DNA from: a virus
Virus record (IMG/VR): IMGVR_UViG_3300047557_002769
Span: 1-64,000 of that record
Direction: 5' to 3' (one strand)
Length of the DNA: 64,000 bases
Shown: piece by piece, positions 1 to 64,000 of the stretch
How the letters are laid out: every line of letters begins with the position of its first letter
Position numbering within the stretch: position 1 is the first letter of the stretch
Notes under the pieces: model-generated
Seen by the model: only the letters and a program-made list of their open reading frames with translations
The model's database searches: none
What the model was told of the DNA's origin: nothing
Program-made: the position numbers and the translations under genes

Positions 1-500
1 ACATCAAAAAGATCAATACCCCTGGTTGTAGAGGACATTGGTAAAACTTTTTCTACACCAACTACAGCATCGTTCAGGGAAATATAACGATTATCAAAAT
101 TACCTAACGTAATAGAAGATAGAGTAGCAGTTGTACCAGTCGTACCACCGGTAATTGTCTCGCCAGCGGTAAACGTACCACTAACGTTCTTGACATTCAT
201 TCTATTACTGCTAACGTTAGCAACTACAGACGCCGTTGCACCAGATGTTGACCCGGTAATTTTCTCGCCGTTTTGAAAGCTTGCTGCGTTGATACCGGTA
301 ATTTGAATTAATGATGCGGTAATCTTTTCTGAAAGATAAACCAGCTCTACCGCATCATAATGAAATTCGCGATAGGTCTGGAATGCTTCGTCAATACGAT
401 CTTCGATCTGATCCTCATCCACGTTAATTTCAAGTACGGGATGGCCTAGCTTGCGTAAGCAATAATCGATTAGTTCTTGTCTGGTAGATGGATTAGCCAT
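1..500 (-). CDS. 13: Neck protein gp13 (head completion), N-terminal part, cut by window edge
   Basis: Open reading frame from an ATG at 500 running off the left edge, about 166 residues visible. The first 50 residues (MANPSTRQELIDYCLRKLGH, then a D-Q-I-E-D-R-I stretch and Y-REFHYDAVE) match the start of T4 gp13, which has LRRLGAP, TPDQIYDCIQ and GEYHYDG at the same places. gp13 is part of the neck that closes the filled head and joins the tail. After residue 75 there is an inserted beta-rich stretch with two copies of a G-E-x-I-T-G-x-T-x-G-x-T-A pattern that T4 gp13 lacks. An AAGGAT ribosome binding site and a late promoter motif precede the start. The assignment rests on the N-terminus only. 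Confidence 0.8.
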   Translation of the reverse strand, partial: MANPSTRQELIDYCLRKLGHPVLEINVDEDQIEDRIDEAFQTYREFHYDAVELVYLSEKITASLIQITGINAASFQNGEKITGSTSGATASVVANVSSNRMNVKNVSGTFTAGETITGGTTGTTATLSSITLGNFDNRYISLNDAVVGVEKVLPMSSTTRGIDLFD

Positions 501-517
501 AGGTATCCTTTTTTAGA

Positions 518-525
518 TATTTATC
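518..525 (-). promoter_or_regulatory. T4-type late promoter motif (GATAAATA) before gp13
   Basis: Minus-strand GATAAATA, 17 bases upstream of the gp13 start codon, followed by an AAGGAT Shine-Dalgarno sequence. It overlaps the stop codon (524-526) of the preceding gene. T4 late promoters have TATAAATA; marine relatives use NATAAATA. The match is seen; promoter use is inferred. Confidence 0.55.
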
Positions 526-3379
526 AACCAATTCTTCTCCATAAAGTAATCGATGAGACATACTCAATTACTTCTCCGATAGCTATTGAGTTATAGTTTG
601 TAACTATATCGCTAGTATAAGAATCATTAAACACACCTTCCACCTGTGTATACTCTAAAGCACCATTATCAGTATAGGCTATTGGTCCAAGATAAGGTAT
701 AAATTCAGTACCTGTATATTGAACCCCGGAGTTTACATAATCTTCACTAAAAGAAGATGTATAGTTAGTTTGTGTTAAAAAAGCTTGATTATATCCAGCA
801 TAATCAGCTTCATAGATCGAAATATTAGCGAATACTTTATCATAATACCCTATATAAACTAGTTGGTCAGAATAACTTGTATTATATGTATTAGTATAAT
901 TGTTTATTGAATTATCAAAAATCACCGCATCGAGCGGTGATGTATCCAAACCGGTGTATGTAGTGTTATAATTAGATTCGGAATATAAATTCACACTAGA
1001 ATAGTCTGTGGATCCAATATAAGCGTCAATAGTGTAAGTTGCTGGTGATGTGTATTCTGTTGTATAGACTTCCGCACCGCCACTACCACCCAGAAAGACA
1101 GTTACATAACCTATAGTGTAATTAGTATCAGCTGTATATACGATCGTGTTAGATATAAAGAGAGAAGTATATTCGATTGGACCTGTGTAGTTGGTATCGT
1201 ATTGACCTATATAGGACGTGCTAGGCCCCACGTAACCATCTATAAATCCTGCAAAGTCAATATCACTGGTATAAACACTAGCTACTACCGAATAATTGAG
1301 ATCTCCTGTATAGTTAATTAGGTACCCGGGTATACCCTGATACAGCTCAGAATAACCTAGAAATGTAACATAAGAAATATCATAAGTTGAATCAAATGTA
1401 ACAAATGATTGATCACCCGGTGAAGTATAAAATGCAGTTTGATCGTAGATCGTCGTAATAATATTTGTATATGCTACGCCTCCTTCGCCAGTATACTCGA
1501 TAGTGTACCCTATATCAGGGTCGGTGTATTGTAATAGGGTAGTATAAGTTAAATTTGGACCGGTGTATAAGATAGGACCGGCAAAATCTCTTGATCCTAG
1601 GTAAGTTAAACTCTCAAACGCTCCACCCGTGTCTCTTGCGTATATCGCATTACCGGTGTAGTAACCACCTACAACACCAATATAAACATCTGTACCAGTG
1701 TAGTAAGCAGAAATAATATATTGAACAGACCCCGGTCCGACGAAAGGTACATCGCGATTATAGTTGGTTGTGCCTGTATAAATTGGGTTAACAACAGTAA
1801 ATGTTGCAAAAGTCGAAAAGACAGTATCCGGGTCAGTATATACTGTACTAAATGTATCAAAAGTTGCGTACTCTGGTTCAACAATATTTGTATAATATGC
1901 TCCGCTGTTGTATATACTTGCTGCGTCACCTGTATAGCTAGCTAATGTGTAACTATTAGTAAAGGTAGAGGTAAAATCTAATTCATTACCACCAATGTAT
2001 TCTTTCTCGCTTAAGAAAGTAAACTCACCTGTATACGGTATCTGATATGCCAAACTATCATACCCGAAGATATACGGCGTGGTGTAATAAATGTCGTCTA
2101 AGGTATAGCTAGACTCACCTACAAATATAGTCGAGTAATCAGTGCTATCTGCAATACCGGTATATAGATTTGAAGCTCCGGTATAAATACTGACATTTAA
2201 AAAGTTTATATACGATTCTAAATCATTTGTGTAATCTATGTCACCGATAAATGTAGTTGCATTTGTATATACAATAAAACTAGTATAATCTGTATCATAA
2301 AATCTAGTCCCCGTGTATGTATTAAGGGGGCCGAAATAAGTACCACCTGGTCCAAAATAGTTAGTTGTTGCAATTGGTACAGCATTATTTTCGTAAATTA
2401 CATTGTATAAACTAGTAGGGCTGTTAAAGAAAGTATCTAGTGTATAGTTTATTGGACCGGTATAAAAAATAGGACCAGTATACGTCTCATTTAGATATTC
2501 TTCACCGGTGTACGCAATGTCACCAGGTCCGGTGTAAACATTATCATAACCAAATGGCCCTGTGTAGGAGACTGCATCTTTTAAATAGTCGGCGATATAG
2601 TTAATAGAATCATATGTTAGTATATAACCATCCGGGGTTAAATAAATCGTATCGGTTGATCTTCTTAGATCATAAATTGTACCTCTCGCTTCCCACACGC
2701 CGTTCTCTGGAGCTGATTCCTGCAATACATAATAATTTTTACCTGATGAATTAATATAGTCTTCAACTATTTTTATAGTGTTGTCAATATCTGCAACACT
2801 AAAAACCTGTAACTCACTGCTTACTAATTTGCTTGGACTTATGTAGCTAGAAGTTCCGCTGTCTATCTTCTGCCATAGATGGTATGTTGACTGAACCTCT
2901 GTAAAATTATTAAAAGTATCCTGTATACTTCCTCTACTAACCCAGGTATCGCCATCCGAAGGAGCAGACTCACCGAGATAGTAAGAAGTTATTCCACCAG
3001 ATAAAACAACGCTTAAAATTTCAGCAGCTACGTTAGCGTGAGTATCTTTATTTTCTTGTAAAATAGTTGTATTACCAACTAGATTCAATCCAATAAAATA
3101 GGGAGGATCAGTAGCTACCTGCGTTGATTGTATTTGAGATAAAGTATAAACATTAGATACAATATCTACGTTTGATCCGCCCTCACCGGAAGCACGTGCA
3201 GTATCAGTAAAATTACCAATAACGCTACCTTGAGCGTTACCGAAAATAATAGTACCTGTGTAAGTACCACCGGCCATACGGCGTAATACTTCGCGGTAGA
3301 AGCTATCAAGCTCTGACGCAGATGCTTCTAAAAGCTCTACACCAGATAGGGTGCTGGTGCTATATACAATACTGACCAT
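524..3379 (-). CDS. Tyr-Thr-Gly repeat virion protein A (951 aa)
   Basis: Probable tail-fibre or baseplate-attached structural protein; no enzymatic function is visible. Residues 1-265 hold three diverged copies of a module ending in a pattern like S-A-P-x-x-G-x-W-x-x-x-G-x-I-x-D (about 37-61, 131-155 and 214-240). From about 270 to 935 the chain is made of short Y-T-G / F-I-G / Y-T-x units spaced mostly 6-10 residues apart, such as YTGPGDIAYTGEEY and YTGPIFYTGPINYT. It ends in ITLWRRIG, nearly the same end as the larger protein at 15429-19706 (ILWRRIA). There is almost no Cys or Lys in the repeat region. The stop and start overlap neighbours (TGATG with the upstream fibre gene). Tyr- and Gly-rich repeat proteins are known in marine T4-like phages, but their role is not established. 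Confidence 0.75.
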   Translation of the reverse strand: MVSIVYSTSTLSGVELLEASASELDSFYREVLRRMAGGTYTGTIIFGNAQGSVIGNFTDTARASGEGGSNVDIVSNVYTLSQIQSTQVATDPPYFIGLNLVGNTTILQENKDTHANVAAEILSVVLSGGITSYYLGESAPSDGDTWVSRGSIQDTFNNFTEVQSTYHLWQKIDSGTSSYISPSKLVSSELQVFSVADIDNTIKIVEDYINSSGKNYYVLQESAPENGVWEARGTIYDLRRSTDTIYLTPDGYILTYDSINYIADYLKDAVSYTGPFGYDNVYTGPGDIAYTGEEYLNETYTGPIFYTGPINYTLDTFFNSPTSLYNVIYENNAVPIATTNYFGPGGTYFGPLNTYTGTRFYDTDYTSFIVYTNATTFIGDIDYTNDLESYINFLNVSIYTGASNLYTGIADSTDYSTIFVGESSYTLDDIYYTTPYIFGYDSLAYQIPYTGEFTFLSEKEYIGGNELDFTSTFTNSYTLASYTGDAASIYNSGAYYTNIVEPEYATFDTFSTVYTDPDTVFSTFATFTVVNPIYTGTTNYNRDVPFVGPGSVQYIISAYYTGTDVYIGVVGGYYTGNAIYARDTGGAFESLTYLGSRDFAGPILYTGPNLTYTTLLQYTDPDIGYTIEYTGEGGVAYTNIITTIYDQTAFYTSPGDQSFVTFDSTYDISYVTFLGYSELYQGIPGYLINYTGDLNYSVVASVYTSDIDFAGFIDGYVGPSTSYIGQYDTNYTGPIEYTSLFISNTIVYTADTNYTIGYVTVFLGGSGGAEVYTTEYTSPATYTIDAYIGSTDYSSVNLYSESNYNTTYTGLDTSPLDAVIFDNSINNYTNTYNTSYSDQLVYIGYYDKVFANISIYEADYAGYNQAFLTQTNYTSSFSEDYVNSGVQYTGTEFIPYLGPIAYTDNGALEYTQVEGVFNDSYTSDIVTNYNSIAIGEVIEYVSSITLWRRIG

Positions 3380-6264
3380 CAGTTACCCCAGACAACATTA
3401 CCTGATGCGTCTTTAATTATCAGCAATCTATTCGAACTATCATACAACCCTGCTGATCTCATAGAACCAGTGAATACAGCATTACTTGCATTAATGTTTG
3501 CAGAAATTAACACATTACCGACTACATGTAAATTTGCTAACGGTGTTGTTGTGTTTATACCGACTTCATGTGCTATAGAATCAACATGAAGTACGTTTGT
3601 ATCAACGTTAAGGTTTCCAGAGATAGTAATATTTGATACTGTTGTAGATGAAATAGATGCTGCTAGTTGAGCATTCGACACAGCCCCAGTTGCACCGCCA
3701 ACCGAAGTTACTCCAGCAGAGATTGAAGCGTTAGCAGCGGAAGTTATTCTACCTTGATTATCTATAACAATTACAGGTACACTTGTTGTACCACCATAGG
3801 TATTTGCAGTAACACCGGTAGGCTGTAACTGAGAGGCTATAATATTACCAGATATATTGCTATTTGCAACTGTTATTGTTGCGTTTGCGGCCGATGTTAT
3901 TCTGCCCTGCTGATCAATAACAACTACAGGGGCAACGCTTGAACCACCATAAGTACTTGCTGTAACACCAGTAGGCTGAATCTGACTAGCAATAATGTTA
4001 CCAGTAATATTACTATTTGCTACCGTACTGGTAACGTTAGATGCCGAAGTAATTCTACCCTGGTGATCAACAGTAAATACTGCCTGAACTGCAGCGGCAC
4101 CATACGTTGTGGGTGTAACACCAGTAGGTTGTAGTTGACTAGCTAAAATATTACCAGTGATGTTTGAGTTAGAAACTGTTGTTGTAACATTAGATGCAGA
4201 TGTAATTCTTCCGAATGTATCTACGGAAATTACTGCTTGAAGTGCTGCAGCACCATAGGTACCTGCACTTACACCAGATGTAGCTAAAGCAATTGTGGGG
4301 GTAGCCCCTTCATTAGCTAAGTTTGTTAAGCTAATACCAGAACCCTGGACTAGGTTAGCAACATAAGAACCAGAGGTTTCTGTACCAAGAACAACATCTC
4401 TACCAGTGTTGTGGATTATAAATGAGGCAGCGCCGGTGTTAACTGACCATCTATCATTTGTCTCATCCCAAAATAACTCTACATTAGCTGATGATCCTCT
4501 ATTAACAATAATACCTGCATCCTGGGTAGGTGCACCGGTATGATTGGAATTTAAAACAATCTCATTGTCCGCTAAATCAATAGTCTCAGTGTTAATTATT
4601 GTCTGTGTACCGGAAACAATTAAGTTACCTTGCACAACAACGTCTCGTGCAACCAGGTTCGCAGTAAGTGAAAGAGCAGTACCTGAGGCAGTTCCAATAT
4701 TAGGTGTTGTTAGAGTAGGAGAGCTAAGTGTTGGAGAGGTGGAAAAGACTAGGTTACCTGACCCGGTCTCATCACTAATTACACCAGCAAGCTCTGCAGA
4801 AGTAGTAGCAGCAAAGGCTGATAGCTTAATACCAGATAATGCAACGTTAGCTGCACTAGTAATTCTACCCTGATGATCAACAGCTACAGCAGGAATATTA
4901 ACAGCACTTCCATACGTTGCAGGTGTAACACCTGTGGGTTGTAGCTGATATGCAATAATATTGCCGGTAATATTTGAGTTAGCAACTACAACTGTTACAT
5001 TAGATGCCGCGGTAATGTGACCTGTGCTATCAACGGTAAATACCGGTACAACTGATTGACCACCATACGTTGAAGCAGCAACACCAGAGTTAAGGTGTGA
5101 AAGAGTTAAAGAGGTGCCTGATTTAACAGCGCCTATTGGAGCAGTATTTGAAACAGTGTTAACAAAACCTGCACCTGTAATGTTAGCTAAAACCCTAGCG
5201 TTGGTAAAATAAAGATTAGTACCTTCAGTGACGTTAGATGTATTAAGCACACCAGAAGATGTAATTCCAGCTGCTAGTTGAACGTTAGATACAACACCAG
5301 CTGCACCACCTACTGATATAACCTTTGCATCAGTATACGTTGTTGATATCGATGTACCCTGCCACGTACCCGATTCAACTGTCCCAAGACGTGAAAATGT
5401 GAATGTGCCTGCTGTACCTGATACATTACCAGTAGTAACGTTGCCGGTCGCGGTAAATGGACCGGTATAGGTTAAAGCGCCGGTACCAGCTCTACCTAAA
5501 GTAGCTGCATCACCGGTGCCAAAATTTATATAAGCATTGGCGGGGTCTTGAATTCCTTTTATTCGTATAGCATTAGCTATATTATAATCACCTACCCAAG
5601 CATCATCACCTATACGGTAATTCTCACCATTGCCGTTGTTGTTTGAGATGAATCTATCTGCTGTTACGTTTGCAGTGAATGTCGCATTTGTAAGAGTTTG
5701 ACTGGTCACTGTAGCAGCAACTAGTTGTGCGTTTGATACGGCACCTGAATTAACACCGGCTACCGATGTAATAGTACCTGAACCTGCTCCAATTAAATTT
5801 GTGCTTACACCGGCGCCTGCTGTTGTCAGGTCAACATATACCCCTCTTGCATCACCGCCGCCTTCAAAAATACGCAGTTTATTTTGATAAATGTCGATTG
5901 CAACATTACCGGCAAGAGTCGTGTTGGTAGATGGTTTACCAAGATTTATTTGGCCACCTTCATCACCCCCAATGGCACCTAAGCTTAATTCTCCTCCGGC
6001 AAAAATTGCCCCAGAAAAACTAGCATTATCTAATTGCTGAGATGATATTGCTGTTTTTACTCTAGCATTAGAGAAATAAAGATTTGTACCTTCGGTGACG
6101 TTAGAGGTCGTACCCGCACCAATAACAATGACAGTACCGGAACCATCCTTTGTGTAAATGACTTTATCAGCTAAGTTTACAACCGGTTCGCCAACTAGAA
6201 CATTAGCAGAATCCGGTGTCTTTCCGGGTACGGAAGATCTTTTTAATTGAATATCAGCTGCCAT
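3379..6264 (-). CDS. Long tail-fibre-like protein with GRITSA repeats (961 aa)
   Basis: Structural protein of the tail-fibre type. The N-terminus (MAADIQLKRSSVPGKTPDSA, then LVGEPVVNLADKVIYTKDG) is the usual start of marine phage fibres. The body has three N-x-Y-F-x-N-A-R-V segments and about six copies of a roughly 50-residue unit with the core V-x-V-D-x-x-G-R-I-T-S-A-x-N, followed by N-S-N-I-T-G-N-I and QLQPTGVT. A segment near residue 550 (LADNEIVLNSNHTGAPTQDA) is common in such fibres. The C-terminus, SSNRLLIIKDASGNVVWGN, is shared in pattern with the short fibre at 19707-20258. The ATG at 6264 follows a TTGGAG ribosome binding site. Function in host binding is inferred from class and context. 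Confidence 0.8.
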   Translation of the reverse strand: MAADIQLKRSSVPGKTPDSANVLVGEPVVNLADKVIYTKDGSGTVIVIGAGTTSNVTEGTNLYFSNARVKTAISSQQLDNASFSGAIFAGGELSLGAIGGDEGGQINLGKPSTNTTLAGNVAIDIYQNKLRIFEGGGDARGVYVDLTTAGAGVSTNLIGAGSGTITSVAGVNSGAVSNAQLVAATVTSQTLTNATFTANVTADRFISNNNGNGENYRIGDDAWVGDYNIANAIRIKGIQDPANAYINFGTGDAATLGRAGTGALTYTGPFTATGNVTTGNVSGTAGTFTFSRLGTVESGTWQGTSISTTYTDAKVISVGGAAGVVSNVQLAAGITSSGVLNTSNVTEGTNLYFTNARVLANITGAGFVNTVSNTAPIGAVKSGTSLTLSHLNSGVAASTYGGQSVVPVFTVDSTGHITAASNVTVVVANSNITGNIIAYQLQPTGVTPATYGSAVNIPAVAVDHQGRITSAANVALSGIKLSAFAATTSAELAGVISDETGSGNLVFSTSPTLSSPTLTTPNIGTASGTALSLTANLVARDVVVQGNLIVSGTQTIINTETIDLADNEIVLNSNHTGAPTQDAGIIVNRGSSANVELFWDETNDRWSVNTGAASFIIHNTGRDVVLGTETSGSYVANLVQGSGISLTNLANEGATPTIALATSGVSAGTYGAAALQAVISVDTFGRITSASNVTTTVSNSNITGNILASQLQPTGVTPTTYGAAAVQAVFTVDHQGRITSASNVTSTVANSNITGNIIASQIQPTGVTASTYGGSSVAPVVVIDQQGRITSAANATITVANSNISGNIIASQLQPTGVTANTYGGTTSVPVIVIDNQGRITSAANASISAGVTSVGGATGAVSNAQLAASISSTTVSNITISGNLNVDTNVLHVDSIAHEVGINTTTPLANLHVVGNVLISANINASNAVFTGSMRSAGLYDSSNRLLIIKDASGNVVWGN

Positions 6265-6277
6265 ATGGCTCCAATTA

Positions 6278-6295
6278 AACGGTTATATAACCGTT
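6278..6295. repeat. Perfect 18-bp palindrome between two fibre-cluster genes
   Basis: AACGGTTATATAACCGTT is self-complementary over all 18 bases and fills most of the 29-base gap between the genes at 6294-6482 and 3379-6264, overlapping the former's stop codon. It has no U-tract, so a simple terminator is unlikely. It may be an operator or an RNA hairpin protecting or punctuating the message. Confidence 0.5.
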
Positions 6296-6482
6296 AGTTA
6301 GTAAATTCAGATTTCTTTTCTTTTTTATTTAGCTTGTTTAAATCATTTATTAGCTTTTGATTTTCTTCTAAAGCAAGCTGGAGCTGAGTCTCAAGTATTA
6401 ATACTCTTGACTGCAGCTCGTTTAACTTGCTGTTACTTCTTTCTAAAACTAACTTATAAAATGTAGCTTGATCAATTTCCAT
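6294..6482 (-). CDS. Small coiled-coil protein (62 aa)
   Basis: Not recognised as a named family. Residues 10-55 form a clear heptad pattern (LNELQSRVLILETQLQLALE, continuing NQKLINDLNKLNKK) predicting a parallel coiled coil; the tail is Lys-rich. It sits between two long fibre genes, 7 bases after the one upstream, so it is co-transcribed with them. A trimerising or assembly-helper role is a guess from context. Small coiled-coil ORFs also occur at 20262-20477. Confidence 0.6.
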   Translation of the reverse strand: MEIDQATFYKLVLERSNSKLNELQSRVLILETQLQLALEENQKLINDLNKLNKKEKKSEFTN

Positions 6483-6489
6483 TTATAAC

Positions 6490-9261
6490 TCAATATGTTC
6501 CGCCGTCAACTTTACCATTGAAGTAATCAGCGTAAACGTTGCCTGTAATACCAACACCGCCAGCTACTCTTAACGCACCAGTTGCATTTGATACTGCAGC
6601 TGTATGTGTTGTATTCATGGTGATAACTTTAGTGCTACCGTCATTGAATAATGTAAAGTAGGCTTCGTCAGCCTGCATAGTAATCTTCTTACCGCTCTCT
6701 AGGTAAATTTTAGAATAAGAAGTAGGATAGTTACCAGCAGCAAGGGATAGAGCACCGGATGCATCGCCAAGACCACCTCTTACCTCTAGAATACTAGATG
6801 ACAGAGGTACAATTTGATTTTTTTCGTTACCGAAACTTAAAGCTGTAGATACGTTAGCGTTTGAAGCAACTAAATCCGCGACCAGAGTAGCTATTTCGTA
6901 CCCAGTGCCTGCAATGTTAATTGTGGAAGTTAAATTATCCTGGCCTTGTAATCCCTGGAATAATCTAAACTTACCATCAGAAGCATCTCGGAATAGACCA
7001 GCGTGCTCATGGGTACCACCGTCATTATTATAACTACCGTAGAAACCAATATCGATAGTATCCGCTAATATGTTGTTGTTAGCAAGCTGAATTAGTGAGT
7101 CTTCAACTACTAAGTTTTCAACCGGCAGAGCAACAACGTTACCGGTAACATATAGGTTACCAGAAACGGTAAGATCCCTAGCAATTGTAACGTCGTCTGG
7201 AAGCCCGATCGTAATATTACCTGTGCTTCCGCTTACGTTTATTTCGTTTACGGTACCGGTAACCGATGTAACACCATTGTTAGTTACAGTTACATTACCG
7301 TTGTTGGTATCAAGACTTATACCATGCCCGCCAGATAGTAATCTGGTAACACCGGTATTAGTAACTGTTACTGAACCGGTAGAAGAACTTACAGTTAAAC
7401 CGTACCCACCTGAGGCAAGAGCTGTTACACCGTCGTTATTAATGGTAAATGTATTACCTGACAGTGAGGTAGAAACGCCTGTACCACCTTTAACGGCTAG
7501 TGTTTCTGTTGCCAGGTTAAGGCTATCAGTACCAGTATCACCAACTAAGTTAACTAAGATATCTACGTTTGAAGCCGCAGATAATCTTCCATAAGAATCA
7601 ACTGTAAACGTTGGTACTTTGCCTGCTGTACCATATGATCCAGCACTAATACCTGTTGTATTAAGCGTGATGGAGATAGTAGTATTGCTGCCCTCAGACG
7701 TCAAAGACGTAGCAATACCATCCTGGCCATCGATGATGAGTTGATCACCGGTGTTAAATGTGTCTGTATTATTATCTCCACCTTTAATTGTAAAGGAAGT
7801 AGATATTGTTGTATTAGATGCAGATGTTATTCTACCGAACTGATCTACAGTAAATACAGGAATTGATGTTGTGCCGCCGTATGTTGTAGCTGTGACCCCG
7901 CTAGGTAGTAAGGTAATATTACCTGTAGCAGTATCGTATGCAATTGCATTACCACTTGTTAGCGAAGCACGCGCTCTTGCATTTGTGAAATACAGATTAT
8001 TTACTTCAACAACGTTGGCGGTTGTTAAGTGATTAGATGTGTACGCAGTTCTCTGTACAGAGTTATCAGAGAAAGTAATCTTACCATTAGTAGCATCTGT
8101 AAGATTTAATCCACCGAGAGTATCGATATCACCGCCGAACTTACCACCGGACTGTACAACTAACCAACCTGCATAGCTAGAATTTAAACCACCGTTATTA
8201 GTTGGTAAGGCTGTACCGACAAATAAACTACCTTCAATTCCAACGCTCATGTAATTTGAGCCGTTAACACCGAACGTGAATAGCGAATTATTAGCGGTTG
8301 GTGATGTTGCGTAGAAACCTGCTTTTAAATCACCAGTTTGAGCTACCCCGCTTTGCCCGCTCCAGTAGTAGGTACCGGTCCCCCCGTCAAGATTTAAATC
8401 AGAATTGCCAATATTAAACCCATACAGGGTAGGCATAGTATCCAGAACAACTACTGCACCACTTCCTGAATAACCAGTAATCTGATTACCTTGTATAGAA
8501 AACTTATTATTTGCCCCTACCGAGACATCATAAGTTTTATTCGTAAAAGTTGTAATGCTATCAGCGGTTACAAATACTGCAGTAGCTGAATTGGCTGCAG
8601 ATGTAATACGACCTTGAGCATCTACTGTAAATACAGGTATCGTACCTGATCCACCGTACGTATTAGCTGCTACTCCAGTGTTTGTCAGTGCAACAGTAGG
8701 AGTCGCAGTCTCACCGCCCTGGTTAGAAACTTCAATACCAGTACCAGCCAAGACGTTAGCAACATAGTCACCAGTAGTATCTGTACCCAGTGCAACAGAA
8801 TTAACGTTCGCTGTTGTAGTGATTGTTACATCAGATGTACCGTCGAAGCTTACTGTACCAGTTACATCACCTGCCAGAGTGATGTTGCGTGGTGTTGTTA
8901 AGGCATTTGCAAAGTTAGCAATATTAGCTGACTGAGCTTGACCAGTAACTGTACCGACAATGTTTCCAACCAGCGTGTTAGCAGTAATTACGTTAGCACT
9001 AAAATTTCCCGATGCGTCTCTTTGAACAAGAGCATTTGCTGTGTTCGCACTACTTGCCCCGTCAACCTTATCGGTGTAATATTTACCACCAACTATGTGT
9101 ACAACTTCATTATTACTTGAATCAACTGACTCAATATACAGCCGTGCCCCTACACCGTCATTAGCTTTATCTTGAGAGTAAGCTAATTCACCTACTACCA
9201 GATCAGATGTAGATGGTGCGGTTACATTAGCAGATCTTTTAATCTGAATAATCGTTGACAT
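6490..9261 (-). CDS. Long tail-fibre-like protein with GRITSA repeats (923 aa)
   Basis: Tail-fibre-type structural protein related to the one at 3379-6264. It starts MSTIIQIKRSANVTAPSTSD followed by LVVGELAYSQDK, a typical fibre N-terminus. Three or more units carry the V-D-x-x-G-R-[IL]-[ST]-[AS]-A-x-N motif (FTVDAQGRITSAAN, FTVDQFGRITSASN, FTVDSYGRLSAASN) and one LYFTNARARA. The C-terminal third has GNVYADYFNGKVDGGTY; the last six residues VDGGTY are identical to the end of the next gene product (9282-9521). A receptor-binding role is inferred. Confidence 0.8.
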   Translation of the reverse strand: MSTIIQIKRSANVTAPSTSDLVVGELAYSQDKANDGVGARLYIESVDSSNNEVVHIVGGKYYTDKVDGASSANTANALVQRDASGNFSANVITANTLVGNIVGTVTGQAQSANIANFANALTTPRNITLAGDVTGTVSFDGTSDVTITTTANVNSVALGTDTTGDYVANVLAGTGIEVSNQGGETATPTVALTNTGVAANTYGGSGTIPVFTVDAQGRITSAANSATAVFVTADSITTFTNKTYDVSVGANNKFSIQGNQITGYSGSGAVVVLDTMPTLYGFNIGNSDLNLDGGTGTYYWSGQSGVAQTGDLKAGFYATSPTANNSLFTFGVNGSNYMSVGIEGSLFVGTALPTNNGGLNSSYAGWLVVQSGGKFGGDIDTLGGLNLTDATNGKITFSDNSVQRTAYTSNHLTTANVVEVNNLYFTNARARASLTSGNAIAYDTATGNITLLPSGVTATTYGGTTSIPVFTVDQFGRITSASNTTISTSFTIKGGDNNTDTFNTGDQLIIDGQDGIATSLTSEGSNTTISITLNTTGISAGSYGTAGKVPTFTVDSYGRLSAASNVDILVNLVGDTGTDSLNLATETLAVKGGTGVSTSLSGNTFTINNDGVTALASGGYGLTVSSSTGSVTVTNTGVTRLLSGGHGISLDTNNGNVTVTNNGVTSVTGTVNEINVSGSTGNITIGLPDDVTIARDLTVSGNLYVTGNVVALPVENLVVEDSLIQLANNNILADTIDIGFYGSYNNDGGTHEHAGLFRDASDGKFRLFQGLQGQDNLTSTINIAGTGYEIATLVADLVASNANVSTALSFGNEKNQIVPLSSSILEVRGGLGDASGALSLAAGNYPTSYSKIYLESGKKITMQADEAYFTLFNDGSTKVITMNTTHTAAVSNATGALRVAGGVGITGNVYADYFNGKVDGGTY

Positions 9262-9281
9262 GCTTGGCCCTTATTAATATT

Positions 9282-9521
9282 TTAATATGTTCCACCGTCA
9301 ACTGAAGCTATTGCGCCTGCGTCGACTGGTTGAGAAATCCATAGGTTAGTCTCTGAATCATATACCAGGGTATATCCATCTTGTAAGTTTGATGTATCAA
9401 CATTACTAAGACCCTGAATAGTCAGAGCACCGGCTTTCTTCACCACGACACTACCTACTGTCTGCGAACCCTGGCTAACAGTGATATTATTAGGGTTAGG
9501 TGTGCGAACAGTAACAGCCAT
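9282..9521 (-). CDS. Small fibre-associated structural protein ending VDGGTY (79 aa)
   Basis: Starts MAVTVRTPNPNNITVSQGSQ, contains LQDGYTLVYDSETNLWISQP and ends IASVDGGTY. The 'Y-D-x-x-T-x-x-W' element is typical of the stem of marine phage fibre proteins. The final six residues equal the C-terminus of the long fibre downstream, suggesting a common docking or capping peptide. The start codon overlaps the upstream stop region (9521), so it is translationally coupled. Exact role unknown. Confidence 0.6.
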   Translation of the reverse strand: MAVTVRTPNPNNITVSQGSQTVGSVVVKKAGALTIQGLSNVDTSNLQDGYTLVYDSETNLWISQPVDAGAIASVDGGTY

Positions 9522-9856
9522 TATCTTGTTGCCTCAGGATAAATTGTTACAATACCCTCAACAATTCTCTCAACCTTACCGGTTGCTGTCTCTACTAATT
9601 CGAGATCATACACGTAGCGCCCTTGTTTAAGAGCTGAAGTTTGTGTATTAGTAAGAGATAATGTAATTTCACCTTCAGAGGGATTTAAAATACTAACAGT
9701 AAAAGCGGTATTGCTGTTAGTGTAATACGATTTTCTTAGCTGTGATCTAGCAGTATAACCGGTTAAATTTCTAGCTGTACCGGTATCGTCCGTAACCGAA
9801 ACAGTTACAGTATACGTTGTGCCTTGATCTATAAAAAGGTTAGAAACGACAGCCAT
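9521..9856 (-). CDS. BppU-N-like beta-sandwich structural protein (111 aa)
   Basis: Begins MAVVSNLFIDQGTTYTVTVS, with D-D-T-G-T-A-R-N-L-T-G-Y-T-A-R-S-Q-L-R and ends YDLELVETATGKVERIVEGI then VTIYPEATR. This layout (I-x-Q-G-x-T, N-L-T-G-Y, Y-D-L-E-L, G-x-V-x-I-x-P) fits the N-terminal domain of baseplate upper proteins and related fibre-attachment domains. It likely sits in the tail-fibre network. A TATAAATA late promoter lies 21 bases upstream with an AGGAT ribosome binding site, so this gene heads the operon running down to gp13. Confidence 0.6.
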   Translation of the reverse strand: MAVVSNLFIDQGTTYTVTVSVTDDTGTARNLTGYTARSQLRKSYYTNSNTAFTVSILNPSEGEITLSLTNTQTSALKQGRYVYDLELVETATGKVERIVEGIVTIYPEATR

Positions 9857-9877
9857 ATGGATCCTATTATGTTATCT

Positions 9878-9885
9878 TATTTATA
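9878..9885 (-). promoter_or_regulatory. T4-type late promoter, exact TATAAATA
   Basis: Minus-strand TATAAATA in the 29-base gap between 9886 and 9856, 21 bases before the start codon and followed by an AGGAT Shine-Dalgarno. Exact match to the T4 late consensus in an intergenic position, and the best placed late promoter of the left region. Confidence 0.7.
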
Positions 9886-10467
9886 TTATTCCGGTTTGAG
9901 ACCAAATTGTGTTTTTAAGAATTTTCTTTCGGTCTCAGAGAGATAAATCCACACAACAATAGCTTCACGCGCGCCAGATTTTATTTCTGTGGCGGTATGC
10001 TTTAAGAATGAAGGAAAAACGATGTAAGAACCGGCTTCTTTCTTAAGCTTATGAATGTTCTCACCAACTCTTACTAACAATTCACCGCCTTCGTAATCTT
10101 GTTCGTCAGATATATTGATAGAGAAGGTTAACCCTCTAGTTCTACCCCCCTCGCGATAGATATCATCTTGATGCCATTTGAAAAAACCACCAGGCTCATA
10201 TCTAACGTACTGTATTTCAGCAACATCAGTTACATTTAAATTCAAGCCTACATATTCAATAGCAATAGCGGATTGTAGGTAATTAAATATATAAGGTGTT
10301 TCTTTTGGTTTAGGGAAGTAAACAAAAGAATCTCTTACACTCAAGTTAACAGCCTGCTTACCAGTTATACTAGACACGAACTTTTTATCACGAAAAGCGT
10401 CAACTTCGCGTCTTATTCTTGCAAGCTCTGTGGGGGTAATCTTACCGTGTCTGATGTACTCGTACAT
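9886..10467 (-). CDS. 2-oxoglutarate/Fe(II) oxygenase, prolyl-hydroxylase type (193 aa)
   Basis: Dioxygenase using Fe(II), O2 and 2-oxoglutarate. The double-stranded beta-helix signature is complete: H99-x-D101 in KWHQDDIY, distal H157 in FLKHTATEI and R167 in GAREAIVVW, which would bind the 2-oxoglutarate carboxylate. Such enzymes are common in marine T4-like phages; the substrate is unknown (protein, sugar or nucleic acid). It opens the accessory island inside the fibre cluster. The start has a CATAAATA late motif 9 bases upstream and no ribosome binding site. Its start codon is only 14 bases from that of the divergent glycosyltransferase at 10482. Confidence 0.85.
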   Translation of the reverse strand: MYEYIRHGKITPTELARIRREVDAFRDKKFVSSITGKQAVNLSVRDSFVYFPKPKETPYIFNYLQSAIAIEYVGLNLNVTDVAEIQYVRYEPGGFFKWHQDDIYREGGRTRGLTFSINISDEQDYEGGELLVRVGENIHKLKKEAGSYIVFPSFLKHTATEIKSGAREAIVVWIYLSETERKFLKTQFGLKPE

Positions 10468-10476
10468 TTTTTCTAA

Positions 10477-10484
10477 TATTTATG
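10477..10484 (-). promoter_or_regulatory. Late promoter motif CATAAATA, close to start codon
   Basis: Minus-strand CATAAATA, 9 bases from the oxygenase start at 10467; no Shine-Dalgarno between. It overlaps the start codon of the divergent plus-strand gene (10482). With T4 geometry transcription would begin just before the ATG. Confidence 0.45.
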
Positions 10485-11162
10485 AAGCTAACTTTAGGTA
10501 CGACTTATTATAACAACCCGGATTATCTGGAAAAGTTCATTAAGCGAAACCTTGATTATGTTGATGAGCTTATTATTGTTGACGACGGTTCTAAGCTACA
10601 CATAAGAGATTATGTAAAACCAACGAATAAGATTAGACTATTTCGTATTAAAGATGACCTGGGCTTTAATTCTCATGGCTGTAGAAATCTTATAATGAAG
10701 CAATCATCAAATGATTTTGTAATTCTTCTTGATATAGACAGAGAGTTTATCTTTGTAAAAGATGCTTATAAAGCTATCAGAGAAGCAAAGCTTAAAGACA
10801 ATGTACGCTATAGATTCATGGCTCATTCTAGTATGAATGAAACACATGGATCAGTTAATGACTACCTTATACATCGCAAGCATTTTTTCAGCGCGGGCGG
10901 TTATGATGAAGAATTAATTGGTGAACGCTGGGGAGATAGAGAATACTTCAAGCAGCTGCTACATTTCGGTAAAGAAAAATACCTCTATGGTGTTGATATT
11001 ATGCTAACAAGAAGGCCTTCCAGTTCCCTGAAAGGCCTCGCCACCTCACCCAAAGATAAAAAAATAAGTAAAGAGAATCAAGAACTCATAGATCGCAGAA
11101 TTAAAACACCTGAGCCTAATAAACCAATCTTAACATTTGAATGGGAAGAGATTACTTCCTAA
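10482..11162 (+). CDS. Family 2-like glycosyltransferase (226 aa)
   Basis: GT-A fold sugar transferase. N-terminal strand LTLGTTYYNNPDYLEKFI, then the nucleotide-sugar motif I-I-V-D-D-G-S (about residues 32-38), a C-R-N segment and the metal-binding-like LLDIDREF near residue 88. It is shorter than full-length GT2 enzymes but has the core. It is the only plus-strand gene in the left 39 kb, lies back to back with the oxygenase and overlaps the 3' end of the convergent methyltransferase by 11 bases. No ribosome binding site is visible before the ATG. Substrate unknown; modification of a glycan on the virion or host surface is a guess. Confidence 0.7.
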   Translation: MKLTLGTTYYNNPDYLEKFIKRNLDYVDELIIVDDGSKLHIRDYVKPTNKIRLFRIKDDLGFNSHGCRNLIMKQSSNDFVILLDIDREFIFVKDAYKAIREAKLKDNVRYRFMAHSSMNETHGSVNDYLIHRKHFFSAGGYDEELIGERWGDREYFKQLLHFGKEKYLYGVDIMLTRRPSSSLKGLATSPKDKKISKENQELIDRRIKTPEPNKPILTFEWEEITS

Positions 11163-11739
11163 CTACAATCATAAACAGATCAATATTGACTGTCTGTCCT
11201 GATTTTTCTTTAGAATCGTTTTCAACTAGATTTAGATCTACCGCTACGTTTTTTGTCTTACTAGGGTAGACAGTTACGTTGGTATAACCTTTAGCTTTTA
11301 TAGCTTCAACTATCTCATCGCATTTGTAAAGAACATCCTCTATAACATAGACTTTTTTAAACTTACCGTGAAATACATTAAAGGTTTTTATTTGATCTTT
11401 ATAAAAATGTGACCCATCGTCAATAATCACATCTACACTAGGAAAATTGCCGGTAACTGACTGAACAGTTGAATCACCATTAACAATTCGGTTAGCTTTA
11501 GCATAGTTAATGTATTCTTTATCCTGGCTCTTGGGATTATTGTCTAAGCCATAGAGCTCAATTCCAGGGAACAAAGCTCTCCATGCTGCAAGAGATTTAC
11601 CCTGCTTAATGCCTATCTCTAATAAGGACTTTGTTTTTTCTGTAAAAACATCCTTATAATATAGATGATAGTCATGGGACTTAGCTTTATCAGTACCCAT
11701 AGCATTAAAAACCGTTAAATATTTTTCTGCATCATACAT
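11152..11739 (-). CDS. Class I SAM-dependent methyltransferase (195 aa)
   Basis: Rossmann-fold methyltransferase of the kind seen in glycan-modifying clusters (cephalosporin hydroxylase/CmcI-like or Methyltransf_24-like). Motif I is SLLEIGIKQGKSLAAWRALF (about residues 38-57), the acidic end of strand 2 is YGLDNNP, and IDDGSHFYKDQ follows the fourth strand. Its start overlaps the radical SAM stop, so it is coupled to it. It is part of the 9.9-14.9 kb modification island. The substrate cannot be read from sequence. Confidence 0.65.
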   Translation of the reverse strand: MYDAEKYLTVFNAMGTDKAKSHDYHLYYKDVFTEKTKSLLEIGIKQGKSLAAWRALFPGIELYGLDNNPKSQDKEYINYAKANRIVNGDSTVQSVTGNFPSVDVIIDDGSHFYKDQIKTFNVFHGKFKKVYVIEDVLYKCDEIVEAIKAKGYTNVTVYPSKTKNVAVDLNLVENDSKEKSGQTVNIDLFMIVVRK

Positions 11740-12742
11740 CTTTGTAATCCTCCAGTGTGAATTTAGTACCCTTCATCTTATTAATTTGAACCAGGTCATT
11801 ATTCTTCCATACCAGTACTTCGTTATCTTCGTATAAAAAATCACAATTTTTGCAGAACGGTACTTCGTCAAATCGATTCTCTGCATGCATCTGTCTTAAC
11901 CAGCGATAGCGTTCACCGTTCCACACCTCTTCGATTGATTTATCAGCAATAGAACCTAGATCAGCTTCATCGTCGCGACCTAGAGTCTGGCAGCAAGGTG
12001 CAATAGAAAGCTTACCACCAGTAGAAGAACCAGCTCTAATGGTTAGATCAGGAGAGAAAGGCCTACCGCATGTTCGTTTTTGGCCTCTTCGCTTATAGTC
12101 AGGGTCATACACACCTGACCAGTTATGCATTTTCCAGATTTCTGCATAGGTGCCTACAGGTTCGATAAAGTTCTTTTTATATTGCTCTACTTCAAAATCT
12201 ACTTTATCGTTATCTAAAATAAGGTGATAAGATGCAACAATACAATCACTTCTTGTCTCTTCAATATACGTTTTCATTTCGATAGCATTTTTCTTAATTT
12301 GATTAAAGCTATCTTGATTCATCCACTTAATATATTGAAGCTGATTGTATCCAATAACAGAAAAACGCGCTAATGCTAGACCGGCATCAACGCATTTCTT
12401 CATAAAATCACCTTTTAACTTAAATCCATTTGTATAGATAAAAGGCTTGGCGTTATATTTTCTAACGATTCTAATATAGTCAGGTAGATTGCTGTTAAGA
12501 GTAGGCTCACCCGAACCTTCAAGATTAACAACATTTAAACCGTAATGCGAAGCTTCTTCTACAATACGTTCAAAATCTACTAAAGAAATCTTTTTAAGCC
12601 AGTTCTTACCTCTACCGTCAGGCTCATTCGATTGAGGGCACATCTGACATGAGTAATTACACCCACCGTTAACCTCAATAACCGCTCTATCAACCGATAG
12701 GGGTATTGTAAAGTCTGTGTTCATTAGCGATCGCATGCTCAT
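11732..12742 (-). CDS. Radical SAM enzyme with SPASM-type C-terminus (336 aa)
   Basis: The [4Fe-4S]-SAM motif is exact: C28-x3-C32-x2-C35 in GGCNYSCQMCP. GSGEPTLN follows as the GGE-like SAM-binding motif. The C-terminal third has further cysteines in CGRPFSPDL, APCCQTLG and PFCKNCDF that match auxiliary-cluster (SPASM) spacing, found in enzymes acting on peptides and sugars. Its start lies inside the 3' end of the upstream gene (53-base overlap) and follows an AAAGGT ribosome binding site. Phage radical SAM/SPASM proteins are known in marine T4-like phages; the substrate is unknown. Confidence 0.85.
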   Translation of the reverse strand: MSMRSLMNTDFTIPLSVDRAVIEVNGGCNYSCQMCPQSNEPDGRGKNWLKKISLVDFERIVEEASHYGLNVVNLEGSGEPTLNSNLPDYIRIVRKYNAKPFIYTNGFKLKGDFMKKCVDAGLALARFSVIGYNQLQYIKWMNQDSFNQIKKNAIEMKTYIEETRSDCIVASYHLILDNDKVDFEVEQYKKNFIEPVGTYAEIWKMHNWSGVYDPDYKRRGQKRTCGRPFSPDLTIRAGSSTGGKLSIAPCCQTLGRDDEADLGSIADKSIEEVWNGERYRWLRQMHAENRFDEVPFCKNCDFLYEDNEVLVWKNNDLVQINKMKGTKFTLEDYKDV

Positions 12743-13469
12743 TCATATACCTTTGATGTTGCTTTTTTAGATCAATTATTTTATTCTCACTATCTTTTAT
12801 ATAGTAGTTAAGATCAGTCATTAAGAACTTTTCTGGGTCAGCTACTAAAGAAGCCTGTGGTATGAGTAACTTATTTAGCCCAATACGTTCACAAAGCACA
12901 ATTACAGGCTTCCACATAAATTTATAAATTTGATGAATTAAGCCATCGTAGCCAATACCAAAAGCACAATACTGTACCAATGATACAACTTCTTTCACCG
13001 AGGTTCGATATGTTACTTCAGTTACAGTGTACCCGTGATTCTCTATTTTTTTAATTATTCTATCCCAATGATGAATGGCTGGATCTTTACTTTTACCGGG
13101 GTAGCTTTTATTAAAGCGGCTGGACCATAATACAACATTTCTAGAAGTGCTCTGAGGTAGATCGCTATACCACAGGCCATGCAGCGGGTTAAATTCGTCA
13201 AATTGATTTAAGAATCTATATTCTAGTCTCTTATTATAAACATGAGAGACCTCTACCATTGGATTTGACCTCATTACTTTTTGAATGTAATGACATCTAT
13301 CAACAATGGTTTCAGGATCATCAGGTGAGAACAGATAATCTTCTGAATGCTCCCAGAAAAATTTTATATGTACAGGTGTTTGGTATTTGATTGAAGTTGT
13401 ATGAGCGTAACCTAATCCAGTTACAAAATCCCCATACCCTACGCCTGTACGCCAGTGAACGTTAAGCAC
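12690..13469 (-). CDS. Possible glycosyltransferase, GT-B-like (259 aa)
   Basis: Not firmly recognised. MLNVHWRTGVGYGDFVTGLG resembles the N-terminal Gly-rich loop of heptosyltransferase-type GT-B enzymes. A mid-domain VVLWSSRFNKSYPG and a C-terminal GIGYDGLIHQIYKFMWKP (an S/D-G-x-x-H-x-A-like position) fit that fold. It lies between the radical SAM enzyme and an oxygenase-like gene, all overlapping, so it probably acts in the same modification pathway. Alternative: an unrelated phage-specific protein. Confidence 0.5.
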   Translation of the reverse strand: MLNVHWRTGVGYGDFVTGLGYAHTTSIKYQTPVHIKFFWEHSEDYLFSPDDPETIVDRCHYIQKVMRSNPMVEVSHVYNKRLEYRFLNQFDEFNPLHGLWYSDLPQSTSRNVVLWSSRFNKSYPGKSKDPAIHHWDRIIKKIENHGYTVTEVTYRTSVKEVVSLVQYCAFGIGYDGLIHQIYKFMWKPVIVLCERIGLNKLLIPQASLVADPEKFLMTDLNYYIKDSENKIIDLKKQHQRYMNEHAIANEHRLYNTPIG

Positions 13470-14148
13470 CTTTTTGCTCTAGAATACTCTTATCAAAATC
13501 ACCATCAGAAATTGTTTCAATCATATTAGCCCACATATCATGATGATTAAGAATGTAAGCTATTGAAACTCTCTGCTTCTTAGTCTCTGCGCAATGCCAA
13601 TAGACCATATCGGTTTCGGTTTTCTCGCTAGGATAATAACCAACCTTTACATTCCAACCCGGTTCGTCTTTGATCACGTGAATTGTCTTTGTGGCTTTCT
13701 CATACCACTTAAAACAACCTTCCCCGTCTTGGCTATAAGAAAAAAGAATATTATACCCAGGTGCATTACCGTTATGATGCCAGCCAATGTATCCTTTGTC
13801 AGGGTAAAGCATAGCTAAAGCATTAACAGGGGTACCTAAATATGCACCAATCTTTGCGACCTTACGCTGAGTTGGTTCAAACAGATCGTAGAATTGAGGG
13901 GGCGTTGACTGCATCGACATACCAAGCCCCAGACATGATCTCGGAAACCCGTACGTAGAAACAGGGTGCTTCATTGCCTCCTGTAAGTACTCATCTGAGC
14001 ATCCGTAGTTATTAGGCTGTAGGTCGTCTTTACGGTCGGCAGTCTTTTTGCCGAGTTCGACCATTTTAGGTGCGAAAAAGTCCTCAATTATATTGTTTAA
14101 TAGGACCTTTAAGCGGGGGCTTTTCAAGGGAATGGGCTTCATCTTCAA
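13462..14148 (-). CDS. 2OG-Fe(II) oxygenase-like protein with His-x-Asn variant (228 aa)
   Basis: C-terminal half has the beta-helix layout of 2-oxoglutarate oxygenases: GYIGWHHNGNAPGYN (H124/H125, N126) then FSYSQDGEGCFKWYE, DEPGW and the distal VYWHCAETKKQRVSIAY (H185, R193). The usual H-x-D metal motif reads H124-x-N126, so either metal binding differs or activity is altered. Its start is inside the glycosyltransferase gene upstream (65-base overlap), and its end overlaps the next start. Family membership is likely; activity is uncertain. Confidence 0.6.
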   Translation of the reverse strand: MKMKPIPLKSPRLKVLLNNIIEDFFAPKMVELGKKTADRKDDLQPNNYGCSDEYLQEAMKHPVSTYGFPRSCLGLGMSMQSTPPQFYDLFEPTQRKVAKIGAYLGTPVNALAMLYPDKGYIGWHHNGNAPGYNILFSYSQDGEGCFKWYEKATKTIHVIKDEPGWNVKVGYYPSEKTETDMVYWHCAETKKQRVSIAYILNHHDMWANMIETISDGDFDKSILEQKGA

Positions 14149-14917
14149 TTCCTTTCTCTATAATTGCCCAAGCATGGGGTATCTTTTTCCAGGTACCTTT
14201 ATCTACTTGGACTATGACCGGCTTACCACCAATGTCTTCTGGTAAATCTTGACCGGTAGTATTATAACGTCTTTCGAGTAGTTTAATATTTAATGCCTTA
14301 AAACGATCAAACTCTTCGAATTTTCCAGACGTCATTCTCCATAACGTAAACATATCGAAAATCTGCCACTCCTTGGGGTGATTTTTACCGTATGGCCATG
14401 GGTTGTTAAGCTGCTCTAAGTATTTATCGAACCATGTCTGCATAAAATCTAAAGTAAGATCAGATTTATTGTACCCGCACAGTGAACCATGATACTTTGG
14501 TTGTTCGGTCTGCGCATGATCCATATAACCCCACTTAGGATTACCTACTGTATAGAGCAAACAGGTACCAAAAAACATATCACATTCATCAAGAAAATCA
14601 TGCATCTTCTTAATATCGCGATGCTTAATAATAGAATCAGCATCGTTATAGATAGTTTTTTGGTATGGGGTTCGAGCCATACACCACATCTTGGCTCTGT
14701 AGTGCACAGGGATATCAACGATGACATTATCGAACATTTTAGCAGCACGCTCGTCTACAAACCGCTCATGTGTGAATAGGGTTAGATGTGCTTCTGGGAA
14801 GTAATCGCGAAGACTTTGAGCAGATAGTAGCGCTAGTTCGTAGTACAGTCGATCACGGGATGCAACATAGATGAAGCCCCTGTCGCTGGTGCGACCATTA
14901 TTATGTAAATATTTCAC
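14084..14917 (-). CDS. GT-A glycosyltransferase-like protein (277 aa)
   Basis: N-terminal GFIYVASRDRLYYELALLSA then SLRDYFPEAHLTLFTHERF resembles GT8-like and nucleotide-diphospho-sugar transferases. TPYQKTIYNDADSI gives the D-x-D metal motif (D-A-D near residue 92). The following MFFGTCLLYT and SLCGYNKS fit the acceptor region. Forms an overlapping gene string with the downstream oxygenase-like gene. Sugar and acceptor unknown; it probably decorates a glycan or a virion protein. Confidence 0.65.
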   Translation of the reverse strand: MKYLHNNGRTSDRGFIYVASRDRLYYELALLSAQSLRDYFPEAHLTLFTHERFVDERAAKMFDNVIVDIPVHYRAKMWCMARTPYQKTIYNDADSIIKHRDIKKMHDFLDECDMFFGTCLLYTVGNPKWGYMDHAQTEQPKYHGSLCGYNKSDLTLDFMQTWFDKYLEQLNNPWPYGKNHPKEWQIFDMFTLWRMTSGKFEEFDRFKALNIKLLERRYNTTGQDLPEDIGGKPVIVQVDKGTWKKIPHAWAIIEKGIEDEAHSLEKPPLKGPIKQYN

Positions 14918-14919
14918 GA

Positions 14920-15432
14920 TTACGATTTGCTTTGTTGTGCTTTTTGCTGTGCTTCTTTGGCGTCTTGAATATCATCGAGCTCGTCAAATACATCAATGAA
15001 AGACATATTCTTTTCAGACATGTAATTCATCATTTGATGATGAATAATAATGTTTAGCATCAGCATATCAGGTGCACGTCTGATAGCTGTTTTAATTTTA
15101 TCTTCTGCATTAGCAATGAAAGGCATTTCGAATGCTTTCATTTTCGCATCGAAAAGAATTTTAAGCTTGTTATTCTCTTCTGCAGCAAGACGCTTTTTAC
15201 GATCAAATTCTTGTTGTCTACGACGACGCGTCTCCAGCTCATTACGCTCGCGACGCATCTTTTCAACATCGAACTCATCAAGGATACGGTCCCACATTGC
15301 ATTGACACCGCGGGCCATTTTCGGAGGCACGGTAAGTTCTGCAACGGATGTTACACCGCTATCATTAATAAGTTCAAAACGAACTTTAGTTTTTTCAACA
15401 TCAACGAAATGGGGGTTTTTAATAATACTCAT
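14920..15432 (-). CDS. Coiled-coil protein of unknown role (170 aa)
   Basis: Not recognised by function. A beta-rich N-terminus (VDVEKTKVRFELINDSG) is followed by a long charged helix (residues about 50-105; MRRERNELETRRRRQQEF, then KKRLAAEE) and a helical Met-rich C-terminus. The start was placed at 15432 because that ATG overlaps the stop of the YTG-repeat gene as ATGA and is preceded by GGAGAAG; an ATG 15 bases upstream is less likely. It follows a structural gene directly and could be a chaperone or attachment factor for it. Confidence 0.6.
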   Translation of the reverse strand: MSIIKNPHFVDVEKTKVRFELINDSGVTSVAELTVPPKMARGVNAMWDRILDEFDVEKMRRERNELETRRRRQQEFDRKKRLAAEENNKLKILFDAKMKAFEMPFIANAEDKIKTAIRRAPDMLMLNIIIHHQMMNYMSEKNMSFIDVFDELDDIQDAKEAQQKAQQSKS

Positions 15433-18400
15433 GCGATTCTTCTCCATAGAATGTATTCAGTTGCATCAATCACATCATTATTTATAACGGCTTCATTAGC
15501 TGCGACTTCAGATGTATATGTAGGTACAATATCCACGTTACCGGTATAATTAACAAGTAGGTTATATGCTTCTGAAACAGTATAGGATTCATTAAAGGTT
15601 GTAGTGTTGATGTAGTCTATTTCTGAGCCAGTGTAGCTATCTGCAACAAAATCTACAGTTGCGGTATATTCAATATCCCCGGTATAGATAACACCAGTTG
15701 GACCTACATACTCTACTGATGTGGTATATGTGTTTGTGTATTCTGGATCAGCAACTGTGTAAATAACTTGACCGGAATATTCAAGGGTTGTATCGTACTT
15801 ATCTTGAGTGTATTGTAAGGCTGTATAGCTCGTCACATAACTCACATCAGTATATAACGTAGGTTCTGGTATACTTAAAAATACCGAAAGATTATAACCG
15901 GCATAATCCGCCAGTAACGTGGTGTAAAAAGCGTTATAGTCAGTTGAATAATTTAACTCAGTTGAGGTATAGTAAACAACAAGACCGGTATATGGTATAA
16001 AAGTTGTATCTGATGTATATAATATACCCAATGTGTATTCGTTTGTAAGAGTGTACTGAATAGGCCCTATAAAAAATACTTCACCAGAGTATAATAGCTC
16101 TGCACCTGCAAATGTATCGAACCCAGGCCCGCTATAATCAGTTGCGTCTGGTACGCTATCATTCGTATAGTTTATAACAAGCGAGTAATTAATCGCAACA
16201 GTGTATATCGGTTCTTCGTTATATAATGTATTTGTAAATCCAAGAATGCGATCGTAAACTGCATTAAACGTACCGTCCCCTGTATAGTAAACGGCACCAG
16301 GTCCAGTATAGTACAACGGCGTAAAGCTATCGTAAGCGGTAGGTGCTGATCCTGTGTAGCTAGTTAAAGGGGTTGCATTCACATAACTTCTTAAGTCACC
16401 GAAAACATCATAACTTGTAGGCTTAATAATAGTACCCGTATAGAAATCAGCACTTATGGTGTATGATGAGGTAGGACCGGTGTACGTTATCAATCCAGTA
16501 TATACTACATCTATAGCATATAAATCTTCTCTTGTATATTCAACAGTTCCAGTGCCAATATAAAGATTTTTGTCTACGTTTAATGTAGAGTATTGAGGGT
16601 TACCATAGCCTACGTCTCTAACGTAGCCCGTCGACGTATCGTATAATAAATCAATAGTATAAGGTACTTCAATTGTATAGATATCTAAAGCGTATTCATC
16701 CCCGGTGTAGTCTACGGTTGTGTAAATATTTTCATATTGAGTAGTATATGTTCTATTAAAATCTTGAGCATAAAACTCGGGTTCTGACAAATATTCATCA
16801 TCTTGAGGACCAGCGAATCCTAAAGTATAAGTAGGTGTTGAAGCAAAGTTCACACTCTCGTACATTTCTGGTGCAGTATACCCAGGCAGACCTGAAAAAA
16901 TGTTTGTATACTGTTCACTGTACAAAGCAGCACTAAAACTAGTTAGCGGACCTGCAGGTGCTGGTATTGCAGGACCTTCGTATGATAATATATATTCTTG
17001 ATTAAACGTATTAATATACTCACTTAAAAAATAAACTATTTCTTTAATATATTGCGCACCGGTAGTATACGTGGCATTATAGTACTGAAGTTGCCCTCCA
17101 TATAATAATTCATTTGCTGTGTATTGTTCAGAGTAAAAAATATCCACACTTGGACCTGTATACTCACTGCTAAGTAGGTATTCACCTAAAATACCAGTAT
17201 AATAGGGATTTATTTGTGTATACACACCCCCGTCTTCAGTATTATATAACCGGGTAAACGTACCTACGTACCCGTCTTGGTATATAGTTACATAATACTC
17301 TTCTGTACCTTCTCCCATGTAAGTTGCTGGAGAAGGTACACTGTTTAAGTACTGGCCAGGTCCAACATACGAGATTGAATAAGCATTAGAAAATAAAGTT
17401 TCTGTTATAAAACTTATGTAAGATAGCGGGGATGTATATGTATTTACAGCAGCATTATAAATGTCGTCGTTGCGTTCATAGTACTCCGAAGGTGTAACCA
17501 TTTCTTGTACATAAACGGTATCACCACCAGTATATGTCAAGGGCTGCAAAAATATAGCGTACGCTACACCAACTTCTTCCGTATAGGTAAGTGTAGGCCC
17601 GGTGTATAAAGTATCATACACCGGTTCTAAGGTGTATGGGGTGCTTTCAAGATATTCTGTACTTAGTGTATAAGTAAGAACTGTAGAATAGGATAGTTGA
17701 TAATTTTCAATAACTGAGCCAAGGTATAACGATGTAGATGCGCCAACATAATCTATACCTACTGTATAAGGTGTAGCGGTCTCATAACTTAAAGTGTATT
17801 GAGTTTCAAGTCCAGAATATTCTTCTATGGAACTATAAACTTCACTGTCTTCAATCGAGTAGACATTATCTGCTACATCAGTGTAAGAACCGGGGCCTGT
17901 GTAAAGTGAAGCCTCTGGATCCCTTACATATGTTTCAGTTGAATAAATTGCTAGGTTGTACGAGTTAGGATCTTCATTAAAAATAAGCGTACTTGAGAAT
18001 TCACCGACAAGATAATCTTTTTCAGCAGAAAGATATGCGTTGTCTAGACTGTATGTAGTGGTGTAGTTGGTAGTAGTAGAAAATGCAGACACGGAGGCAT
18101 AGCTGCTTATACCAGAATTATATATATTTTCATCTGAGTAGGAAATACCACCAGTATAAGACGATGTTGAGTTATCTTGATAACTGGTAGAAGCTCCTAC
18201 GTATACCGTAGCTAATGTGTATAGCTCACCTAGATACAGCGGTAAGGAATCTTCGTAGGAAAGCTCTACATCTCCTTCATAGAAATTTCTTGTATAGCTT
18301 TCTAATGTATATGTAGCAGGGGGATTGGTATATGAACCGGGTCCAGAGTATGTTAATGGATCTGCGGTATATGAAGCATAGCTTACCCCTGCAGCTGTGT

Positions 18401-19706
18401 AAAGAATAGGACCAGTATATACTGAGGTGTATGCAAGCACGTAACCAGCGTAAACGTCACTGCTAACATTAATATAGCGAGGCTCACCCCCATACGTTTC
18501 TACATAAGACAGAACATATTCTGAAATATCTCTAGATTCATAGAGCTCTAAATTAACATAATTAACATTACTATAACTACTTGTAACTGCAGTATAATCA
18601 GTACCTATATTCTCGTAAATAATATCAGCGAACTTACCTTGATACTCAAGCTCATTAGTAATATATTGAGTAGTGGAAAACAACGTGCTGCTTTCATAAA
18701 CTGCAGCAATACCGGGCGCAGAGAACACGCCAATATCATTTACGTACGAGCTATTAGCATTATTATAGATCCCTGTACCGCCGTAATTAGTGCCTGAGTA
18801 GGATGAAGAAACAAAAGTATTTGTAGCACCAGTATAATCTAAGCTATAGCTAACGCTCTGTGTTCCAGCAATTCTTTGTCTTGTGTCGCGAACACTACCT
18901 ACATTTAACCAAGTACCTGTTGCAGGTGCTGTTGGGGCTAGTCTATAGGTACCAATACCCGTGTTAACAATCTTCTCGCGTATCTTTTTTGCAAATCTGC
19001 TTAACTCAATATCGTTAAGTCTTTGTAGTGTACCATCTCCATTAAATTTTAGAGGTCTATTTACACGTGGGATATCACCAGTTGAGTATAACTTTTTAAA
19101 TAAAAACTTGTTGCTGTTAGTTACTGTTGAGCTAAAAACATCGTCAATAGCACCTAGGTTCTGCCAGATGCCGTCATTAGGTACTTCGGATCTTAGAATA
19201 TACGAACCGGGGCCTTCCGAATCGATAAGGTATTGGTGTATTTCATCTACCAGTGCATCAATGCCTAATTTGATTGGAGCGGTATTAGAAAGATTAAGAA
19301 ATGCGACTTTAGGGGGTTCGGTACCAGTAGGTGTATTAAGATCCTGAAAAAATTGCTTTGCAATTATAGAGATAGATGCTGTAGAAGTTGTAGCAGACTC
19401 GTAGACAGCTGCCCCGGTATAATCTCTAGACACATCATAGAGAATAGATGTACTAGTATACCCCGTCGAGCCACTAACGTAAACACCTGTTCCAGAAATG
19501 ACCTCGTTAACGTTGCCTATTAGACTGGTGTCGTAAAAAGATCCAATAAAAGTTAAATTAGCTCCTGGGGTATCTGTTGTATAGATACTGCCTGGTCCAT
19601 CTTCTGAGGCAAATGCTTCTAGTACAACGTTTGCAAGTTCACTGAACTCAGCCTGAGTCATAGGCTGAACTGTTCCCTCGCCTCTGTATACGAGAGGGTA
19701 AGACAT
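15429..19706 (-). CDS. Tyr-Thr-Gly repeat virion protein B (1425 aa)
   Basis: Larger relative of the protein at 524-3379. Residues 1-285 contain three copies of a helix plus G-x-G-[ST]-Y/I ... P-x-x-G-x-W-x-x-x-G-x-x-x-D-[TV] module (ends near 60, 190 and 275). From about 290 to 1410 it consists of short aromatic-Thr-Gly units such as YTGPILYTAAGVSYASYTA and YTGPGAVYYTGDGTFNAVY. It ends EYILWRRIA. The composition is rich in Tyr, Thr, Ser, Gly and acidic residues and nearly free of Cys and His. It lies between the short fibre gene and the coiled-coil gene in the late minus-strand operon. A long fibrous virion protein is the best reading; binding partner unknown. Confidence 0.75.
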   Translation of the reverse strand: MSYPLVYRGEGTVQPMTQAEFSELANVVLEAFASEDGPGSIYTTDTPGANLTFIGSFYDTSLIGNVNEVISGTGVYVSGSTGYTSTSILYDVSRDYTGAAVYESATTSTASISIIAKQFFQDLNTPTGTEPPKVAFLNLSNTAPIKLGIDALVDEIHQYLIDSEGPGSYILRSEVPNDGIWQNLGAIDDVFSSTVTNSNKFLFKKLYSTGDIPRVNRPLKFNGDGTLQRLNDIELSRFAKKIREKIVNTGIGTYRLAPTAPATGTWLNVGSVRDTRQRIAGTQSVSYSLDYTGATNTFVSSSYSGTNYGGTGIYNNANSSYVNDIGVFSAPGIAAVYESSTLFSTTQYITNELEYQGKFADIIYENIGTDYTAVTSSYSNVNYVNLELYESRDISEYVLSYVETYGGEPRYINVSSDVYAGYVLAYTSVYTGPILYTAAGVSYASYTADPLTYSGPGSYTNPPATYTLESYTRNFYEGDVELSYEDSLPLYLGELYTLATVYVGASTSYQDNSTSSYTGGISYSDENIYNSGISSYASVSAFSTTTNYTTTYSLDNAYLSAEKDYLVGEFSSTLIFNEDPNSYNLAIYSTETYVRDPEASLYTGPGSYTDVADNVYSIEDSEVYSSIEEYSGLETQYTLSYETATPYTVGIDYVGASTSLYLGSVIENYQLSYSTVLTYTLSTEYLESTPYTLEPVYDTLYTGPTLTYTEEVGVAYAIFLQPLTYTGGDTVYVQEMVTPSEYYERNDDIYNAAVNTYTSPLSYISFITETLFSNAYSISYVGPGQYLNSVPSPATYMGEGTEEYYVTIYQDGYVGTFTRLYNTEDGGVYTQINPYYTGILGEYLLSSEYTGPSVDIFYSEQYTANELLYGGQLQYYNATYTTGAQYIKEIVYFLSEYINTFNQEYILSYEGPAIPAPAGPLTSFSAALYSEQYTNIFSGLPGYTAPEMYESVNFASTPTYTLGFAGPQDDEYLSEPEFYAQDFNRTYTTQYENIYTTVDYTGDEYALDIYTIEVPYTIDLLYDTSTGYVRDVGYGNPQYSTLNVDKNLYIGTGTVEYTREDLYAIDVVYTGLITYTGPTSSYTISADFYTGTIIKPTSYDVFGDLRSYVNATPLTSYTGSAPTAYDSFTPLYYTGPGAVYYTGDGTFNAVYDRILGFTNTLYNEEPIYTVAINYSLVINYTNDSVPDATDYSGPGFDTFAGAELLYSGEVFFIGPIQYTLTNEYTLGILYTSDTTFIPYTGLVVYYTSTELNYSTDYNAFYTTLLADYAGYNLSVFLSIPEPTLYTDVSYVTSYTALQYTQDKYDTTLEYSGQVIYTVADPEYTNTYTTSVEYVGPTGVIYTGDIEYTATVDFVADSYTGSEIDYINTTTFNESYTVSEAYNLLVNYTGNVDIVPTYTSEVAANEAVINNDVIDATEYILWRRIA

Positions 19707-20258
19707 TTAACCCCCCCAGATCACAACATTAGATTCATCTAGTATGCGCAGCACTCTACCGGTGCTATCTTGCAAACTGCTTGTTTTAAGAGTTGTGGAA
19801 TTTAATGTACCGTTAACTATTATGTTTGCCAGATTACTTGCAAATTTATCAAATGTAGCAATGCTTGTACCAGCAATATTAGCAACTATTGTACCGTTCG
19901 TTAATGCAGTTAGTGTAGTTGTGCCGTTAACAATGCGTGTTGAATCTACAGAAATACCAGATAGTAGCGAACCGTTACCTAGAAAATAGTTACCAGATAC
20001 ATTACCAGATACAGTAATGTTACCACCTGCTGTAATCTCAACCTGGTTAGTAGCTCTTCTATAAACTTCATTAAGCGCTAAGACGATACTATCTGTTTCA
20101 GTTGTAAGAAGCAGTTCAGCATCACCTACTAGATTGTTAAGTGTTGCAATACTAGATATATTATTAGCTGATTCGCTGTTTAAACTTGTGAAGTTATCAT
20201 CAACTTCCTGATTTGTCAGCGGTCTTGCTACTACGTTCCGTAGGGTTAAACTTGCCAT
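19707..20258 (-). CDS. Short tail-fibre or fibre-adaptor protein (183 aa)
   Basis: N-terminus MASLTLRNVVARPLTNQEVDDNFTSLN has the L-T-x-x-E-V-D-x-N-F-x-x-L-N signature common at the start of marine phage fibre proteins. A middle beta-rich segment (GGNITVSGNVSGNYFLGNGS) follows, then the C-terminus STGRVLRILDESNVVIWGG, which matches the end of the 961-aa fibre at 3379-6264. Lies directly downstream of a coiled-coil gene. Likely links to the long fibres or baseplate. Confidence 0.7.
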   Translation of the reverse strand: MASLTLRNVVARPLTNQEVDDNFTSLNSESANNISSIATLNNLVGDAELLLTTETDSIVLALNEVYRRATNQVEITAGGNITVSGNVSGNYFLGNGSLLSGISVDSTRIVNGTTTLTALTNGTIVANIAGTSIATFDKFASNLANIIVNGTLNSTTLKTSSLQDSTGRVLRILDESNVVIWGG

Positions 20259-20261
20259 TTT

Positions 20262-20477
20262 TTATTTCGTTAATAACTGTTTAAGCATCTGTTTAATCTC
20301 TGATACATCATTTTCTATTCTATCGATTCTACTACCATGAGTTAGTAGCTCAGTCATCATGCGCTTTTTGCGACGGTGCTCAAGCAGTGCTTGTTGATCA
20401 ACATTAAGCACTGCTTTTGACTCCATATCACGAACTAGATCTTTATGTTCTTGAACTTTAGCTAATATCTTAGTCAT
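20262..20477 (-). CDS. Small coiled-coil protein (71 aa)
   Basis: Helical and charged throughout: EHKDLVRDMESKAVLNVDQQ, then ALLEHRRKKRMM and a C-terminal heptad stretch IDRIENDVSEIKQMLKQLL. No known family identified. Start overlaps the stop of the 2001-aa structural gene by 8 bases (translational coupling), so it is expressed with baseplate and fibre genes and may help assemble one of them. Confidence 0.6.
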   Translation of the reverse strand: MTKILAKVQEHKDLVRDMESKAVLNVDQQALLEHRRKKRMMTELLTHGSRIDRIENDVSEIKQMLKQLLTK

Positions 20478-23400
20478 CTAGCGCAATAACTCTCAAGTCT
20501 CTAATCTGTGGAACTTTTGTAGTGTCAGATGATAGCATAACAATCTTAATAGCGAACGTCTTAAATCTATCACCATTAGCAAGTGCAGTATCAGTAGATG
20601 TTTTATATTTATACTCTACCCAGCCCGTTTCAGATGGTGTGCCAGCTGACTCAACAACCATTTCTTGCCATTCATTATCTTCAAAGAACGGATCATAGAC
20701 AGACGCGACTTTATAGTACACTTTAATGCTGGTGCTGGTTGGTAGATTGGCGAGCAGATAGGCCTTAAGATCCAGTGATTCGAAGCCCGGGGCTAGAGTT
20801 ACCTTACGGTTGATATACCTAGCTACCGCATTACCAGAATTAGCTAATGTTTCATTTGTTGAATCATTGTTAACAATGTTTTGGACTAAAACACTTGAAA
20901 GTCTATTAAGGTCGACTACAGGAGAAATATCTCTATTTTCAGTAGACATTACTACCTGCATTTGTAAATCAGATGGGTTGGTGCTTCTTACATGTTTACG
21001 CTCATCTAATGAGACATTTGAACCAGCTTGATATCTAACAAAGCTATCGGCATTGTTAGAGGTATCGGTAGTTTTGTAATAATATTCAATATTGGTCGCA
21101 GCAAAGTCAACCGTTTCACCTGATGCGTAGAATACATCGAATGGCACTGTACCATAGCCAGAAGGGATATCGGTATCCAGCGTTACAACAGCTGGTGTAT
21201 CAGTTTCAAATACACACTTGTTCAATTTAAATTGAATATCTTCTTCTTGAATCGGTGTCCAGGTGGATGCGTTTTGAGATTTAAACATCGAACCAATAGC
21301 AGGCTGTGTTGTAATTCTCTTAGTTACATCTGCTAACAGATTATCCCCGATTCGCGCAGTAAAAATTTCATACTCTGTAGTGTTGCAAAGTACTACAAAA
21401 GAATACTCACCTGGTGCGAGATACACAGGCGCATCAAATTTAAAATTAGTTGCTTCGGTTCCTGTAGTTGATATTGTAATATCATCAGGTGAAAGTACTG
21501 ATGTTGCAAACGGGAGTACGTCAACCGAAGAAGGATACCCGTTTACCGTAGGCCTGATCTGCACAGTAACCGGTAAAGTACTGGACTTAGATCGGAAATA
21601 CAGATCTAACGAATCAACAAACACACCATTTGGATACTGTTCTGCATCGACAAAAAAGGTCTGCGCAACTGGATCACTAAAACCTGGGGTTAAATCTCTA
21701 AAAATAGTAATCCTGCCCGATGCGCTGGCAGTAATACCCGATGATACAGTTCGCGCTGAATCAGTGTATAAGGTAACAGTACCGGAAATACGAATTGTAT
21801 AACTACCACCCCTGTTTGCTGGTACAAGAGCGTTAATTTGTGGTACCGCAGCTAAGGTTGTACTCCAGTCAGGTGCACCAGTTATTGATGAAAATGTAGC
21901 GTCGACACTGCTACTCGTGAGGGTTACACCTGCAATCGCAGCGCCTGTTGCATTATCAGTTACACTATCAATTGTAAGACCGGATATTCTTGCAAACCTT
22001 GGTGATGTTATATTACCAAAGATTAGTCGTCTCACAGTAAGCAGTGTGCTGACGGCTAAAGGTGTTAGTGCTATATTAACCGGCGGTCTGGCGCCACTCT
22101 CTCGAACGACAATAGTTCTATCTTGAATTTGTAGCCACACCGAACCGGAAACCGTAGGCGTCGGAGCAATGTTTGATGTTGGGCATACACCCGTAAAGCT
22201 CCATGCTGTTCCAGATATAGGCGCATCAACAATCAGTGTAGCAGTCGAAGGGGAGGCGAGTGTCTTATTAAATCTTAGTTGGCCTGAACCTGAACCCACG
22301 ACATCAGGGAATCCTAGAGCTCTCAGACGGCTGTTAAATGATGAGCTGCCAACAAAACCAGTTGTATATTCTTGACCATTCCAAATAATGGTGTAACGAT
22401 CTGGCACTGAGAATGCATTATAGTTAATACCACATGAACCGATATCTGAGCCGAAATTAAGCGTGAAGGTCTGACGGCCTACTCTACCGTTACCGTTTAC
22501 AGCCTGTCCACAATTGATACTTTGTGGTAGTGGTGGAGCTGGCGGCGGTGGTGGTGTAATATCAACGGTATTAGTCTGTGTACCTACCACGGCGGTAGAT
22601 TGTGTTGTCGTTGTTCGCCCTGCACCAATTTCAAGCACAGGGTTAATTGAAACGGACGCAACACGGGTTGCTACGATTGTCCTTTCCGTAGACTGTGACA
22701 TACCCTGAGCAACATACTTAGCAGCTGCCGCAGTGGTTGCTGCTGCACCTGGGGCGTCGTAAAGTTTAAATTCGCGCTCACCGGTTCTGAATCTTACATC
22801 TTCCGTGTTAGGTATAACGAATGCGCCTGCAATGTCACCAAGCTCGTTTGTCTTAAGTATTACATTACCGGAAATAGTACCAGTGTCAGTGGAGTAAATA
22901 ACCGTATTAGCTGTCGCCGTACCAATAGAGCTGCCTGACTCACTAAGAAAAGTAACAGCATTTCCCCCATAAATCAGACCTTCCCGCATGCTTACAAATA
23001 CACGGTCTGGTCTTGACATAATAATTCTGCCGCTAACAGACGCATTTGATGTTAACCGAATAGTCTTCGCGGTACTAGGAATCGTACCGGTAATAGTTAT
23101 TTGGGTAGCTGGCACGCAGTACTGTGTTACATCTATTCCATCAAAAGAAGCATTTAATGTAGTTGATGGCTTAAGGCTTTTTGCAGAAAAGTCTACAATT
23201 TTTGTTCTAATGAACGGTACTATAGACGTATCAACAATTCGCGTACCTATATCTCTGGTTATAGTGCGTGTAGCGCCAGTGGAAATTTCAGCACCGACTC
23301 TAGCAACAGTTTGATTAACTGTTGTAGTGGTTGTGTTAGTAGTAGTAGTGGTGGTGGTTTGTAAAGTTCTGCCTGCTACAGTTTGCGTTCCTACAGTTGT

Positions 23401-26400
23401 TGAAGTAGAAAGAGCATTTGTAACCTGTGGTGTGCCGTTTACAATGGTCTGCCAATCGTTCCATCTAACACCAGAAGCGGCTGGGTTGGTTACACTCGGT
23501 ACCAGCTGAGTAAAGACGTCATTCTCACCGTTAAGGTTAACTACAACATCAGGCTTAGTGTAAGTATCAACCCATGTATCTGTTGCGGGATTAAGAGTTA
23601 CAACACCATTCCAGTTGAATACAAAATAAGGGTTAAGGTTTACCCATGTAGATGCAAGAGGCTGATTTAAGAACGTCTCGGTAGTATAATCAAGCGTGAT
23701 AAGGTCATCTCTCTTTATGTAACCAGAACCGCTGTTCAACTTAAAGTTAAAGGATTGTGAAGAGAATCTTGGTCTTAAAACACGGTTTTCATAATCAATA
23801 GAACACTCATACTTAGGATTAGAAACATCCCCAACAGAATGCCCTGCAAACGAATCGACAACAATACCGTTCTTAAATCTGTCGAGCGTAGTTCCTGGAT
23901 CTACAATACTTTCGTCTTTTGCGGTCTTTTCTAATAAAGAAAGGGCTGTATAATACTCAAGTTTTTCAATACGTCGCTCAATACGGCCGATATCTCTCAT
24001 TGTATAACGTCTGTTATCGATGTATTGGAATGTGACGTCGTTAACAGTAGCAGTGTATGGTGCAATATCAATTAGATATAAAGACATTGCATCAGCAACG
24101 TCCAGCGGCACAACAGGAAACTCATCCGCGACACCATCAACTACTGTTAGCTTACGTTCCTTCGTTAACACTAGTCTTGCTTTGCGGCCTATGTAGTTAA
24201 AAAAGTCAGTTGTAATTCTTGTACCAGGTGCGCCAAAAGAACCAGATGAATATGCGGTAGCCCCGTCGTTTTGTCTGGGTCTAAAATCAAAACTATCACG
24301 TAAATTGTAAGTACGACCGGTTGAAGATGCAAAGATCGGAATATCTGTATATTCTATACCTGAGTTTGTATAAGAATCAACAGTAAGTACACCCTCACCG
24401 GTGTGGGTGAAGTAATCGAAATTAAATGTAACGTTAGCAATATTACCAGTATTAGCAGCGTAAATAGTTGCTGCAACATTGCTGTAATTGAATGCAGGAG
24501 AAACGTAGCCGGTTTTTAATGTAACAGAGCCATGATCATACGATATATCAGTTTGACCGTTATCAAGATCATAATAGTCTGAATAAGAAAAGACATTTGC
24601 CTGATCATCATATACTAGTACGGACGTCAGTGTGAAGATATCTGACTTGTCTAACGAAGATGTTTGAATTAAGTTAGCCCAATGTGCAATATTAGCCCCA
24701 CCAGTAATAACTTTTGTACCGCTGGTAAGGGTCTTAGTTTTAAAGGTCGGGCTTACAACAACAGTAGGTGCAGTAATAGATGCAACGAATGTTGAGTTAT
24801 CGCTGTAGCCACCGGTATAAGAAATGTTAATGCTGGTGCCTGAAACGTATTCTATCTCTAGGTCGCTTGGCTCTAATCTTAAACCAACAGGTATAGTTCC
24901 AGACAATACCGACGTGACAGTGACAATATAGGTGTTTTCTGCAAGCCCGGCATCAAATTGATGCGGTGAAGAAATATTAATAGGACCAGCGAATGCCAGT
25001 ACTGTATTAGATGTGAAAGTTACATCGCTAATAACTTTCAGTGATTCATAAGAGGTTTCAGAAGCTATAATATTTGCAACATACTGCTTAGGTAGCTCAG
25101 TAATATAAGCTAAATTTTCAGCAGTGGTTAGTGTTACAGTATTTGCACTATAGCTACTTAAATTAACATTTGAAACGAAAGCGCCTGCTAATACGTTTGT
25201 ACCTACTGCAACTGTACGAAGCGTCGCTATTGCATTAGCACCAATCTGTACATCGTCAATGTACAGCTTAAAAATGGTGTTAGAGCCAACAGTTGAATCG
25301 TAATCAATGTGTTTAATTCTAGCAGTTCCAATAATGTTTGCTGCAGAAAGATTTATGTTATTATAAAGATTAGCGACCGGGTTAGCGGTATAATCAACAG
25401 CGCCGTTAGGATTTTGAATATATACGAATTGCCCGTAATCAATGGTAATTGGAAATTCGTTGTTGAGAATAGCCGTTCTTGCTTTGCTCAGATCGAGATA
25501 GGTTGGCGCAATAGTTTCGAATTCATAACCGCGGACATAAGCCTTACCGGGTTCGACTCTTAGAGAAAGTAGCGTATTATCACCGTTAACATGCGGTTCA
25601 ACCTTTAAACCAAATGATTTAACAGTGTAATCACCAGACTCATCATAGGTTCTTCTTGCAAGTGTATTTTCTAGTTCTGAATAGATAGGCACCTGGTTAA
25701 CGTAAACCGCTGTACCATATACATATCTTGCTAGCTCAATGAAGTTCTCCGATGTGTTATCAGCAGCTTCGTCTGATGGTGTATAGTCGAAAGAGGTTAG
25801 GGTTAGTGTTATACTGTAGCGATTTGCGCCTGGTGCAGAGAAATTAAATGTGCCTCTAGCAGGGTCCAGTAAGGTCTCATCGTCTGATGTAGAAACGATA
25901 TCTTCAGTTATTTGAAGCCCAACTCTAGCAGTCGCTGATGTGTCATCAGTACCAATAATGGTAGTTTGCTTCTCGCAAAATACAAAGAAACCATTCACGT
26001 AATATACAGAGTCACCTATTGAAAAAGCAGTAGCAGTACCGGTAAAACTTGTTTCATCAACTAGTGTAAATGTATCTACACTGTTAGCAATATTTTCGTT
26101 TTGCTGAAATGGAATACCGTTAGTATATGTGAAATATATCTTGGATATATTATCTTCTATGTTGTTAGACACAGCAACAACATAGGCTTTTGCACCGGAT
26201 GTGCCGCCGGTAATTTCTGTATTAAGAAATACACTAACGTCAGTAGACAGAACTTTAACATAGTTAACCGATGCTGTGGAAATACCACCAGGGATAACTA
26301 CAGAACCATCCTTAAAGATATGATTACCAAACTTAGAGATCTGATTCTGAAGCAGAGTTTGAAGCTGTGTAAGCTCGCGTGCCTGCACAGCGTAACCAGG

Positions 26401-26475
26401 TCTGAATAAGATCTTATAGAACCCTTTGCGTTCATCAAAGTCATCGTGATAAGGGGAAACGTTTAGATCGATCAT
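20470..26475 (-). CDS. Giant DUF4815-type virion structural protein (2001 aa)
   Basis: Starts MIDLNVSPYHDDFDERKGFY, then KILFRPGYAVQARELTQLQT and FGNHIFKDGSVVIPGG, the hallmark of DUF4815 structural proteins in marine T4-like phages. Residues up to about 900 are the conserved core (GVADEFPVVPLDVADAMSLY; RIERRIEKLEYYTALSLLEK). A Pro-rich hinge (DITPPPPPAPPLP) near 1290 is followed by beta-sandwich repeats. A C-terminal domain from about 1590 reads DPVAQTFFVDAEQYPNGVFV with QIRPTVNGYPS. It is next to gp8 in the position of T4 gp9/gp10 and probably connects fibres to the baseplate. The domain name is known; the exact role is inferred. Confidence 0.75.
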   Translation of the reverse strand: MIDLNVSPYHDDFDERKGFYKILFRPGYAVQARELTQLQTLLQNQISKFGNHIFKDGSVVIPGGISTASVNYVKVLSTDVSVFLNTEITGGTSGAKAYVVAVSNNIEDNISKIYFTYTNGIPFQQNENIANSVDTFTLVDETSFTGTATAFSIGDSVYYVNGFFVFCEKQTTIIGTDDTSATARVGLQITEDIVSTSDDETLLDPARGTFNFSAPGANRYSITLTLTSFDYTPSDEAADNTSENFIELARYVYGTAVYVNQVPIYSELENTLARRTYDESGDYTVKSFGLKVEPHVNGDNTLLSLRVEPGKAYVRGYEFETIAPTYLDLSKARTAILNNEFPITIDYGQFVYIQNPNGAVDYTANPVANLYNNINLSAANIIGTARIKHIDYDSTVGSNTIFKLYIDDVQIGANAIATLRTVAVGTNVLAGAFVSNVNLSSYSANTVTLTTAENLAYITELPKQYVANIIASETSYESLKVISDVTFTSNTVLAFAGPINISSPHQFDAGLAENTYIVTVTSVLSGTIPVGLRLEPSDLEIEYVSGTSINISYTGGYSDNSTFVASITAPTVVVSPTFKTKTLTSGTKVITGGANIAHWANLIQTSSLDKSDIFTLTSVLVYDDQANVFSYSDYYDLDNGQTDISYDHGSVTLKTGYVSPAFNYSNVAATIYAANTGNIANVTFNFDYFTHTGEGVLTVDSYTNSGIEYTDIPIFASSTGRTYNLRDSFDFRPRQNDGATAYSSGSFGAPGTRITTDFFNYIGRKARLVLTKERKLTVVDGVADEFPVVPLDVADAMSLYLIDIAPYTATVNDVTFQYIDNRRYTMRDIGRIERRIEKLEYYTALSLLEKTAKDESIVDPGTTLDRFKNGIVVDSFAGHSVGDVSNPKYECSIDYENRVLRPRFSSQSFNFKLNSGSGYIKRDDLITLDYTTETFLNQPLASTWVNLNPYFVFNWNGVVTLNPATDTWVDTYTKPDVVVNLNGENDVFTQLVPSVTNPAASGVRWNDWQTIVNGTPQVTNALSTSTTVGTQTVAGRTLQTTTTTTTNTTTTTVNQTVARVGAEISTGATRTITRDIGTRIVDTSIVPFIRTKIVDFSAKSLKPSTTLNASFDGIDVTQYCVPATQITITGTIPSTAKTIRLTSNASVSGRIIMSRPDRVFVSMREGLIYGGNAVTFLSESGSSIGTATANTVIYSTDTGTISGNVILKTNELGDIAGAFVIPNTEDVRFRTGEREFKLYDAPGAAATTAAAAKYVAQGMSQSTERTIVATRVASVSINPVLEIGAGRTTTTQSTAVVGTQTNTVDITPPPPPAPPLPQSINCGQAVNGNGRVGRQTFTLNFGSDIGSCGINYNAFSVPDRYTIIWNGQEYTTGFVGSSSFNSRLRALGFPDVVGSGSGQLRFNKTLASPSTATLIVDAPISGTAWSFTGVCPTSNIAPTPTVSGSVWLQIQDRTIVVRESGARPPVNIALTPLAVSTLLTVRRLIFGNITSPRFARISGLTIDSVTDNATGAAIAGVTLTSSSVDATFSSITGAPDWSTTLAAVPQINALVPANRGGSYTIRISGTVTLYTDSARTVSSGITASASGRITIFRDLTPGFSDPVAQTFFVDAEQYPNGVFVDSLDLYFRSKSSTLPVTVQIRPTVNGYPSSVDVLPFATSVLSPDDITISTTGTEATNFKFDAPVYLAPGEYSFVVLCNTTEYEIFTARIGDNLLADVTKRITTQPAIGSMFKSQNASTWTPIQEEDIQFKLNKCVFETDTPAVVTLDTDIPSGYGTVPFDVFYASGETVDFAATNIEYYYKTTDTSNNADSFVRYQAGSNVSLDERKHVRSTNPSDLQMQVVMSTENRDISPVVDLNRLSSVLVQNIVNNDSTNETLANSGNAVARYINRKVTLAPGFESLDLKAYLLANLPTSTSIKVYYKVASVYDPFFEDNEWQEMVVESAGTPSETGWVEYKYKTSTDTALANGDRFKTFAIKIVMLSSDTTKVPQIRDLRVIALDD

Positions 26476-26481
26476 ATCTTT

Positions 26482-28659
26482 TTAAAAGCCTAAAACTGTT
26501 TTAATTGTTACTAACTGGTCGCCTGTTACATCAAAAGCTTCTTTGTTAACAATATATAGGAGGTCGCCTGAATAGAAATCTACATCTGGTTTTTCTACAG
26601 AAGCAACTACGAAGGATGTAGTATTATCTGTAATGGTAGCGCCAATTTCCGGTTCAATAGAGTTAACCATCTGTACTAGCATTCTATTATCTTCTACTTC
26701 AATCACAGTAAACAGACCGCCTGTGCTTGTTTGAATTAGTTGTGTATCGATAGGAAAACTACCACTGCTGAACGTACCTGTAATTAACCAGCACGCAGAA
26801 CCAGATAATTTTTTATAAAACTCTGTATTATTGTAGTCCTTAATGTTTTTAACAATACCAAGGCGTCTGTAATCATTAGCGGTTGTAAATCCTTTATTCT
26901 CTATCTTATACAGTTCGGTAGAGAGACCGAGCTTACTTGCAAATAATTCTCGAATTGCATTTACTCCATGGCCTCCGTTTGGAGGAATAATAGCTCGAGC
27001 ACTTGCACCTTTACCATTACCGGTTATAATAATTTCAGCATCGCTATAGCCGCTACCAGGATCAGTAATATTTATACGAGTTACTCTACCGTTAGAAACA
27101 GTTGCTGTGGCATTCGCACCAACCCCATCACCGGTTATTGTGACATTAGCTGTAGTATATCCGTACCCGTTACTAATCATTTTAATAGCGTAAATCGCAC
27201 CATCCACTGCTAGTTGTTCTACAGTGGTTTGTAGTGTGTCAATACCTCTTGTTGATAGGTCAACAATAACACGACCACCGGCACCATCTCCTACAACGTT
27301 AGCAGACGCATAGGTATAGCCAATACCACCATCAACAATTTGTACACCAGTAATCTGCCCACCAACAATAACTGGTTGTAAGTTAGCGCTAGTCTGTACA
27401 GTCTGAACAATAATATTAGCGTTAGCACCACCTGTAATTGTCACGTTAGGTGTAAAGAAATAACCATAACCCGGGTTTAAAAGGCCTACGCTTGTAATAG
27501 CATTAGATACCACATTTGCTTGTATTCTTGCAGTATTGCCTAGAAACTTTAAGCGAACCGATCCATTAAGAACAATACCAGATGTATGAACGGGGCCCGT
27601 TGATCCTGTTGTACCAGTTATTGTAGCGAGATAGATGTTATTAGCGTGATTAACTCTCGTACCAGCTGATACAGCGGTTGTAGCTGACCAGGCTACTGAA
27701 CTATAAGGTGGTTCGACAGTGACGTTGGCAGTAGTAAAACTATCGCCACTAACTAGAATATTAGCACTTACAATTCTCAGTTTATTTCCATCCTGATAAC
27801 CGTCACCGGTGACTTGTATAGAAGTATTTGCTGCAGTGTAACCGGAACCGCTCGCCTGTACTGCTGCACTAAGAATAGAACCGTTAGAGTAGAAGTTACT
27901 ATTGGTTGAGTTAAGAACCGGAATGTAATTAGCGGTTAAGAAGCGATTTCTAAGTGCATCTGGAATCTTATACAGGAATTTCCATTTATAGCCATCGGCG
28001 GTTGTAAATGGATCTGTTGTGGTTAAACTTGGTTTAGTATTTGATGCTACGCCGTTATTATTATCGAGACATTTATAAACATGAAAATCATCTGTTAAAA
28101 CATAAAACAGACATTCTTTAAGGTTAGTTTTGTTTGTCGAGCTAGCAGCTAACACAACAGTACCTGTAGCACCTGAGCCGGGATCACCATAAAAAGCCAC
28201 GTTGGCTGTTGTATACCCTATACCAGGGTTGTTAACAATAACTTTTGAAATAGCACCATCGCTCACTACAACCGAGACATTAGCATTCGATCCATTGCCT
28301 GTAATAACCGCATTAGCAGTTAAATTGGAATAGTTAGCGCCACCAGAAGTAATATTAACGCCTATAATCTCCGTACCGTATCGATCATCATACATGTCAT
28401 AAACAGTATTAGCTGTCCAATCAATACGTGGTATTAAATAAGAAGCCTCGCTTGGTATAATCTTTTTATAAAATACGCTAGATTTTCTAACCTCACGGAA
28501 ATTGTATTCATTGTTTATAGGCGTGGGTGGTGTAGTCTCATCTTCCCAGTCAGTAGCCTTACCTACGAATACATAGTAAGAAGACGTATTGAGATTAATT
28601 TCATTGATAATCGAATCAATGATACTGGTGCTATAAACGGGTGTTAACAGACTTGACAT
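26482..28659 (-). CDS. 8: Baseplate wedge gp8-like protein with inserted Gly-rich repeats (725 aa)
   Basis: Similar to T4 gp8 at matching landmarks: SSYYVFVGKATDWEDE (gp8 has FITFGRSEPW), YLIPRIDWTANTVYDMYDDR (gp8 VIPRRDWGDTRY), YKCLDNN and TADGYKWKFLYKIPDALRNR then FLTANYIPV (gp8 GDGYVWEYLFEIP, EYIVVP). T4 gp8 has 334 residues. The excess here is blocks of a G-x-G-Y-[TS]-x-A-N-[VA]-x-I-T-G-[DN]-G unit, one between the N-terminal landmarks and several after residue 230. ATG at 28659 is preferred; reading frame extends to a TTG at 28668. Wedge role follows T4; the repeats' role is unknown. Confidence 0.75.
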   Translation of the reverse strand: MSSLLTPVYSTSIIDSIINEINLNTSSYYVFVGKATDWEDETTPPTPINNEYNFREVRKSSVFYKKIIPSEASYLIPRIDWTANTVYDMYDDRYGTEIIGVNITSGGANYSNLTANAVITGNGSNANVSVVVSDGAISKVIVNNPGIGYTTANVAFYGDPGSGATGTVVLAASSTNKTNLKECLFYVLTDDFHVYKCLDNNNGVASNTKPSLTTTDPFTTADGYKWKFLYKIPDALRNRFLTANYIPVLNSTNSNFYSNGSILSAAVQASGSGYTAANTSIQVTGDGYQDGNKLRIVSANILVSGDSFTTANVTVEPPYSSVAWSATTAVSAGTRVNHANNIYLATITGTTGSTGPVHTSGIVLNGSVRLKFLGNTARIQANVVSNAITSVGLLNPGYGYFFTPNVTITGGANANIIVQTVQTSANLQPVIVGGQITGVQIVDGGIGYTYASANVVGDGAGGRVIVDLSTRGIDTLQTTVEQLAVDGAIYAIKMISNGYGYTTANVTITGDGVGANATATVSNGRVTRINITDPGSGYSDAEIIITGNGKGASARAIIPPNGGHGVNAIRELFASKLGLSTELYKIENKGFTTANDYRRLGIVKNIKDYNNTEFYKKLSGSACWLITGTFSSGSFPIDTQLIQTSTGGLFTVIEVEDNRMLVQMVNSIEPEIGATITDNTTSFVVASVEKPDVDFYSGDLLYIVNKEAFDVTGDQLVTIKTVLGF

Positions 28660-28660
28660 A

Positions 28661-29089
28661 TTAGACAACAGTTAATGTCCAAGAAACCGCAATAGCTTCA
28701 TTGGAGCTTTTAGTGTATGGAGGAAATACCGATCTACAGACGAGTGTGCTATTACTAAACAAGCCTACTTCTGAAAGTGTACCGTTTGCATTGGCGTTAC
28801 CGAAGTTAGATGTGTAGGTAATAGCTGGGCCGATAACAGTCGCGTTCGTACTAAGAGCAGATCTGTCGATTTCGGTCTCTAGTTCTGTATCAGTGCTTAC
28901 AGCAGATGTCTCACCCACACCTACAGCGATAGAGTCCACCAATGCTGTATTTGCGGCAATTCTATTAGCAATAAACGTCTTACCTGCTGCAACTACCAGA
29001 TTAGGATAATCGCGAACAAGTTCTTTTTCTCCGTTGTCCAATATTCTTGAAATAGCTATTGAACCTACAACGTTAATGTAACTGTGCAT
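28661..29089 (-). CDS. Conserved tail structural protein (142 aa)
   Basis: Beta-rich protein: VVGSIAISRILDNGEKELVR, PNLVVAAGKTFIANRI, SIAVGVGE, then GTLSEVGLFSNSTLVCRSVF and AIAVSWTLTVV. The 'N-x-V-x-x-x-G ... I-x-V-G ... E-x-G-L-F ... V-x-W-x-L-x-x' layout recurs in phage baseplate and fibre-base proteins. Located between gp8-like and the gp7-position gene. Probably a virion protein; no direct T4 counterpart is recognised. Confidence 0.6.
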   Translation of the reverse strand: MHSYINVVGSIAISRILDNGEKELVRDYPNLVVAAGKTFIANRIAANTALVDSIAVGVGETSAVSTDTELETEIDRSALSTNATVIGPAITYTSNFGNANANGTLSEVGLFSNSTLVCRSVFPPYTKSSNEAIAVSWTLTVV

Positions 29090-29099
29090 TTTTTACTCT

Positions 29100-30437
29100 T
29101 TAAATTACTTCGACTGTAAGCTCACCTGATAGTGAAGCCGTAATCTCATTATTAATTGTATAATTACCAAATAGTTTCGTACCTGCAGGATGTAGTATAT
29201 CAAGAACGGCTTGCTTATACTTCTTAAGCTGCTCGTCTAACTCAAGTACATAAGAATAAGGTTGATAGAAGTCCTGATCTTGTAGCTTAATATCATCACT
29301 TAGGAAGCCTTCGTTAGTAGCAAAGAAACCAGGGTATTTTGCTTTTGAACCTAGGAGAACTTCAATAGTAGCAGTATCACCGATAGCACCTGTGTCTTCT
29401 CTAGTATCATTAAAGAACGTTCTAACAATATCACCACAGTAAGAAAGATCCATGTACGGATCAATAGAGCTTGTAAATGTAAATCTATTAATATAACCTC
29501 TGTCAGTGAAACCGTCTAAAATATCAGAAATATATATGGTGTCACCAGATATAAAAAACACACTAGCATTAATTTGCTCTGCACCAGGTGCAAAAGAAAA
29601 CAAGAAGTTAGATTCGTAACCAATACCGAAGCGTATAAATTCTACTCTCTGAATTGTACCGGCAGTTCCTATCTCGGTTATTCTAATTACCGATCTTCTA
29701 CCATCACCGCTAATCAAGGTAAATGTTTGACCTACTCTAAAATTTGTACCACCGTCAAGAACATTAACTAAGGTGGTTGTAGCAATAACTATACCTCTAA
29801 ACGAACCGTATTCGATATAATTACCCGTTACAATAGTAGGGTTATTAGTATTATCAATGAATAGCTCTACTGCATCCGGGCTAGTTACTTCAGAACCTTC
29901 TATTGTTTCTATAACGTCACTCTTATCTTTAATAATAGTTGTATCAACAATTTGATCCTGAGATACTACATTAACTCTTTGACCGATAATAGCAGCGGGG
30001 TCCCCTGTCAGTACACGCACAAAAACTGATACCGGTTGTTGCCATTTACCATCCGATGCAATAAGAATACTTCTTCCCGGGTAGTAAAATTCTACTTTTT
30101 TGTTTAACAGTACGCCTAAAAGTACTGTAAAGCTTCTCTCGTTTCCTTTGTTACTGTATAAGTCTTTAATGTTCTTAATAAGAAGCTTCGGATCAGATAA
30201 CACATTAGACGGAAGTTGTGTAATGTAGTTCTTCTTAAAATACTGAATAAAACTATCTACTGTGCGATCAATATCGTTATAGCTTCTTATATTTTGTAAG
30301 AGTTCTTGAGGATACTGATCTTGTTCTAAAAAACGGTAGTAAGCCTGTAGAAAGGCTACAAACTGTGGATAGTCTTCCCTGATAAATTCAGGAAGCTGTG
30401 ATGGTACGAGCTGGGAAAGTTTATCTCTTATGTTCAT
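29100..30437 (-). CDS. Baseplate-associated structural protein in the gp7 position (445 aa)
   Basis: N-terminus MNIRDKLSQLVPSQLPEFIR then EDYPQFVAFLQAYYRFLEQD is a pattern conserved in marine T4-like phages next to gp6. KKVEFYYPGRSILIASDGKW follows, and the C-terminus has LDEQLKKYKQAVLDILHPAG. It lies between gp6 and gp8 as T4 gp7 does, but is much shorter than gp7 (1032 aa), and I see no convincing similarity. Its stop overlaps nothing; its start overlaps the gp6 stop by 4 bases. Wedge component by position. Confidence 0.55.
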   Translation of the reverse strand: MNIRDKLSQLVPSQLPEFIREDYPQFVAFLQAYYRFLEQDQYPQELLQNIRSYNDIDRTVDSFIQYFKKNYITQLPSNVLSDPKLLIKNIKDLYSNKGNERSFTVLLGVLLNKKVEFYYPGRSILIASDGKWQQPVSVFVRVLTGDPAAIIGQRVNVVSQDQIVDTTIIKDKSDVIETIEGSEVTSPDAVELFIDNTNNPTIVTGNYIEYGSFRGIVIATTTLVNVLDGGTNFRVGQTFTLISGDGRRSVIRITEIGTAGTIQRVEFIRFGIGYESNFLFSFAPGAEQINASVFFISGDTIYISDILDGFTDRGYINRFTFTSSIDPYMDLSYCGDIVRTFFNDTREDTGAIGDTATIEVLLGSKAKYPGFFATNEGFLSDDIKLQDQDFYQPYSYVLELDEQLKKYKQAVLDILHPAGTKLFGNYTINNEITASLSGELTVEVI

Positions 30438-32266
30438 GCTACACTAACAAGATTTACTCTTACACCTTCGATAGCACTTGTAAAGAAGTTTTCAGCGCTC
30501 TCATCTAAAACTAGTAGTTGATTTTTTCCTACTGTAATATCATAAGAACTCTTTTGCAGTTCAGTGTAGACTTTAATGTCGCTCGCCCCTGCAGGGTAAC
30601 CAATAGGGGTAATCGTCGAAATAGTTACCTCACCGGTAGCATAGTTTACTGTGCCTACATTTTGTATAGTGGTACCGGTTGTAGAATTGTAAAGCTGAAT
30701 ATCCCCTGTACCGCTGTAGTTAGGAGGCATATCAACAGGTACATCTCTCAAACGAGCAGTAACAGTGCTACCTGCAACTGTTACAAAGAAACTAGTACTT
30801 TGTAGTGTAGCCGGGTGTAGTTTATTTGCAAATTTTAAATCAAAATTATTCGATGTATTTAAGGAAGGAGAGATTCTCTGGTTAAGCGTAATCTCTATAA
30901 CACAGCTTAGTATAGAGGGATTAGCTGCTAAGATTGCTGCCTGTAGCTGCGAGTAGTAGAACTTGCTATTAAATCTTTGAAGGTTCTGATCAAAGAAATC
31001 CGATATAGCTTGTTTAACAGCAGCCTCCACACCAGCTCTCGTTGTCGTTGTGGTGAGCGGGTTGTATTTTATTTCAACATCAAAATTTACATAAACAAAT
31101 TCTGGGTCTACGAAAATAGGCTCTACCGTTAACATCGTTCTGTCAGCCAAAACGGTGTTAATAATAAAGTTCTTATCTGTATCAGTAATAATATAACCGT
31201 TCGTTGGCTTTAAAGAGATAAACACCCTACCGTAAGCAGGGGGATTATTTTCTTCTCCACCCCATACATTTATTGATTCAGCCTGTGTAAAGTTCTGCTG
31301 AATAAGCGTAGCGTAATCCGATACAGTTACTGCTCTATTTTGCGAAGCATAAAACTTAGGTGCATAGAATTTTAAAGAGGTAATATCTTCTTTACCTGCG
31401 CCACCGGTAGAGTTAGACTCAGTTGTAATTGAAATGTTAGAGCTTCCACCGATCGCCGTACCAGAGGTAAAATTCTGCTGAATTGTTGAAGAGACATTAC
31501 ATGCTTCACCGTTAGTAGCAATGTATTGAACTCGAATAATGTTACCAGCGGTTAATTTCTTTCCAATTACACCATCGCCAAAGTATATCTCAAAGCGCTC
31601 TTGCGCGCTTTCTTGCAGGAAATAGACTGTAGATGTTCCATCTAACCCTGCAATGTCATCAGCAAGAGTATAAACTGTTGTGCTAACATTAGTTGCAGAT
31701 TCTTGCACTGTCACTGTTATAGTCGATGTGTCAATGTTTTGATTAGGGATCTGAAACAGCTCTCCAGGTCCTGGATTAGCTGAAACAAAACTAAACTCAA
31801 ACGCTTGGCCTTCAAACACATCTACATCTGAGAATGTGTAAGTATTATTTGTTGGAGATGTAGTGTACTCTCTTGTTGTAAGAAAGGTATAGCTTGTACC
31901 GTTAATATTAGTTGTAAACGGGCTGTAGATAGGTAGGTTAAGTGTAGATGGTGAGCCTGTCGGGTTCAGCACATCAATAGTTAAGCGCGCTCTCGCACCT
32001 CTAGCTGATCTCGGTGTATAGCCTAGATGCTTAGATAAGGAAACTGCTGATGATCTCTTAACAGCGGAATCCAAAAACATCTCATTAACAAGCATGTTAG
32101 CGAGATATGCGTTATAGTGAGTATTGTAAGCAAGTAAGTCAATAAGAACAGATAGACCTGATCCTTCAAAATCATAGTCAGAAAATTCACTCTGATTGTT
32201 GAGAAATGCTTTTAAGTTTGCCTTGATTTCATCGAAATCAAGTTCTGCTATTCTTAGATTAGCCAT
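30434..32266 (-). CDS. 6: Baseplate wedge protein gp6 (610 aa)
   Basis: T4 gp6-type baseplate wedge, J-like fold. N-terminus LDFDEIKANLKAFLNNQSEF then SDYDFEGSGLSVLIDLLAYN and HYNAYLANMLVNEMFLDSA is the diagnostic gp6 block; LGYTPRSARGARARLTIDV follows. C-terminal part has the J-like insertion FDVEIKYNPLTTTTTRAGVE and LRDVPVDMPPNYSG. Length is close to T4 gp6 (660 aa). Located between gp25 and the gp7-position gene as in T4. gp6 dimers hold the wedges together and rearrange on contraction. Confidence 0.9.
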   Translation of the reverse strand: MANLRIAELDFDEIKANLKAFLNNQSEFSDYDFEGSGLSVLIDLLAYNTHYNAYLANMLVNEMFLDSAVKRSSAVSLSKHLGYTPRSARGARARLTIDVLNPTGSPSTLNLPIYSPFTTNINGTSYTFLTTREYTTSPTNNTYTFSDVDVFEGQAFEFSFVSANPGPGELFQIPNQNIDTSTITVTVQESATNVSTTVYTLADDIAGLDGTSTVYFLQESAQERFEIYFGDGVIGKKLTAGNIIRVQYIATNGEACNVSSTIQQNFTSGTAIGGSSNISITTESNSTGGAGKEDITSLKFYAPKFYASQNRAVTVSDYATLIQQNFTQAESINVWGGEENNPPAYGRVFISLKPTNGYIITDTDKNFIINTVLADRTMLTVEPIFVDPEFVYVNFDVEIKYNPLTTTTTRAGVEAAVKQAISDFFDQNLQRFNSKFYYSQLQAAILAANPSILSCVIEITLNQRISPSLNTSNNFDLKFANKLHPATLQSTSFFVTVAGSTVTARLRDVPVDMPPNYSGTGDIQLYNSTTGTTIQNVGTVNYATGEVTISTITPIGYPAGASDIKVYTELQKSSYDITVGKNQLLVLDESAENFFTSAIEGVRVNLVSVA

Positions 32267-32273
32267 CTTATTC

Positions 32274-32666
32274 TTATCTTATTCTGCTTAAAGCAGTTGT
32301 TACAGTAATTGGTTTTTCGGAGTTAACAATTCTAAAATATACATCAACTGCAATACTGTTTTGATCTGGGGTTTCTCTAATTACTACATCATCGACAACA
32401 ACTCTTGGTTCGAATTTTTCAATTACCTGAAAAATCGTCTTTTTCATTATCTGCGTTGTTACTGGTGTAAAGTTCTCAAATAAAAGAGAGAAAATCTGAC
32501 ATCCGATCTCAGGATGAAATGGTCTTTCGTAGTTTCTTGTCGAAATTAAATTACGAACTGATGCCTTGACAGCTTCTTCGTCAAACTTTTTTGTTAGATC
32601 TGCTGTAGCAGGATTAATGCTAAACAGTAGATTAATATCTGAAAATTGTCTGGTTGTTCGTGCCAT
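32274..32666 (-). CDS. 25: Baseplate wedge protein gp25 (130 aa)
   Basis: gp25/lysozyme-like wedge family (the T6SS TssE homologue), 132 aa in T4. Landmarks: FSDINLLFSINPATADLTKK, VRNLISTRNYERPFHPEIGC (the conserved E-R-x-F-x-P-x-x-G), and IEKFEPRVVVDDVVI. Heads the baseplate gene string gp25-gp6-8. A GATAAATA late motif ends 5 bases before its ATG and no Shine-Dalgarno is present. Confidence 0.92.
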   Translation of the reverse strand: MARTTRQFSDINLLFSINPATADLTKKFDEEAVKASVRNLISTRNYERPFHPEIGCQIFSLLFENFTPVTTQIMKKTIFQVIEKFEPRVVVDDVVIRETPDQNSIAVDVYFRIVNSEKPITVTTALSRIR

Positions 32667-32671
32667 TTAAT

Positions 32672-32679
32672 TATTTATC
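32672..32679 (-). promoter_or_regulatory. Late promoter motif GATAAATA, 5 bases before gp25
   Basis: Minus-strand GATAAATA in the 15-base gap between the spike gene stop and gp25. Spacer ATTAA to the ATG; no ribosome binding site. One of several motif-start pairs with 4-9 base spacing. Confidence 0.5.
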
Positions 32680-32681
32680 TG

Positions 32682-34889
32682 TTAGAGAGGTAGCAGGTAC
32701 GCGATAGAGTTACTATATTTCTGATGATTCCAGAACGTCATCGCTTGACCTCTGTTACCGCTTGACTTAAGAGTTATGTGAATCCATGGCGTATTACTGT
32801 AGCTGGTATAATGTAGTATAAAAGTATCGTAAGCTACAATGTCTGCTATAATTTTAGCAATGTAGTATACTTCATCAGGACATTTACCTTTAAACTGAAT
32901 ATCAATAGCCTGACCAGTGTAGTGTAGAGAATTAGGTGTGCAGTTCTCTCTCTTTCTATATCCGCTTGCAACTTGACATGTTGGAAACGAGTTATAGATA
33001 GGTTCTAATACATTGATCGCAAGTAAATGAAGATTATATACGATAGTACCAAATGAATATTCTGTTGTTGGTGTAATCTCTTCTTTTGTTATGGTAGCTT
33101 TAGTTGATAACTTTTCAATGTTAAAATTAGGGGAAAGATAAAAGTTTTCCGGAAGTGCTGTTGCGCTAAGTAAGCTTGTCTTACCAGTTGATATAGATGT
33201 TTTACCCGAAACACTTGTGCTTTCTACTAATCTAGGAGCGCGCTCAAAATTAGCTAAACTAGAGAGACCGGATTTAGTAATTGTATCTTTATGGTCGCTA
33301 TAGGTTTGAGATGATTCATCCGGCTCACAAAGCTTCATTGCATAGTTGTCTGCAATGTTCAAGAAGTTTGGATCACAAATAGGATCTACAACTACATCCT
33401 TTCTGCCTGACATTACCCCTATGTTAGATGGACTAGCTTGCTGCAGCTCCTGATTAGGTTGAGAAAGACCGGAGTTAAAGTGAATCTCTCCACTATCCCC
33501 AGTTATTAAATCACCACTTAGTAAATGAATGGTTTTTTCTGACTGAATATAGTTATCAACTGTATATGTGTTGATTCTTGTGTTACTTTTTATATCTGTA
33601 TATTCAGAACTATGGAGGTTTAGATTCACACCTGTTTTTACATTACCGCTATAATATGCTTCTATGTTGACGTTACCACTGGTAATGTTTACCTCTTCTA
33701 CCGCAGATAAGTTCATTTTACCACCAGCCATGGCAGTAATATCATTATGACATGTAATGTTAGTATTACCTTCTACTTCAATATTAGCATCTTGACCCAC
33801 AAAAATATTACATGCACCATTTACTGAGATCTCTGCATTACCTGTAATAGCTATTTTACCGTTCTTGTCAATAATCTCATAAGATGACCCTTTAGTTCTC
33901 TTAACCACTGAACCGTTGGCATCTATCTCTATGAAAGTACCTGAACGATGCCATACGTGCAGTCTTTCGGAACCAGAAGTATCATCTATTTCAATTACAT
34001 GGCCAGATTCTGTTTGCGTTACTTTATTATACGGGTATTCTGCTCTGTAAGGAGAAAGAGGCTGGTCCCAGGCTTCTCCTCCAGGTAGCTTGGCACCTAC
34101 CATTCTATCCCGATTCTTCTCCATTACGATAGTACCGGCTACATCACCGGTGGCTAATTTATTCGTCTCTGTTCGGCCTTCGTATTCTTCCGATGGATAT
34201 TTTGCAACCGGGTCAATAAAGCCTTCTGTATTAGTAATAAGCTTTGCTTTATTATCTTCGTTATTGACGTCGAATGATGTTGCTTCTCTAAGATACTTGT
34301 CTGATGTTGTAGATGCAAAAGCTTCGTCGGTTTTTTCTAAAGATTCTTCTGAACTAAAGCCTGTAATTAGATTATTAAAATTATCACTTACCCCGGGTAT
34401 CTTTGCAGTAGAAGGAAACAGGCCAGAAGAAAAATTATTTAAGGCTGTACTAGCAATATTATTAAGGGTGCTGCTTAAACCAGTACTTAGCGAAGCTTCT
34501 AGATTGTTAAAGTTTAATAAGGCTGCAGCTGAAGGGGGAAGAGCTGTTCTAATAGTATTACCGATGCTATTAACAAGATTATTACTAACCTGGGGTACAG
34601 TACCTCCAACCACACTATTGGTAAGTAAGTTGCTAATATCTCGACTGTTAAGATTACTGCCAACAATATCAACAGGATTGACCGGCCCAATGGCGCTAGA
34701 GGGAATATTATTAACTTGGGAATTAGCATCAGTTACTACTTTATTGATAGTAGTAGCCGCTGTATTGTTAATAATAGGAGCTAAGAGATTATTAAACGCC
34801 CCAGGTGGTAAATTAATATTGTTATTTTTAAGCTGAGTATTTACCGCGTCCAGAAGTGCTTGCTGCGCTGCTTGTGTATTAGAATTCAT
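32682..34889 (-). CDS. Central-spike needle protein (gp5 C-terminal type) fused to M15 zinc peptidase (735 aa)
   Basis: Three parts are visible. Residues 1-230: Asn/Leu-rich low-complexity helices. About 240-480: TIVMEKNRDRMVGAKLPGGE, a region like the entry to VgrG/gp5 spikes, then a triple-stranded beta-helix ladder (RTKGSSYEIIDKNGKIAITG; DANIEVEGNTNITCHNDITA). About 615-735: a D-Ala-D-Ala carboxypeptidase/M15-like domain with SLHYTGQAID (H656, D663) and PWIHITL (H704) as zinc ligands. It would pierce the outer membrane and cut peptide crosslinks. T4 gp5 instead has a lysozyme domain before the helix. Its upstream neighbour supplies the OB-fold and a glycosidase, so together they replace gp5. 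Confidence 0.75.
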   Translation of the reverse strand: MNSNTQAAQQALLDAVNTQLKNNNINLPPGAFNNLLAPIINNTAATTINKVVTDANSQVNNIPSSAIGPVNPVDIVGSNLNSRDISNLLTNSVVGGTVPQVSNNLVNSIGNTIRTALPPSAAALLNFNNLEASLSTGLSSTLNNIASTALNNFSSGLFPSTAKIPGVSDNFNNLITGFSSEESLEKTDEAFASTTSDKYLREATSFDVNNEDNKAKLITNTEGFIDPVAKYPSEEYEGRTETNKLATGDVAGTIVMEKNRDRMVGAKLPGGEAWDQPLSPYRAEYPYNKVTQTESGHVIEIDDTSGSERLHVWHRSGTFIEIDANGSVVKRTKGSSYEIIDKNGKIAITGNAEISVNGACNIFVGQDANIEVEGNTNITCHNDITAMAGGKMNLSAVEEVNITSGNVNIEAYYSGNVKTGVNLNLHSSEYTDIKSNTRINTYTVDNYIQSEKTIHLLSGDLITGDSGEIHFNSGLSQPNQELQQASPSNIGVMSGRKDVVVDPICDPNFLNIADNYAMKLCEPDESSQTYSDHKDTITKSGLSSLANFERAPRLVESTSVSGKTSISTGKTSLLSATALPENFYLSPNFNIEKLSTKATITKEEITPTTEYSFGTIVYNLHLLAINVLEPIYNSFPTCQVASGYRKRENCTPNSLHYTGQAIDIQFKGKCPDEVYYIAKIIADIVAYDTFILHYTSYSNTPWIHITLKSSGNRGQAMTFWNHQKYSNSIAYLLPL

Positions 34890-34890
34890 G

Positions 34891-36003
34891 TTATGCTCTA
34901 GCTAATTGTAATAAATCGTTTTTCTCAGATTCAAATCTACTCCTCACACCAGCTCTAATTCCTTCTGAACTTGATTTAAAAAATGTATTCACATTGTCAA
35001 TTTTATACTGACTTACCAGTAAGATAATATCTTTATCAGTTAACTCACTCTTACCTAATAGAGGTGTAGTAAATATCGATGTTCTAGCAGGGCCAAACTG
35101 CACGGCAGTCGACCAGATCAAATCTTGCACACCCGGGCCGTATTTAGATAGATCTAAACCAGCACGCTGTAGGTTAGCGATCATTACATCATAGTACTTT
35201 CTTTGTACATAATCATGCTGATCCTTCTTGAATTCAGCTGAATTAGAAGAAGCAATACTTCTCCATTTAGAGTCGAACTCTGAGGTAGCTGGTACAAGAC
35301 CGTCAAACTGATCTCTAAACTTAGAATTAGCAATATATTGCTGTACAGGTGAATTATTGCTGTTAGGTCTTGCCTTATCACCCTTCATAAACTTAGGTAA
35401 GAATGAAGCGAATTGATAAGAACCGTATGAAGCGCCGCCTAAATCACCAGCAGCAGCTCCGTTGTAATCGTTAATAGTACCTGGGCCTTTACCACCTGTC
35501 TCATATTTTTCTGACGTCTTACCCAGCTCCCAACCCGGTACAGGTGGTATACCGGTTTGAATTGGCTGACCTTGACTATCTGTTACCGGTGCACCTTGGC
35601 TGTCTCTCAGAACACTGGTAGCAGCAGGATTCTCAACAATTGGTTTTTCAGGTGGGGTAGTAAACACGGGGGCTTTTTCCCCTGTTGTTGTCTCACCAAT
35701 TTTCGTTGAAATGCAACCGAAGTATGTTGGCTGCTGCATATCTGCGCCATCGAGAAAGAAACCAACAACCCATGTACCTTCGATAGGCCCTAATGGAGAG
35801 GAACCCACACCTGATAGAGCTGCCGAGGTTGATGGATGAATAGGAATAGCCCAAGGTAGATCTTTTGTTGGTAAGAGTACCTTGCTCTCTGAGTGATAGC
35901 CAAAGATACGAACCTTACAACGACCCATCTTTTCAGGGTCGCGACGATCTTCTACTACACCTATCCACCAGATAAAACCGTCTTTGTTAAATATTCTCTG
36001 CAT
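34891..36003 (-). CDS. 5: Central-spike protein: gp5 OB-fold plus VgrG3-type muralytic domain (370 aa)
   Basis: Residues 1-105 form the gp5/VgrG OB-fold: FIWWIGVVEDRRDPEKMGRC, KVRIFGYHSES, LPWAIPIHPSTSA, GTWVVGFFLDGADMQQPTYF. A Pro/Gln-rich linker (105-160) leads to a lysozyme-like domain (about 163-370) starting SEKYETGGKGPGTIND and GGASYGSYQFAS. This matches the C-terminal peptidoglycan-hydrolase domain of VgrG3; E168 is the likely catalytic Glu. Unlike T4 gp5 there is no beta-helix after the hydrolase; that part is in the next gene, 1 base downstream. The hub sits below the gp27-like trimer. Confidence 0.8.
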   Translation of the reverse strand: MQRIFNKDGFIWWIGVVEDRRDPEKMGRCKVRIFGYHSESKVLLPTKDLPWAIPIHPSTSAALSGVGSSPLGPIEGTWVVGFFLDGADMQQPTYFGCISTKIGETTTGEKAPVFTTPPEKPIVENPAATSVLRDSQGAPVTDSQGQPIQTGIPPVPGWELGKTSEKYETGGKGPGTINDYNGAAAGDLGGASYGSYQFASFLPKFMKGDKARPNSNNSPVQQYIANSKFRDQFDGLVPATSEFDSKWRSIASSNSAEFKKDQHDYVQRKYYDVMIANLQRAGLDLSKYGPGVQDLIWSTAVQFGPARTSIFTTPLLGKSELTDKDIILLVSQYKIDNVNTFFKSSSEGIRAGVRSRFESEKNDLLQLARA

Positions 36004-36004
36004 A

Positions 36005-37357
36005 TTATTCTTCCAACGTCAATGAATCTTTAACCAGTTCCATAACCATGGTATGTTCATTCTTATTAATTTTATGTCTTATAGCTGTAATTAAATAGTA
36101 ACCTGAATAGAGCAGGTCTTCTTTTCTCTGTGTCTTGTCTTTTTCGCTGGCAGCACCGAGTGTGGGGTATGTAAAGTATAGAATACGACCGACCTGAACA
36201 TCAGTACGACCTGGTACTGTAATAACCATTCGTAGGTTGGTAAGATCTAATAGACTGGATTTTCTATTTCCGTAAATGTCTTTTATTCTCTCGTTGACAT
36301 TATTTTTAAAATTGTCGAAAAGCTTTTCATTAACAGGATAGAAGGAAATATCAGTAGCTGCATTTCTCAGTGTATCTTTTGTAAAGATAGGTATTGATCT
36401 TTTACCTTCACCGGACGAGTGAAATTGTTTCTCGTATTCATTTACATAGTCATAATCTACAACTTCATATACCTTATTATACACATCTAGTGTAATGAGT
36501 CTATTTGCAAGATAGCCGTTAGTGTAATTCTTTACATGATCAGTTGTGTCGATCATCTCTATATCTTTAGCAATAAAGTACTCACGTGAGATATTCGGTG
36601 TGTTCGCACCATCTCTAATATTAGAAGCTGCGATAGAATATGTACCTATTGAAAGATCGTTCTCTTTAGATTCTTTAAAGATATAGTCTACGGAACCGAA
36701 ATAGAAAGCTTTTGTTGATTCAAAGAAAAGATAGTTTTTAGCAGTACCTTCTTTTGGTATAGCTTTTGATGCCAACCATGAAATACACTTAAATGGCGAC
36801 CAGCCCGGAGATACAAATTTGACTTTATTCTCAGTAGGATTTAAAACAACCAGCGGTGTGACTTGTTCTATTTCTTTTACTTTTGTAGCTGCCTGGTCGA
36901 TTTGGAAAGTACGGTTGGTGTTAATAAAATCTTCGTAAATTCGGCCTGCTACTTCGTGAACTGTGCCTTCGAAAGGAAGGAATAAAGGTAACAAAATATC
37001 ATAGAATAACTCGATAGATGCAAAATGCATCACGAACGTCTGAGTATTATTATCTCTTATAATATTTCTATCTGAGATTTTAAAAATACGGAAAGTTTTT
37101 TGAATCTTAGAATCGAAAGAAGGAGTTTTTATTCGTAGTATTAAGAGTTCTTCACCGACAATTTTTGCCTTTTCAATTAAGTTTAAACTATCAGATACAA
37201 CAATATTACCTTGAAGAAATGTAGAGAACATATCTTCAAAAATGTTTACTTCGACTAAGAACTCTGTTAAGTCGAAGACAATATTATCTGTGCTAATTAA
37301 TTTAAGCTCTTCAATGACAACGTCACCAGCGCGCTGTATACCTTCTTTACTGGGCAT
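36005..37357 (-). CDS. 27: Baseplate hub protein, gp27-like (450 aa)
   Basis: Begins GDVVIEELKLISTDNIVFDL then TEFLVEVNIFEDMFSTFLQG, NIVVSDSLNLIEKAKIVGEE, a tail-hub (gp27/VgrG N-terminal) domain pattern with RTFRIFKISDRN-like strands. The middle has KFVSPGWSPFKCISWLASKA; the C-terminal TVPGRTDVQVGRILYFTYPT and GYYLITAIRHKIN fit the hub barrel where the spike attaches. It lies directly before the OB-fold spike gene, as gp27 and gp5 partner in T4. T4 gp27 has 391 aa. Family reading is by landmarks and position. Confidence 0.65.
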   Translation of the reverse strand: MPSKEGIQRAGDVVIEELKLISTDNIVFDLTEFLVEVNIFEDMFSTFLQGNIVVSDSLNLIEKAKIVGEELLILRIKTPSFDSKIQKTFRIFKISDRNIIRDNNTQTFVMHFASIELFYDILLPLFLPFEGTVHEVAGRIYEDFINTNRTFQIDQAATKVKEIEQVTPLVVLNPTENKVKFVSPGWSPFKCISWLASKAIPKEGTAKNYLFFESTKAFYFGSVDYIFKESKENDLSIGTYSIAASNIRDGANTPNISREYFIAKDIEMIDTTDHVKNYTNGYLANRLITLDVYNKVYEVVDYDYVNEYEKQFHSSGEGKRSIPIFTKDTLRNAATDISFYPVNEKLFDNFKNNVNERIKDIYGNRKSSLLDLTNLRMVITVPGRTDVQVGRILYFTYPTLGAASEKDKTQRKEDLLYSGYYLITAIRHKINKNEHTMVMELVKDSLTLEE

Positions 37358-38060
37358 TTACTTGCTCTAAAATATTTTTTAATTCGGTAATCACTGCTTG
37401 CACGTACTGTGGTTTAAGTACTTTAATTCTTCTTCTCGATTCATTTTGTTCATCTTCGTAAACCATATTTGTAACTGCAGTAATACCTGGGATGGTTTGG
37501 CTTTGAATAATATTAGCTGTAATGGATGAATTACTTAATAACCGTACTTGATCACCAGTTCCAAATCCGCCAGCTGTTACAACAACATTAACATTAGAAG
37601 AGCTTATCTTGGTCGTTATGTATCCTGTACCAGTATTAGTATTATTCACGATTACATCACCGGCGTTAAAATTAGTAAAGCCAGATGTCGAGTTTAAGTA
37701 CACATTACCATTAACTTCGTTAAGTGTTGTATCGTTTATGTAGTGATGTATTGCATCACGATCAGCATACTTACCGTCAGTATAAAGAGTAAGATCGTTA
37801 GTCGATAAGACCCAATCAAAACGGGGATCGAGTATTTCGTTTAAGTGCAAAATAATCCAATGAAGTTCGGGATTATTATAAAATTTATCGGCCACTATCT
37901 CAGGTGTATCACCATCTCTTACATCATACTCATCGTAAATAGATAAATTGTTTTTAATTTCCTGATCGATAACAATTCTTACTAGAATGTTCTTAACTAG
38001 CTGAGTCGTTTCTCTATCATCTAATGAATAGAGAGTATAAGGAAAGTTGGTGAAGTACAT
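37347..38060 (-). CDS. 53: Baseplate wedge protein gp53 (237 aa)
   Basis: N-terminal MYFTNFPYTLYSLDDRETTQ; core YDVRDGDTPEIVADKFYNNP then ELHWIILHLNEILDPRFDWV aligns with T4 gp53 PEELANAIYGNPQLYWVLLM and NDNYDPYYGW, the LysM-like wedge motif. The C-terminal half differs and includes a repeat-like FTNFNAGDVIVNNTNTGTG segment; the last part (ESRRRIKVLKPQYVQAVITE) is helical like gp53. It overlaps gp27-like by 11 bases and gp48 by 1 base. Confidence 0.85.
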   Translation of the reverse strand: MYFTNFPYTLYSLDDRETTQLVKNILVRIVIDQEIKNNLSIYDEYDVRDGDTPEIVADKFYNNPELHWIILHLNEILDPRFDWVLSTNDLTLYTDGKYADRDAIHHYINDTTLNEVNGNVYLNSTSGFTNFNAGDVIVNNTNTGTGYITTKISSSNVNVVVTAGGFGTGDQVRLLSNSSITANIIQSQTIPGITAVTNMVYEDEQNESRRRIKVLKPQYVQAVITELKNILEQVNAQ

Positions 38061-39175
38061 TAGTAACCTTCCTTAATCATTTTCTTGGTAAGGATCTCGG
38101 TCTCTCTAAATGTTAGAGATAAATTAATTTCGGTTGGCTCTCCACCTCTAAACGAAGAAAACTGCTCACCACCATACGATACATCCATGCTTTCAAGCAC
38201 ACAGGAAGCCATCTTATGAAAATAAGTATTTTTCTCAGTACCATAATAATAGGTAATTTGAAATTCTGACGGATAGATAAAGAACAGCTTACCTTCAGAA
38301 ATTTCCGGGTGCATGTGAAACTTAAATAACTCGATTATACTCTTTACCTGTCTAACTTCTTCAGGGCTTTTAGGTAGAAATTTATACTTAAAAGCAAAAG
38401 CTCTAAAATCTACTGATTCAAATAATACTTCTTTAAACGGGTTGAGTGCTACTTTTGCGCTTGCGCCGACCAGGGCAGCTGCATCAACAGAACCAAAAGC
38501 TGATGGAATTTTAGCTAGCGCAAGGCCAGTTGCAGTCGCTGCTTCACCTGTAGTCTTTCCCGTGACAATACCTGCGGCGTTTGCTAGAATACCTGCAAAA
38601 GTACCCAGTTCTTTATTGGCATAATTCATACCGTATTTAACGGTAGGCGGACCATCCATGTATAGCGCAATTACATCCGATATACGAAATAATGTATCTG
38701 GTTTGAGTAAGGTGCTTGCATTTACTACAGTAGCTGCTGCAGCTGCACCTGCTGCCGCTCCGATGACGTTCACTGTTGTGCTTTGTTGTCTGTTGCCTGT
38801 GGAAGTAGGCGCACCACCAGTTCTACCAAATAGACCTTGAATTTTCTTTGTAATACCGTATCCGATTGCAGCCCCAGCCAGCCCTGCACCGGTAGTTACT
38901 GCTGTTTGTAGTTCTTTTTCTGTTAAGCTGGCATCTGACTGTCTTTTTACCTCAAACAGTCTTGCATCTTTGTTAAACTCAGACTTACCTCTCACATTGA
39001 TTTGAAACTCAACATAATGCTTAAGGTCTGAGCCGCCAAGGTCGGACGGGTAAACCAAAGTATTAATGTTGAACTTATTGTCTGCTGGACTAGATGACTG
39101 CTTGGCGCTATCGTTTCTAATAGCATCTTTGTATAGCGCAGTTAATCTATCTCTTGCGTCTTCTTGAATAGGCAT
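38060..39175 (-). CDS. 48: Baseplate tail-tube protein gp48 (371 aa)
   Basis: Caps the baseplate hub where the tail tube starts. N-terminal INTLVYPSDLGGSDLKHYVE then FQINVRG; a Gly/Ala-rich middle with two hydrophobic stretches (AGLAGAAIGYGITKK; VIGAAAGAAAAATVV). C-terminal tube-like block FRAFAFKYKFLPKSPEEVRQ, VKSIIELFKFHMHPE, LFFIYPSEFQITYYYG and MASCVLESMDVSYGGEQFSS, with FRGGEPTEINLSLTFRETEI, typical of gp48/gp54. Length equals T4 gp48 (364 aa). First gene of the minus-strand baseplate operon, opposite gp4. Confidence 0.85.
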   Translation of the reverse strand: MPIQEDARDRLTALYKDAIRNDSAKQSSSPADNKFNINTLVYPSDLGGSDLKHYVEFQINVRGKSEFNKDARLFEVKRQSDASLTEKELQTAVTTGAGLAGAAIGYGITKKIQGLFGRTGGAPTSTGNRQQSTTVNVIGAAAGAAAAATVVNASTLLKPDTLFRISDVIALYMDGPPTVKYGMNYANKELGTFAGILANAAGIVTGKTTGEAATATGLALAKIPSAFGSVDAAALVGASAKVALNPFKEVLFESVDFRAFAFKYKFLPKSPEEVRQVKSIIELFKFHMHPEISEGKLFFIYPSEFQITYYYGTEKNTYFHKMASCVLESMDVSYGGEQFSSFRGGEPTEINLSLTFRETEILTKKMIKEGY

Positions 39176-39181
39176 CTTCTT

Positions 39182-39189
39182 AATAAATA
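39182..39189 (+). promoter_or_regulatory. Late promoter motif AATAAATA toward gp4
   Basis: Plus-strand AATAAATA in the 40-base gap between divergent gp48 and gp4, 26 bases before the gp4 ATG. With the motifs at 39200-39211 it makes a divergent late promoter pair. Confidence 0.5.
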
Positions 39190-39199
39190 GATGAGAGAT

Positions 39200-39211
39200 T
39201 ATTTATTTATA
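39200..39211 (-). promoter_or_regulatory. Overlapping late promoter motifs (TATAAATA and AATAAATA) toward gp48
   Basis: Minus-strand TATAAATAAATA: an exact TATAAATA at 39204-39211 and an overlapping AATAAATA at 39200-39207, 28 or 24 bases before the gp48 start. Best placed promoter for the whole baseplate operon down to the fibre genes. Confidence 0.65.
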
Positions 39212-39215
39212 CGTG

Positions 39216-39659
39216 ATGTACAAAGGCTTCTACAAAGGTAAATACAAGGTACAATCCCCTTCAAAATATAAAGGCGACTTACAAAATATCGTCTATAGAT
39301 CCTCATGGGAGCTAAAATTTATGAAGTGGTGTGATACTAATCCTTCTGTTCTCGAATGGGGCTCAGAATCGGTGATTATTCCATATAAAAGCCCAGTCGA
39401 TAGTAGGGTGCATCGATATTTTGTCGATTTTTATGTTAAAGTAAAAGATAAAAATAATAAGATAACGAAGTACCTAATTGAAATCAAACCGGAAAAATTT
39501 ACTAAGCCCCCTGAAATACCGCAGCGAAAGACCAGAAGATTTATTGAGGAGGTATTTCAGTATGGTGTTAATCAAGCAAAATGGAAAGCCGCTAACGAGT
39601 TTTGCGAAGACCGAGGTATGAAGTTTCTCGTTCTAACAGAGTCAGATCTCGGTATTTAA
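39216..39659 (+). CDS. 4: Head completion protein gp4, endonuclease-like (147 aa)
   Basis: T4 gp4 family (T4 150 aa). Landmarks: YKGDLQNIVYRSSWELKFMK, WCDTNPSVLEWGSESVIIPY, HRYFVDFYVKVKD and KYLIEIKPEKFT. The E ... D ... E-x-K residues (in SSWELKF, YFVDFYV, LIEIKP) match a TnsA/restriction-endonuclease-like fold, proposed to trim DNA at head completion. An in-frame GTG at 39213 precedes the ATG; the ATG is preferred. First gene of the plus-strand late operon. Confidence 0.88.
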   Translation: MYKGFYKGKYKVQSPSKYKGDLQNIVYRSSWELKFMKWCDTNPSVLEWGSESVIIPYKSPVDSRVHRYFVDFYVKVKDKNNKITKYLIEIKPEKFTKPPEIPQRKTRRFIEEVFQYGVNQAKWKAANEFCEDRGMKFLVLTESDLGI

Positions 39660-39663
39660 CCGG

Positions 39664-39671
39664 GATAAATA
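39664..39671 (+). promoter_or_regulatory. Late promoter motif GATAAATA, 4 bases before start
   Basis: Plus-strand GATAAATA in the 16-base gap after gp4; spacer ACTG to the ATG at 39676, no clear ribosome binding site in that spacer. Member of the close-spaced motif group. Confidence 0.45.
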
Positions 39672-39675
39672 ACTG

Positions 39676-40233
39676 ATGGCAACTAGTCCCTTCGAAAAGA
39701 TAAGAGCAAGCGCCGGAGATACTGAAAGATCAGTTAATTGGTATCAGCAGCAGATAAAAAAGATTTCCGGTCTTACTCCTAACAACCTAATAAGATCAGG
39801 TACGCTTGTAACCAAGGTAACCCCTGGGCATATGTACATGTTTTTTTATGACGCAAAACATAAAGATAAGCTACCTTATTGGGATATGTTTCCATTGGTA
39901 TTTCCGTTTAGAGCTGTAGAGGGTGGTTTTCTCGGTATTAACCTCCACTACATGCCTTATCTAATAAGAGCTAAGTTGCTGGGTAGATTGCATGAATATG
40001 TGAGTGACGATAGGATAGATGAGAATAGAAGGCTTCAAATCAGCTGGAATATGCTCAATAATTTTTCAACAGTAGCTCCTATTAAAAATTCGGTTAAGCA
40101 TTATCTTAACGAACATATTCAATCAAAGTTTGTTCACATACAGCATGAAGATTGGCTTATTGCTTCTCAACTACCCGTAGAACGGTTTGTTGGTGCAAAT
40201 AAGACAGATGTATGGAAGAACAGTCAAAGGTAA
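39676..40233 (+). CDS. Conserved late protein of unknown function (185 aa)
   Basis: No named family recognised. Soluble, basic N-terminus (VNWYQQQIKKISGLTPNNLI), a beta core GHMYMFFYDAKHKDKLPYWD, MFPLVFPFRAVEGGFLGINL, HYMPYLIRAKLLGRLHEYV, and a C-terminal EDWLIASQLPVERFVGAN. The P-Y-W-D-x-F-P-L-V-F-P and F-L-G-I-N-x-H-Y-x-P motifs suggest a conserved phage family kept next to gp4 and gp54 in marine T4-like phages. Probably a minor virion or assembly protein; this is inferred from position only. Confidence 0.6.
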   Translation: MATSPFEKIRASAGDTERSVNWYQQQIKKISGLTPNNLIRSGTLVTKVTPGHMYMFFYDAKHKDKLPYWDMFPLVFPFRAVEGGFLGINLHYMPYLIRAKLLGRLHEYVSDDRIDENRRLQISWNMLNNFSTVAPIKNSVKHYLNEHIQSKFVHIQHEDWLIASQLPVERFVGANKTDVWKNSQR

Positions 40234-40236
40234 CAA

Positions 40237-40947
40237 ATGTCAAGCTCACAGTTCAGTGTAGACAATTTTAGAACTGAGGTTTTAAGAACTTCTAGATTAG
40301 CCCGTACTAATAGATTTGAAGTGTTTATTAACACACAATTTCTAGCAGGCGGAGGAAGAGGTGTTACCGGTGATCAATCAAGTCTTGTAAGTTTGTATGT
40401 TGAACAGGCAAGCATACCGCTACTTAATATTGCTACTAAGGCATTTAAGATCTTCGGTCCAAGTTATCAACGCCCTATTACTTCGGAGTACGGTGGTGAA
40501 GGTATTTCACTAACATTTCATGTCGATGAGGATATGAAAGTTAGAAAGTTTTTTGAGAACTGGATGCATAGAATTATTGATCCAGAGACGTTTACAGTTG
40601 CTTATCAATCGGAGTATACTACTACGATTAACATAAGACAGCTTGACGATAAGAATAATGTAACGCATGAGATTCAACTGTTAGAGGCGTTTCCTAGAAA
40701 TATGAATATTATGGAATTAAATAATGCTTCTTCAAATCAAACTCATAGACTAAATGTTCTGTTCGCTTATAGGTATTGGAGAGATATTAATGCTACTTCT
40801 ACCCAACCTGAAGTAATACCTAGACAGTTTACTAGCCCACAAATACCTAGAAGCGATTTTTCAACAACACCTATTTTCAGACAGTTTAACCCATTAACAG
40901 GGGAATTAGGAGTAGATCAGGGTAGTGATCTGCCGCTTGGTCCTTAA
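40237..40947 (+). CDS. 54: Tail-tube-fold protein, gp54-like tube initiator (236 aa)
   Basis: Tube fold like T4 gp19/gp54: RLARTNRFEVFINTQFLAGG, SLYVEQASIPLLNIATKAFK (the conserved P-x-x-x-I-x-T), FGPSYQRPITSEYGGEGISL then TFHVDEDMKVRKFFENWMHR and IQLLEAFPRNMNIMELNNAS. gp54 and gp48 are paralogues of tube protein gp19. As gp48 is at 38060-39175, this is best read as gp54, or a second tube protein. The last 40 residues are a Pro-rich tail. 3 bases after the preceding stop. Confidence 0.65.
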   Translation: MSSSQFSVDNFRTEVLRTSRLARTNRFEVFINTQFLAGGGRGVTGDQSSLVSLYVEQASIPLLNIATKAFKIFGPSYQRPITSEYGGEGISLTFHVDEDMKVRKFFENWMHRIIDPETFTVAYQSEYTTTINIRQLDDKNNVTHEIQLLEAFPRNMNIMELNNASSNQTHRLNVLFAYRYWRDINATSTQPEVIPRQFTSPQIPRSDFSTTPIFRQFNPLTGELGVDQGSDLPLGP

Positions 40948-40956
40948 GGAGATATT

Positions 40957-41652
40957 ATGGCTTTACCAAAACTAAATACACCAGTTTTTGAATTGAGTTT
41001 ACCTTCTACTAATCAAAAAATAAAGTATAGACCTTTTCTTGTTAAAGAGCATAAGACCTTGCTTGCAATGCAAAACGCAGATGATAATGAAGTTGCAAGA
41101 TTAGTAAGAGAGCTGGTCGATGTGTGTACGTACAATACTTTGGATATTGTTAAGCTACCTCACTTCGATGTAGAGTATATTTTTATGAATCTGCGTTCTA
41201 AGTCGATTGGAGAAAAGGTTGAGGTAATTGTTAACTGCCCATGTGGTAACAAAATTGACGCTTCATTTAATATTGACGAACTTAAAGTTGTAAAAAACTC
41301 AGAACATACTAACAAGATTATGCTGACAGATGATTTAGGCGTAGAGATGAGTTACCCTAATTTCGATACTGCATTAGGTATATTTAACTCCAACGATACC
41401 TCAAAAGCGGTTGATATGGTTGTTGATTGTGTGAAAGGTATCTTTAGTAAGGATGAATACTGGGATGCAAAGGAACAAACTAAAGATGAGCTTGAAGAAT
41501 TTGTTTTTAGTTTAACCAAACAGCAGTTTGAAAAGCTAGAGCAGTTCTTTGTTACGGCTCCTAAAGTTGTACAAGAAGTAAAAGCATACTGCGATCAATG
41601 CGGATTACATAACGAAACGAAGATAGAAGGATTAAGTAATTTTTTCGTATAA
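40957..41652 (+). CDS. 26: Tail assembly chaperone / baseplate hub gp26-like (231 aa, zero-frame product)
   Basis: T4 gp26/gp51-type family: LPSTNQKIKYRPFLVKEHKT, LLAMQNADDNEVARLVRELV, LPHFDVEYIFMNLRSKSIGE, then VNCPCGNKID and YCDQCGLHN, two Cys pairs that could bind a metal. Ribosome binding site AAGGAGAT, 5 bases before the ATG. The zero frame ends TAA at 41650. Just before it the heptamer T-TTT-TTC (41640-41646) could shift ribosomes by -1 into a 66-codon extension (see 41646-41846), giving a 296-aa product. Position directly before the tape measure matches tail chaperones of the G/GT kind. Confidence 0.8.
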   Translation: MALPKLNTPVFELSLPSTNQKIKYRPFLVKEHKTLLAMQNADDNEVARLVRELVDVCTYNTLDIVKLPHFDVEYIFMNLRSKSIGEKVEVIVNCPCGNKIDASFNIDELKVVKNSEHTNKIMLTDDLGVEMSYPNFDTALGIFNSNDTSKAVDMVVDCVKGIFSKDEYWDAKEQTKDELEEFVFSLTKQQFEKLEQFFVTAPKVVQEVKAYCDQCGLHNETKIEGLSNFFV

Positions 41653-41846
41653 CCCTTTCCCAGGATAGTTTATCTAATTATTTTATTTTAAATTTTAATT
41701 TAATGCAGCATCACAGTTATAGATTAACTGAATTAGAAGATATGATGCCTTGGGAGAGGGAGATTTACGTAGGGTTACTAGTTGATTATATCAAGCAAGA
41801 AAATGAAAAACTTAGAATGATTCAACAAAACAAAAAGTTTAGCTAG
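41646..41846 (+). CDS. -1 frameshift extension of the gp26-like chaperone (66 aa)
   Basis: The -1 frame is closed by a TAA at 41637-41639 and opens exactly at the slippery heptamer 41640-41646, then runs to TAG at 41844. Its product (RITLSQDSLSNYFILNFNLM, then TELEDMMPWEREIYVGLLVD and YIKQENEKLR) looks like real coding sequence, with a helical P-W-E-R-E-I-Y motif known in phage tail-chaperone second frames. The first ATG inside (41703) has no ribosome binding site, which argues against independent translation. If no shift occurs, a 47-aa protein from 41703 is the alternative. Confidence 0.65.
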   Translation, partial: RITLSQDSLSNYFILNFNLMQHHSYRLTELEDMMPWEREIYVGLLVDYIKQENEKLRMIQQNKKFS

Positions 41847-41851
41847 CCATT

Positions 41852-44548
41852 ATGAAAAAGAACGACAGCTTTGGTAGATTACTAGAAGAATTAAAAAAAC
41901 AGAATGAAAGAAGCTTTCTGCTTCAAGCTATTCAGACTAAAGCTGAACGTGAAATCGCAGGTGAAGACAATGATAAGAGAGAAGAGCAGCTGCAGTCGGT
42001 AGCGGATTCTTTGGAAAAGATTTATAAAGCAGTATCACCTGATAGTGTAGTTTTAGGTATAAACAAGCTCGTTGATCTGAATTCCAACACTAATGAACTT
42101 CTTACCAAATCACTATCAGAGCTTTCCTTAATTAGAAAGATAAATGAAGGTTCGCTTGAATATGATAAGAATAGTGCTCAGTATAGAAACACCAGCGGGC
42201 GAGAATTAACTAGTAAAGTTTCTGGTAAACCTGTAAAGCCTGGTGGGTATGTAGATTTTGAAACAGCCTCTGATCGCTTATCAGGTCAGGCTAAACGGGT
42301 TCAATCAAATCCAGACAACCAGCTCAAGCTTAAAACCATTGAGCGCATTTTTACCCAAGCATCCCCTTCTAATACTAAACAACCAGTTACAGGGGGTGAG
42401 GTACTTAAAACAAAACTTAGTATACCCACATTAAAACAAAGCGATAAGACCTTTACTGAAAAGCTTAAAGAAGAAGTAGCAGCTACTAAGAGTATTTTTA
42501 GTTCTGCAGGTAAGGGTATATCTACTGCATTTAGTGTTGGTAAAGGGTTGCTTACATCTCCAAAAGAAACCTTTGGTAAAGGGGTTGAGAAGGTAAAGGC
42601 AGCAGGTTCCTCTGTTAAAGATATAATCACCACTAAATCTGATTACTCTGCTGAACAAGGTAGGTTTAAGCAACGAGCAGAAGAATTAGGTATAAAAGAC
42701 GGTGATAAACTATTTAATGATATTCTAGCGCGTAAAGAAAAAAGCGCTGCCGTAGAAAAGCAAAAGCCTATAGATGATTTATTAAAAAATAAAACTAAAG
42801 AAAAAGTTACTGAGCCTGCAGTAACACCTGTAAGTGATAAGAACGAAGAAAATGATAATTTTACTTCAGCACAAGAAGTTATAGCTGATAAAGCTAAAGA
42901 AAGCACAGATCTTACAAAAGAGATTCTTGATGTACAAAAAGAACAGTTAAAAGAATTAAAGATTATTAGTGGCTCTTTTGTATCAAAAACACCTTCAGAA
43001 CTTCCAGAGCAAAAAGTATCTACAGTATCGAAAAAAGAAGAACCAAGCGGGGATGAAGGCGGGGGTTTCAGTCCGTTAGATTTACTACCTGGCAAGGGGG
43101 CTTTAAAAGCATTAGGCCGCGGTGCCAGAGCAGTAGGTAGGGGTGCGCTTTCTGCAGGTAAAGGCTTACTTAAGTTTACAGGTTCAAGAGCGGGTATGAT
43201 TGCCGGCGGCGCGTTAGCTATTGGTGCTGGTGCATATACAGCCTATAAAGGTTATACCGGTGCAAGCGAAGAAGAAAAAGCCGGTCTAGAAGAAATAGAT
43301 GCTAAAGTAAAAGCAGGCGAATTAACCCCTGAAGAAGCGGAAGCACAAAAGAAGCAGCTGGGTGAAGCCACTGTTGAGAAAAAAGGCGGTGCTATCGGCG
43401 AAGGCGGCGGCATGGCTGCCGGAGCTATTGGTGGTATGAAAGCTGGTGCTGCAATTGGTACAATGTTAGGAGGACCAATAGGTACTGGCATAGGTGCGCT
43501 GGCAGGTGGAGCGCTAGGAGCATTTGCTGGCTCTAAAGCTGGTAAAGTCGTAGGTGAATATGGTGGTAAAGCTGTAAATGCTACCAAAAATTTCTTCGGA
43601 GGCGTAGGTGATAAGATTAAAGGTGCTTTTGGTGAGGTAGAGGATTCCTATAACCGTGGTACCGCAGGCACTGAAGCATTTCAAAATAAAGAAGAAGAAA
43701 TTGCACGTCGACAGCAAGCTGAAGGTGTTGAGTTTGGTTCTGAACGAGCTAATCAAATACGTAAAGAAGTTACCGCTGAAATATCAGCCGCTGACCCCAC
43801 AGCTAATCGTTTGGCTGATAGAGCCGTATCTGTAAATAAGCAAAGCACCAGTTCTGAAAAATCCCAGGGGGGTATGGTAACTAGCACATCTGCTTTTAAT
43901 AAAGGCATTACAGCAAATAAAACTTTATTTGGGAGTGAATTTCTTGGTAGTTTAGTAAGTAAAAAAGGTCTAGAGACCGGATCATTTTTAGGTATGGGTG
44001 AAAAGAGTAGATCTGTTGACTCTTCAACTGACTCAATGATGTCTTCTGATGACAATAGAACCACGACTTCTTCTAACTTACTTGGTAAAAGAGTATCCGG
44101 TGGGTTGTTTGGTAAAGACAAGTTCACTATTTCTGATAGCTCAGGTGAAGAAACTAGTGTGAGTAAGAGTCAGTATAATAAAATTCAGGCTCTTATTAAA
44201 GATAACAAGATGGAAGAAGCTCAAAAAGAGCTTAATACAATACGTGAAAACTCTAAGAAACTAGCCGGCGCTGAGGCTCTAATATCACCAGAAGAAAGTC
44301 TCACTCCCATAAGCGTAGTTCCGAGCTCTCGTACCAGTAGGGGTACTGATTTGATGCAGGCGTCAATCGAAAATAAGGATCTAAATAGAGAAGCTTCTAC
44401 TCAAAGCGCAAGCGTACAACCTATTGTATCTAATAACGTCAGCAATAACAATAAGACTGTTTATAACGCACCTAAACCATCTCCAAGAAACTCTGAATAT
44501 GATGGCAGTCCATTACGGGATTATCAGAGAAGAGCAATGGTATTCTAA
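41852..44548 (+). CDS. Tape measure protein (gp29-like role, 898 aa)
   Basis: Sets tail length and is carried in the tube. Charged helical N-terminal half (LLEELKKQNERSFLLQAIQT; DKAKESTDLTKEILDVQKEQ), a glycine-zipper membrane-like centre (MIAGGALAIGAGAYTAYKG about 450-470; GGMAAGAIGGMKAGAAIGTM and GGPIGTGIGALAGGALGAFA about 515-560), and a Ser/Asn-rich C-terminus. Similarity to T4 gp29 (590 aa) is not evident by eye. The call rests on length, composition, the hydrophobic centre and its place right after the frameshifted chaperone. Starts 5 bases after the extension's stop. Confidence 0.75.
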   Translation: MKKNDSFGRLLEELKKQNERSFLLQAIQTKAEREIAGEDNDKREEQLQSVADSLEKIYKAVSPDSVVLGINKLVDLNSNTNELLTKSLSELSLIRKINEGSLEYDKNSAQYRNTSGRELTSKVSGKPVKPGGYVDFETASDRLSGQAKRVQSNPDNQLKLKTIERIFTQASPSNTKQPVTGGEVLKTKLSIPTLKQSDKTFTEKLKEEVAATKSIFSSAGKGISTAFSVGKGLLTSPKETFGKGVEKVKAAGSSVKDIITTKSDYSAEQGRFKQRAEELGIKDGDKLFNDILARKEKSAAVEKQKPIDDLLKNKTKEKVTEPAVTPVSDKNEENDNFTSAQEVIADKAKESTDLTKEILDVQKEQLKELKIISGSFVSKTPSELPEQKVSTVSKKEEPSGDEGGGFSPLDLLPGKGALKALGRGARAVGRGALSAGKGLLKFTGSRAGMIAGGALAIGAGAYTAYKGYTGASEEEKAGLEEIDAKVKAGELTPEEAEAQKKQLGEATVEKKGGAIGEGGGMAAGAIGGMKAGAAIGTMLGGPIGTGIGALAGGALGAFAGSKAGKVVGEYGGKAVNATKNFFGGVGDKIKGAFGEVEDSYNRGTAGTEAFQNKEEEIARRQQAEGVEFGSERANQIRKEVTAEISAADPTANRLADRAVSVNKQSTSSEKSQGGMVTSTSAFNKGITANKTLFGSEFLGSLVSKKGLETGSFLGMGEKSRSVDSSTDSMMSSDDNRTTTSSNLLGKRVSGGLFGKDKFTISDSSGEETSVSKSQYNKIQALIKDNKMEEAQKELNTIRENSKKLAGAEALISPEESLTPISVVPSSRTSRGTDLMQASIENKDLNREASTQSASVQPIVSNNVSNNNKTVYNAPKPSPRNSEYDGSPLRDYQRRAMVF

Positions 44549-44552
44549 AAAG

Positions 44553-44576
44553 AAAAGGGCCCTAGGGCCCTTTTTT
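44553..44576. terminator. Perfect palindromic bidirectional terminator
   Basis: AAAAGGGCCCTAGGGCCCTT continues as TT then TT: a 22-base self-complementary GC core with flanking A and T runs, so it gives a U-tract on both strands. It ends the plus-strand tape-measure operon and also the minus-strand gene at 44593-44757. Confidence 0.9.
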
Positions 44577-44592
44577 ATTGCTGTGCTAGAAA

Positions 44593-44757
44593 TTACTTCT
44601 TAGCAGGTTCAGCTTTCTTTTCTTCTTTCTTAGCAGCAGGCTTTGCTTCTTCCTTCTTAGCAGGAGCAGCTGCGGGAGCAGGCGCAGGCGCAGGGGTGGT
44701 AGCAGCGAAAGCAGCCGTAGCGAAAAGAGTTGCGAAAATGGTAGTAATAGTTTTCAT
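44593..44757 (-). CDS. Small secreted Ala/Pro/Lys/Glu-rich peptide (54 aa)
   Basis: Missed by length cut-offs. ATG at 44757 follows AGGAGA with good spacing. Residues 1-18 (MKTITTIFATLFATAAFA) are a signal peptide with an A-F-A cleavage site. The mature 36 residues are ATTPAPAPAPAAAPAKKEEA then KPAAKKEEKKAEPAKK, an extended Pro-Ala part and a charged helical Lys/Glu part. It lies downstream of gp32 and upstream of the terminator. A periplasmic role during infection is likely from the signal; the function is unknown. Confidence 0.7.
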   Translation of the reverse strand: MKTITTIFATLFATAAFAATTPAPAPAPAAAPAKKEEAKPAAKKEEKKAEPAKK

Positions 44758-44802
44758 AAAGTTCTCCTAATTAATTAAAAATACAATTAGTTCGCCATCG
44801 TT

Positions 44803-44838
44803 CCAGGGCCTAAGTTACTAAGGTAACGAGTACCCTGG
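44803..44838 (-). other. Nested-hairpin element between gp32 and the secreted peptide gene
   Basis: CCAGGG (44803-44808) pairs with CCCTGG (44833-44838), and inside GTTAC-TAAG-GTAAC (44814-44827) forms a second hairpin. It occupies the 101-base gap after gp32. No U-tract follows, so RNA processing, stability or attenuation between the two genes is more likely than simple termination. Confidence 0.45.
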
Positions 44839-44858
44839 ATTAGACTAGGACTACCTAA

Positions 44859-45779
44859 TTAGTCATCATTGGCCAACTTAGCAAAGTAGGACAAGGATTC
44901 TTCGTCATCGTCAAGATCAGTTTCTTGACGTTTTGCAGCAGGCTTAGCAGCTGCTGGTTTAGCAGAAGCAGCAAATCGCTTATCTTCATCTTCATCCAGA
45001 CTCACTGCATCAGCACGAGGCGCGGTTGAACCTTTCGCTGAAAGAACCATTTCTAGCTTAGCTTTGAGTTCTTCGTACGACTTAAAGTTCTTAGGATCCA
45101 GAAACTCTTGTAGCGAGTGTTGCTTACCCCAGATCTCTTCCAGCTTATCATCGTCGTTAGACAATGCAGAAGGAGCTTCAAACTCAGACTTATCGTAGTT
45201 ACGATAACCTTCAACATTACGAATCTTCAGCTTGAAGTTAGCACCCTTCCAGAAGTCGAAAGGGTTAACAGGATCTTCGTCCTCAAACTGAGGCTGCATA
45301 ACGTCTTTGATCTTATCGAAGATCTTCTTTCCGAACTTATACAGGAAGACCTGACCTTCATTCTCAGGATGAGCAGGATCTTTAACGACGTAGATATTAG
45401 CCGTGTATGTCAGACGGCGCTTTTGCTTGCGAACGATTTCTTTATTCGCTTCAACCCCGGTATTCCAAAGCTCAGTATTGAGTTCAGAAACAGGATCGGC
45501 TTTCCCTAGAGTGGTAAGAGAATTCTCGATATACCACTTGCCTGTAGGTCCTTGGAATCCATGATCCCAAATACGAACCCAAGGAAGGTCTTCACCTTTA
45601 GGAGGAGGGAGGAATCGGATGACTGCGTAACCGTTACCGGCTTTATCTACTTCTGGCTTCCAGAAGCGATCATCCTTAGAAGATTCTTGTTCTTGCGGCT
45701 TAGAAATCTTTTCGACTTCCTTCATAAGGTTATCGAAAGAACCGCGGCTCTTCTTAAGAGCAGAAAAATCGAATGCCAT
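44859..45779 (-). CDS. 32: Single-stranded DNA-binding protein gp32 (306 aa)
   Basis: Coats ssDNA in replication and recombination. N-terminal MAFDFSALKKSRGSFDNLMK is the cooperativity arm. Core landmarks AVIRFLPPPKGEDLPWVRIW, TYTANIYVVKDPAHPENEGQ, VFLYKFGKKIFDKI and FWKGANFKLKIRNVEGYRNY match T4 gp32 ([31 protein letters not shown]). The Zn finger of T4 (His and three Cys) is replaced by SLTTLGKADPVSELNTELWN; the protein has no Cys at all. The acidic tail TDLDDDEESLSYFAKLANDD fits partner binding. Ribosome binding site GGAGA. Confidence 0.93.
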   Translation of the reverse strand: MAFDFSALKKSRGSFDNLMKEVEKISKPQEQESSKDDRFWKPEVDKAGNGYAVIRFLPPPKGEDLPWVRIWDHGFQGPTGKWYIENSLTTLGKADPVSELNTELWNTGVEANKEIVRKQKRRLTYTANIYVVKDPAHPENEGQVFLYKFGKKIFDKIKDVMQPQFEDEDPVNPFDFWKGANFKLKIRNVEGYRNYDKSEFEAPSALSNDDDKLEEIWGKQHSLQEFLDPKNFKSYEELKAKLEMVLSAKGSTAPRADAVSLDEDEDKRFAASAKPAAAKPAAKRQETDLDDDEESLSYFAKLANDD

Positions 45780-45823
45780 ATTAATTCTCCGTATGTGCGT
45801 TGTATGAAAGTTTAAGCGTTGTA

Positions 45824-46018
45824 TTATCGACGTTTATCATAACTAAAGTTACCAACATAATTATGACTCATGTCGTCCTCATCGCTATCAGAATACTCTT
45901 CTTCGTACTCTGATAACATATTATATAGGCTTTTGCGATGTTTGCCAGACTTATCGGTACCTTTTTCGACTCTTTTTAATTTTTTATCCTGGTCCCATTC
46001 TGTATTGTTACGTTTCAT
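45824..46018 (-). CDS. Small charged protein of unknown function (64 aa)
   Basis: Basic first half (DQDKKLKRVEKGTDKSGKHR) and acidic second half (LSEYEEEYSDSDEDD), ending SHNYVGNFSYDKRR. No family recognised. It lies just upstream of gp32 in the same direction within a run of small genes, so it is probably expressed with replication genes. Confidence 0.55.
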   Translation of the reverse strand: MKRNNTEWDQDKKLKRVEKGTDKSGKHRKSLYNMLSEYEEEYSDSDEDDMSHNYVGNFSYDKRR

Positions 46019-46026
46019 TTTCTAAG

Positions 46027-46143
46027 TTACTTACCTCTGAAAATATTTTTTACCTTTTCCTTTAGCATTACCGCCCAATTAGGTTGCGGAATATGCCACC
46101 CAATAAATGCACCGACCAAAATCCAGAATAATGTTTCGAGCAT
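46027..46143 (-). CDS. Small single-pass membrane protein (38 aa)
   Basis: MLETLFWILVGAFIGWHIPQ then PNWAVMLKEKVKNIFRGK. An N-terminal hydrophobic helix (residues 3-17) with G-x-x-x-G spacing, a PQPxW turn and a basic amphipathic tail. ATG at 46143 follows AAGGGGAA. Fills the gap between two other small genes exactly (1 base after the next gene's stop region). Too short for ordinary ORF calling; function unknown. Confidence 0.65.
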   Translation of the reverse strand: MLETLFWILVGAFIGWHIPQPNWAVMLKEKVKNIFRGK

Positions 46144-46144
46144 T

Positions 46145-46366
46145 TTATTCCCCTTCGTCCTTATAAGGCACTGCAATGTACGGCCATTGAGAGACACGTT
46201 TTGTTATTTCAGACTGATTCTTAGCAAGTTTCATGATGAAGTACTGCGTCTGTTTAATTTCTTCAGCTAGCGTAGTAAGATTATCTTGAATAATACTTAT
46301 GTTTTTCTCAATTTCCGTAATTCTATTTTTCGTCAAGTCCAGTTGCTCGTCGTAATATTCTGCCAT
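46145..46366 (-). CDS. Small coiled-coil protein (73 aa)
   Basis: Helical heptads across residues 8-50 (LTKNRITEIEKNISIIQDNL, TTLAEEIKQTQYFIMKL), then VSQWPYIAVPYKDEGE. Unknown family. Its start lies inside the 3' end of gp59 (44-base overlap), so it is coupled to gp59 translation. Confidence 0.55.
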   Translation of the reverse strand: MAEYYDEQLDLTKNRITEIEKNISIIQDNLTTLAEEIKQTQYFIMKLAKNQSEITKRVSQWPYIAVPYKDEGE

Positions 46367-46934
46367 ATTTTTCTTTAGAGAAAGTAAGAAAAGGTTCGTA
46401 TTTTTTAATAATACGAGATAAATCAGGCCAGACTAAATCACCAGTAAGAGAGTTATCTAGGTCTGGGACAAAGTTGAGTAACTTATTGAGTATGACCAGA
46501 GTCTCAATAGACACATCACCTCTCAGGTACATCTTGATTATATATGGATGCTGAGAGTTTACGGTATGCAGCGCATCGCTGAAGTCGATATCTTTTTTAA
46601 GGCAGAATGTATTAACTCTACTAACTTCTTTTTCGAACGTATAGCTCATTGACTCAATACGTTTCTTCCAGGATAGATATCTTTCTTTAGCTTCGGTATC
46701 AAAAACACCACCCCATCTATCTCCAGACGTAAAGTTAGCAACCAGAAAGTCAACAATTTCTTTTTCTGAGTAAGACTCAGCTACCTTTTTAATTGCGAAA
46801 AGATCTGTCCGTTTATGAAAGGCCTGCCGCGAGGCTTTAACTCTTCCCTGTTGTTTAATAACGTCGTATTTTTCAGTTGTAAAATGAAGTCTCAAAGCGA
46901 GGTAGTAACGATATACCTCGAACGCATAATCCAT
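46323..46934 (-). CDS. 59: DNA helicase loader gp59 (203 aa)
   Basis: Loads the gp41 helicase on gp32-coated forks. Landmarks: FEVYRYYLALRLHFTTEKYD, VIKQQGRVKASRQAFHKRTD then LFAIKKVAE, AESYSEKEIVDFLVANFTSG, and YIIKMYLRGDVSIETLVILN in the C-terminal domain, agreeing with T4 gp59 (YDVIKYNW; YQKRRDKYFFQKLSEKY). The start at 46934 has AAAGGA 7 bases before it and matches the T4 N-terminus. An ATG at 46961 and a TTG at 46970 are alternatives. Confidence 0.85.
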   Translation of the reverse strand: MDYAFEVYRYYLALRLHFTTEKYDVIKQQGRVKASRQAFHKRTDLFAIKKVAESYSEKEIVDFLVANFTSGDRWGGVFDTEAKERYLSWKKRIESMSYTFEKEVSRVNTFCLKKDIDFSDALHTVNSQHPYIIKMYLRGDVSIETLVILNKLLNFVPDLDNSLTGDLVWPDLSRIIKKYEPFLTFSKEKYGRILRRATGLDEK

Positions 46935-46970
46935 ATCATTATCCTTTGGTGTTTTGTCCATACAAAACAA

Positions 46971-47240
46971 TTAAAACGGTAGATGTCCTCTCGGCTTCAT
47001 CAAGTTAGCTTGTTCAGCTTCTACTTGAATTTTCTCTTTAAGTTTACTGTTTACAAGCGAACCGATTGCCTCGATATCAATATCAACCTCGTTACAATAG
47101 TTGATAATAGCCTCCATGTAGCTTATTTTGTACTTTACGACCATTTCGTCAATAAAGATAGAAAATTCATTGGGTGACCGAAAGCGCTTGGTAATAACAA
47201 ACGTATCGGTAAGAGTTCTAACATCAGTTTCGTCAATCAT
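46971..47240 (-). CDS. 33: Late-transcription co-activator gp33 (89 aa)
   Basis: Bridges host RNA polymerase and the sliding clamp at late promoters. Landmarks: FRSPNEFSIFIDEMVVKYKI, SYMEAIINYCNEVDIDIEAI, GSLVNSKLKEKIQVEAEQAN, then a hydrophobic end RGHLPF that could be the clamp contact. It sits before gp59 and gp32 as in T4. Its presence explains the NATAAATA late promoters. T4 gp33 has 112 aa. It overlaps the upstream membrane gene by 4 bases. Confidence 0.85.
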   Translation of the reverse strand: MIDETDVRTLTDTFVITKRFRSPNEFSIFIDEMVVKYKISYMEAIINYCNEVDIDIEAIGSLVNSKLKEKIQVEAEQANLMKPRGHLPF

Positions 47241-47557
47241 AGAAAGAAGATAAGTCCTAGTAGTACTGCCTGAATGGCAAATCCCACACCAATAGTAACT
47301 ACCATCAGCATGTCTTTAAGTATAGTCGATCTAATGAAGTAAAGCAATAGACCGGCCCATAAGAGTAGCGTCATATCTAGGGAAGGTAACTTATCCGACA
47401 AACCAGCTTTAACTGCAAGAAGGCTAGGGATAGTTGCACAGTTCATTACAATAATGGACAGCCAGGCAAATGTATCGGCTGTACCTTGAGATAGACCAGA
47501 AAGAGAGTTACTGGCCGACTGTTTTACAGAATTAAGAACTTCAGTAAATTTAATCAA
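47237..47557 (-). CDS. Three-helix membrane protein, holin candidate (106 aa)
   Basis: Soluble N-terminus (about 25 residues), then hydrophobic segments near 28-48 (FAWLSIIVMNCATIPSLLAV), 60-77 (SLDMTLLLWAGLLLYFI) and 82-106 (MLMVVTIGVGFAIQAVLLGL). The gene overlaps the SleB-type hydrolase stop by 4 bases (ATGA), a typical holin/endolysin arrangement. No similarity to T4 holin gpT is visible. A membrane role other than lysis is possible. Confidence 0.6.
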   Translation of the reverse strand: MIKFTEVLNSVKQSASNSLSGLSQGTADTFAWLSIIVMNCATIPSLLAVKAGLSDKLPSLDMTLLLWAGLLLYFIRSTILKDMLMVVTIGVGFAIQAVLLGLIFFL

Positions 47558-48090
47558 GATTTTTCTCCATAAAAAATATGACGACCAATTTTAGTAATAC
47601 GAGGTAGATTCCAGTTAGGGTTTACATAGTCGGCGTGGTAATACATTGCACCATGTAATGAGGGAAGTCTGAAGTTCTCCAGTAGTACCTTCTTTGCTAC
47701 TTCTTCCGATTCAATAAACTCTTTAGAACGTTTTGCTACCTTAGGACCTGGTTCGCAATACCAGGAAAATTGACAGATGACTCTATCGTAAATTTTTGTC
47801 TTTTGAAATACTACATCACAAATATCATCTGGAAATTTACCTGAGTTAGCACGATTAATAGTAACCTGCGCAACTGCTACTTTACCTTCAAATGGCTCTG
47901 TTGCAGCTTCGTAGTAGATGTTTTTAGAAAGACATCCAAGTTGCTTTTCTCTCTCAGCCATAGTAATATATTTTTGATTGTATTCTACGGTTTTAAGATT
48001 TTCAATCTTAAAATGTGTAATGTAATATACCCCATAGCCAATAGCAATCATGGACAATAGACGTACTATCCAAGTGATTAACTTAGACAT
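47554..48090 (-). CDS. SleB/CwlJ-type cell wall hydrolase, endolysin candidate (178 aa)
   Basis: Hydrolase_2 family. The N-terminal segment LITWIVRLLSMIAIGYGVYY (residues 4-23) is a signal-anchor that could export it. Catalytic domain: GCLSKNIYYEAATEPFEGKV with E61 as likely acid, AVAQVTINRANSGKFPDDIC, QFSWYCEP and GAMYYHADYVNPNW. It likely cleaves peptidoglycan glycan strands at lysis. Adjacent to a holin-like gene. T4 uses gpe lysozyme instead, so this is a replacement endolysin. Ribosome binding site AAGGAGAT. Confidence 0.85.
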   Translation of the reverse strand: MSKLITWIVRLLSMIAIGYGVYYITHFKIENLKTVEYNQKYITMAEREKQLGCLSKNIYYEAATEPFEGKVAVAQVTINRANSGKFPDDICDVVFQKTKIYDRVICQFSWYCEPGPKVAKRSKEFIESEEVAKKVLLENFRLPSLHGAMYYHADYVNPNWNLPRITKIGRHIFYGEKS

Positions 48091-48113
48091 TTGATCTCCT
48101 TTAAAAGGCTAAA

Positions 48114-48458
48114 TTAGCCGTTGTAGACTTTGGCTAATCCTTCAGCCACTAAAAGTTCGCTAACAGATGGCTTATCTGGGCTCAGATAGATATCTGCTAG
48201 CCAACGACCGTACTTATCTGTCTTATGAGACTTAAGTAACACAGGCTTGTTTAATACAAGCTCGGTCAAACGCTGCTTTGCAGCCCTTGCGGATTCTCTT
48301 AGTTGAACGTTAGGGTCATTCATCTCTTCCGTATCAATGCCCTTAAGACGGAAACGTACGTTAACAGAAACAGTAAAGCCAAGCTGCACTGTTGCATCAA
48401 CGGTATCACCGTCTACTACGTTTGTGACTGTTGCGTTGTAGATGTATTGTTGTTTCAT
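48114..48458 (-). CDS. Staphylococcal nuclease-like protein (114 aa)
   Basis: SNase/thermonuclease OB-fold: YIYNATVTNVVDGDTVDATV, VRFRLKGIDTEEMND (the R-L-x-G-I-D-x-x-E motif), ESARAAKQRLTELV, and KYGRWLADIYLS (the second catalytic Arg in Y-G-R). No signal peptide is visible, so it acts in the cytoplasm, perhaps on host DNA or RNA. It begins 10 bases after the hairpin that follows the tmRNA and has no clear ribosome binding site. Confidence 0.85.
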   Translation of the reverse strand: MKQQYIYNATVTNVVDGDTVDATVQLGFTVSVNVRFRLKGIDTEEMNDPNVQLRESARAAKQRLTELVLNKPVLLKSHKTDKYGRWLADIYLSPDKPSVSELLVAEGLAKVYNG

Positions 48459-48468
48459 AATAGTTAGC

Positions 48469-48500
48469 GCTGGTTGATTCTGTTTCCAAGTTCAACCAGC
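48469..48500 (-). other. 9-bp stem-loop closing the tmRNA transcript region
   Basis: GCTGGTTGA (48469-48477) pairs with TCAACCAGC (48492-48500) around a 14-base loop. It directly follows the tag-stop hairpin of the tmRNA and precedes the nuclease ATG by 10 bases. It has no U-tract, so it may be a processing or stability stem of the tmRNA coding piece rather than a terminator. Confidence 0.55.
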
Positions 48501-48782
48501 AAAACTCAGATGGCTTAAGCAGCCATCAAGAATTGCTCATCGTTTGCAATTACTCTTTTTGCTTCTACGGCCGGGAATTCCCAACCCTAACGGCTTTCGC
48601 ATTGCCGGATCGTCCATCTTACTACTCTTTACCCTGTCGAAACCAGTGCATCCCCATCAAAAGCACATCTAATTCCTCACCTTGTGGCGTCTCATATTTC
48701 GGAGCCGAGCCTGATATGCTTTTGGTGGAGATGGCGGGAGTCGAACCCGCGTCCAGAACACTTTTCGTTTAACTTCATACGA
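48501..48782 (-). ncRNA. ssrA: Circularly permuted two-piece tmRNA (ssrA)
   Basis: Rescues stalled ribosomes and tags their products. On the minus strand the 3' (acceptor) piece comes first: GACGCGGGTTCGACTCCCGC, then CATCTCCACCA with encoded CCA ending at 48723. A 67-base spacer follows (48656-48722), then the 5' piece starting GGGGATGCACTGGTTTCGAC at 48655. GGGGATG and CATCTCC form a 7-bp acceptor stem with the G3-U70 pair and A73 that alanyl-tRNA synthetase reads. The T arm is GCGGG-TTCGACT-CCCGC. The spacer is closed by AAAGCA/TGCTTT. The coding piece carries a tag frame at 48515-48547 whose stop sits in the loop of GATGGCT-GCTTA-AGCCATC. The exact 5' end of the acceptor piece is not known. 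Confidence 0.95.
48515..48547 (-). other. tmRNA tag reading frame (ANDEQFLMAA)
   Basis: GCA AAC GAT GAG then CAA TTC TTG ATG GCT GCT TAA encodes ANDEQFLMAA, the same length as the E. coli tag ANDENYALAA with the same first four residues and final AA. GCA was taken as resume codon by matching the E. coli GCAAACGACGAA context. Reading from an upstream GCA would give five more residues (AKRVI). The hydrophobic C-terminus fits ClpXP-type recognition. Confidence 0.8.
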
Positions 48783-49364
48783 TCATACAGTCAGAAGTAA
48801 GTAACCTTCTTGATTATAGAACTTACTGACCTGGTAATTATATTTATCTAAGAAGGATAAATCAAGCCCAAAACGGTTACGTTCCGCCCAATTACCACCT
48901 TCAAATGGACCATCTTCGTAAATTCTCAAATCGTCACAAATAATGACGTCCTTTTTACCTGATCGATGTTTACTAATGATCTCGATCTCTTCCTCGAGTG
49001 GAAAATTAAGATCTGAATCCATGATTACGTTTCCGTTATTCTTATCATGTTCCGGTAGATGTGCATCTAGATAGAACACGATTGATTCTTCATCGCTAAG
49101 AATAGGTAGTAATACGTTAAGATAATCTATAGAATTATTATGATAGATAGTAACTTTTGACGAATCAAACTTACTTCTACAAAGATTAACCATCTCAATA
49201 TCAACATCACAGCTGAATAAATGATTGAAATCGAATTCAGCTAAAGCATAGCTCAACGAATTACCTCTAAAGCAACCGGTTTCTACAAACATCGTTGAAC
49301 CATTAAGCTTTTTAAGGTACTTTATCTTTTCACAACGTTCATTAAAGTTAATCAATGATCCCAT
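48783..49364 (-). CDS. SAM-dependent methyltransferase-like protein (193 aa)
   Basis: Rossmann-like start: GSTMFVETGCFRGNSLSYAL (motif I V-E-T-G-C-x-x-G-N-S), FNHLFSCDVDIEMVNL with acidic ends of strand 2, IVFYLDAHLPEHDKNN and DVIICDDLRIYEDG. Fits class I methyltransferases of the FkbM/TylF-like kind. The substrate is unknown. Good GGAGGG ribosome binding site. The stop codon is next to the tmRNA acceptor piece, and a candidate tmRNA promoter lies in its last 60 bases. Confidence 0.6.
   Translation of the reverse strand: MGSLINFNERCEKIKYLKKLNGSTMFVETGCFRGNSLSYALAEFDFNHLFSCDVDIEMVNLCRSKFDSSKVTIYHNNSIDYLNVLLPILSDEESIVFYLDAHLPEHDKNNGNVIMDSDLNFPLEEEIEIISKHRSGKKDVIICDDLRIYEDGPFEGGNWAERNRFGLDLSFLDKYNYQVSKFYNQEGYLLLTV
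48813..48818 (-). promoter_or_regulatory. Candidate -10 element (TATAAT) for the tmRNA
   Basis: Minus-strand TATAAT about 30 bases before the tmRNA acceptor piece, inside the upstream gene. No good -35 box is visible. A GATAAATA late motif lies further up at 48841-48848, but such 8-mers are expected by chance in AT-rich coding DNA. Tentative. Confidence 0.3.
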
Positions 49365-49417
49365 TTCTCATCCCTCCACATATGCATTTTACAGTCAAGG
49401 CAATATAAAATCAATGG

Positions 49418-49747
49418 TTAAACTGGCTTACCTAAGTTTAATTTACCGAAACCCGTTGATATGATGCAAGCAACACCTGTATCCTTGAGTAGCATTACAG
49501 TCGTATAGTCACCGGTCTTTTCATTCAATAATAATATTGTGACCAGATTGTTTGGTTTTTCGTTAGTATGAAAATTGTCTGAGCCAACGAATACTGGTAC
49601 CTCCCCTCCATCCTTAAGATTCTTAAGCAGCTCGGCTGCTGGCATGCACAGGACAGGGAGTGGTACTTGCTTCGGTGAACTAAGTTGAGCTGACGAGGTT
49701 AAACTTAGACTCGTAAAGATCGCGATAGCGAATAAGCTCTTTAACAT
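49418..49747 (-). CDS. Small exported protein of unknown function (109 aa)
   Basis: Residues 1-20 (MLKSLFAIAIFTSLSLTSSA) form a signal peptide with cleavage after S-S-A. The mature part has VLCMPAAELLKNLKDGGEVP, LVTILLLNEKTGDYTTVMLL and GVACIISTGFGKL, with two cysteines that could form a disulphide. No family named. Its first 68 bases overlap the nuclease gene upstream. Periplasmic location inferred; one of two small exported proteins in this region. Confidence 0.6.
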   Translation of the reverse strand: MLKSLFAIAIFTSLSLTSSAQLSSPKQVPLPVLCMPAAELLKNLKDGGEVPVFVGSDNFHTNEKPNNLVTILLLNEKTGDYTTVMLLKDTGVACIISTGFGKLNLGKPV

Positions 49748-50351
49748 GGTTGTCTCTCTTTTCTACAAATATTTGAGGGTCGTCATCTTCTACTGCAATT
49801 GCAACAACAATTTGACTTACCGGTATCTCGAATCTCTCCTCAAACATAATAGCGTAAGCAGAGCATTGCATAAAGTAATTACCTATGCTATCTTTGTCTT
49901 TTTGCTTAGATGCTGTCTTAAAGTCAATAATGGATAGTCTTCCATTAAAAAAAGCTACACAGTCGACTGTACCTGCCATCCTTAAATGGTCAGAGTACAT
50001 GCGTATTTCCTGTGCATGTATATTATCGATTTGATGTAAGACGGGTTTAAATTTTGTAAATAGTTCGACTTCTAACGGTGTTTGTAGTTTAGGTGGTGTA
50101 TTGTTAAGGTAATCCTCACATGCTTTATGTAACTTTGTACCTCGAGTAGATGCTCTTCTTGAGATAGCATTAGCCTGCTCATCTCCAACTCTTTTTCTCC
50201 ATTCGAAAATATACTTGCTATTATAAGCGGACAATACAGTAGTCACCGAAGGGTACTTATTGCCCTCCGGTGTAACATAATATCTAGTACCATCCTCATT
50301 TAGCTGCGTAAGCTTTGGTACAGATTTTTCTAATTTTACATGTGTAAACAT
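49680..50351 (-). CDS. PD-(D/E)XK exonuclease, RecB/Cas4-like (223 aa)
   Basis: Nuclease-core residues: RGTKLHKACEDYL (the H), AGTVDCVAFFNGRLSIIDFK (D ... D-x-K) and the trailing YFMQCSAYAIMFEERF (Q-x-x-x-Y motif of RecB-family nucleases). N-terminal YYVTPEGNKYPSVTTVLSAY is common to phage members. It likely digests DNA ends in replication or host-DNA breakdown. Directly follows phoH. Confidence 0.85.
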   Translation of the reverse strand: MFTHVKLEKSVPKLTQLNEDGTRYYVTPEGNKYPSVTTVLSAYNSKYIFEWRKRVGDEQANAISRRASTRGTKLHKACEDYLNNTPPKLQTPLEVELFTKFKPVLHQIDNIHAQEIRMYSDHLRMAGTVDCVAFFNGRLSIIDFKTASKQKDKDSIGNYFMQCSAYAIMFEERFEIPVSQIVVAIAVEDDDPQIFVEKRDNHVKELIRYRDLYESKFNLVSST

Positions 50352-51122
50352 TTACTCGGTTGAGTCCTCATATTTTAGCTTAGCAAGAATATAATCTCTA
50401 ACTAAAGAGCTTCTTACAATATCATCTACTTCAAATTCAATTCTAGTAAAAGCATTCATATGATGTGCAATGTCAAAGAACTTTAACAGGCCGGATTTAT
50501 CATTACTCTTTTTAAGATCAGTCTGTCTATAATCACCGCACCAAATAATTTTCGATCGATAACCGACACGAGTCATTACGGTATCAATCTCTTCAAAGTT
50601 CATATTCTGCATCTCATCCACAATAATAATTGCATCGTCAAAACTCATACCCCGAATGAACGATGTAGAAATGAATTCTATATGACCTTGTTCAGAAAGT
50701 CTATCGTATGCGTCTTTCCTGTCGAATAATGTATGACAAATTTGTCTATATGGTTGTTGATAAATTTCTAGCTTCTCGTCTACGTCACCAGGTAGGTGAC
50801 CCATCTCGCGGGACTGTACAGCTGATCTTACTACAATGATTTTATTAAAGGGATTAGTTTTTTCGAGGACTTCCTCTAGTGCTTTATAAAGTGCAATGAA
50901 AGTTTTTCCTGTCCCAGCTACCCCGTGTAATGCGATAAAATAGTCTCCACGTTTATAAGCTTCAAAAAATCTTTTTTGATTTTCCGTTAATGGGTTAAAT
51001 GTTCTTAAATTGTCTAACTTTAATTTTAGTGTGTTGTTTGTGCTTGGTTGTTTTGTATGTGGGCGTTCTTCAGTATTTGTTTCGTTTGTGACAGTGTGTT
51101 TTGCAATTCTTTTGTTAGACAT
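50352..51122 (-). CDS. phoH: PhoH-like ATPase (256 aa)
   Basis: P-loop NTPase common in marine phages. Walker A ALHGVAGTGKTFIALYKAL, the PhoH signature VVRSAVQSREMGHLPGDVDE, Walker B DDAIIIVDEMQNM and the sensor KIIWCGDYRQTDL. N-terminal 45 residues are polar linker. The start was set at 51122, which has GAGGT in front; the open frame upstream runs through the terminator hairpin and is not plausible. The biological role of phage PhoH is unsettled; RNA-related helicase or nuclease activity is proposed for the family. Confidence 0.92.
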   Translation of the reverse strand: MSNKRIAKHTVTNETNTEERPHTKQPSTNNTLKLKLDNLRTFNPLTENQKRFFEAYKRGDYFIALHGVAGTGKTFIALYKALEEVLEKTNPFNKIIVVRSAVQSREMGHLPGDVDEKLEIYQQPYRQICHTLFDRKDAYDRLSEQGHIEFISTSFIRGMSFDDAIIIVDEMQNMNFEEIDTVMTRVGYRSKIIWCGDYRQTDLKKSNDKSGLLKFFDIAHHMNAFTRIEFEVDDIVRSSLVRDYILAKLKYEDSTE

Positions 51123-51133
51123 AATACCTCTAC

Positions 51134-51164
51134 AAAAAAAAGACCACAGGGGGCCCTGTGGTCT
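51134..51164 (-). terminator. Rho-independent terminator before phoH
   Basis: On the minus strand an 11-bp GC-rich stem (AGACCACAGGG with CCCTGTGGTCT, tight loop) is followed by eight T residues (51141-51134). Separates the late-promoter gene at 51198-51443 from phoH. Confidence 0.92.
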
Positions 51165-51197
51165 AGGTGGAGTTAAAAGAAAAGAATAGTTCAATAA

Positions 51198-51443
51198 TCA
51201 TTTTCTAGACAATTTATCGGAAAGATTACTCTTGTAATTAGCAGCACCAATTCTCGATAAAACCTCTCGGAAACCGTCATCCGTTCTACGGATACCTAGA
51301 CGTACCGAATCACCCATTGCAGGCGCACCCATTACAATCTCCAAATTTGGATTCTGTTCAAGGTATTCCTGCCGCGAGGAATAGGACATCAGCTTATCAA
51401 AAACTTCACCGGTTTCTTTATTTAAGAAAGTGTACGTAGGCAT
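51198..51443 (-). CDS. Conserved small phage protein, FmdB-like start (81 aa)
   Basis: MPTYTFLNKETGEVFDKLMS then SRQEYLEQNPNLEIVMGAPA and DGFREVLSRIGAANYKS. This layout recurs in T4-like marine phages; the first lines resemble the FmdB/CxxC regulatory-protein fold but lack the zinc cysteines. Function unknown. ATG at 51443 chosen because TATAAATA ends 5 bases upstream; a frame start at 51464 would span the promoter. It is followed by a strong terminator, so it may form its own late unit. Confidence 0.7.
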   Translation of the reverse strand: MPTYTFLNKETGEVFDKLMSYSSRQEYLEQNPNLEIVMGAPAMGDSVRLGIRRTDDGFREVLSRIGAANYKSNLSDKLSRK

Positions 51444-51448
51444 ATTTT

Positions 51449-51456
51449 TATTTATA
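51449..51456 (-). promoter_or_regulatory. Late promoter, exact TATAAATA, 5 bases before start
   Basis: Minus-strand TATAAATA with spacer AAAAT to the ATG at 51443 and no Shine-Dalgarno; it overlaps the upstream stop codon (51452-51454). With the terminator at 51134-51164 it would bound a single-gene late transcript. Confidence 0.6.
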
Positions 51457-51985
51457 CAAACCAACTAGGAACTTCTCTTTTTTTCCAGCTTGCAAAAGAT
51501 TTTTTCGCACCTGTGTAATAATTACGGTAGCTATGGATCGCATTAGGTACTTTATATTCGTCGGGCATTGCCGGGGTAGGATCTGATAACCAGCCTTTAA
51601 TAGGAATATTATTAGGAGGAGTCTCAAACCATACCTTCATTCGCTCGGCCGAATGAACTTTATCGTACCTGTACGTATATTCTTTAAGCAACTCTACCCA
51701 GAGGGAGAATAGCCAACGGTAGTGAGTAATAGAAGCTCTTACCCAGATACCAGATGGATGCTTTACATGAGATGCTTTCCAGATATGTTGCTCCCTCTCA
51801 TCCTCAAGTAACCACCTCTGAATATTACGGTTATTAACCGTCTTACCGGTATACGGAACACCATCAAGAACACGATGCGCAGTTGACATAAGTTGCCCGT
51901 ATTCTAGTACCATCTTAACAACATGCTTATCTACATGCTGCGTAGCACAATCAGTAGGCTCATTACTTAAGAAAAAGATATTCAA
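51452..51985 (-). CDS. Conserved phage protein of unknown function (177 aa)
   Basis: Landmarks CATQHVDKHVVKMVLEYGQL then MSTAHRVLDG, SHVKHPSGIWVRASITHYRW, YRYDKVHSAERMKVW and TPAMPDEYKVPNAIHSYRNY. The dense His/Trp/Tyr conservation pattern suggests an enzyme, possibly acting on nucleic acid. It is a recurring gene of T4-like phages, but I cannot assign a reaction. Overlaps the next upstream gene by 4 bases. Confidence 0.6.
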   Translation of the reverse strand: MNIFFLSNEPTDCATQHVDKHVVKMVLEYGQLMSTAHRVLDGVPYTGKTVNNRNIQRWLLEDEREQHIWKASHVKHPSGIWVRASITHYRWLFSLWVELLKEYTYRYDKVHSAERMKVWFETPPNNIPIKGWLSDPTPAMPDEYKVPNAIHSYRNYYTGAKKSFASWKKREVPSWFV

Positions 51986-52176
51986 AGGGACCTCGTAAAT
52001 ACATCTTCAATCACGTAAACATTAAAAGAGACCTCTTCTTTTGTTTCACGCATAATTTTAGCTTTAGCTTCTTCAACTGCTGGTACACTTGCAAACACAC
52101 CTACATGCGTACTTTTTTTAGCGCGCCCAATTTTATCGAGAACGCTATACTCTAGATTATATACACAGCTTCTCAT
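51982..52176 (-). CDS. Small hypothetical protein (64 aa)
   Basis: MRSCVYNLEYSVLDKIGRAK then GVFASVPAVEEAKAKIMRET and FNVYVIEDVFTRSL. Alternating strands and one helix, a small alpha/beta domain. No family recognised. Overlaps both neighbours by 4 bases, so it is part of a tight operon with the DsbA-like gene. Confidence 0.55.
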   Translation of the reverse strand: MRSCVYNLEYSVLDKIGRAKKSTHVGVFASVPAVEEAKAKIMRETKEEVSFNVYVIEDVFTRSL

Positions 52177-52451
52177 GCTGCATTAATCCCTAGAGAAGTT
52201 TCACCAGTAAGTTGCTGGTACATTTGCTCGAACTCTTCATGATCAGCAACTTCGTTAGAGAAGTTTTGCTTATGATAAGTCTTTACCAGTTTACGGAACG
52301 TTTTCTTATTAAGCTGATATTCTTCGCTGATGTTTTTAATAGCTTCACGAATAAAATCTCGCTCACCTTCAATACGAGTCAACGAACTAGAAATTTCGAC
52401 CATACAGTCTTTAATAGCCTTTCGGGCTGCGGGATCTTGCGGCAAACTCAT
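52173..52451 (-). CDS. dsbA: DsbA-like double-stranded DNA-binding protein (92 aa)
   Basis: The segment REAIKNISEEYQLNKKTFRK then LVKTYHKQNFSNEVADHEEF and EQMYQQLTG parallels T4 DsbA (RAKDELGVDGKMFNRLLALY, HKDNRDVFEAETEEVVELYD). T4 DsbA binds late promoters and enhances late transcription. Length 92 versus 89 in T4. It lies between rnh and gp33, the T4 gene order. Good GGAGGTG ribosome binding site. Not the thiol oxidase of the same name. Confidence 0.7.
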   Translation of the reverse strand: MSLPQDPAARKAIKDCMVEISSSLTRIEGERDFIREAIKNISEEYQLNKKTFRKLVKTYHKQNFSNEVADHEEFEQMYQQLTGETSLGINAA

Positions 52452-52481
52452 TCACACCTCCAATAGTTAAACAATTATAAA

Positions 52482-52835
52482 TTAACGCCTCATCGATGCA
52501 ACATCTTTCGCTGCATCGTCGTTAAAGATAGGAACCAGATTAGACTTATGCATAGCAGCAATACCGACAATTTTATCACCGGTATATACCTTACGCTCTC
52601 CACAAGTCACCGCACCCTTAACATGCAAGTTAAGGCTAGGAACCGTAGCACTTTCTCTAACAGGGGATTTAGCATAGATAGTAGGCGCGCTAGACGTTTT
52701 AAGTTTCTTGCTTCGCGTCTTACCAGTAGGATCAATTCCGTACTTCGCACACCAAGCAGCATATTCGTCTCGCTCACGCTTAGACTTCTGCTTAGGCTTT
52801 ACCTTAGAAGAATAGTTAGTATAGATCAGACTCAT
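52482..52835 (-). CDS. Conserved hypothetical protein (117 aa)
   Basis: Basic N-terminus (SSKVKPKQKSKRERDEYAAW, then CAKYGIDPTGKTRSKKLK) and a conserved C-terminus GAVTCGERKVYTGDKIVGIA then AMHKSNLVPIFNDDAAKDVA and SMRR. The latter block is repeatedly seen in T4-like marine phages. Function unknown; DNA or RNA contact is possible from charge. It has the best sigma70-type promoter of the window and a hairpin touching its ribosome binding site. Confidence 0.7.
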   Translation of the reverse strand: MSLIYTNYSSKVKPKQKSKRERDEYAAWCAKYGIDPTGKTRSKKLKTSSAPTIYAKSPVRESATVPSLNLHVKGAVTCGERKVYTGDKIVGIAAMHKSNLVPIFNDDAAKDVASMRR

Positions 52836-52842
52836 ATCAACT

Positions 52843-52858
52843 CCTTAACAAAGTTAAG
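52843..52858 (-). promoter_or_regulatory. Hairpin overlapping the ribosome binding site of 52482-52835
   Basis: CTTAAC-TTT-GTTAAG, a perfect 6-bp stem with a 3-base loop, whose 3' arm runs into the AAGGAG Shine-Dalgarno 8 bases before the ATG. It could act as a translational operator. Confidence 0.4.
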
Positions 52859-52860
52859 AC

Positions 52861-52889
52861 ATTATATAATAAAACAATTATAATTTCAA
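52861..52889 (-). promoter_or_regulatory. Sigma70-type promoter (TTGAAA - 17 - TATAAT)
   Basis: Minus-strand -35 TTGAAA at 52889-52884 and -10 TATAAT at 52866-52861, spacer exactly 17. It gives a leader of about 20 bases to the gene at 52482-52835. Probably an early promoter read by host polymerase for the dsbA-like operon. Confidence 0.75.
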
Positions 52890-52918
52890 GTTACGTTTGA
52901 TATTCTTTACATTATATG

Positions 52919-52989
52919 ATCTCTCTGCAGAAGAATAGCTGGTATTAACAACCCAGCTTTCTTTTTTCTTAAACCACTTGCAGAGAGAT
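52919..52989 (-). other. 71-base structured element after the DUF6433-like gene
   Basis: An outer perfect 11-bp stem (ATCTCTCTGCA, 52919-52929, with TGCAGAGAGAT, 52979-52989) encloses an inner stem AAGAA-T-AGCTGG (52931-52942) with CCAGCT-TTCTT (52953-52963). It begins 1 base after the stop of 52991-53455 and ends 30 bases before the sigma70 promoter. No tRNA T arm and no U-tract are present. Terminator-like insulation, RNA processing or a small RNA are possible. Confidence 0.55.
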
Positions 52990-52990
52990 T

Positions 52991-53455
52991 TTAAGCTAAA
53001 GGGGACTCTGCCTCTTTTGAAGCTTCTTTAGGAGGTAAAGCATTAGGGTAAGCCTCCCGTACAATATCTTCTTTTAGAGACTTATACTTCTTAGAAAGAT
53101 TTCTATCCTTAGCTAGACAAATAAGTTCAGCTTCTGATACGTGAAGCCCTTCAAGCATTTCGATAAAAAGACGTTCTTTTCTAATCGGAGTAATTTTCTG
53201 GTTAGGATCTAACCAAATGTAAAAACGTCGGTACTCTAGATGCAGGGTACTTTCATGATAGCCGATAGGCTTACCTGTTTCTTTACGGAAAGGTGGCTCG
53301 CCTTCCGGTAGACTCATTTTTACGTTTTTATCAAAGTTAATCCGCATTAGAGCTCGTAAAACAGGTGACTCATACTTTTTAAGCACGGCAACTTTTTCTT
53401 GTTTTGTCTTTGCCTTTTCAAACAAATCAAGAATCTCAGATTGTAGTAATGACAT
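52991..53455 (-). CDS. DUF6433-like conserved phage protein (154 aa)
   Basis: Landmarks: LFEKAKTKQEKVAVLKKYES then PVLRALMRINFDKNVKMSLP, EGEPPFRKE, LHLEYRRFYIWLDPNQKITP and LFIEMLEGLHVSEAELICLA. This layout recurs next to rnh in T4-like phages (DUF6433). Function unknown. Start overlaps the rnh stop by 1 base. Confidence 0.7.
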   Translation of the reverse strand: MSLLQSEILDLFEKAKTKQEKVAVLKKYESPVLRALMRINFDKNVKMSLPEGEPPFRKETGKPIGYHESTLHLEYRRFYIWLDPNQKITPIRKERLFIEMLEGLHVSEAELICLAKDRNLSKKYKSLKEDIVREAYPNALPPKEASKEAESPLA

Positions 53456-54339
53456 TAAAACTCCTCTAGATGCTCCATTAGCATCTTCATTCTGTTAGCG
53501 ATAAAATAATCCAGAATCTTACTCTTGTCATTCTTTTGGTAAGATACGAAAGTATTTATGATACTGTCTTTAATATTGGAAGGAATGCAAGTAAAGTCTA
53601 CTAGCATCTTATTACGATCAAAGTTACGCTGAAAGATCACATCGGTAGGCCTACTAGAAGGGTTATTGAACCATTCAGTAAGTTTCTTTGAAGAAACTGG
53701 TCTCTGTCTTTCACCTTTAATAAAGGCATCATCCGGTGTAAGTACATTAGGAATACCATCCCCTGTATCACCCTTAATAATATGTTCAAAGACGTAAGCG
53801 TCAGGGGTTGAATCAGGTTTAATAAACTTCTTATGAACCGGGGAGAACTGCTTTACATGCTTATATTTTTGCAGTTGAATAAAGTCATGATCACCGGAGA
53901 TAATAAGTAGAGGATTGGGTTCTGAAATTAACGTACCTTCCTTTACATCATTATCCACACTCCACTCTGCTAAAGCTGCAATTACGTCATCAGCTTCAGC
54001 GCCTTCTATCTCAATAACTTTATACGGGAATACAGCTTTAATTTCTTCCTTAATTGTATTGATACTGTCAAAGATAAGAGCCCAATTTAGACCGGATTCT
54101 TCTCTGTTCTTTTTACGATTAGCCTTATAGTATGGGAAATGCTGTTTACGCCAATACTTCTTACTGTCACAAGCAAGAACTATGTCACCGTATTCCCGTT
54201 GAAATTTTACCTTATGACTCCTAATAGTATTAAGAACCATATGGCGGAGCAAATCTACCTCAATTTCAACGTCACGTCTATTACCAAGCTCAGCCATTAG
54301 ATTAGAAATAATGGTCTGGCTATAATCAATAATAATCAC
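53455..54339 (-). CDS. rnh: RNase H / 5'-3' flap exonuclease (294 aa)
   Basis: T4 Rnh family (FEN-1-like) removing Okazaki primers. MIIIDYSQTIISNLMAEL (first Asp), GDIVLACDSKKYWRKQHFPY then YKANRKKNRE (helical clamp basic residues), EIEGAEADDVIAALAEW and LLIISGDHDFIQLQKYKHVK hold the acidic metal ligands; GDTGDGIPNVL is the helix-hairpin-helix-like turn. Length matches T4 Rnh (305 aa). Works with gp32, gp59 and the downstream block. Confidence 0.92.
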   Translation of the reverse strand: MIIIDYSQTIISNLMAELGNRRDVEIEVDLLRHMVLNTIRSHKVKFQREYGDIVLACDSKKYWRKQHFPYYKANRKKNREESGLNWALIFDSINTIKEEIKAVFPYKVIEIEGAEADDVIAALAEWSVDNDVKEGTLISEPNPLLIISGDHDFIQLQKYKHVKQFSPVHKKFIKPDSTPDAYVFEHIIKGDTGDGIPNVLTPDDAFIKGERQRPVSSKKLTEWFNNPSSRPTDVIFQRNFDRNKMLVDFTCIPSNIKDSIINTFVSYQKNDKSKILDYFIANRMKMLMEHLEEF

Positions 54340-55409
54340 TTTATTACTCTCACAATCAAACAGTCTTCGTTAATACGACCGGTAACAGGCGACTCTTTAG
54401 TAGTCAGCTCGCTAAGAATTCTACGTAGTTGGGTTTTACCCGCATTAAGCAATTTAGTAAGAACTTCTTGTGGCTTGCGAAGCGTCTTTTGTTCACATTT
54501 CTCAGGATCGTAATTCTGCAGGCTTGTACCTTTAACCTGAATACCATCAGAAGAGTCCGAACGATACGCTGCAAGCTTTTTATACTTAGTATTATACACC
54601 CATACCTGCTCTGCCCCTACAATAGTTGTAGGATGAACAGATTTAATTTTAAGTTCAGGATCCTCGACTTTATACTTCAGCTTAGCGATCTGCACACCGG
54701 CAGGCTTTTTCTTTTTAACTCTAGGCTTACGATTTGCTTTCTTAAACTGGTCGTAAACTGTAACCGCGTCAAGCCAGGCTTTGAGAAGCTTAATAATCTT
54801 AGGAGTTTTCTTCTTTACAGCTTTAGAATAGCCTTCTGAAAAAGCGGGATCTTTATCCTCATAAAGAGTAATAAACTCTCCAGCCTTTCTCTTAATCCAT
54901 GCTTCAATAAAAGTATTATACGCTCCAGGAATAGAACGAGCTTTCATATCAGACTGCAGGTCAAGCTCTTTACCTTCTGTAATAAAAAGATCAAGAGCAT
55001 GCTCGAGCTCGCCAATATACTCCTTGGCTCTTTGCTCCGTATAATCCCTTACGGTAGGCTTATTATTAAGTACCGCAGGTGTAATTTCTCTTAACGGGGT
55101 GTTATTAAGCAAGACATCGACATACTCACCAAGCTTATTTTGATGAATAGGTTTTAGCTGGTTGCCGTTGACAACTAGCCTAGCCAACCATCCCATTACT
55201 ACTTGAATATGGGCTTCGGGTATACGGTCGAAAATTTTTAGAGGTTCGCGACCGAACTTAGCAATAACGTAATTTCGAATATAACCACGAGCTTCCTTTC
55301 TATCAACGTTCGTATGATACCAAGTAAAAGCTCTGGTAAGCGCAGAATTATAATCCACCATGGTTGGCGTAATGCCAGCCGGTTCTAGAATCTTATGCCG
55401 CAAGTTCAA
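54336..55409 (-). CDS. Conserved phage protein of unknown function (357 aa)
   Basis: Helical N-terminal two thirds (EARGYIRNYVIAKFGREPLK; YTEQRAKEYIGELEHALDLF), a very basic linker NRKPRVKKKKPAGVQI and a beta-rich C-terminal domain (LKYKVEDPELKIKSVHPTTI, VGAEQVWVYNTKYKKLAAYR, GTSLQNYDPEKCEQKTLRKP). The basic hinge suggests nucleic-acid contact. It is kept beside rnh in marine T4-like phages. No function assigned. Overlaps both neighbours by a few bases. Confidence 0.6.
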   Translation of the reverse strand: MNLRHKILEPAGITPTMVDYNSALTRAFTWYHTNVDRKEARGYIRNYVIAKFGREPLKIFDRIPEAHIQVVMGWLARLVVNGNQLKPIHQNKLGEYVDVLLNNTPLREITPAVLNNKPTVRDYTEQRAKEYIGELEHALDLFITEGKELDLQSDMKARSIPGAYNTFIEAWIKRKAGEFITLYEDKDPAFSEGYSKAVKKKTPKIIKLLKAWLDAVTVYDQFKKANRKPRVKKKKPAGVQIAKLKYKVEDPELKIKSVHPTTIVGAEQVWVYNTKYKKLAAYRSDSSDGIQVKGTSLQNYDPEKCEQKTLRKPQEVLTKLLNAGKTQLRRILSELTTKESPVTGRINEDCLIVRVIK

Positions 55410-55686
55410 ACCTCACACGAGTAATTGCATCGTAACGAAATGAACGCCATTCTTGTTTGTCAAGATCGAATACTGCACATACATCTTCATTTACTGCTTT
55501 GGTTCGATCAGTCTTTTTTTCATATGACTTTACTCTCGACTCGCTAAGAGTGCAGTGCATTTCACGAGTTGTCCCGTCTTTCTTAAGAAAGGTAACGTAA
55601 ATCGGGCCATGCTTTAGATGTTCATTAAGCCATTCCCTAAAGGAAGCTTTATCTTTATCGTCAAATTTACTGTAACTATTTTCCAT
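55393..55686 (-). CDS. Sm-like/WYL_2 (DUF2693) domain protein (97 aa)
   Basis: GPIYVTFLKKDGTTREMHCT then LSESRVK and VCAVFDLDKQEWRSFRYDAI with TRVRFEL: the strand pattern of the SH3-like WYL_2/DUF2693 phage family, which may bind nucleic acid. The start at 55686 was chosen because AGAGGTG precedes it by 5 bases; an ATG 18 bases upstream lacks a site. Function not established. Confidence 0.7.
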   Translation of the reverse strand: MENSYSKFDDKDKASFREWLNEHLKHGPIYVTFLKKDGTTREMHCTLSESRVKSYEKKTDRTKAVNEDVCAVFDLDKQEWRSFRYDAITRVRFELAA

Positions 55687-55732
55687 AATTTCACCTCTTG
55701 TCATATTATAAAAGCTTTCAAAATGAGTTCAA

Positions 55733-56677
55733 CTATTTACGGAATACCTTATCCATAATCTCTTTTGGTATCTCATGAATTTTTGATCTTTGGATTCTTA
55801 CTTCGCTCGGATCCCTCTTTATACGATTATAGAATACTTTGTTCCATGTTCGTTTTTGAATAGGTTCTTCCGATTCTGGTTTAGATTCTGGTTCAAGAAA
55901 ATTTATTTCTTCTTCCGGTGCTTCAGGTGGTTTGTTACGTAGAGAAATATTAGCTGCAATCAATAGCAAAATAGCTAAAGGATCAAAGACAAATATCAAT
56001 GTAATGATGACCCATCGTACAGCTTTTTCTAATGTATTTACTTCTGGGTCGTCACCATAAATTAGTGCAGCAATATATTTTATAGGTCCGACCTCTGCTT
56101 CGACTTTTCGAAGTTCTGCTGCTTTCGGTGCTCTTTCTTCGTTAAGTCTTGCAATTGCGGATTGACTTGTTTCGATTTGCTTTGCAAGAGCTGCTCTTTC
56201 TCGTGCCTGTTGTTTTCGGATATTGACAGACTTATCGACACCGGATTCGGAGTTACCTCTGGTGAGGGCTTGGTTGACTTGTTGATCAAGTTGAATAAGC
56301 GCGGCACGAGCATCATTTATGTTGTCCCTTTCAACTTTGATTTTTTCGTCAATTATAGATAGTTTAGCTGATACTTCTCCGGTTGGCATCGCCTGGTCTA
56401 AATGGGCTTTAGAAAGATAGCCAAAAATACCCATTGAGGTAATAAGAGAAAGTATTACAACTGAACCCGTTAGATAATACTTAATGGATCTAGGTGAGAT
56501 ATCCCAATTACGGTACAGCCAAGATGCAGTGACAAGTTTGGCTAGCTCTAATACACCACCCATAACTGCAATAGAGATAGGTGCAGCTGCAAAAATAGCA
56601 ATTAAACCTACTACTGAAAAGTAAGCCGCGACCCCTGAAAGAGCCACTGCAGTAGCTAGCGTTAGAATTGAAAGCAT
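55733..56677 (-). CDS. Membrane protein with periplasmic-type coiled coil (314 aa)
   Basis: Hydrophobic helices at about 2-34 (SILTLATAVALSGVAAYFSV; IAIFAAAPISIAVMGGVLEL), 68-88 (YLTGSVVILSLITSMGIFGY) and 219-243 (WVIITLIFVFDPLAILLLIA). A long coiled coil between 100 and 200 (IIDEKIKVERDNINDARAAL) is flanked by membrane segments, and the cytoplasmic tail is Pro/Glu-rich and basic. The V-F-D-P-L-A-I-L-L-L end motif recurs in marine T4-like phages. Possibly alters the host envelope; function unknown. Confidence 0.65.
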   Translation of the reverse strand: MLSILTLATAVALSGVAAYFSVVGLIAIFAAAPISIAVMGGVLELAKLVTASWLYRNWDISPRSIKYYLTGSVVILSLITSMGIFGYLSKAHLDQAMPTGEVSAKLSIIDEKIKVERDNINDARAALIQLDQQVNQALTRGNSESGVDKSVNIRKQQARERAALAKQIETSQSAIARLNEERAPKAAELRKVEAEVGPIKYIAALIYGDDPEVNTLEKAVRWVIITLIFVFDPLAILLLIAANISLRNKPPEAPEEEINFLEPESKPESEEPIQKRTWNKVFYNRIKRDPSEVRIQRSKIHEIPKEIMDKVFRK

Positions 56678-57078
56678 TATAGTTTAACGTGACTTTTGTG
56701 AATCTTACACTGTATCCACGAGTTATACCACTTATCTCTATCTTCTAATACACAGCGTACGAATTGCTCTTTAGCTTCTAAGTAATTAGTTGTGCCTTTA
56801 TTAGGACACAAATGGATGATTTCTCTCTTAAAGTTTTCTTTGCCTAGTTGCTCGATATCTGCTTTGAGCTCATCAGAAGACGACCAATACTCTTTCCAGT
56901 CGGATTCTGCTTTGTATCTTTTTCGGACTTTGTTGACCTGTTTCCGTTTTGTTGACCAGAAGAATTTTTTCCCAATGTATTGTCTACCAGATAGCAGATT
57001 CGTGATGATGTATACAAAACCATAATATTCTCCAGGTGTCAAGAAAGGTTCATTATTATAAAGCCATTCACTATTCAT
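56677..57078 (-). CDS. GIY-YIG-type endonuclease (133 aa)
   Basis: GIY-YIG core in variant form: YGFVYIITNLLSGRQYIGKK (G-F-V-Y ... Y-I-G), KFFWSTKRK, a W-K-E-Y-W-S-S-S-D-E-L segment and EAKEQFVRCVLEDRDKWYNS with the catalytic Glu (K-E-Q). Similar proteins occur in T4-like phages as putative putative homing or host-DNA nucleases; freestanding, with no DNA-binding tail seen. The start overlaps the stop of the zinc-ribbon gene as ATGA. Confidence 0.75.
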   Translation of the reverse strand: MNSEWLYNNEPFLTPGEYYGFVYIITNLLSGRQYIGKKFFWSTKRKQVNKVRKRYKAESDWKEYWSSSDELKADIEQLGKENFKREIIHLCPNKGTTNYLEAKEQFVRCVLEDRDKWYNSWIQCKIHKSHVKL

Positions 57079-57224
57079 TCAAAGTCTTCCGTTTCATTGT
57101 CGTCATCTTCTTCTATTTGACCACCACAAAACGGACAGAAGTTTACTTCGTAGTAGGTTTCATCTAAGGAATGTTTAACTTTAAATTCAGCATCGCAACT
57201 ATCACAGTTATAGTTTCTTTGCAT
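57075..57224 (-). CDS. Small zinc-ribbon protein (49 aa)
   Basis: Missed by length cut-offs. MQRNYNCDSCDAEFKVKHSL then DETYYEVNFCPFCGGQIEED and an acidic tail DDNETEDFE. C-x-x-C (residues 7 and 10) and C-P-F-C-G make a four-Cys zinc ribbon. It overlaps the upstream cytidylyltransferase 3' end by 17 bases and the downstream GIY-YIG start as ATGA. A regulatory or nucleic-acid role is possible. Confidence 0.75.
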   Translation of the reverse strand: MQRNYNCDSCDAEFKVKHSLDETYYEVNFCPFCGGQIEEDDDNETEDFE

Positions 57225-57657
57225 CGTCGGTTTCCTTTTCTTTCTTTAACTGAGCTTCTGCAACCCTATTGCGTAGCTCCGTTGTTGAAAAGCTATGCTG
57301 TCTACTGTTAAAGTAAACTTCCATGGGAAGATTAAACCCGGTAAATTGTTTATCCTTATACTCTTCTCCGATAATTCGAACATCAATAGGATAAGAAAGC
57401 AGAATATCCATTAGTTCTTTTTCGGTAGTATAGGGTACTACTTCATTAACATATTTACACGATTGCACCTGAATAAAACGCTCAAACAAAGTCTGAACAG
57501 GTTTATTTTTCCAGGTACGATCAACAGTTGGATCAGACTGTAGACCAACAATTAGATAATCACATTGTTCTTTTGCTTCTTTAAGCATCATATTATGGCC
57601 GGCATGAAAAAGATCAAAAGTACTAGCTGTAAATCCAATACGCATATTATTCTTCAT
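57208..57657 (-). CDS. Cytidylyltransferase-like nucleotidyltransferase (149 aa)
   Basis: HxGH superfamily: TASTFDLFHAGHNMMLKEAK (H18-A-G-H21), CDYLIVGLQSDPTVDR, IRIIGEEY-like VRIIGEEYKDKQ, and the late motif FSTTELRNRV (I-S-T-T-x-L-R). Similar to glycerol-3-phosphate cytidylyltransferase (TagD). It probably activates a phosphorylated sugar or alcohol with CTP; the target is unknown. It lies after dCMP deaminase and overlaps it by 11 bases. GAGGTG ribosome binding site supports this start. Confidence 0.8.
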   Translation of the reverse strand: MKNNMRIGFTASTFDLFHAGHNMMLKEAKEQCDYLIVGLQSDPTVDRTWKNKPVQTLFERFIQVQSCKYVNEVVPYTTEKELMDILLSYPIDVRIIGEEYKDKQFTGFNLPMEVYFNSRQHSFSTTELRNRVAEAQLKKEKETDDAKKL

Positions 57658-58087
57658 GTATCACCTCTACATTGCACTTTCTTAAAAATTCTACACCGTC
57701 ATTATTTCTGTAATGATTGCGATAGTATACTTTACTTATACCAGCACCGTAAATAAGCTTTGCGCACTCCATACACGGCGCATGTGTAATAAACATATCT
57801 GAATTAAGACCTGATTCAGATGACCGCGCTAGCTTTGCAATTGCATTTGCTTCAGCATGAATAACTTCAGGCTTGGTTTTTGTTGAGTATCTTGTGACTG
57901 ATCCGGTATTTTCTAAGATCATATCTTCACAATTGTTGTCCCAACCAGAAGGTGTACCGTTATAGCCAATACTTATAACTCTATTTTCTTTTACGACAAT
58001 AGCACCAACTTTAAGGCGTTTAGCTTTTGAAAGGGCAGCGTACGTTTCTGCTACTTTCATATGAGCTTTGATCATTTCAGTCTTCAT
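57647..58087 (-). CDS. cd: dCMP deaminase (146 aa)
   Basis: Deaminates dCMP to dUMP for thymidylate synthesis. Zinc and catalytic residues: H77-A-E79 in VIHAEANAIAKL and C105-x-x-C108 in APCMECAKLI. GYNGTPSGWDNNCED is the substrate loop typical of dCMP deaminases. It supplies substrate to ThyX (62397-63140) and is grouped with the ribonucleotide reductase genes. Overlaps the upstream cupin gene by 11 bases. Confidence 0.93.
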   Translation of the reverse strand: MKTEMIKAHMKVAETYAALSKAKRLKVGAIVVKENRVISIGYNGTPSGWDNNCEDMILENTGSVTRYSTKTKPEVIHAEANAIAKLARSSESGLNSDMFITHAPCMECAKLIYGAGISKVYYRNHYRNNDGVEFLRKCNVEVIHEE

Positions 58088-58607
58088 TAATCAGCATGTC
58101 CCCTGATCCGGGTTTAAGCGTACCTTCTTTTTCAGCGCGTTTAAACATTCGATCTTTATCTTTTTCGGAAGCTGTAAATGCCATGCGCCCGGTCTTCTTA
58201 CCAACAATCCTAGAAATTTCACCCCAGCCATGAAACTTATGATCTGGATCATGCTTTTTATCTTCTGGAGCTTCAGGTACGATAATATCACCGCTAGCGT
58301 CTCTTACTGCATGAATACAACAAACGACAGTATCTGGAGTAAGAGCTGTGATTTCGTGCTCTCTAAATGAACGAGTTACAAAGGTTGAAACAGCTTCGTA
58401 CTCTTTTGTTTCTTCTTGAATACCGACCTCAGGAACAGCGGAAAACTTGACTCTTACCCTACCAGCTGCGACCATTGTTACATGATCATAATCATGATGA
58501 TGCCCACAGTAAGTCTGATTTGCCTCGGTAAATCGCATCTCCTTAACATAGATGTTATGCTGGAAGATATGATTAACTTCCATTTTTAAGTTTTCATTCT
58601 TATTCAT
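58077..58607 (-). CDS. Cupin-fold protein (176 aa)
   Basis: Cupin motif 1: YCGHHHDYDHVTMVAAGRVR (three His available for metal, G at the end); motif 2: HEITALTPDTVVCCIHAVRD. The C-terminus is charged (ASEKDKDRMFKRAEKEGTLK). Single-domain beta barrel; metal binding likely. It sits between NrdB and dCMP deaminase, overlapping both. A role in small-molecule or nucleotide metabolism is guessed from position. Reaction unknown. Confidence 0.65.
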   Translation of the reverse strand: MNKNENLKMEVNHIFQHNIYVKEMRFTEANQTYCGHHHDYDHVTMVAAGRVRVKFSAVPEVGIQEETKEYEAVSTFVTRSFREHEITALTPDTVVCCIHAVRDASGDIIVPEAPEDKKHDPDHKFHGWGEISRIVGKKTGRMAFTASEKDKDRMFKRAEKEGTLKPGSGDMLINED

Positions 58608-59593
58608 GCTTTACCCCAGACATCATCCCAGCTACCAGACAAGGCACCCTTAGCATAGTCCGTTGCGCGGTTCTCAAAGAAGTTGGTATGCGTTGGTGCA
58701 TTGATCATTTCTTCAACCCAGGGGAGCGGATTTTTCTTAACCTTCATAATTCCCTTAAGGCCCATGCTGAGAAGGCGACGATCAGCAATATAGCGGATAT
58801 ACTGTTTAACGTCACCACTGTCCAGATTAGCCATAGGACCCATAGCAAATGCCAGGTCAATAAACCGATCTTCGAGTTCCACCATTTTTTCAGCAATTGT
58901 ATACAGCTTTGCTTTAAGCTCATCGTTCCAGATCTCCGGATTTTCTTTTATATATTCCTTAAAGAGCTTAATCATATTTTCTGTATGCTGAGTCTCATCA
59001 ACGATAGACCAGGTAATGATCTGCCCCATACCTTTCATTTTACCATGACGAGGAAAGTTAAGCAGCATGATAAAGGAGCTAAACAACTGCATACCTTCGG
59101 TAAAGGCAGAAAACACAGCGATATGAGTAGCAGTAGACTCAATAGTTCCATTCTTACTAGAAACTTCTAGTACATAGTCATGCTTGTCTTTCATCTCCTG
59201 ATATTCTAGAAACTCGCTATAGGTAGTCTCGGGCATACCTAGCGTTTCAATAAGATGAGAGTAGGCGGCAATATGAAGCGCTTCACGAGCAGCAAAGCCC
59301 AGTAGCATCATACGTACTTCTGGCTGAGGAAAATAAGGTAGATAGTTCTTTACATATCCCCCGGCTACGTCAATATCACCCTGAGTAAAGAAACGGAAGA
59401 TATGGGTTAGGAACTTCTTTTCATTTTCAGCTAGCTTCTTCCAATCTTTTACATCTTCTACCATTGGAACTTCGGTATGAAGCCAATGACTTTGTTCGTG
59501 CTTTAACCAGGCGTCGTATGCCCAGGGGTATTGAAACGGTTTAAAGTAGCTACGCTCGTCCATAAGCGTAAGAGAATTAGCTTTTTTGATCAT
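58604..59593 (-). CDS. nrdB: Ribonucleotide reductase beta subunit, class Ia (329 aa)
   Basis: Makes the tyrosyl radical for NrdA. Di-iron ligands by alignment to E. coli NrdB: D73 (FTQGDIDV), E104 and H107 (REALHIAAY), E166 (FTEGMQLF), E200 and H203 (VDETQHTEN); the radical Tyr is Y111. All are present, so it is a standard Fe/Tyr enzyme. Start 59593 overlaps the thioredoxin stop as ATGA; an ATG 12 bases upstream is in frame. The C-terminus SWDDVWGKA would contact NrdA. Confidence 0.93.
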   Translation of the reverse strand: MIKKANSLTLMDERSYFKPFQYPWAYDAWLKHEQSHWLHTEVPMVEDVKDWKKLAENEKKFLTHIFRFFTQGDIDVAGGYVKNYLPYFPQPEVRMMLLGFAAREALHIAAYSHLIETLGMPETTYSEFLEYQEMKDKHDYVLEVSSKNGTIESTATHIAVFSAFTEGMQLFSSFIMLLNFPRHGKMKGMGQIITWSIVDETQHTENMIKLFKEYIKENPEIWNDELKAKLYTIAEKMVELEDRFIDLAFAMGPMANLDSGDVKQYIRYIADRRLLSMGLKGIMKVKKNPLPWVEEMINAPTHTNFFENRATDYAKGALSGSWDDVWGKA

Positions 59594-59832
59594 TGGCTTA
59601 CCCATTGTTGAAGAACGGTTGATGTTACAGCTCCAGAAATACGTTTAATTTCAGTATTACCTTCTAACAAAACCATAGTAGGAACTGAACGAATACCGAA
59701 GTCCTGAGCAATTTCAGGGTTTACATCAATATCAACAATCTCAATAGGAATGTTTAAGTTTGTATTTTCAATAGTTTTAGCAAGTGCTTTACAAGGCTGG
59801 CACCAGTCAGCAGTGAATCTAATAATTCTCAT
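59590..59832 (-). CDS. Thioredoxin-like reductant (80 aa)
   Basis: Short thioredoxin fold with active site W-C-Q-P-C-K (RFTADWCQPCKALAKTIE) and cis-Pro RSVPTMVLLEG. At 80 residues it is close to the mini-thioredoxins/NrdH size. Placed between nrdA and nrdB, so it likely re-reduces the NrdA C-terminal CxxC. The ATG at 59832 is 2 bases after the nrdA stop and follows GAAGG; the frame extends 24 bases upstream without a site. Confidence 0.88.
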   Translation of the reverse strand: MRIIRFTADWCQPCKALAKTIENTNLNIPIEIVDIDVNPEIAQDFGIRSVPTMVLLEGNTEIKRISGAVTSTVLQQWVSQ

Positions 59833-59834
59833 TT

Positions 59835-61661
59835 TTAACCTTCGCATGCGAGACACGTATCGCCTTCGATGATGGCTTTCATGTCGAGTTCTTTGATAGC
59901 TGCTCTTTCTACTTTCCTAGCAACCTTGTCTGCTTTTCCAATCTTCTCTGAACGGCAATAGTAAAGTGTCTTAAGGCCTTGTTTCCAAGCCATAAAATGT
60001 ACTGCGTGCAAGTACTTCACATTGACATCAGGTCTAAAGAACAAATTCAGCGATTGCGCTTGATCGATATACGGTTGACGATCAGCAGCGTGCTCGACAA
60101 CCCAGCGCTGATCGATTTCCATAGAGGTCTTAAAGACGTCTTTGTTCCAATCGTCCATCCAGTCCAGATGTTGAACTGATCCATCGTTAGCAATAATAGA
60201 ACGCCATACGTCATCTGCCCACCCCTCAGGGTGTGATTCGGCTTCTTTCTGAATGATAGCGTCTAAGTAGCGATTTTTATTTAGGTGAGCCCCGGAAAGA
60301 GTGTCTTGACGATAGGCATTAGCGCGATAAGGCTCAATACTAGGGCTAGTATTACCCATAATAATTGAACTACTAGCATTAGGAGCAACAGCCATAACGT
60401 GACTGAATCGTCTACCGGTCCCTGCAGCGTCGGGAGCCTCACCTCTAATCTTTCCAAGAGCGAGGTTAGCATGATCTAACTCAGTCTTTATGTGTTTAAA
60501 GATTTGTAAATTTCTTGACTTCGCGAGGGCAGACTCAAAAGGAACATTATTCCGTTGGAGATAGGCATGATAACCAAGAGCACCCACGCCAATAGAACGC
60601 TCGCGCCCAGCGGAAAACTTAGCCCTTGAGATAGTGTCAGGAGCATTATCAATAAAGTACTGAAGTACGTTATCAAGCATCTCTGCAACGTCCCGCAAAA
60701 ATAATTTATTAGATTTCCAATCATCAAAGTACTCCAGGTTAACAGAAGACAAACAACATACAGCCGTTCTATCTTTATCAGTAGGCAGAATAATCTCACT
60801 GCAAAGATTAGATTGCTTGATTGACAGACCTAGCTTCTTTTGAAACTCAGGCATGCTACGATTACTAGTATCAATAAAGTGAAGATAAGGCTCACCTGTC
60901 TGCATTCTCAGATCGAGTACTCGCTGCCAAAGATCTCTAGCTGATACCACCTCACGTACCTCTCCGTTATGCGGGTCGATAAGAGGCCAGGAATCGTCTG
61001 CATGAGCATCAATCATACATCTCTCAATAATCTCCATAAAGCTATCAGGAATATTAATTCCATGATGTAGATTAAGAGCACGCATATTAGGGTCACCCGT
61101 CGGCTTTCTCATTTCAAGAAAGATGAGAATGTCAGGATGAGAAATATCAAGATATGCAGCGTAACTACCGCGACGAGTCCTGCCTTGTCGATAAGCGAGC
61201 GATGACGCGTCATACGTACGAAGATGCGGCATGACTCCAACCGATTTGTCATCCGATGCACGAATACCAATACCAAGTCCAACACCACCACCTAGCATTG
61301 ATAGCCAGTTAACTTCAGAAAGTGTATCTACCAGACCTTCAGCCGAGTCGTCAAGATAAGGTAGGAAGCAGCTAATAGGCAACCCACGCGACGAACGACC
61401 AAATGACAAAATAGGTGTGGAATATGATAACCAATGTTTACTGGCATATTCATATAGTCGCTGGGCGTGCTCCTCATCTGTACTGAATGCAGCTGAAACG
61501 TATGCCAGTCTTTCTTGAGGCGACGTTTCATCTTCCCTCATATAACTTTCTTTTAAGCGCTTGATACCCAGCTCATCGAATAAAGAATCGCGAGACGGGT
61601 CGATAAAAATAGTTCTATTTTTTTCAGCGAAATTTATAGCAATACCATGTCTAGTGGTCAT
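59835..61661 (-). CDS. nrdA: Ribonucleotide reductase alpha subunit (608 aa)
   Basis: Converts NDPs to dNDPs. Catalytic residues: GLPISCFLPYL (redox Cys), SIKQSNLCSEIILPTD (N-x-C-x-E), AVCCLSSVNLEY (second redox Cys), KTLYYCRS (Tyr pair) and C-terminal D-T-C603-L-A-C606-E-G. The N-terminus begins directly with the catalytic part and lacks the ATP-cone of E. coli NrdA (761 aa), so activity should escape dATP shut-off. Followed within 2 bases by thioredoxin and nrdB. Confidence 0.93.
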   Translation of the reverse strand: MTTRHGIAINFAEKNRTIFIDPSRDSLFDELGIKRLKESYMREDETSPQERLAYVSAAFSTDEEHAQRLYEYASKHWLSYSTPILSFGRSSRGLPISCFLPYLDDSAEGLVDTLSEVNWLSMLGGGVGLGIGIRASDDKSVGVMPHLRTYDASSLAYRQGRTRRGSYAAYLDISHPDILIFLEMRKPTGDPNMRALNLHHGINIPDSFMEIIERCMIDAHADDSWPLIDPHNGEVREVVSARDLWQRVLDLRMQTGEPYLHFIDTSNRSMPEFQKKLGLSIKQSNLCSEIILPTDKDRTAVCCLSSVNLEYFDDWKSNKLFLRDVAEMLDNVLQYFIDNAPDTISRAKFSAGRERSIGVGALGYHAYLQRNNVPFESALAKSRNLQIFKHIKTELDHANLALGKIRGEAPDAAGTGRRFSHVMAVAPNASSSIIMGNTSPSIEPYRANAYRQDTLSGAHLNKNRYLDAIIQKEAESHPEGWADDVWRSIIANDGSVQHLDWMDDWNKDVFKTSMEIDQRWVVEHAADRQPYIDQAQSLNLFFRPDVNVKYLHAVHFMAWKQGLKTLYYCRSEKIGKADKVARKVERAAIKELDMKAIIEGDTCLACEG

Positions 61662-61680
61662 AATTGTACTCTCGATTTTT

Positions 61681-61950
61681 TTATTTTACTTGATTGAATA
61701 TACTTCTTTGTTCATTATACCACTCAATCCAAAGCTGCACTTTAGCTCTGCATTGATGGTATTGACCATAATTTTGCGTGACTATGCTGATGACGTCGCT
61801 AAGCTTGGTCGTGTCAGCAGGGGTTGATTTTAATTCTGGGCAACTTTCCATGAGCTCTTTTACAGGCTCAGGAAACGTACGCTGAACCGGGACGCTTTGG
61901 CATCCAGCCAGCAATACTAATATTATAGAGGAAAAAAGGATCTTTTTCAC
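61681..61950 (-). CDS. Outer-membrane lipoprotein, o-spanin candidate (89 aa)
   Basis: Lipobox in MKKILFSSIILVLLAGCQSV (L-L-A-G-C16), then a Pro-containing linker and helix to the end (YHQCRAKVQLWIEWYNEQRS). The gene overlaps the membrane/coiled-coil gene upstream by 4 bases. Together they form an Rz/Rz1-like spanin pair that fuses inner and outer membranes at lysis. Sequence similarity to known spanins was not tested. Confidence 0.7.
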   Translation of the reverse strand: MKKILFSSIILVLLAGCQSVPVQRTFPEPVKELMESCPELKSTPADTTKLSDVISIVTQNYGQYHQCRAKVQLWIEWYNEQRSIFNQVK

Positions 61951-62390
61951 TTCTTTTCGGTAACAGCGTTAACTGCTGCAGCATTTAGTAGTTCAATAGC
62001 TTCTGAAGAGACTGTGCATTGTTTATCAATTACTGTTGCTACTTCTTTAATTCTATCTTGAACAACTGTCTGTACTTCTGTTACTACTTTCACCCGATCA
62101 ACATACTTATACTTTACTACTTCATTAACCGTCTTAGCTTTTTGTTCAGCTAATTCAACTTTATGTTCTAAATCCTTTACCTTAGCTTCCCATACTTTTT
62201 GATTGTTATCAGCACCAGCGAAATACGAACCAGCTATTATCGTAACTACACTTAGAACGGCAATCAACTCTTTAAACTGGTTAAATGGTGTAATGTACGG
62301 TATTAAAAGCGTTGAGACGATCAACCCCAAAACACCTGCAACCATTAAAAAATAAAAAACCCAGACGGGTAAAAGATCTAGAACAAACAT
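61947..62390 (-). CDS. Inner-membrane coiled-coil protein, i-spanin candidate (147 aa)
   Basis: Two hydrophobic helices at the N-terminus (LPVWVFYFLMVAGVLGLIVS, about 7-30, and IAVLSVVTIIAGSYFAGA, 43-60), then a long charged coiled coil to residue 130 (EAKVKDLEHKVELAEQKAKT). Paired with a lipoprotein gene. T4 has pseT.3/pseT.2 spanins. A late motif AATAAATA is 7 bases upstream, fitting a lysis gene. Two membrane helices rather than one is unusual for an i-spanin, so this is a candidate. Confidence 0.65.
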   Translation of the reverse strand: MFVLDLLPVWVFYFLMVAGVLGLIVSTLLIPYITPFNQFKELIAVLSVVTIIAGSYFAGADNNQKVWEAKVKDLEHKVELAEQKAKTVNEVVKYKYVDRVKVVTEVQTVVQDRIKEVATVIDKQCTVSSEAIELLNAAAVNAVTEKK

Positions 62391-62396
62391 AGTAAG

Positions 62397-63140
62397 TTAT
62401 TTATTATCTTGCTCTACGAATTCACTAGCCATTGGGAAAATTTTTGCAATTACTTTAGCGCATTCTTTAGCAATCATAATATGTTCTAACTGTGTGCCGT
62501 TTGCTGCGCGCAATTGTATATAGTGAATCCAGGACCTCAAGGTACCGTTCATATACAGTCTAGAAACCGTATTGCCTTCTGGTAGAACGGCGCGAGCTTG
62601 TTCTTTTGCAATACCATGTTCTACTGCCCATGCATATGCGTCCTTGGCTTTAAGAATAATACTGCGTTGTAGATTCTCCCACTGATATGCAATCTGTCTT
62701 TGCCTATCGTCATTAATATCTAGCGCAATACTATTCTGTCTATTTTTGGTATCCTGAAGTCTTGCCTCACGAATAAGAAAATCTAGATCTTGAGTAGGAT
62801 CGGCATATCGCTGACTAAACTCCTGAAAAGAGAATGACCGGTGGCGAAGGATCTGACGAGCAATATCACGGGTAGTGGTGATCTCTAAACACACTGAGAC
62901 CATTTCAAGAGGTGACCAATGTTGATGTTTGATCAGATATCGAATAAGTTTTTCAGATGTTTCTTTATTCATCTGATTAGATGGGTTTGAGACACGAGCA
63001 CAAAATGCAACCAGCTCCTGCATGTTATCCATGTCAGGTGCTACGGGCTGAGAATAAGAAATAAGCTTTACATGTCTAACTTCATCAATCATACGTGATG
63101 CCCACATTTCCTCATTTTCTAAAACTTCAATTTTTTCCAT
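62397..63140 (-). CDS. thyX: FAD-dependent thymidylate synthase ThyX (247 aa)
   Basis: Makes dTMP from dUMP using FAD and folate. The diagnostic motif R-H-R-x-x-S-x-x-x-x-S-x-R is at 99-111 (RHRSFSFQEFSQRY). FCARVSNPSNQ, HQHWSPLEMVSVCLEITTTR and ARAVLPEGNTVSRLYMNGTL with SWIHYIQLRAANGTQLEH are standard ThyX segments. Acts after the dCMP deaminase. T4 has ThyA-type td instead. AGGAAT ribosome binding site. Confidence 0.95.
   Translation of the reverse strand: MEKIEVLENEEMWASRMIDEVRHVKLISYSQPVAPDMDNMQELVAFCARVSNPSNQMNKETSEKLIRYLIKHQHWSPLEMVSVCLEITTTRDIARQILRHRSFSFQEFSQRYADPTQDLDFLIREARLQDTKNRQNSIALDINDDRQRQIAYQWENLQRSIILKAKDAYAWAVEHGIAKEQARAVLPEGNTVSRLYMNGTLRSWIHYIQLRAANGTQLEHIMIAKECAKVIAKIFPMASEFVEQDNK
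62398..62405 (-). promoter_or_regulatory. Late promoter motif AATAAATA before the spanin pair
   Basis: Minus-strand AATAAATA overlapping the ThyX stop codon, 7 bases before the i-spanin ATG (62390); no Shine-Dalgarno in the spacer ACTTACT. Late expression of lysis genes is expected. Confidence 0.45.
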
Positions 63141-63141
63141 A

Positions 63142-63396
63142 TTATTCCTGCCAGATTTTATCTTGATAAAATTTCTTTTCTTGAATGGTTAGTTCCTTAA
63201 AAAGTTTTCTCGGATTGCCACACATAGGGCATTTAGGAATACCGCAGTTCATTGCAGCATGGTCCTGTAACCTATGCTTGTCACTCTGTTTGATTTCTAC
63301 ACCATGAGCTTTAGCGATTTTAGTTTGCTTTTTGATGTAGTTTTCTTTCTGCAGCATGCGCTTAGAGTGCTGAATTTTTTCATGTTCACTGCTCAT
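63142..63396 (-). CDS. Small zinc-binding-type protein (84 aa)
   Basis: Basic helical N-terminus (IQHSKRMLQKENYIKKQTKI) and a C-terminal knuckle MNCGIPKCPMCGNPRKLFKE with C-G-x-P-x-C-P-x-C-G spacing that fits a zinc site. This MNCG-x-x-x-C-x-M-C-G-N-P-R-K motif recurs in T4-like phages. The ATG directly follows the primase stop (TAAATG). Function unknown. Confidence 0.65.
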   Translation of the reverse strand: MSSEHEKIQHSKRMLQKENYIKKQTKIAKAHGVEIKQSDKHRLQDHAAMNCGIPKCPMCGNPRKLFKELTIQEKKFYQDKIWQE

Positions 63397-64000
63397 TTAA
63401 CACCTCTTCCATGCGATAAACCTAGCTTTAGCAGCCAGATCTTTATAGGTATTTTTTAATATGATATTATTAACGTCAATACCTGCTTGCACCATCTCAT
63501 TAATATCTTTTTGCGAGATATTCTGAGGCCATATAACAACATTGAATCCTTGATCAATACATCTTTCAAGAATACCGCATACCTCTTTGTTACGCGGCTG
63601 GTTATCAATTATTAGTACAAGCTTTGCTTTATCTAAACCTAAGGTATCAATTTTCGCAAATGTTGTACCAGCAACTGCTATACCATTATTTAAAAACAGA
63701 CTATCAATAGGACCTTCTACAACATAAATCGGTTTCTTCTTATCTACATCACCAAGACCAAAAATCAGCGGTGTGTTAGATTTAACTTTAACCGTGATGT
63801 ACCTTAATGCTTCACCTCTTAAGGCACGGCACGTAACACCAGCCAGTTGATCTTTGTCATCATAAAACGGAATAACTAATCTAGGTTCCTCACCCTTAAT
63901 TGACTCTTTACAGTCTTCGTTAAGCTGTACAATATCTTTTATATTCTGTATATAGTACAGCCGATTAAATTTTTCACGTGGAATCTGCCGAGAAAGACAA
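63397..64000 (-). CDS. 61: DNA primase gp61, C-terminal part, cut by window edge
   Basis: About 200 residues visible, stop TAA at 63397-63399. Toprim landmarks: KKKPIYVVEGPIDSLFLNNG (V-V-E-G-P-I-D) and GLDKAKLVLIIDNQPRNKEV (I-I-D-N), preceded by EEPRLVIPFYDDKDQLAGVT. This matches T4 gp61-type primase, which makes RNA primers with the gp41 helicase. The N-terminus and zinc-binding domain lie beyond the right edge. Confidence 0.85.
   Translation of the reverse strand, partial: CLSRQIPREKFNRLYYIQNIKDIVQLNEDCKESIKGEEPRLVIPFYDDKDQLAGVTCRALRGEALRYITVKVKSNTPLIFGLGDVDKKKPIYVVEGPIDSLFLNNGIAVAGTTFAKIDTLGLDKAKLVLIIDNQPRNKEVCGILERCIDQGFNVVIWPQNISQKDINEMVQAGIDVNNIILKNTYKDLAAKARFIAWKRC

What the first reader, a model, noticed from the sequence alone, without database searches (positions are those of the whole stretch)
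32682..36003. gp5 central spike split in two, with two different wall-cutting domains
T4 gp5 is OB-fold + lysozyme + beta-helix. Here one gene has OB-fold + VgrG3-type glycosidase, and the next has a beta-helix needle + M15 peptidase (H656, D663, H704). The puncturing device would thus cut both glycan strands and peptide crosslinks. The peptidase is at the C-terminus of the needle, i.e. probably at or near the tip.
Basis: partly seen in the sequence, partly recalled or inferred. Interest (0 to 1): 0.7.

Follow-up and report, generated by a model that had tools for sequence, protein, structure and literature searches.

The report
Two-gene phage spike with two wall-cutters
An uncultivated T4-like virus makes its cell-puncturing spike from two adjacent genes rather than one, each carrying a different cell-wall-cutting domain; the arrangement is real and conserved in dozens of relatives, but its pieces have precedents, and the second cutter has an altered active-site residue in this virus.

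Summary
Observation confirmed. gp5A (34891-36003, minus, 370 aa) is a gp5 OB domain plus a VgrG3-like glycosidase (PF21277, 2e-55). gp5B (32682-34889, minus, 735 aa) is a helical N-terminus, the T4 gp5 needle and a C-terminal M15 zinc-peptidase fold (best PDB fold match 1LBU). Zinc ligands H656, D663, H704 are invariant in 98 distinct sequences. The 163-kb record holds no other gp5. The split is no error: of 77 distinct gp5A/gp5B pairs, 74 are joined within a few bases; no fused frame was found.

Corrections: (i) split gp5 and M15 on gp5 both occur in isolates (Melnitz; pf16, Cr30, BUCT-ZZ01; phiM12), so this is a new variant, not a new kind; (ii) the M15 catalytic-type glutamate (E in 91 of 98) is His693 here and in a few close relatives, so peptidase activity in this virus is uncertain; (iii) the genome encodes a separate PAAR tip protein, so the peptidase probably hangs beside the tip. 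The gene boundary recalls T4's gp5*/gp5C maturation cleavage, though the enzyme sits at a different point in the chain.

The parts
34891..36003 (-). gp5A: OB domain + VgrG3-like glycosidase, 370 aa
35692..35985 (-). OB fold (gp5A residues 7-104), expected to seat on the gp27-like hub
   Evidence: PF06714 5.9e-14; phrog_430 2e-39 residues 7-104
34921..35526 (-). VgrG3-like glycosidase domain; candidate catalytic pair E168/D187
   Evidence: PF21277 9.1e-57; 4noo 2e-42; E168 in 75/81 and D187 in 79/81 sequences
32682..34889 (-). gp5B: helical N-terminus, OB-tail segment, needle, M15 domain, 735 aa
34245..34889 (-). gp5B N-terminal ~215 residues, predicted alpha-helical; conserved in close relatives, no detectable homologue in the 15 isolate proteins compared
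34113..34238 (-). OB-tail segment (second part of the Gp5_OB model), placed directly before the needle
   Evidence: compare
33480..34070 (-). triple-stranded beta-helix needle (gp5B residues ~274-470; end approximate)
   Evidence: 1pdl/1k28, E ~5e-17
32691..33152 (-). M15-type zinc-peptidase domain (gp5B ~580-733): ligands H656 (32922-32924), D663 (32901-32903), H704 (32778-32780); His693 (32811-32813) replaces Glu
36005..37357 (-). gp27-like hub protein by synteny; phrog_350 tail protein
   Evidence: no gp27 match in the PDB by sequence
37347..38060 (-). gp53 baseplate wedge
32274..32666 (-). gp25 baseplate wedge
30434..32266 (-). gp6 baseplate wedge

Best explanation
This is the central spike of a T4-like contractile-tailed phage made from two adjacently translated proteins. 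gp5A trimerises through its OB fold on the gp27-like hub and carries three VgrG3-type glycosidase domains. gp5B trimerises through its beta-helix needle, docks under the OB ring through the OB-tail segment before the needle, and carries three M15-fold domains on ~100-residue tethers near the tip, where a separate PAAR protein probably caps the needle. On contraction the needle pierces the outer membrane; the glycosidases, and in most relatives the M15 peptidase, then open the murein. Because the parts are separate chains, no T4-type cleavage between lysozyme and needle is needed. Shown: genes, domains, predicted M15 fold, conservation, tight gene coupling, absence of another gp5 in the record. 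Inferred: assembly, docking, timing and both activities; peptidase activity in this virus is the least certain step because of His693.
For: Domain matches; synteny gp48-gp53-gp27-like-gp5A-gp5B-gp25-gp6; no other gp5. 77 distinct gp5A/gp5B pairs, 74 of them tightly joined (38 with 1-base and 31 with 4-base overlap, the rest 1-3 bases apart), none fused. M15 fold and invariant zinc ligands. Glycosidase pair E168/D187 75/81 and 79/81. Purifying selection on the M15 domain, also in the His693 group (dN/dS 0.07-0.11 where dS was measurable, otherwise saturated). PAAR-M15 fusions place M15 at a spike tip in other phages. T4 gp5 is cleaved between lysozyme and needle and the pieces stay together (PMC3004832).
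Against: No biochemistry or virion proteomics. His693 replaces a near-invariant Glu and position 689 is Thr where 89/98 have Gln. The M15 Pfam score of the window protein is below the curated cut-off. The gp27 homologue is assigned by synteny and phrog only. The needle was modelled as a monomer and is low-confidence. The record may be a fragment.
Confidence: 0.72

Rival explanations
1. The spike is as described, but the M15 domain of this virus and its closest kin is no longer a peptidase: with His in place of the catalytic Glu it binds murein or zinc, or stabilises the tip, and only the glycosidase cuts.
For: E693H and Q689T in the window; His or Asn at 693 in six other distinct sequences, those placed on the tree falling with the window in one small clade where other members keep Glu. 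In the Hh/DD-peptidase fold the equivalent Glu (hedgehog E177) takes the proton from the catalytic water (PMC4102407, PMC6027127).
Against: All three zinc ligands, R645, S654 and W702 stay invariant (98/98), and the His group is under purifying selection. 1LBU, an active M15 enzyme, shows no Glu at this position in the alignment (its base lies elsewhere, from memory), so the position is not fixed in the family and His might substitute.
Confidence: 0.3
2. Ordinary modular variation: T4-like phages swap enzymes on gp5 freely, and splitting the gene has no functional meaning.
For: Isolates show many combinations: OB-GH19-needle-M15 in one chain (BUCT-ZZ01), OB-Phage_lysozyme2-needle-M15 (Cr30), OB-needle-M15 (pf16), OB+VanY-like then needle+M15 (Melnitz), OB-needle then M15 gene (phiM12), OB-needle then PAAR-M15 (Milchi, Vibrio 207E48.1). 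gp5 diversity was already read as cell-wall adaptation (PMC7029224).
Against: The split with these two enzymes is kept across a wide range of divergence with no fused counterpart found, so it is at least a stable arrangement.
Confidence: 0.4
3. The split is a sequencing or assembly artefact (frameshift or false stop in one long gp5).
For: The two genes lie one base apart.
Against: 74 of 77 distinct pairs show the same close junction, and the offsets fall in all three relative frames, so no single lost base or false stop could explain it.
Confidence: 0.01

Closest known systems
T4 gp5 (baseplate hub and tail lysozyme, 1K28/1PDL)
   Same: OB fold, lysozyme, triple beta-helix needle; the mature T4 spike also consists of separate gp5* and gp5C chains after cleavage at Ser351-Ala352 (PMC3004832)
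   Different: Two genes instead of one cleaved precursor; VgrG3-like instead of T4L-type lysozyme; enzyme before rather than after the OB-tail segment; extra helical domain and C-terminal M15 domain
Methylophilales phage Melnitz gp5 pair (MZ577095-98)
   Same: Split gp5: OB protein 346 aa followed by needle+M15 protein 667 aa
   Different: First protein carries a weak VanY-like (M15B) match, not a VgrG3-like glycosidase; second lacks the helical N-terminus
Synechococcus phage BUCT-ZZ01 gp5 (ON615601)
   Same: Same order: OB, glycosidase, OB-tail, needle, M15
   Different: One polypeptide of 939 aa; glycosidase is GH19
Vibrio cholerae VgrG3 C-terminal domain (4NOO/4NSO; PF21277)
   Same: Glycosidase domain on a spike-type protein, 2e-42 to 2e-55
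   Different: T6SS effector at the C-terminal end of VgrG, not a phage OB protein
phi29 gp13 and similar two-enzyme tail-tip proteins of Gram-positive phages
   Same: Glycan and peptide cutters on the same tail tip (PMC9863714)
   Different: Podovirus knob of a Gram-positive phage, one polypeptide, not a gp5-type spike; the same review says ectolysins of Gram-negative phages have a single catalytic domain

Membership tests
T4 gp5 central spike | N-terminal Gp5 OB domain | tested here: met
   PF06714 5.9e-14, PDB gp5 6e-19
T4 gp5 central spike | triple-stranded beta-helix needle homologous to gp5C | tested here: met
   1pdl/1k28 5e-17; phrog_430; Foldseek 9f4a/1k28 E ~3e-5
T4 gp5 central spike | both parts on one polypeptide | tested here: not met
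   two genes in the window and in 77 distinct pairs
T4 gp5 central spike | T4L-type lysozyme domain | tested here: not met
   no PF00959 match in the record; replaced by PF21277
T4 gp5 central spike | located in the virion baseplate with gp27 | not testable with these tools
   synteny only
VgrG3-like glycosidase (PF21277) | score over curated cut-off, full-length domain | tested here: met
   188 bits vs cut-off 27, positions 1-183/183
VgrG3-like glycosidase (PF21277) | Glu/Asp pair conserved | tested here: met
   E168/D187 align with E and D of 4noo, conserved 75/81 and 79/81; their catalytic role was not read from a paper here
M15 zinc peptidase | Hedgehog/DD-peptidase fold | tested here: met
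   AF model pTM 0.80; 1LBU best hit E 4e-4, TMq 0.51; BFVD M15A proteins E to 1e-16
M15 zinc peptidase | H-x6-D and distal His zinc ligands | tested here: met
   H656, D663, H704 invariant 98/98
M15 zinc peptidase | catalytic acidic residue (hedgehog E177 equivalent) | tested here: not met
   His693 in the window; Glu in 91/98 sequences
M15 zinc peptidase | Pfam PF08291 over curated cut-off | tested here: not met
   window protein 14-18 bits vs 23.2; other members reach E 1.1e-6
M15 zinc peptidase | peptidoglycan peptide hydrolysis | not testable with these tools
   no assay

The most novel reading that the evidence does not exclude
A clade of uncultivated T4-like phages has replaced T4's maturation cleavage of gp5 by two genes, and builds a spike with two active wall enzymes of different chemistry, a glycosidase at the OB ring and a zinc peptidase tethered near the tip; in the window's subgroup the peptidase works with His in place of the usual Glu.
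Probability: 0.3. Interest if true: 0.6.

Novelty: new variant of a known kind. Interest (0 to 1): 0.42.

Why it matters
T4 gp5 is the textbook cell-puncturing device, with one lysozyme held back by a linker and the needle until the needle detaches. A conserved two-gene version with two chemically different murein-cutting domains goes against the generalisation that ectolysins of Gram-negative phages have a single catalytic domain (PMC9863714), if the host is Gram-negative. It makes the purpose of T4's cleavage testable: a natural spike that never has the linker. No record among 50,697 phage records covers 80% of either protein, so the exact arrangement is known only from uncultivated viruses. 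The parts are familiar and precedents exist, which limits the surprise.

Tried and rejected
Frameshift or assembly artefact: rejected by 77 pairs. Second gp5, T4-type lysozyme or further M15/VgrG3 domain elsewhere in the record: none. Homology of the gp5B helical N-terminus with the corresponding region of isolate gp5 proteins: none by hhalign. Direct PDB sequence match for M15: only sub-threshold hedgehog hits and an unrelated top hit; fold comparison succeeded instead. T4 gp27 match for the hub by sequence: none. psbA as a cyanophage marker: absent, so host undetermined. The Melnitz and pf16 papers do not discuss a split gp5 or an M15 domain. The shuffled-label test on the His693 tree is weak: one near-copy (L073) was left unlabelled because its M15 sequence had been merged with that of L072.

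Full report
What is there. The two genes lie at the stated coordinates on the minus strand in a standard T4-like baseplate cluster: gp48-like (38060-39175), gp53 (37347-38060), a gp27-like tail protein (36005-37357), gp5A (34891-36003), gp5B (32682-34889), gp25 (32274-32666), gp6 (30434-32266). The window is part of a 163,234-base IMG/VR virus record.

gp5A. Residues 7-104 match the gp5 OB domain (PF06714 5.9e-14; T4 gp5 in the PDB 6e-19) and residues 160-361 the complete VgrG3-like domain (PF21277 2e-55; 4noo/4nso 2e-42). The Glu/Asp pair that aligns with that domain, E168 and D187, is kept in 75 and 79 of 81 distinct sequences.

gp5B. Residues 274-383 match the T4 gp5 needle (5e-17). The C-terminal domain is weak by single-sequence Pfam (PF08291 0.048), but every one of 25 aligned sequences hits that family, best 1.1e-6. 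An AlphaFold model of the domain (pLDDT 80, pTM 0.80) has the zinc DD-peptidase 1LBU as its best PDB neighbour (E 4e-4, probability 1.00), followed by hedgehog domains, which share the fold; in the viral library it matches proteins already named 'Peptidase M15A, C-terminal' and pf16 gp5.

The residue at the hedgehog E177 position, which takes the proton from the catalytic water in this fold (PMC4102407, PMC6027127), is Glu in 91 of 98 sequences but His in the window (His693) and five others, and Asn in one. On a tree those that could be placed sit with the window in one small clade (SH-aLRT 97) that also holds Glu members (long branches make details unsure). The domain remains under purifying selection in that group (dN/dS 0.07-0.11 where dS was measurable). 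Either His substitutes, or the domain has lost peptidase activity but is still needed.

The split is genuine. Searches of viral contigs gave 77 distinct gp5A/gp5B pairs. In 38 the start codon overlaps the stop by one base, in 31 there is a four-base overlap, in five the start lies 1-3 bases after the stop; three have 0.5-1 kb between. No frame fuses OB-VgrG3 with the needle. This is the pattern of translational coupling, not of a frameshift. The pairs were found with gp5A and gp5B queries, so the sample is biased toward this arrangement.

Domain order differs from T4. The second part of the Pfam OB model (positions 76-114) is found in gp5B just before the needle (34113-34238; also in relatives). 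In T4 that segment precedes the lysozyme (alignment to T4 residues 110-135). Here the order is OB - glycosidase // helical N-terminus - OB tail - needle - M15. BUCT-ZZ01 has the same order of OB, glycosidase, OB tail, needle and M15 in a single chain, with a GH19 domain. So this is not T4 gp5 cut in two, although the break falls between enzyme and needle as T4's maturation cleavage does (Ser351-Ala352, PMC3004832).

Precedents. Melnitz has a split gp5 with a VanY-like match on the OB protein and M15 after the needle. pf16, Cr30 and BUCT-ZZ01 have unsplit gp5 with a C-terminal M15. phiM12 has a separate M15 gene after gp5. Milchi and Vibrio phage 207E48.1 have a PAAR-M15 fusion behind an OB-needle gene, which independently places M15 at a spike tip. 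The Melnitz and pf16 papers do not discuss these features. No phage record covers 80% of gp5A or gp5B.

Tip. The record encodes a separate 103-residue PAAR protein (around 102.8-103.0 kb), the expected cap of the needle, so M15 is probably tethered near rather than at the very point.

Mechanism. Best reading: gp5A seats on the hub and supplies glycosidases; gp5B forms the needle and supplies M15 domains near its tip; separate chains make T4's cleavage unnecessary. Gene content, domains, predicted fold and conservation are shown; assembly, docking, both activities and the host are inferred or unknown (psbA absent).

Verdict. Confirmed observation, partly supported interpretation, new variant of a known kind.

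Noticed in passing
window 32811-32813 (gp5B residue 693): His in place of the near-invariant Glu of the M15 active site; shared with L063, L065, L066, L067, L072 (Asn in L078).
   Followed up: partly
L054 1459-1770 (record position ~102.8-103.0 kb): Separate 103-aa PAAR tip protein far from the baseplate cluster.
   Followed up: partly
window 34245-34889: About 215-residue helical N-terminal region of gp5B, conserved among close relatives but without detectable homologue in the isolate proteins compared; function unknown.
   Followed up: partly
L002 3871-4908 (Melnitz): OB protein with a sub-threshold VanY-like (M15B) match, so this isolate may carry two different peptidases on its split spike.
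   Followed up: no
L005 5972-6955 and L007 6439-7440: PAAR-M15 fusion proteins (Vibrio phage 207E48.1, Pseudomonas phage Milchi): peptidase on the spike tip.
   Followed up: partly
L046 3968-6796 (Synechococcus phage ACG-2014j gp5): gp5 with a Calx-beta domain (1.8e-14) and a second gene annotated as hub/lysozyme directly after it without a Pfam match.
   Followed up: no
window 58604-61661: Ribonucleotide reductase small and large subunit genes; PhoH-like gene at 50352-51194; radical-SAM-like protein at 11732-12742.
   Followed up: no

Follow-up and report, generated by a model that had tools for sequence, protein, structure and literature searches.

A circularly permuted tmRNA gene in a T4-like phage and gene-bearing spacers in its relatives

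The tmRNA gene and its parts

The stretch of DNA analysed here, called the window, comprises bases 1-64000 of a 163,234-base virus record with T4-like gene content, whose nearest named phages, judged by the gp6-like protein, are Melnitz (39% identity), Synechococcus phage BUCT-ZZ01, HTVC008M and Mosig. On its minus strand the window carries a tmRNA gene in circularly permuted form, that is with the acceptor piece placed ahead of the 5′ piece. The gene is matched over the full length of two Rfam models, RF04321 (tmRNA_permuted; 48784-48515, model positions 1-213/213, 129.2 bits against a cut-off of 47, E 5.6e-25) and RF01850 (beta_tmRNA; 48855-48464, model positions 1-331/331, 98.9 bits against a cut-off of 84), the latter being the best older Rfam subtype and the best match of its clan; in the Rfam scan of the whole window no other family reached its cut-off. 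ARAGORN called a tmRNA* at 48424-48815 with the tag ANDEQFLMAA. The gene is complete, and the strength of these matches lies far beyond chance. Its parts are as follows.

48464..48855, minus strand: permuted tmRNA gene, beta_tmRNA limits (RF01850, ARAGORN)
48723..48784, minus strand: acceptor piece with T arm, acceptor 3′ strand, A73 and encoded CCA (RF04321; stem pairing)
48750-48746 and 48738-48734, minus strand: T stem GCGGG/CCCGC, 5/5 pairs
48733-48727, minus strand: acceptor 3′ strand CATCTCC, 7/7 acceptor pairs, G3-U70 included
48726, minus strand: A73
48725-48723, minus strand: encoded CCA
48656..48722, minus strand: 67-nt spacer, expected to be lost on maturation (from the piece boundaries)
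48515..48655, minus strand: 5′ (mRNA-like) piece from G1 to the tag stop, with the GGGGATG acceptor strand from 48655; contains GGTTTCGAC and the tag frame
48515..48547, minus strand: tag frame GCAAACGATGAGCAATTCTTGATGGCTGCTTAA, ANDEQFLMAA and stop, resume codon GCA (ARAGORN)
48509..48527, minus strand: hairpin spanning the tag stop codon, GATGGCTGCTTAAGCCATC (terminator-like consensus match)
48837..48865, minus strand: sigma-70-like promoter match TTGATT-17-TATAAT, 5′ of the gene (10/12 matches; weak)

An earlier note on this DNA had read here a permuted tmRNA encoded by a T4-like phage, with the acceptor piece before the 5′ piece on the same strand, a 67-base spacer between them, and the acceptor stem, G3-U70, T arm, tag frame and tag-stop hairpin intact. 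All of this is borne out by the two Rfam models, ARAGORN, the stem pairing, the gp6 neighbours and the T4-like genes, the strand that the note left unnamed being minus; the comparison with Rfam covariance models, which it had proposed, gave the full-length matches over cut-off to tmRNA_permuted and beta_tmRNA. Its interval, 48501-48782, was close, and the gene more properly runs from 48784, or from 48855 by the beta model, to about 48464. As five sigma-70-like sites were found in the window and 3.7 are expected by chance, the evidence for a promoter is weak.

Two other features of the record may be mentioned. ARAGORN finds 28 tRNA genes for all 20 amino acids at record positions 88328-103503 (L145 4328-19503), about 40 kb from the tmRNA, and the window encodes two very long proteins (524-3379 and 15429-19706, minus strand) in which repeated YTG-like motifs are abundant, perhaps fibre proteins.

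The phage operon around the tmRNA gene

The neighbours that could be named by PHROG matches are listed here.

50352..51194, minus strand: PhoH-like protein, upstream (phrog_170, E 7e-86)
49680..50351, minus strand: exonuclease, upstream (phrog_298, E 1.3e-75)
48114..48458, minus strand: SNase-like nuclease, directly downstream of the tmRNA (phrog_452, E 2e-29)
47554..48090, minus strand: endolysin, downstream (phrog_938)
46971..47240, minus strand: gp33-like late transcription coactivator, downstream (phrog_254)
46323..46970, minus strand: gp59-like helicase loader, downstream (phrog_269)

The order in the window is PhoH, exonuclease, two unknown genes, tmRNA, SNase-like nuclease, endolysin, an unknown gene, gp33 and gp59. 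With unknown genes omitted, Melnitz has PhoH, a PDDEXK nuclease, tmRNA, gp33 and gp59; HTVC008M has PhoH, exonuclease, tmRNA and gp33, with gp59 outside the stretch viewed; and Mosig has PDDEXK, tmRNA, gp33, thyX and gp59, with PhoH outside the stretch viewed. The operon PhoH-exonuclease-tmRNA-gp33-gp59 is common, whole or in part, to the window, these three phages and many contigs. Genes of both types stand 5′ of a same-strand gp59 or gp33, 16 sources having been typed in one dedicated comparison: a beta-type tmRNA in the window, L006, L008, L010, L012, L018, L022 and L034, and an alpha-type tmRNA in the same position in Melnitz, HTVC008M, Mosig, L032, L036 and L045. The gene also occurs at other sites: in S-CAM3 and BUCT-ZZ01 it lies elsewhere, near tRNAs, in Yut2 and DLP6 it adjoins tRNA genes outside the gp33/gp59 operon, and in L014 it is distant from gp59. 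In the deposited records of HTVC008M, S-CAM3 and BUCT-ZZ01 small hypothetical CDS run across the tmRNA, and no tmRNA is annotated in the stretches viewed.

A further survey took 196 viral tmRNA loci, each with a different spacer and the majority detected through tmRNA patterns, and looked up to 6 kb away for homologues of nine window genes. Among the matches listed, 68/196 loci have at least one window-gene homologue at this distance and 128/196 have none, so the lineage is wider than the operon. Counted on the same strand, and again among the matches listed, the exonuclease lies upstream in 42/196 loci and PhoH in 20/196 (downstream in 1), while gp33 lies downstream in 46/196 (one more inverted), gp59 in 42/196 (one more inverted) and the endolysin in 51/196 (two upstream, one of these inverted).

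Spread among phages and descent

Relatives were also sought by gp59 alone and thus without selection for tmRNA. Among the 46 phage contigs obtained, several of them near-duplicates, a permuted tmRNA is present in 34/46 at E<=0.001 and in 33/46 over the cut-off; the 12/46 without a tmRNA match comprise 8 contigs under 6 kb and others of 8.2, 8.9, 42 and 77 kb. RF04321, applied to the whole records of 12 named phages, finds a permuted tmRNA in 9: in 5 of the 8 picked by gp6 (Melnitz, HTVC008M, Mosig, S-CAM3 and BUCT-ZZ01, with none in Cr30, phiN3 and SRB7757) and in all four that were picked by tmRNA match (Yut2, DLP6, X1 and QDWS595). Within the order of one betaproteobacterial genome a permuted tmRNA is rare and scores over the cut-off in 5/120 genomes, a count that includes the centring genome, itself picked for having one.

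The comparison with host ssrA, which the earlier note had suggested as a guide to origin, was made by a tree of 267 spacer-free tmRNAs (1 window, 178 phage, 61 beta-host and 27 alpha-host), from which the genes of 14 of the 197 viral spacers, failing the conditions of the script, were left out before duplicate removal. The window falls in a 10-tip clade (support 0.951), whose other nine tips (L009, L012, L018, L024, L346, L355, L395, L466 and L505) each carry homologues of window genes, arranged in the usual order and no more than 6 kb away. This clade is part of a 173-tip clade (support 0.832) in which all tips are phage (172, counting the window) except for one from a beta host; outside it lie 60 beta-host and 7 phage tips, the deep part of the tree being weak with a short alignment and midpoint root. 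The window tmRNA groups with phage rather than with the sampled host tmRNAs.

The spacer and its closing helix

The spacer is bounded by the following elements.

48713..48722, minus strand: 5′ arm of the closing helix, AAAGCATATC (10/10 pairs with 48669-48660)
48660..48669, minus strand: 3′ arm of the closing helix, GATGTGCTTT (pairs with 48722-48713)
48656..48659, minus strand: conserved TGAT directly 5′ of the 5′ piece, placing A(-2)U(-1) where RNase P is expected to cut

The earlier note had closed the spacer by AAAGCA/TGCTTT; the closure stands, but the helix is longer, being formed by the whole of both arms with 10/10 pairs. Across 42 distinct phage spacers, the first 10 nt and the 10 nt ending 4 nt before the 5′ piece pair in 381/420 cells. 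When partners were dealt anew the mean was 257 (sd 8), and 0/5000 shuffles, which ignore relatedness, reached 381; among the nine pairing offsets tried, the next best gave 232. A larger set of 143 distinct arm pairs from 182 spacers, compared at 8 positions, pairs in 1044/1144 cells against a maximum of 702 in 2000 shuffles, which likewise ignore relatedness. A helix with strong covariation closes the spacer, which mostly ends in UGAU: the last four bases in the 182 viral spacers are TGAT in 133 and TAAT in 29.

The final U(-1) is the optimal base at an RNase P cleavage site (PMC9433436). In folding, the acceptor stem and the spacer helix of the window are predicted as one near-continuous helix, and the single-sequence fold of the window helix is modestly better than shuffles (z -2.56). 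A pairing of A-C-C-A with U-G-A-U is also predicted; it could slow RNase P, because pairing of the leader with RCCA inhibits the enzyme (PMC9433436).

It was considered whether the closing helix is a trait of phages only. This was dropped, as alpha- and beta-host spacers can also be read as short hairpins (not counted), so that the claim of a difference is confined to length and gene content. Phage spacers, all required to encode CCA, have a median length of 80 nt (n=197, among the matches listed). Host spacers, for which CCA was not required, measure 3-52 nt with a median of 29 in beta hosts (n=63) and at most 56 nt in alpha hosts (n=27 of 29). Of the 63 beta-host spacers, those that follow a CCA measure 3-4 nt, apart from a single one of 30 nt, and those without CCA measure 26-52 nt.

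The 67-nt spacer of the window contains no ORF of at least 15 aa starting inside it. Its near relatives L018, L355, L395 and L466 have spacers of 67-72 nt in which no ORF reaches the spacer end, and in L006 and L009, with tmRNA parts intact, the spacers are of 29 and 46 nt only.

Protein genes within the spacers of relatives

Three acceptor-sequence scans of viral contigs, together with the loci found earlier, gave at least 254 viral loci with at least 197 distinct spacers, and many of the long ones are filled by a single ORF. An ORF was taken to fill a spacer when it starts in the first 26 nt, stops in the last 12 nt and has at least 25 aa. Such ORFs occur, among the matches listed, in 29/75 spacers of at least 90 nt, where 1000 shuffles keeping both ends give a mean of 3.7 and a maximum of 11, and in 16/19 spacers of at least 150 nt (shuffles: mean 0.14, maximum 2), with three of the 16, all SNase spacers, nearly identical to one another and two more (L063, L136) forming a pair. 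The window spacer has no ORF from spacer start to terminal stop, which is what marks the gene-bearing spacers of the relatives. The tmRNA gene is retained around the cargo: Rfam finds a permuted tmRNA over cut-off in 13/13 gene-bearing loci tested and, in another scan, in 15/15 sources (gene-bearing spacers, empty spacers and one host).

The architecture was compared in 41 gene-bearing spacers of at least 80 nt with an ORF of at least 20 aa. The ORF ends with TGA and one further nucleotide in 33/41, an RBS-like motif lies in the first 14 nt in 32/41 against 23/141 of the other spacers, and the closing helix is kept (221/240 cells; shuffled mean 167, maximum 189). In Melnitz, L037/L042 and the L426 family the ORF runs into the 5′ piece. 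It is close to established that relatives carry real protein genes, which open with a ribosome-binding site directly behind CCA and close with a UGA that belongs to the conserved UGAU ahead of the 5′ piece.

The cargo is varied. An SNase is encoded in the spacers of L024, L346 and L396 (PF00565, 48 bits), a thioredoxin in that of L485 (PF00085, 75 bits) and a GIY-YIG homing-endonuclease-like protein in that of L640 (phrog_314, E 9.4e-42). L012, a near relative of the window, reads a PF09791 oxidoreductase-like domain (45.6 bits) from the spacer into the 5′ piece, with no clear start codon. Much of the rest has no Pfam name: of ten cargo proteins six gave no match at E 0.01 and a seventh only a sub-cut-off one, and in a second set of ten, nine gave no match over cut-off. 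A 24-aa hydrophobic peptide with an acidic start and an LL end is conserved in 89-nt spacers, where it extends up to the terminal TGA (L435, L439, L446, L690, L692, L695, L701, L706, L709, L714, L719, L724, L731 and L734); the labels zinc-ribbon-like, hydrophobic and membrane used for cargo are readings of the letters by eye. Two extra scans, which required an RBS and ATG directly after CCA and hence give a biased sample, yielded a full permuted gene in 82/90 new loci, more families and many hydrophobic peptides of 21-24 aa. Six spacers that no single ORF fills were viewed for that reason: those of L691, L712 and L726 (174, 177 and 183 nt) hold two overlapping ORFs, the second stopping at the terminal TGA, and those of L646, L654 and L668 (215 nt) hold one ORF and then, by eye, a second.

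Some candidates were set aside. The supposed tRNA genes in the spacers of L095 and L100 are T-arm-like letters only, in which ARAGORN calls no tRNA, and the acetyltransferase label for the 122-aa cargo of the L680 family was a motif-based guess for which Pfam gives nothing over cut-off. Searches of isolates found none with the 122-aa cargo and no close one for the L422 region. On the reverse strand of L358, a 7.9-kb contig, the first 620 bases hold an acceptor piece followed by an SNase gene and more ORFs; no 5′ piece was found in the contig, and the tmRNA is broken or rearranged.

Where sequences could be compared, most cargo has changed in a manner typical of purifying selection, with pN/pS below 0.5 in 10 of the 12 families or pairs compared (without a significance test). 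The values are 0.04 for L024/L346 (13 synonymous and 2 replacement changes), 0.24 for L063/L136 (2 and 2 changes), 0.47 for L476/L063, 0.31 for L008/L450, 0.07-0.48 by pair in the zinc-ribbon-like family, 0.18 over 8 sequences of the 122-aa family, 0.19 over 11 distinct sequences of the 24-aa peptide, 0.30 for the L679-like, 0.15 for the L687-like and 0.10 for L673/L652. No purifying signal is seen in the L422-like family (0.92, 3 sequences) or in L453/L486 (0.73).

The cargo is also found in different settings. Homologous cargo (about 36%) occurs with different tmRNA acceptor stems in L476 and in L063/L136, and the spacer cargo of L459 has a counterpart directly upstream of the tmRNA in L431 (73%). 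The SNase lies inside the spacer in L024/L346, and a distant homologue lies directly downstream of the tmRNA in the window, the window SNase and the L024 spacer protein being 33.6% identical over 116 aa (E 1.4e-9). Further away on the minus strand of the window, a thioredoxin-like stretch (59596-59832) is 44% identical to the L485 spacer thioredoxin, and 56770-57018, a possible homing endonuclease, matches the GIY-YIG-like product encoded in the L640 spacer (35% over 83 aa, E 2e-4).

Relation to known tmRNAs

The tmRNAs of mycobacteriophages and of phage G have the standard gene order. Phage-encoded tmRNAs have been described in mycobacteriophages Bxz1, Cali and others, in Bacillus phage G and in DS6A (PMC4131195); that of DS6A is little more than a tRNA-like domain (PMC4131195), whereas the window tmRNA is complete. 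The view of the earlier note that known phage tmRNAs are one-piece did not hold, since the two-piece tmRNA of phage Melnitz was published in 2022, and an ARAGORN survey in the same paper found 53/133 unique phage tmRNA structures to be two-piece, 50 of the 53 from marine or aquatic phages (PMC9004378). A two-piece phage tmRNA is an already known rarity, and the window copy is a new member of the kind. Melnitz, a Methylophilales phage (MZ577097), resembles the window in its permuted ssrA, T4-like nature, site between PhoH/exonuclease and gp33/gp59, encoded CCA and TGAT spacer end. It differs in scoring best with alpha_tmRNA (106.7 bits), where the window scores with beta_tmRNA, in the glutamine riboswitch RF01739 over cut-off beside its tmRNA, where no riboswitch reaches cut-off in the window, and in its 142-nt spacer with an ORF running into the 5′ piece, where the window spacer has none. 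The Pelagibacter phages HTVC008M and Mosig share the permuted tmRNA and the operon with the window but have alpha_tmRNA as their best older model. In Yut2, DLP6, X1 and QDWS595 (phages of Stenotrophomonas, Xanthomonas and Alcaligenes) the gene is likewise permuted, with CCA encoded and spacers of 31-126 nt; three of the four pass the beta model cut-off, and X1 is over that of tmRNA_permuted only.

As to bacterial lineages, the earlier note gave the permuted form to alphaproteobacteria and some cyanobacteria but left out the betaproteobacteria, whose type the window copy is. The betaproteobacterial permuted tmRNA (RF01850; Azonexus, Dechloromonas, Thauera, Accumulibacter) is like that of the window in piece order, tRNA-like domain and tag type, whereas the sampled beta hosts have spacers of at most 52 nt and the window has CCA and 67 nt.

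In a 2025 tmRNA database paper two permuted tmRNAs have an insertion in the intervening sequence, a tRNA-Ala in one and a repetitive element in the other (PMC11915505); as in the relatives described here, the spacer tolerates insertions, and the passages on these cases mention no protein-coding spacer. A literature search that covered few subscription papers, and is thus not proof, gave no report of protein genes in permuted tmRNA spacers. Gene-bearing tmRNA spacers look new.

Processing, function and alternative readings

It is highly probable that the window carries a working two-piece tmRNA gene belonging to a phage lineage. This reading draws on the sequence and architecture, the helix seen by covariation, the conserved operon and the grouping with phages, from which we infer processing, charging, rescue and a benefit to the phage. 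A single minus-strand precursor would be transcribed through the operon, and its acceptor stem would stack on the helix that closes the 67-nt spacer. Host RNase P would then cut before G48655 and 3′ processing would stop at the encoded CCA (48723), so that the spacer is released; permuted precursors are expected to be processed by RNase P and tRNase Z (reviewed in PMC3985003). U(-1) and the covarying helix are consistent with cutting into two mature RNAs, and go no further than that. The two RNAs would be held together by pairing in the acceptor stem and charged with alanine via G3-U70. No SmpB was found in the phage record, the one record searched, therefore the SmpB of the host must serve, if the record is complete; with it bound, the tmRNA would append ANDEQFLMAA to the unfinished chains of ribosomes that stall in the infected cell. 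The likely function is ribosome rescue together with host SmpB, and this is likely also the benefit, because host mRNA decay in lytic infection should yield many non-stop messages. Either rescue or redirected proteolysis, as the earlier note had proposed, is plausible.

In the latter case the phage tag would direct proteins of host or phage origin towards another protease. The viral loci give 98 distinct ARAGORN tags, counted after filtering by a loose pattern and length, and only one of them is shared with the 26 host tags sampled, a diversity that would suit such a role. Yet hosts use the commonest phage endings (LAA 63, MAA 15 and IAA 9 of 98) as well (LAA 8, VAA 8, IAA 4 and MAA 3 of 26) and no feature points to another protease, which makes this reading unlikely. 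The window tag differs little from ANDEQFAIAA, ANDERFAMAA and similar host tags, and appears host-like, without sign of redirected proteolysis. Its -MAA ending had looked unusual, and the tag as a phage hallmark was dropped, since sampled hosts also use MAA, IAA and VAA.

Alternatively, the tRNA-like part may act as a decoy that ties up SmpB and blocks host rescue, a role suggested for a molecule like the tag-less tmRNA of phage DS6A (PMC4131195, PMC11915505). The phage record lacks an SmpB of its own, so that of the host would have to be shared; however, a decoy needs no tag frame, resume codon or tag hairpin, all of which are kept in the window, and the relatives have open tags by ARAGORN, the 98 distinct ones counted above, which renders a decoy quite improbable. 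Selection of the locus mainly as an expression and processing cassette for spacer genes, with the tmRNA secondary, would explain the gene-filled spacers of the relatives with their aligned ribosome-binding sites and stops, but it is very improbable given the window, L018, L355, L395 and L466, where spacers of 67-72 nt hold no ORF to the spacer end, and L006 and L009 with 29 and 46 nt, in all of which the tmRNA parts are intact. The least probable reading is a recently captured host ssrA, a passenger without phage role that will decay: tmRNA genes are known integration sites whose fragments travel with phages (PMC9004378) and the tag is near those of hosts, but the gene is intact, it lies in a conserved operon and in the 173-tip clade that excludes 60/61 beta-host tips, and its encoded CCA with 67 nt stands against at most 52 nt in the sampled beta hosts, synteny and tree having already weakened the idea.

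In the relatives the spacer serves as a slot for genes, which opens with a ribosome-binding site and in most cases closes with a UGA stop. In the window phage this slot is empty, and a homologue of one cargo nuclease lies directly downstream. In gene-bearing relatives RNase P would cut one nucleotide after the stop codon, or in frame where the gene enters the 5′ piece. The excised spacer message would then stand at or past the edge of non-stop, and its product would build up only when trans-translation is saturated. Such messages recall arfA of E. coli: its mRNA undergoes RNase III cleavage, and trans-translation normally eliminates the product (PMC3985003). That the spacer acts as an expression slot, its output coupled to tmRNA maturation and ribosome rescue, with ArfA-like accumulation when trans-translation is saturated, is proposed tentatively as a hypothesis by analogy, and may well prove wrong.

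Concluding remarks

The novelty sits in the gene-bearing spacers of the relatives, the window copy being of a known kind. The tmRNA gene appears to be of long standing in a phage operon that is common to phages of SAR11 and OM43 hosts, and with its 28 tRNA genes and a rescue RNA the phage of the window would supply a wide decoding set and the means of rescue together. The piece that is discarded in tmRNA maturation serves the relatives as a site for genes, and one transcript would there act both as a rescue RNA and as an mRNA that owes its 3′ end to the same cut. Annotators would miss small genes of this kind, conserved hydrophobic peptides of 21-27 aa among them, as they lie inside an RNA gene. 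Finally, gene-bearing spacers offer a simple test of whether phages sense ribosome stalling.
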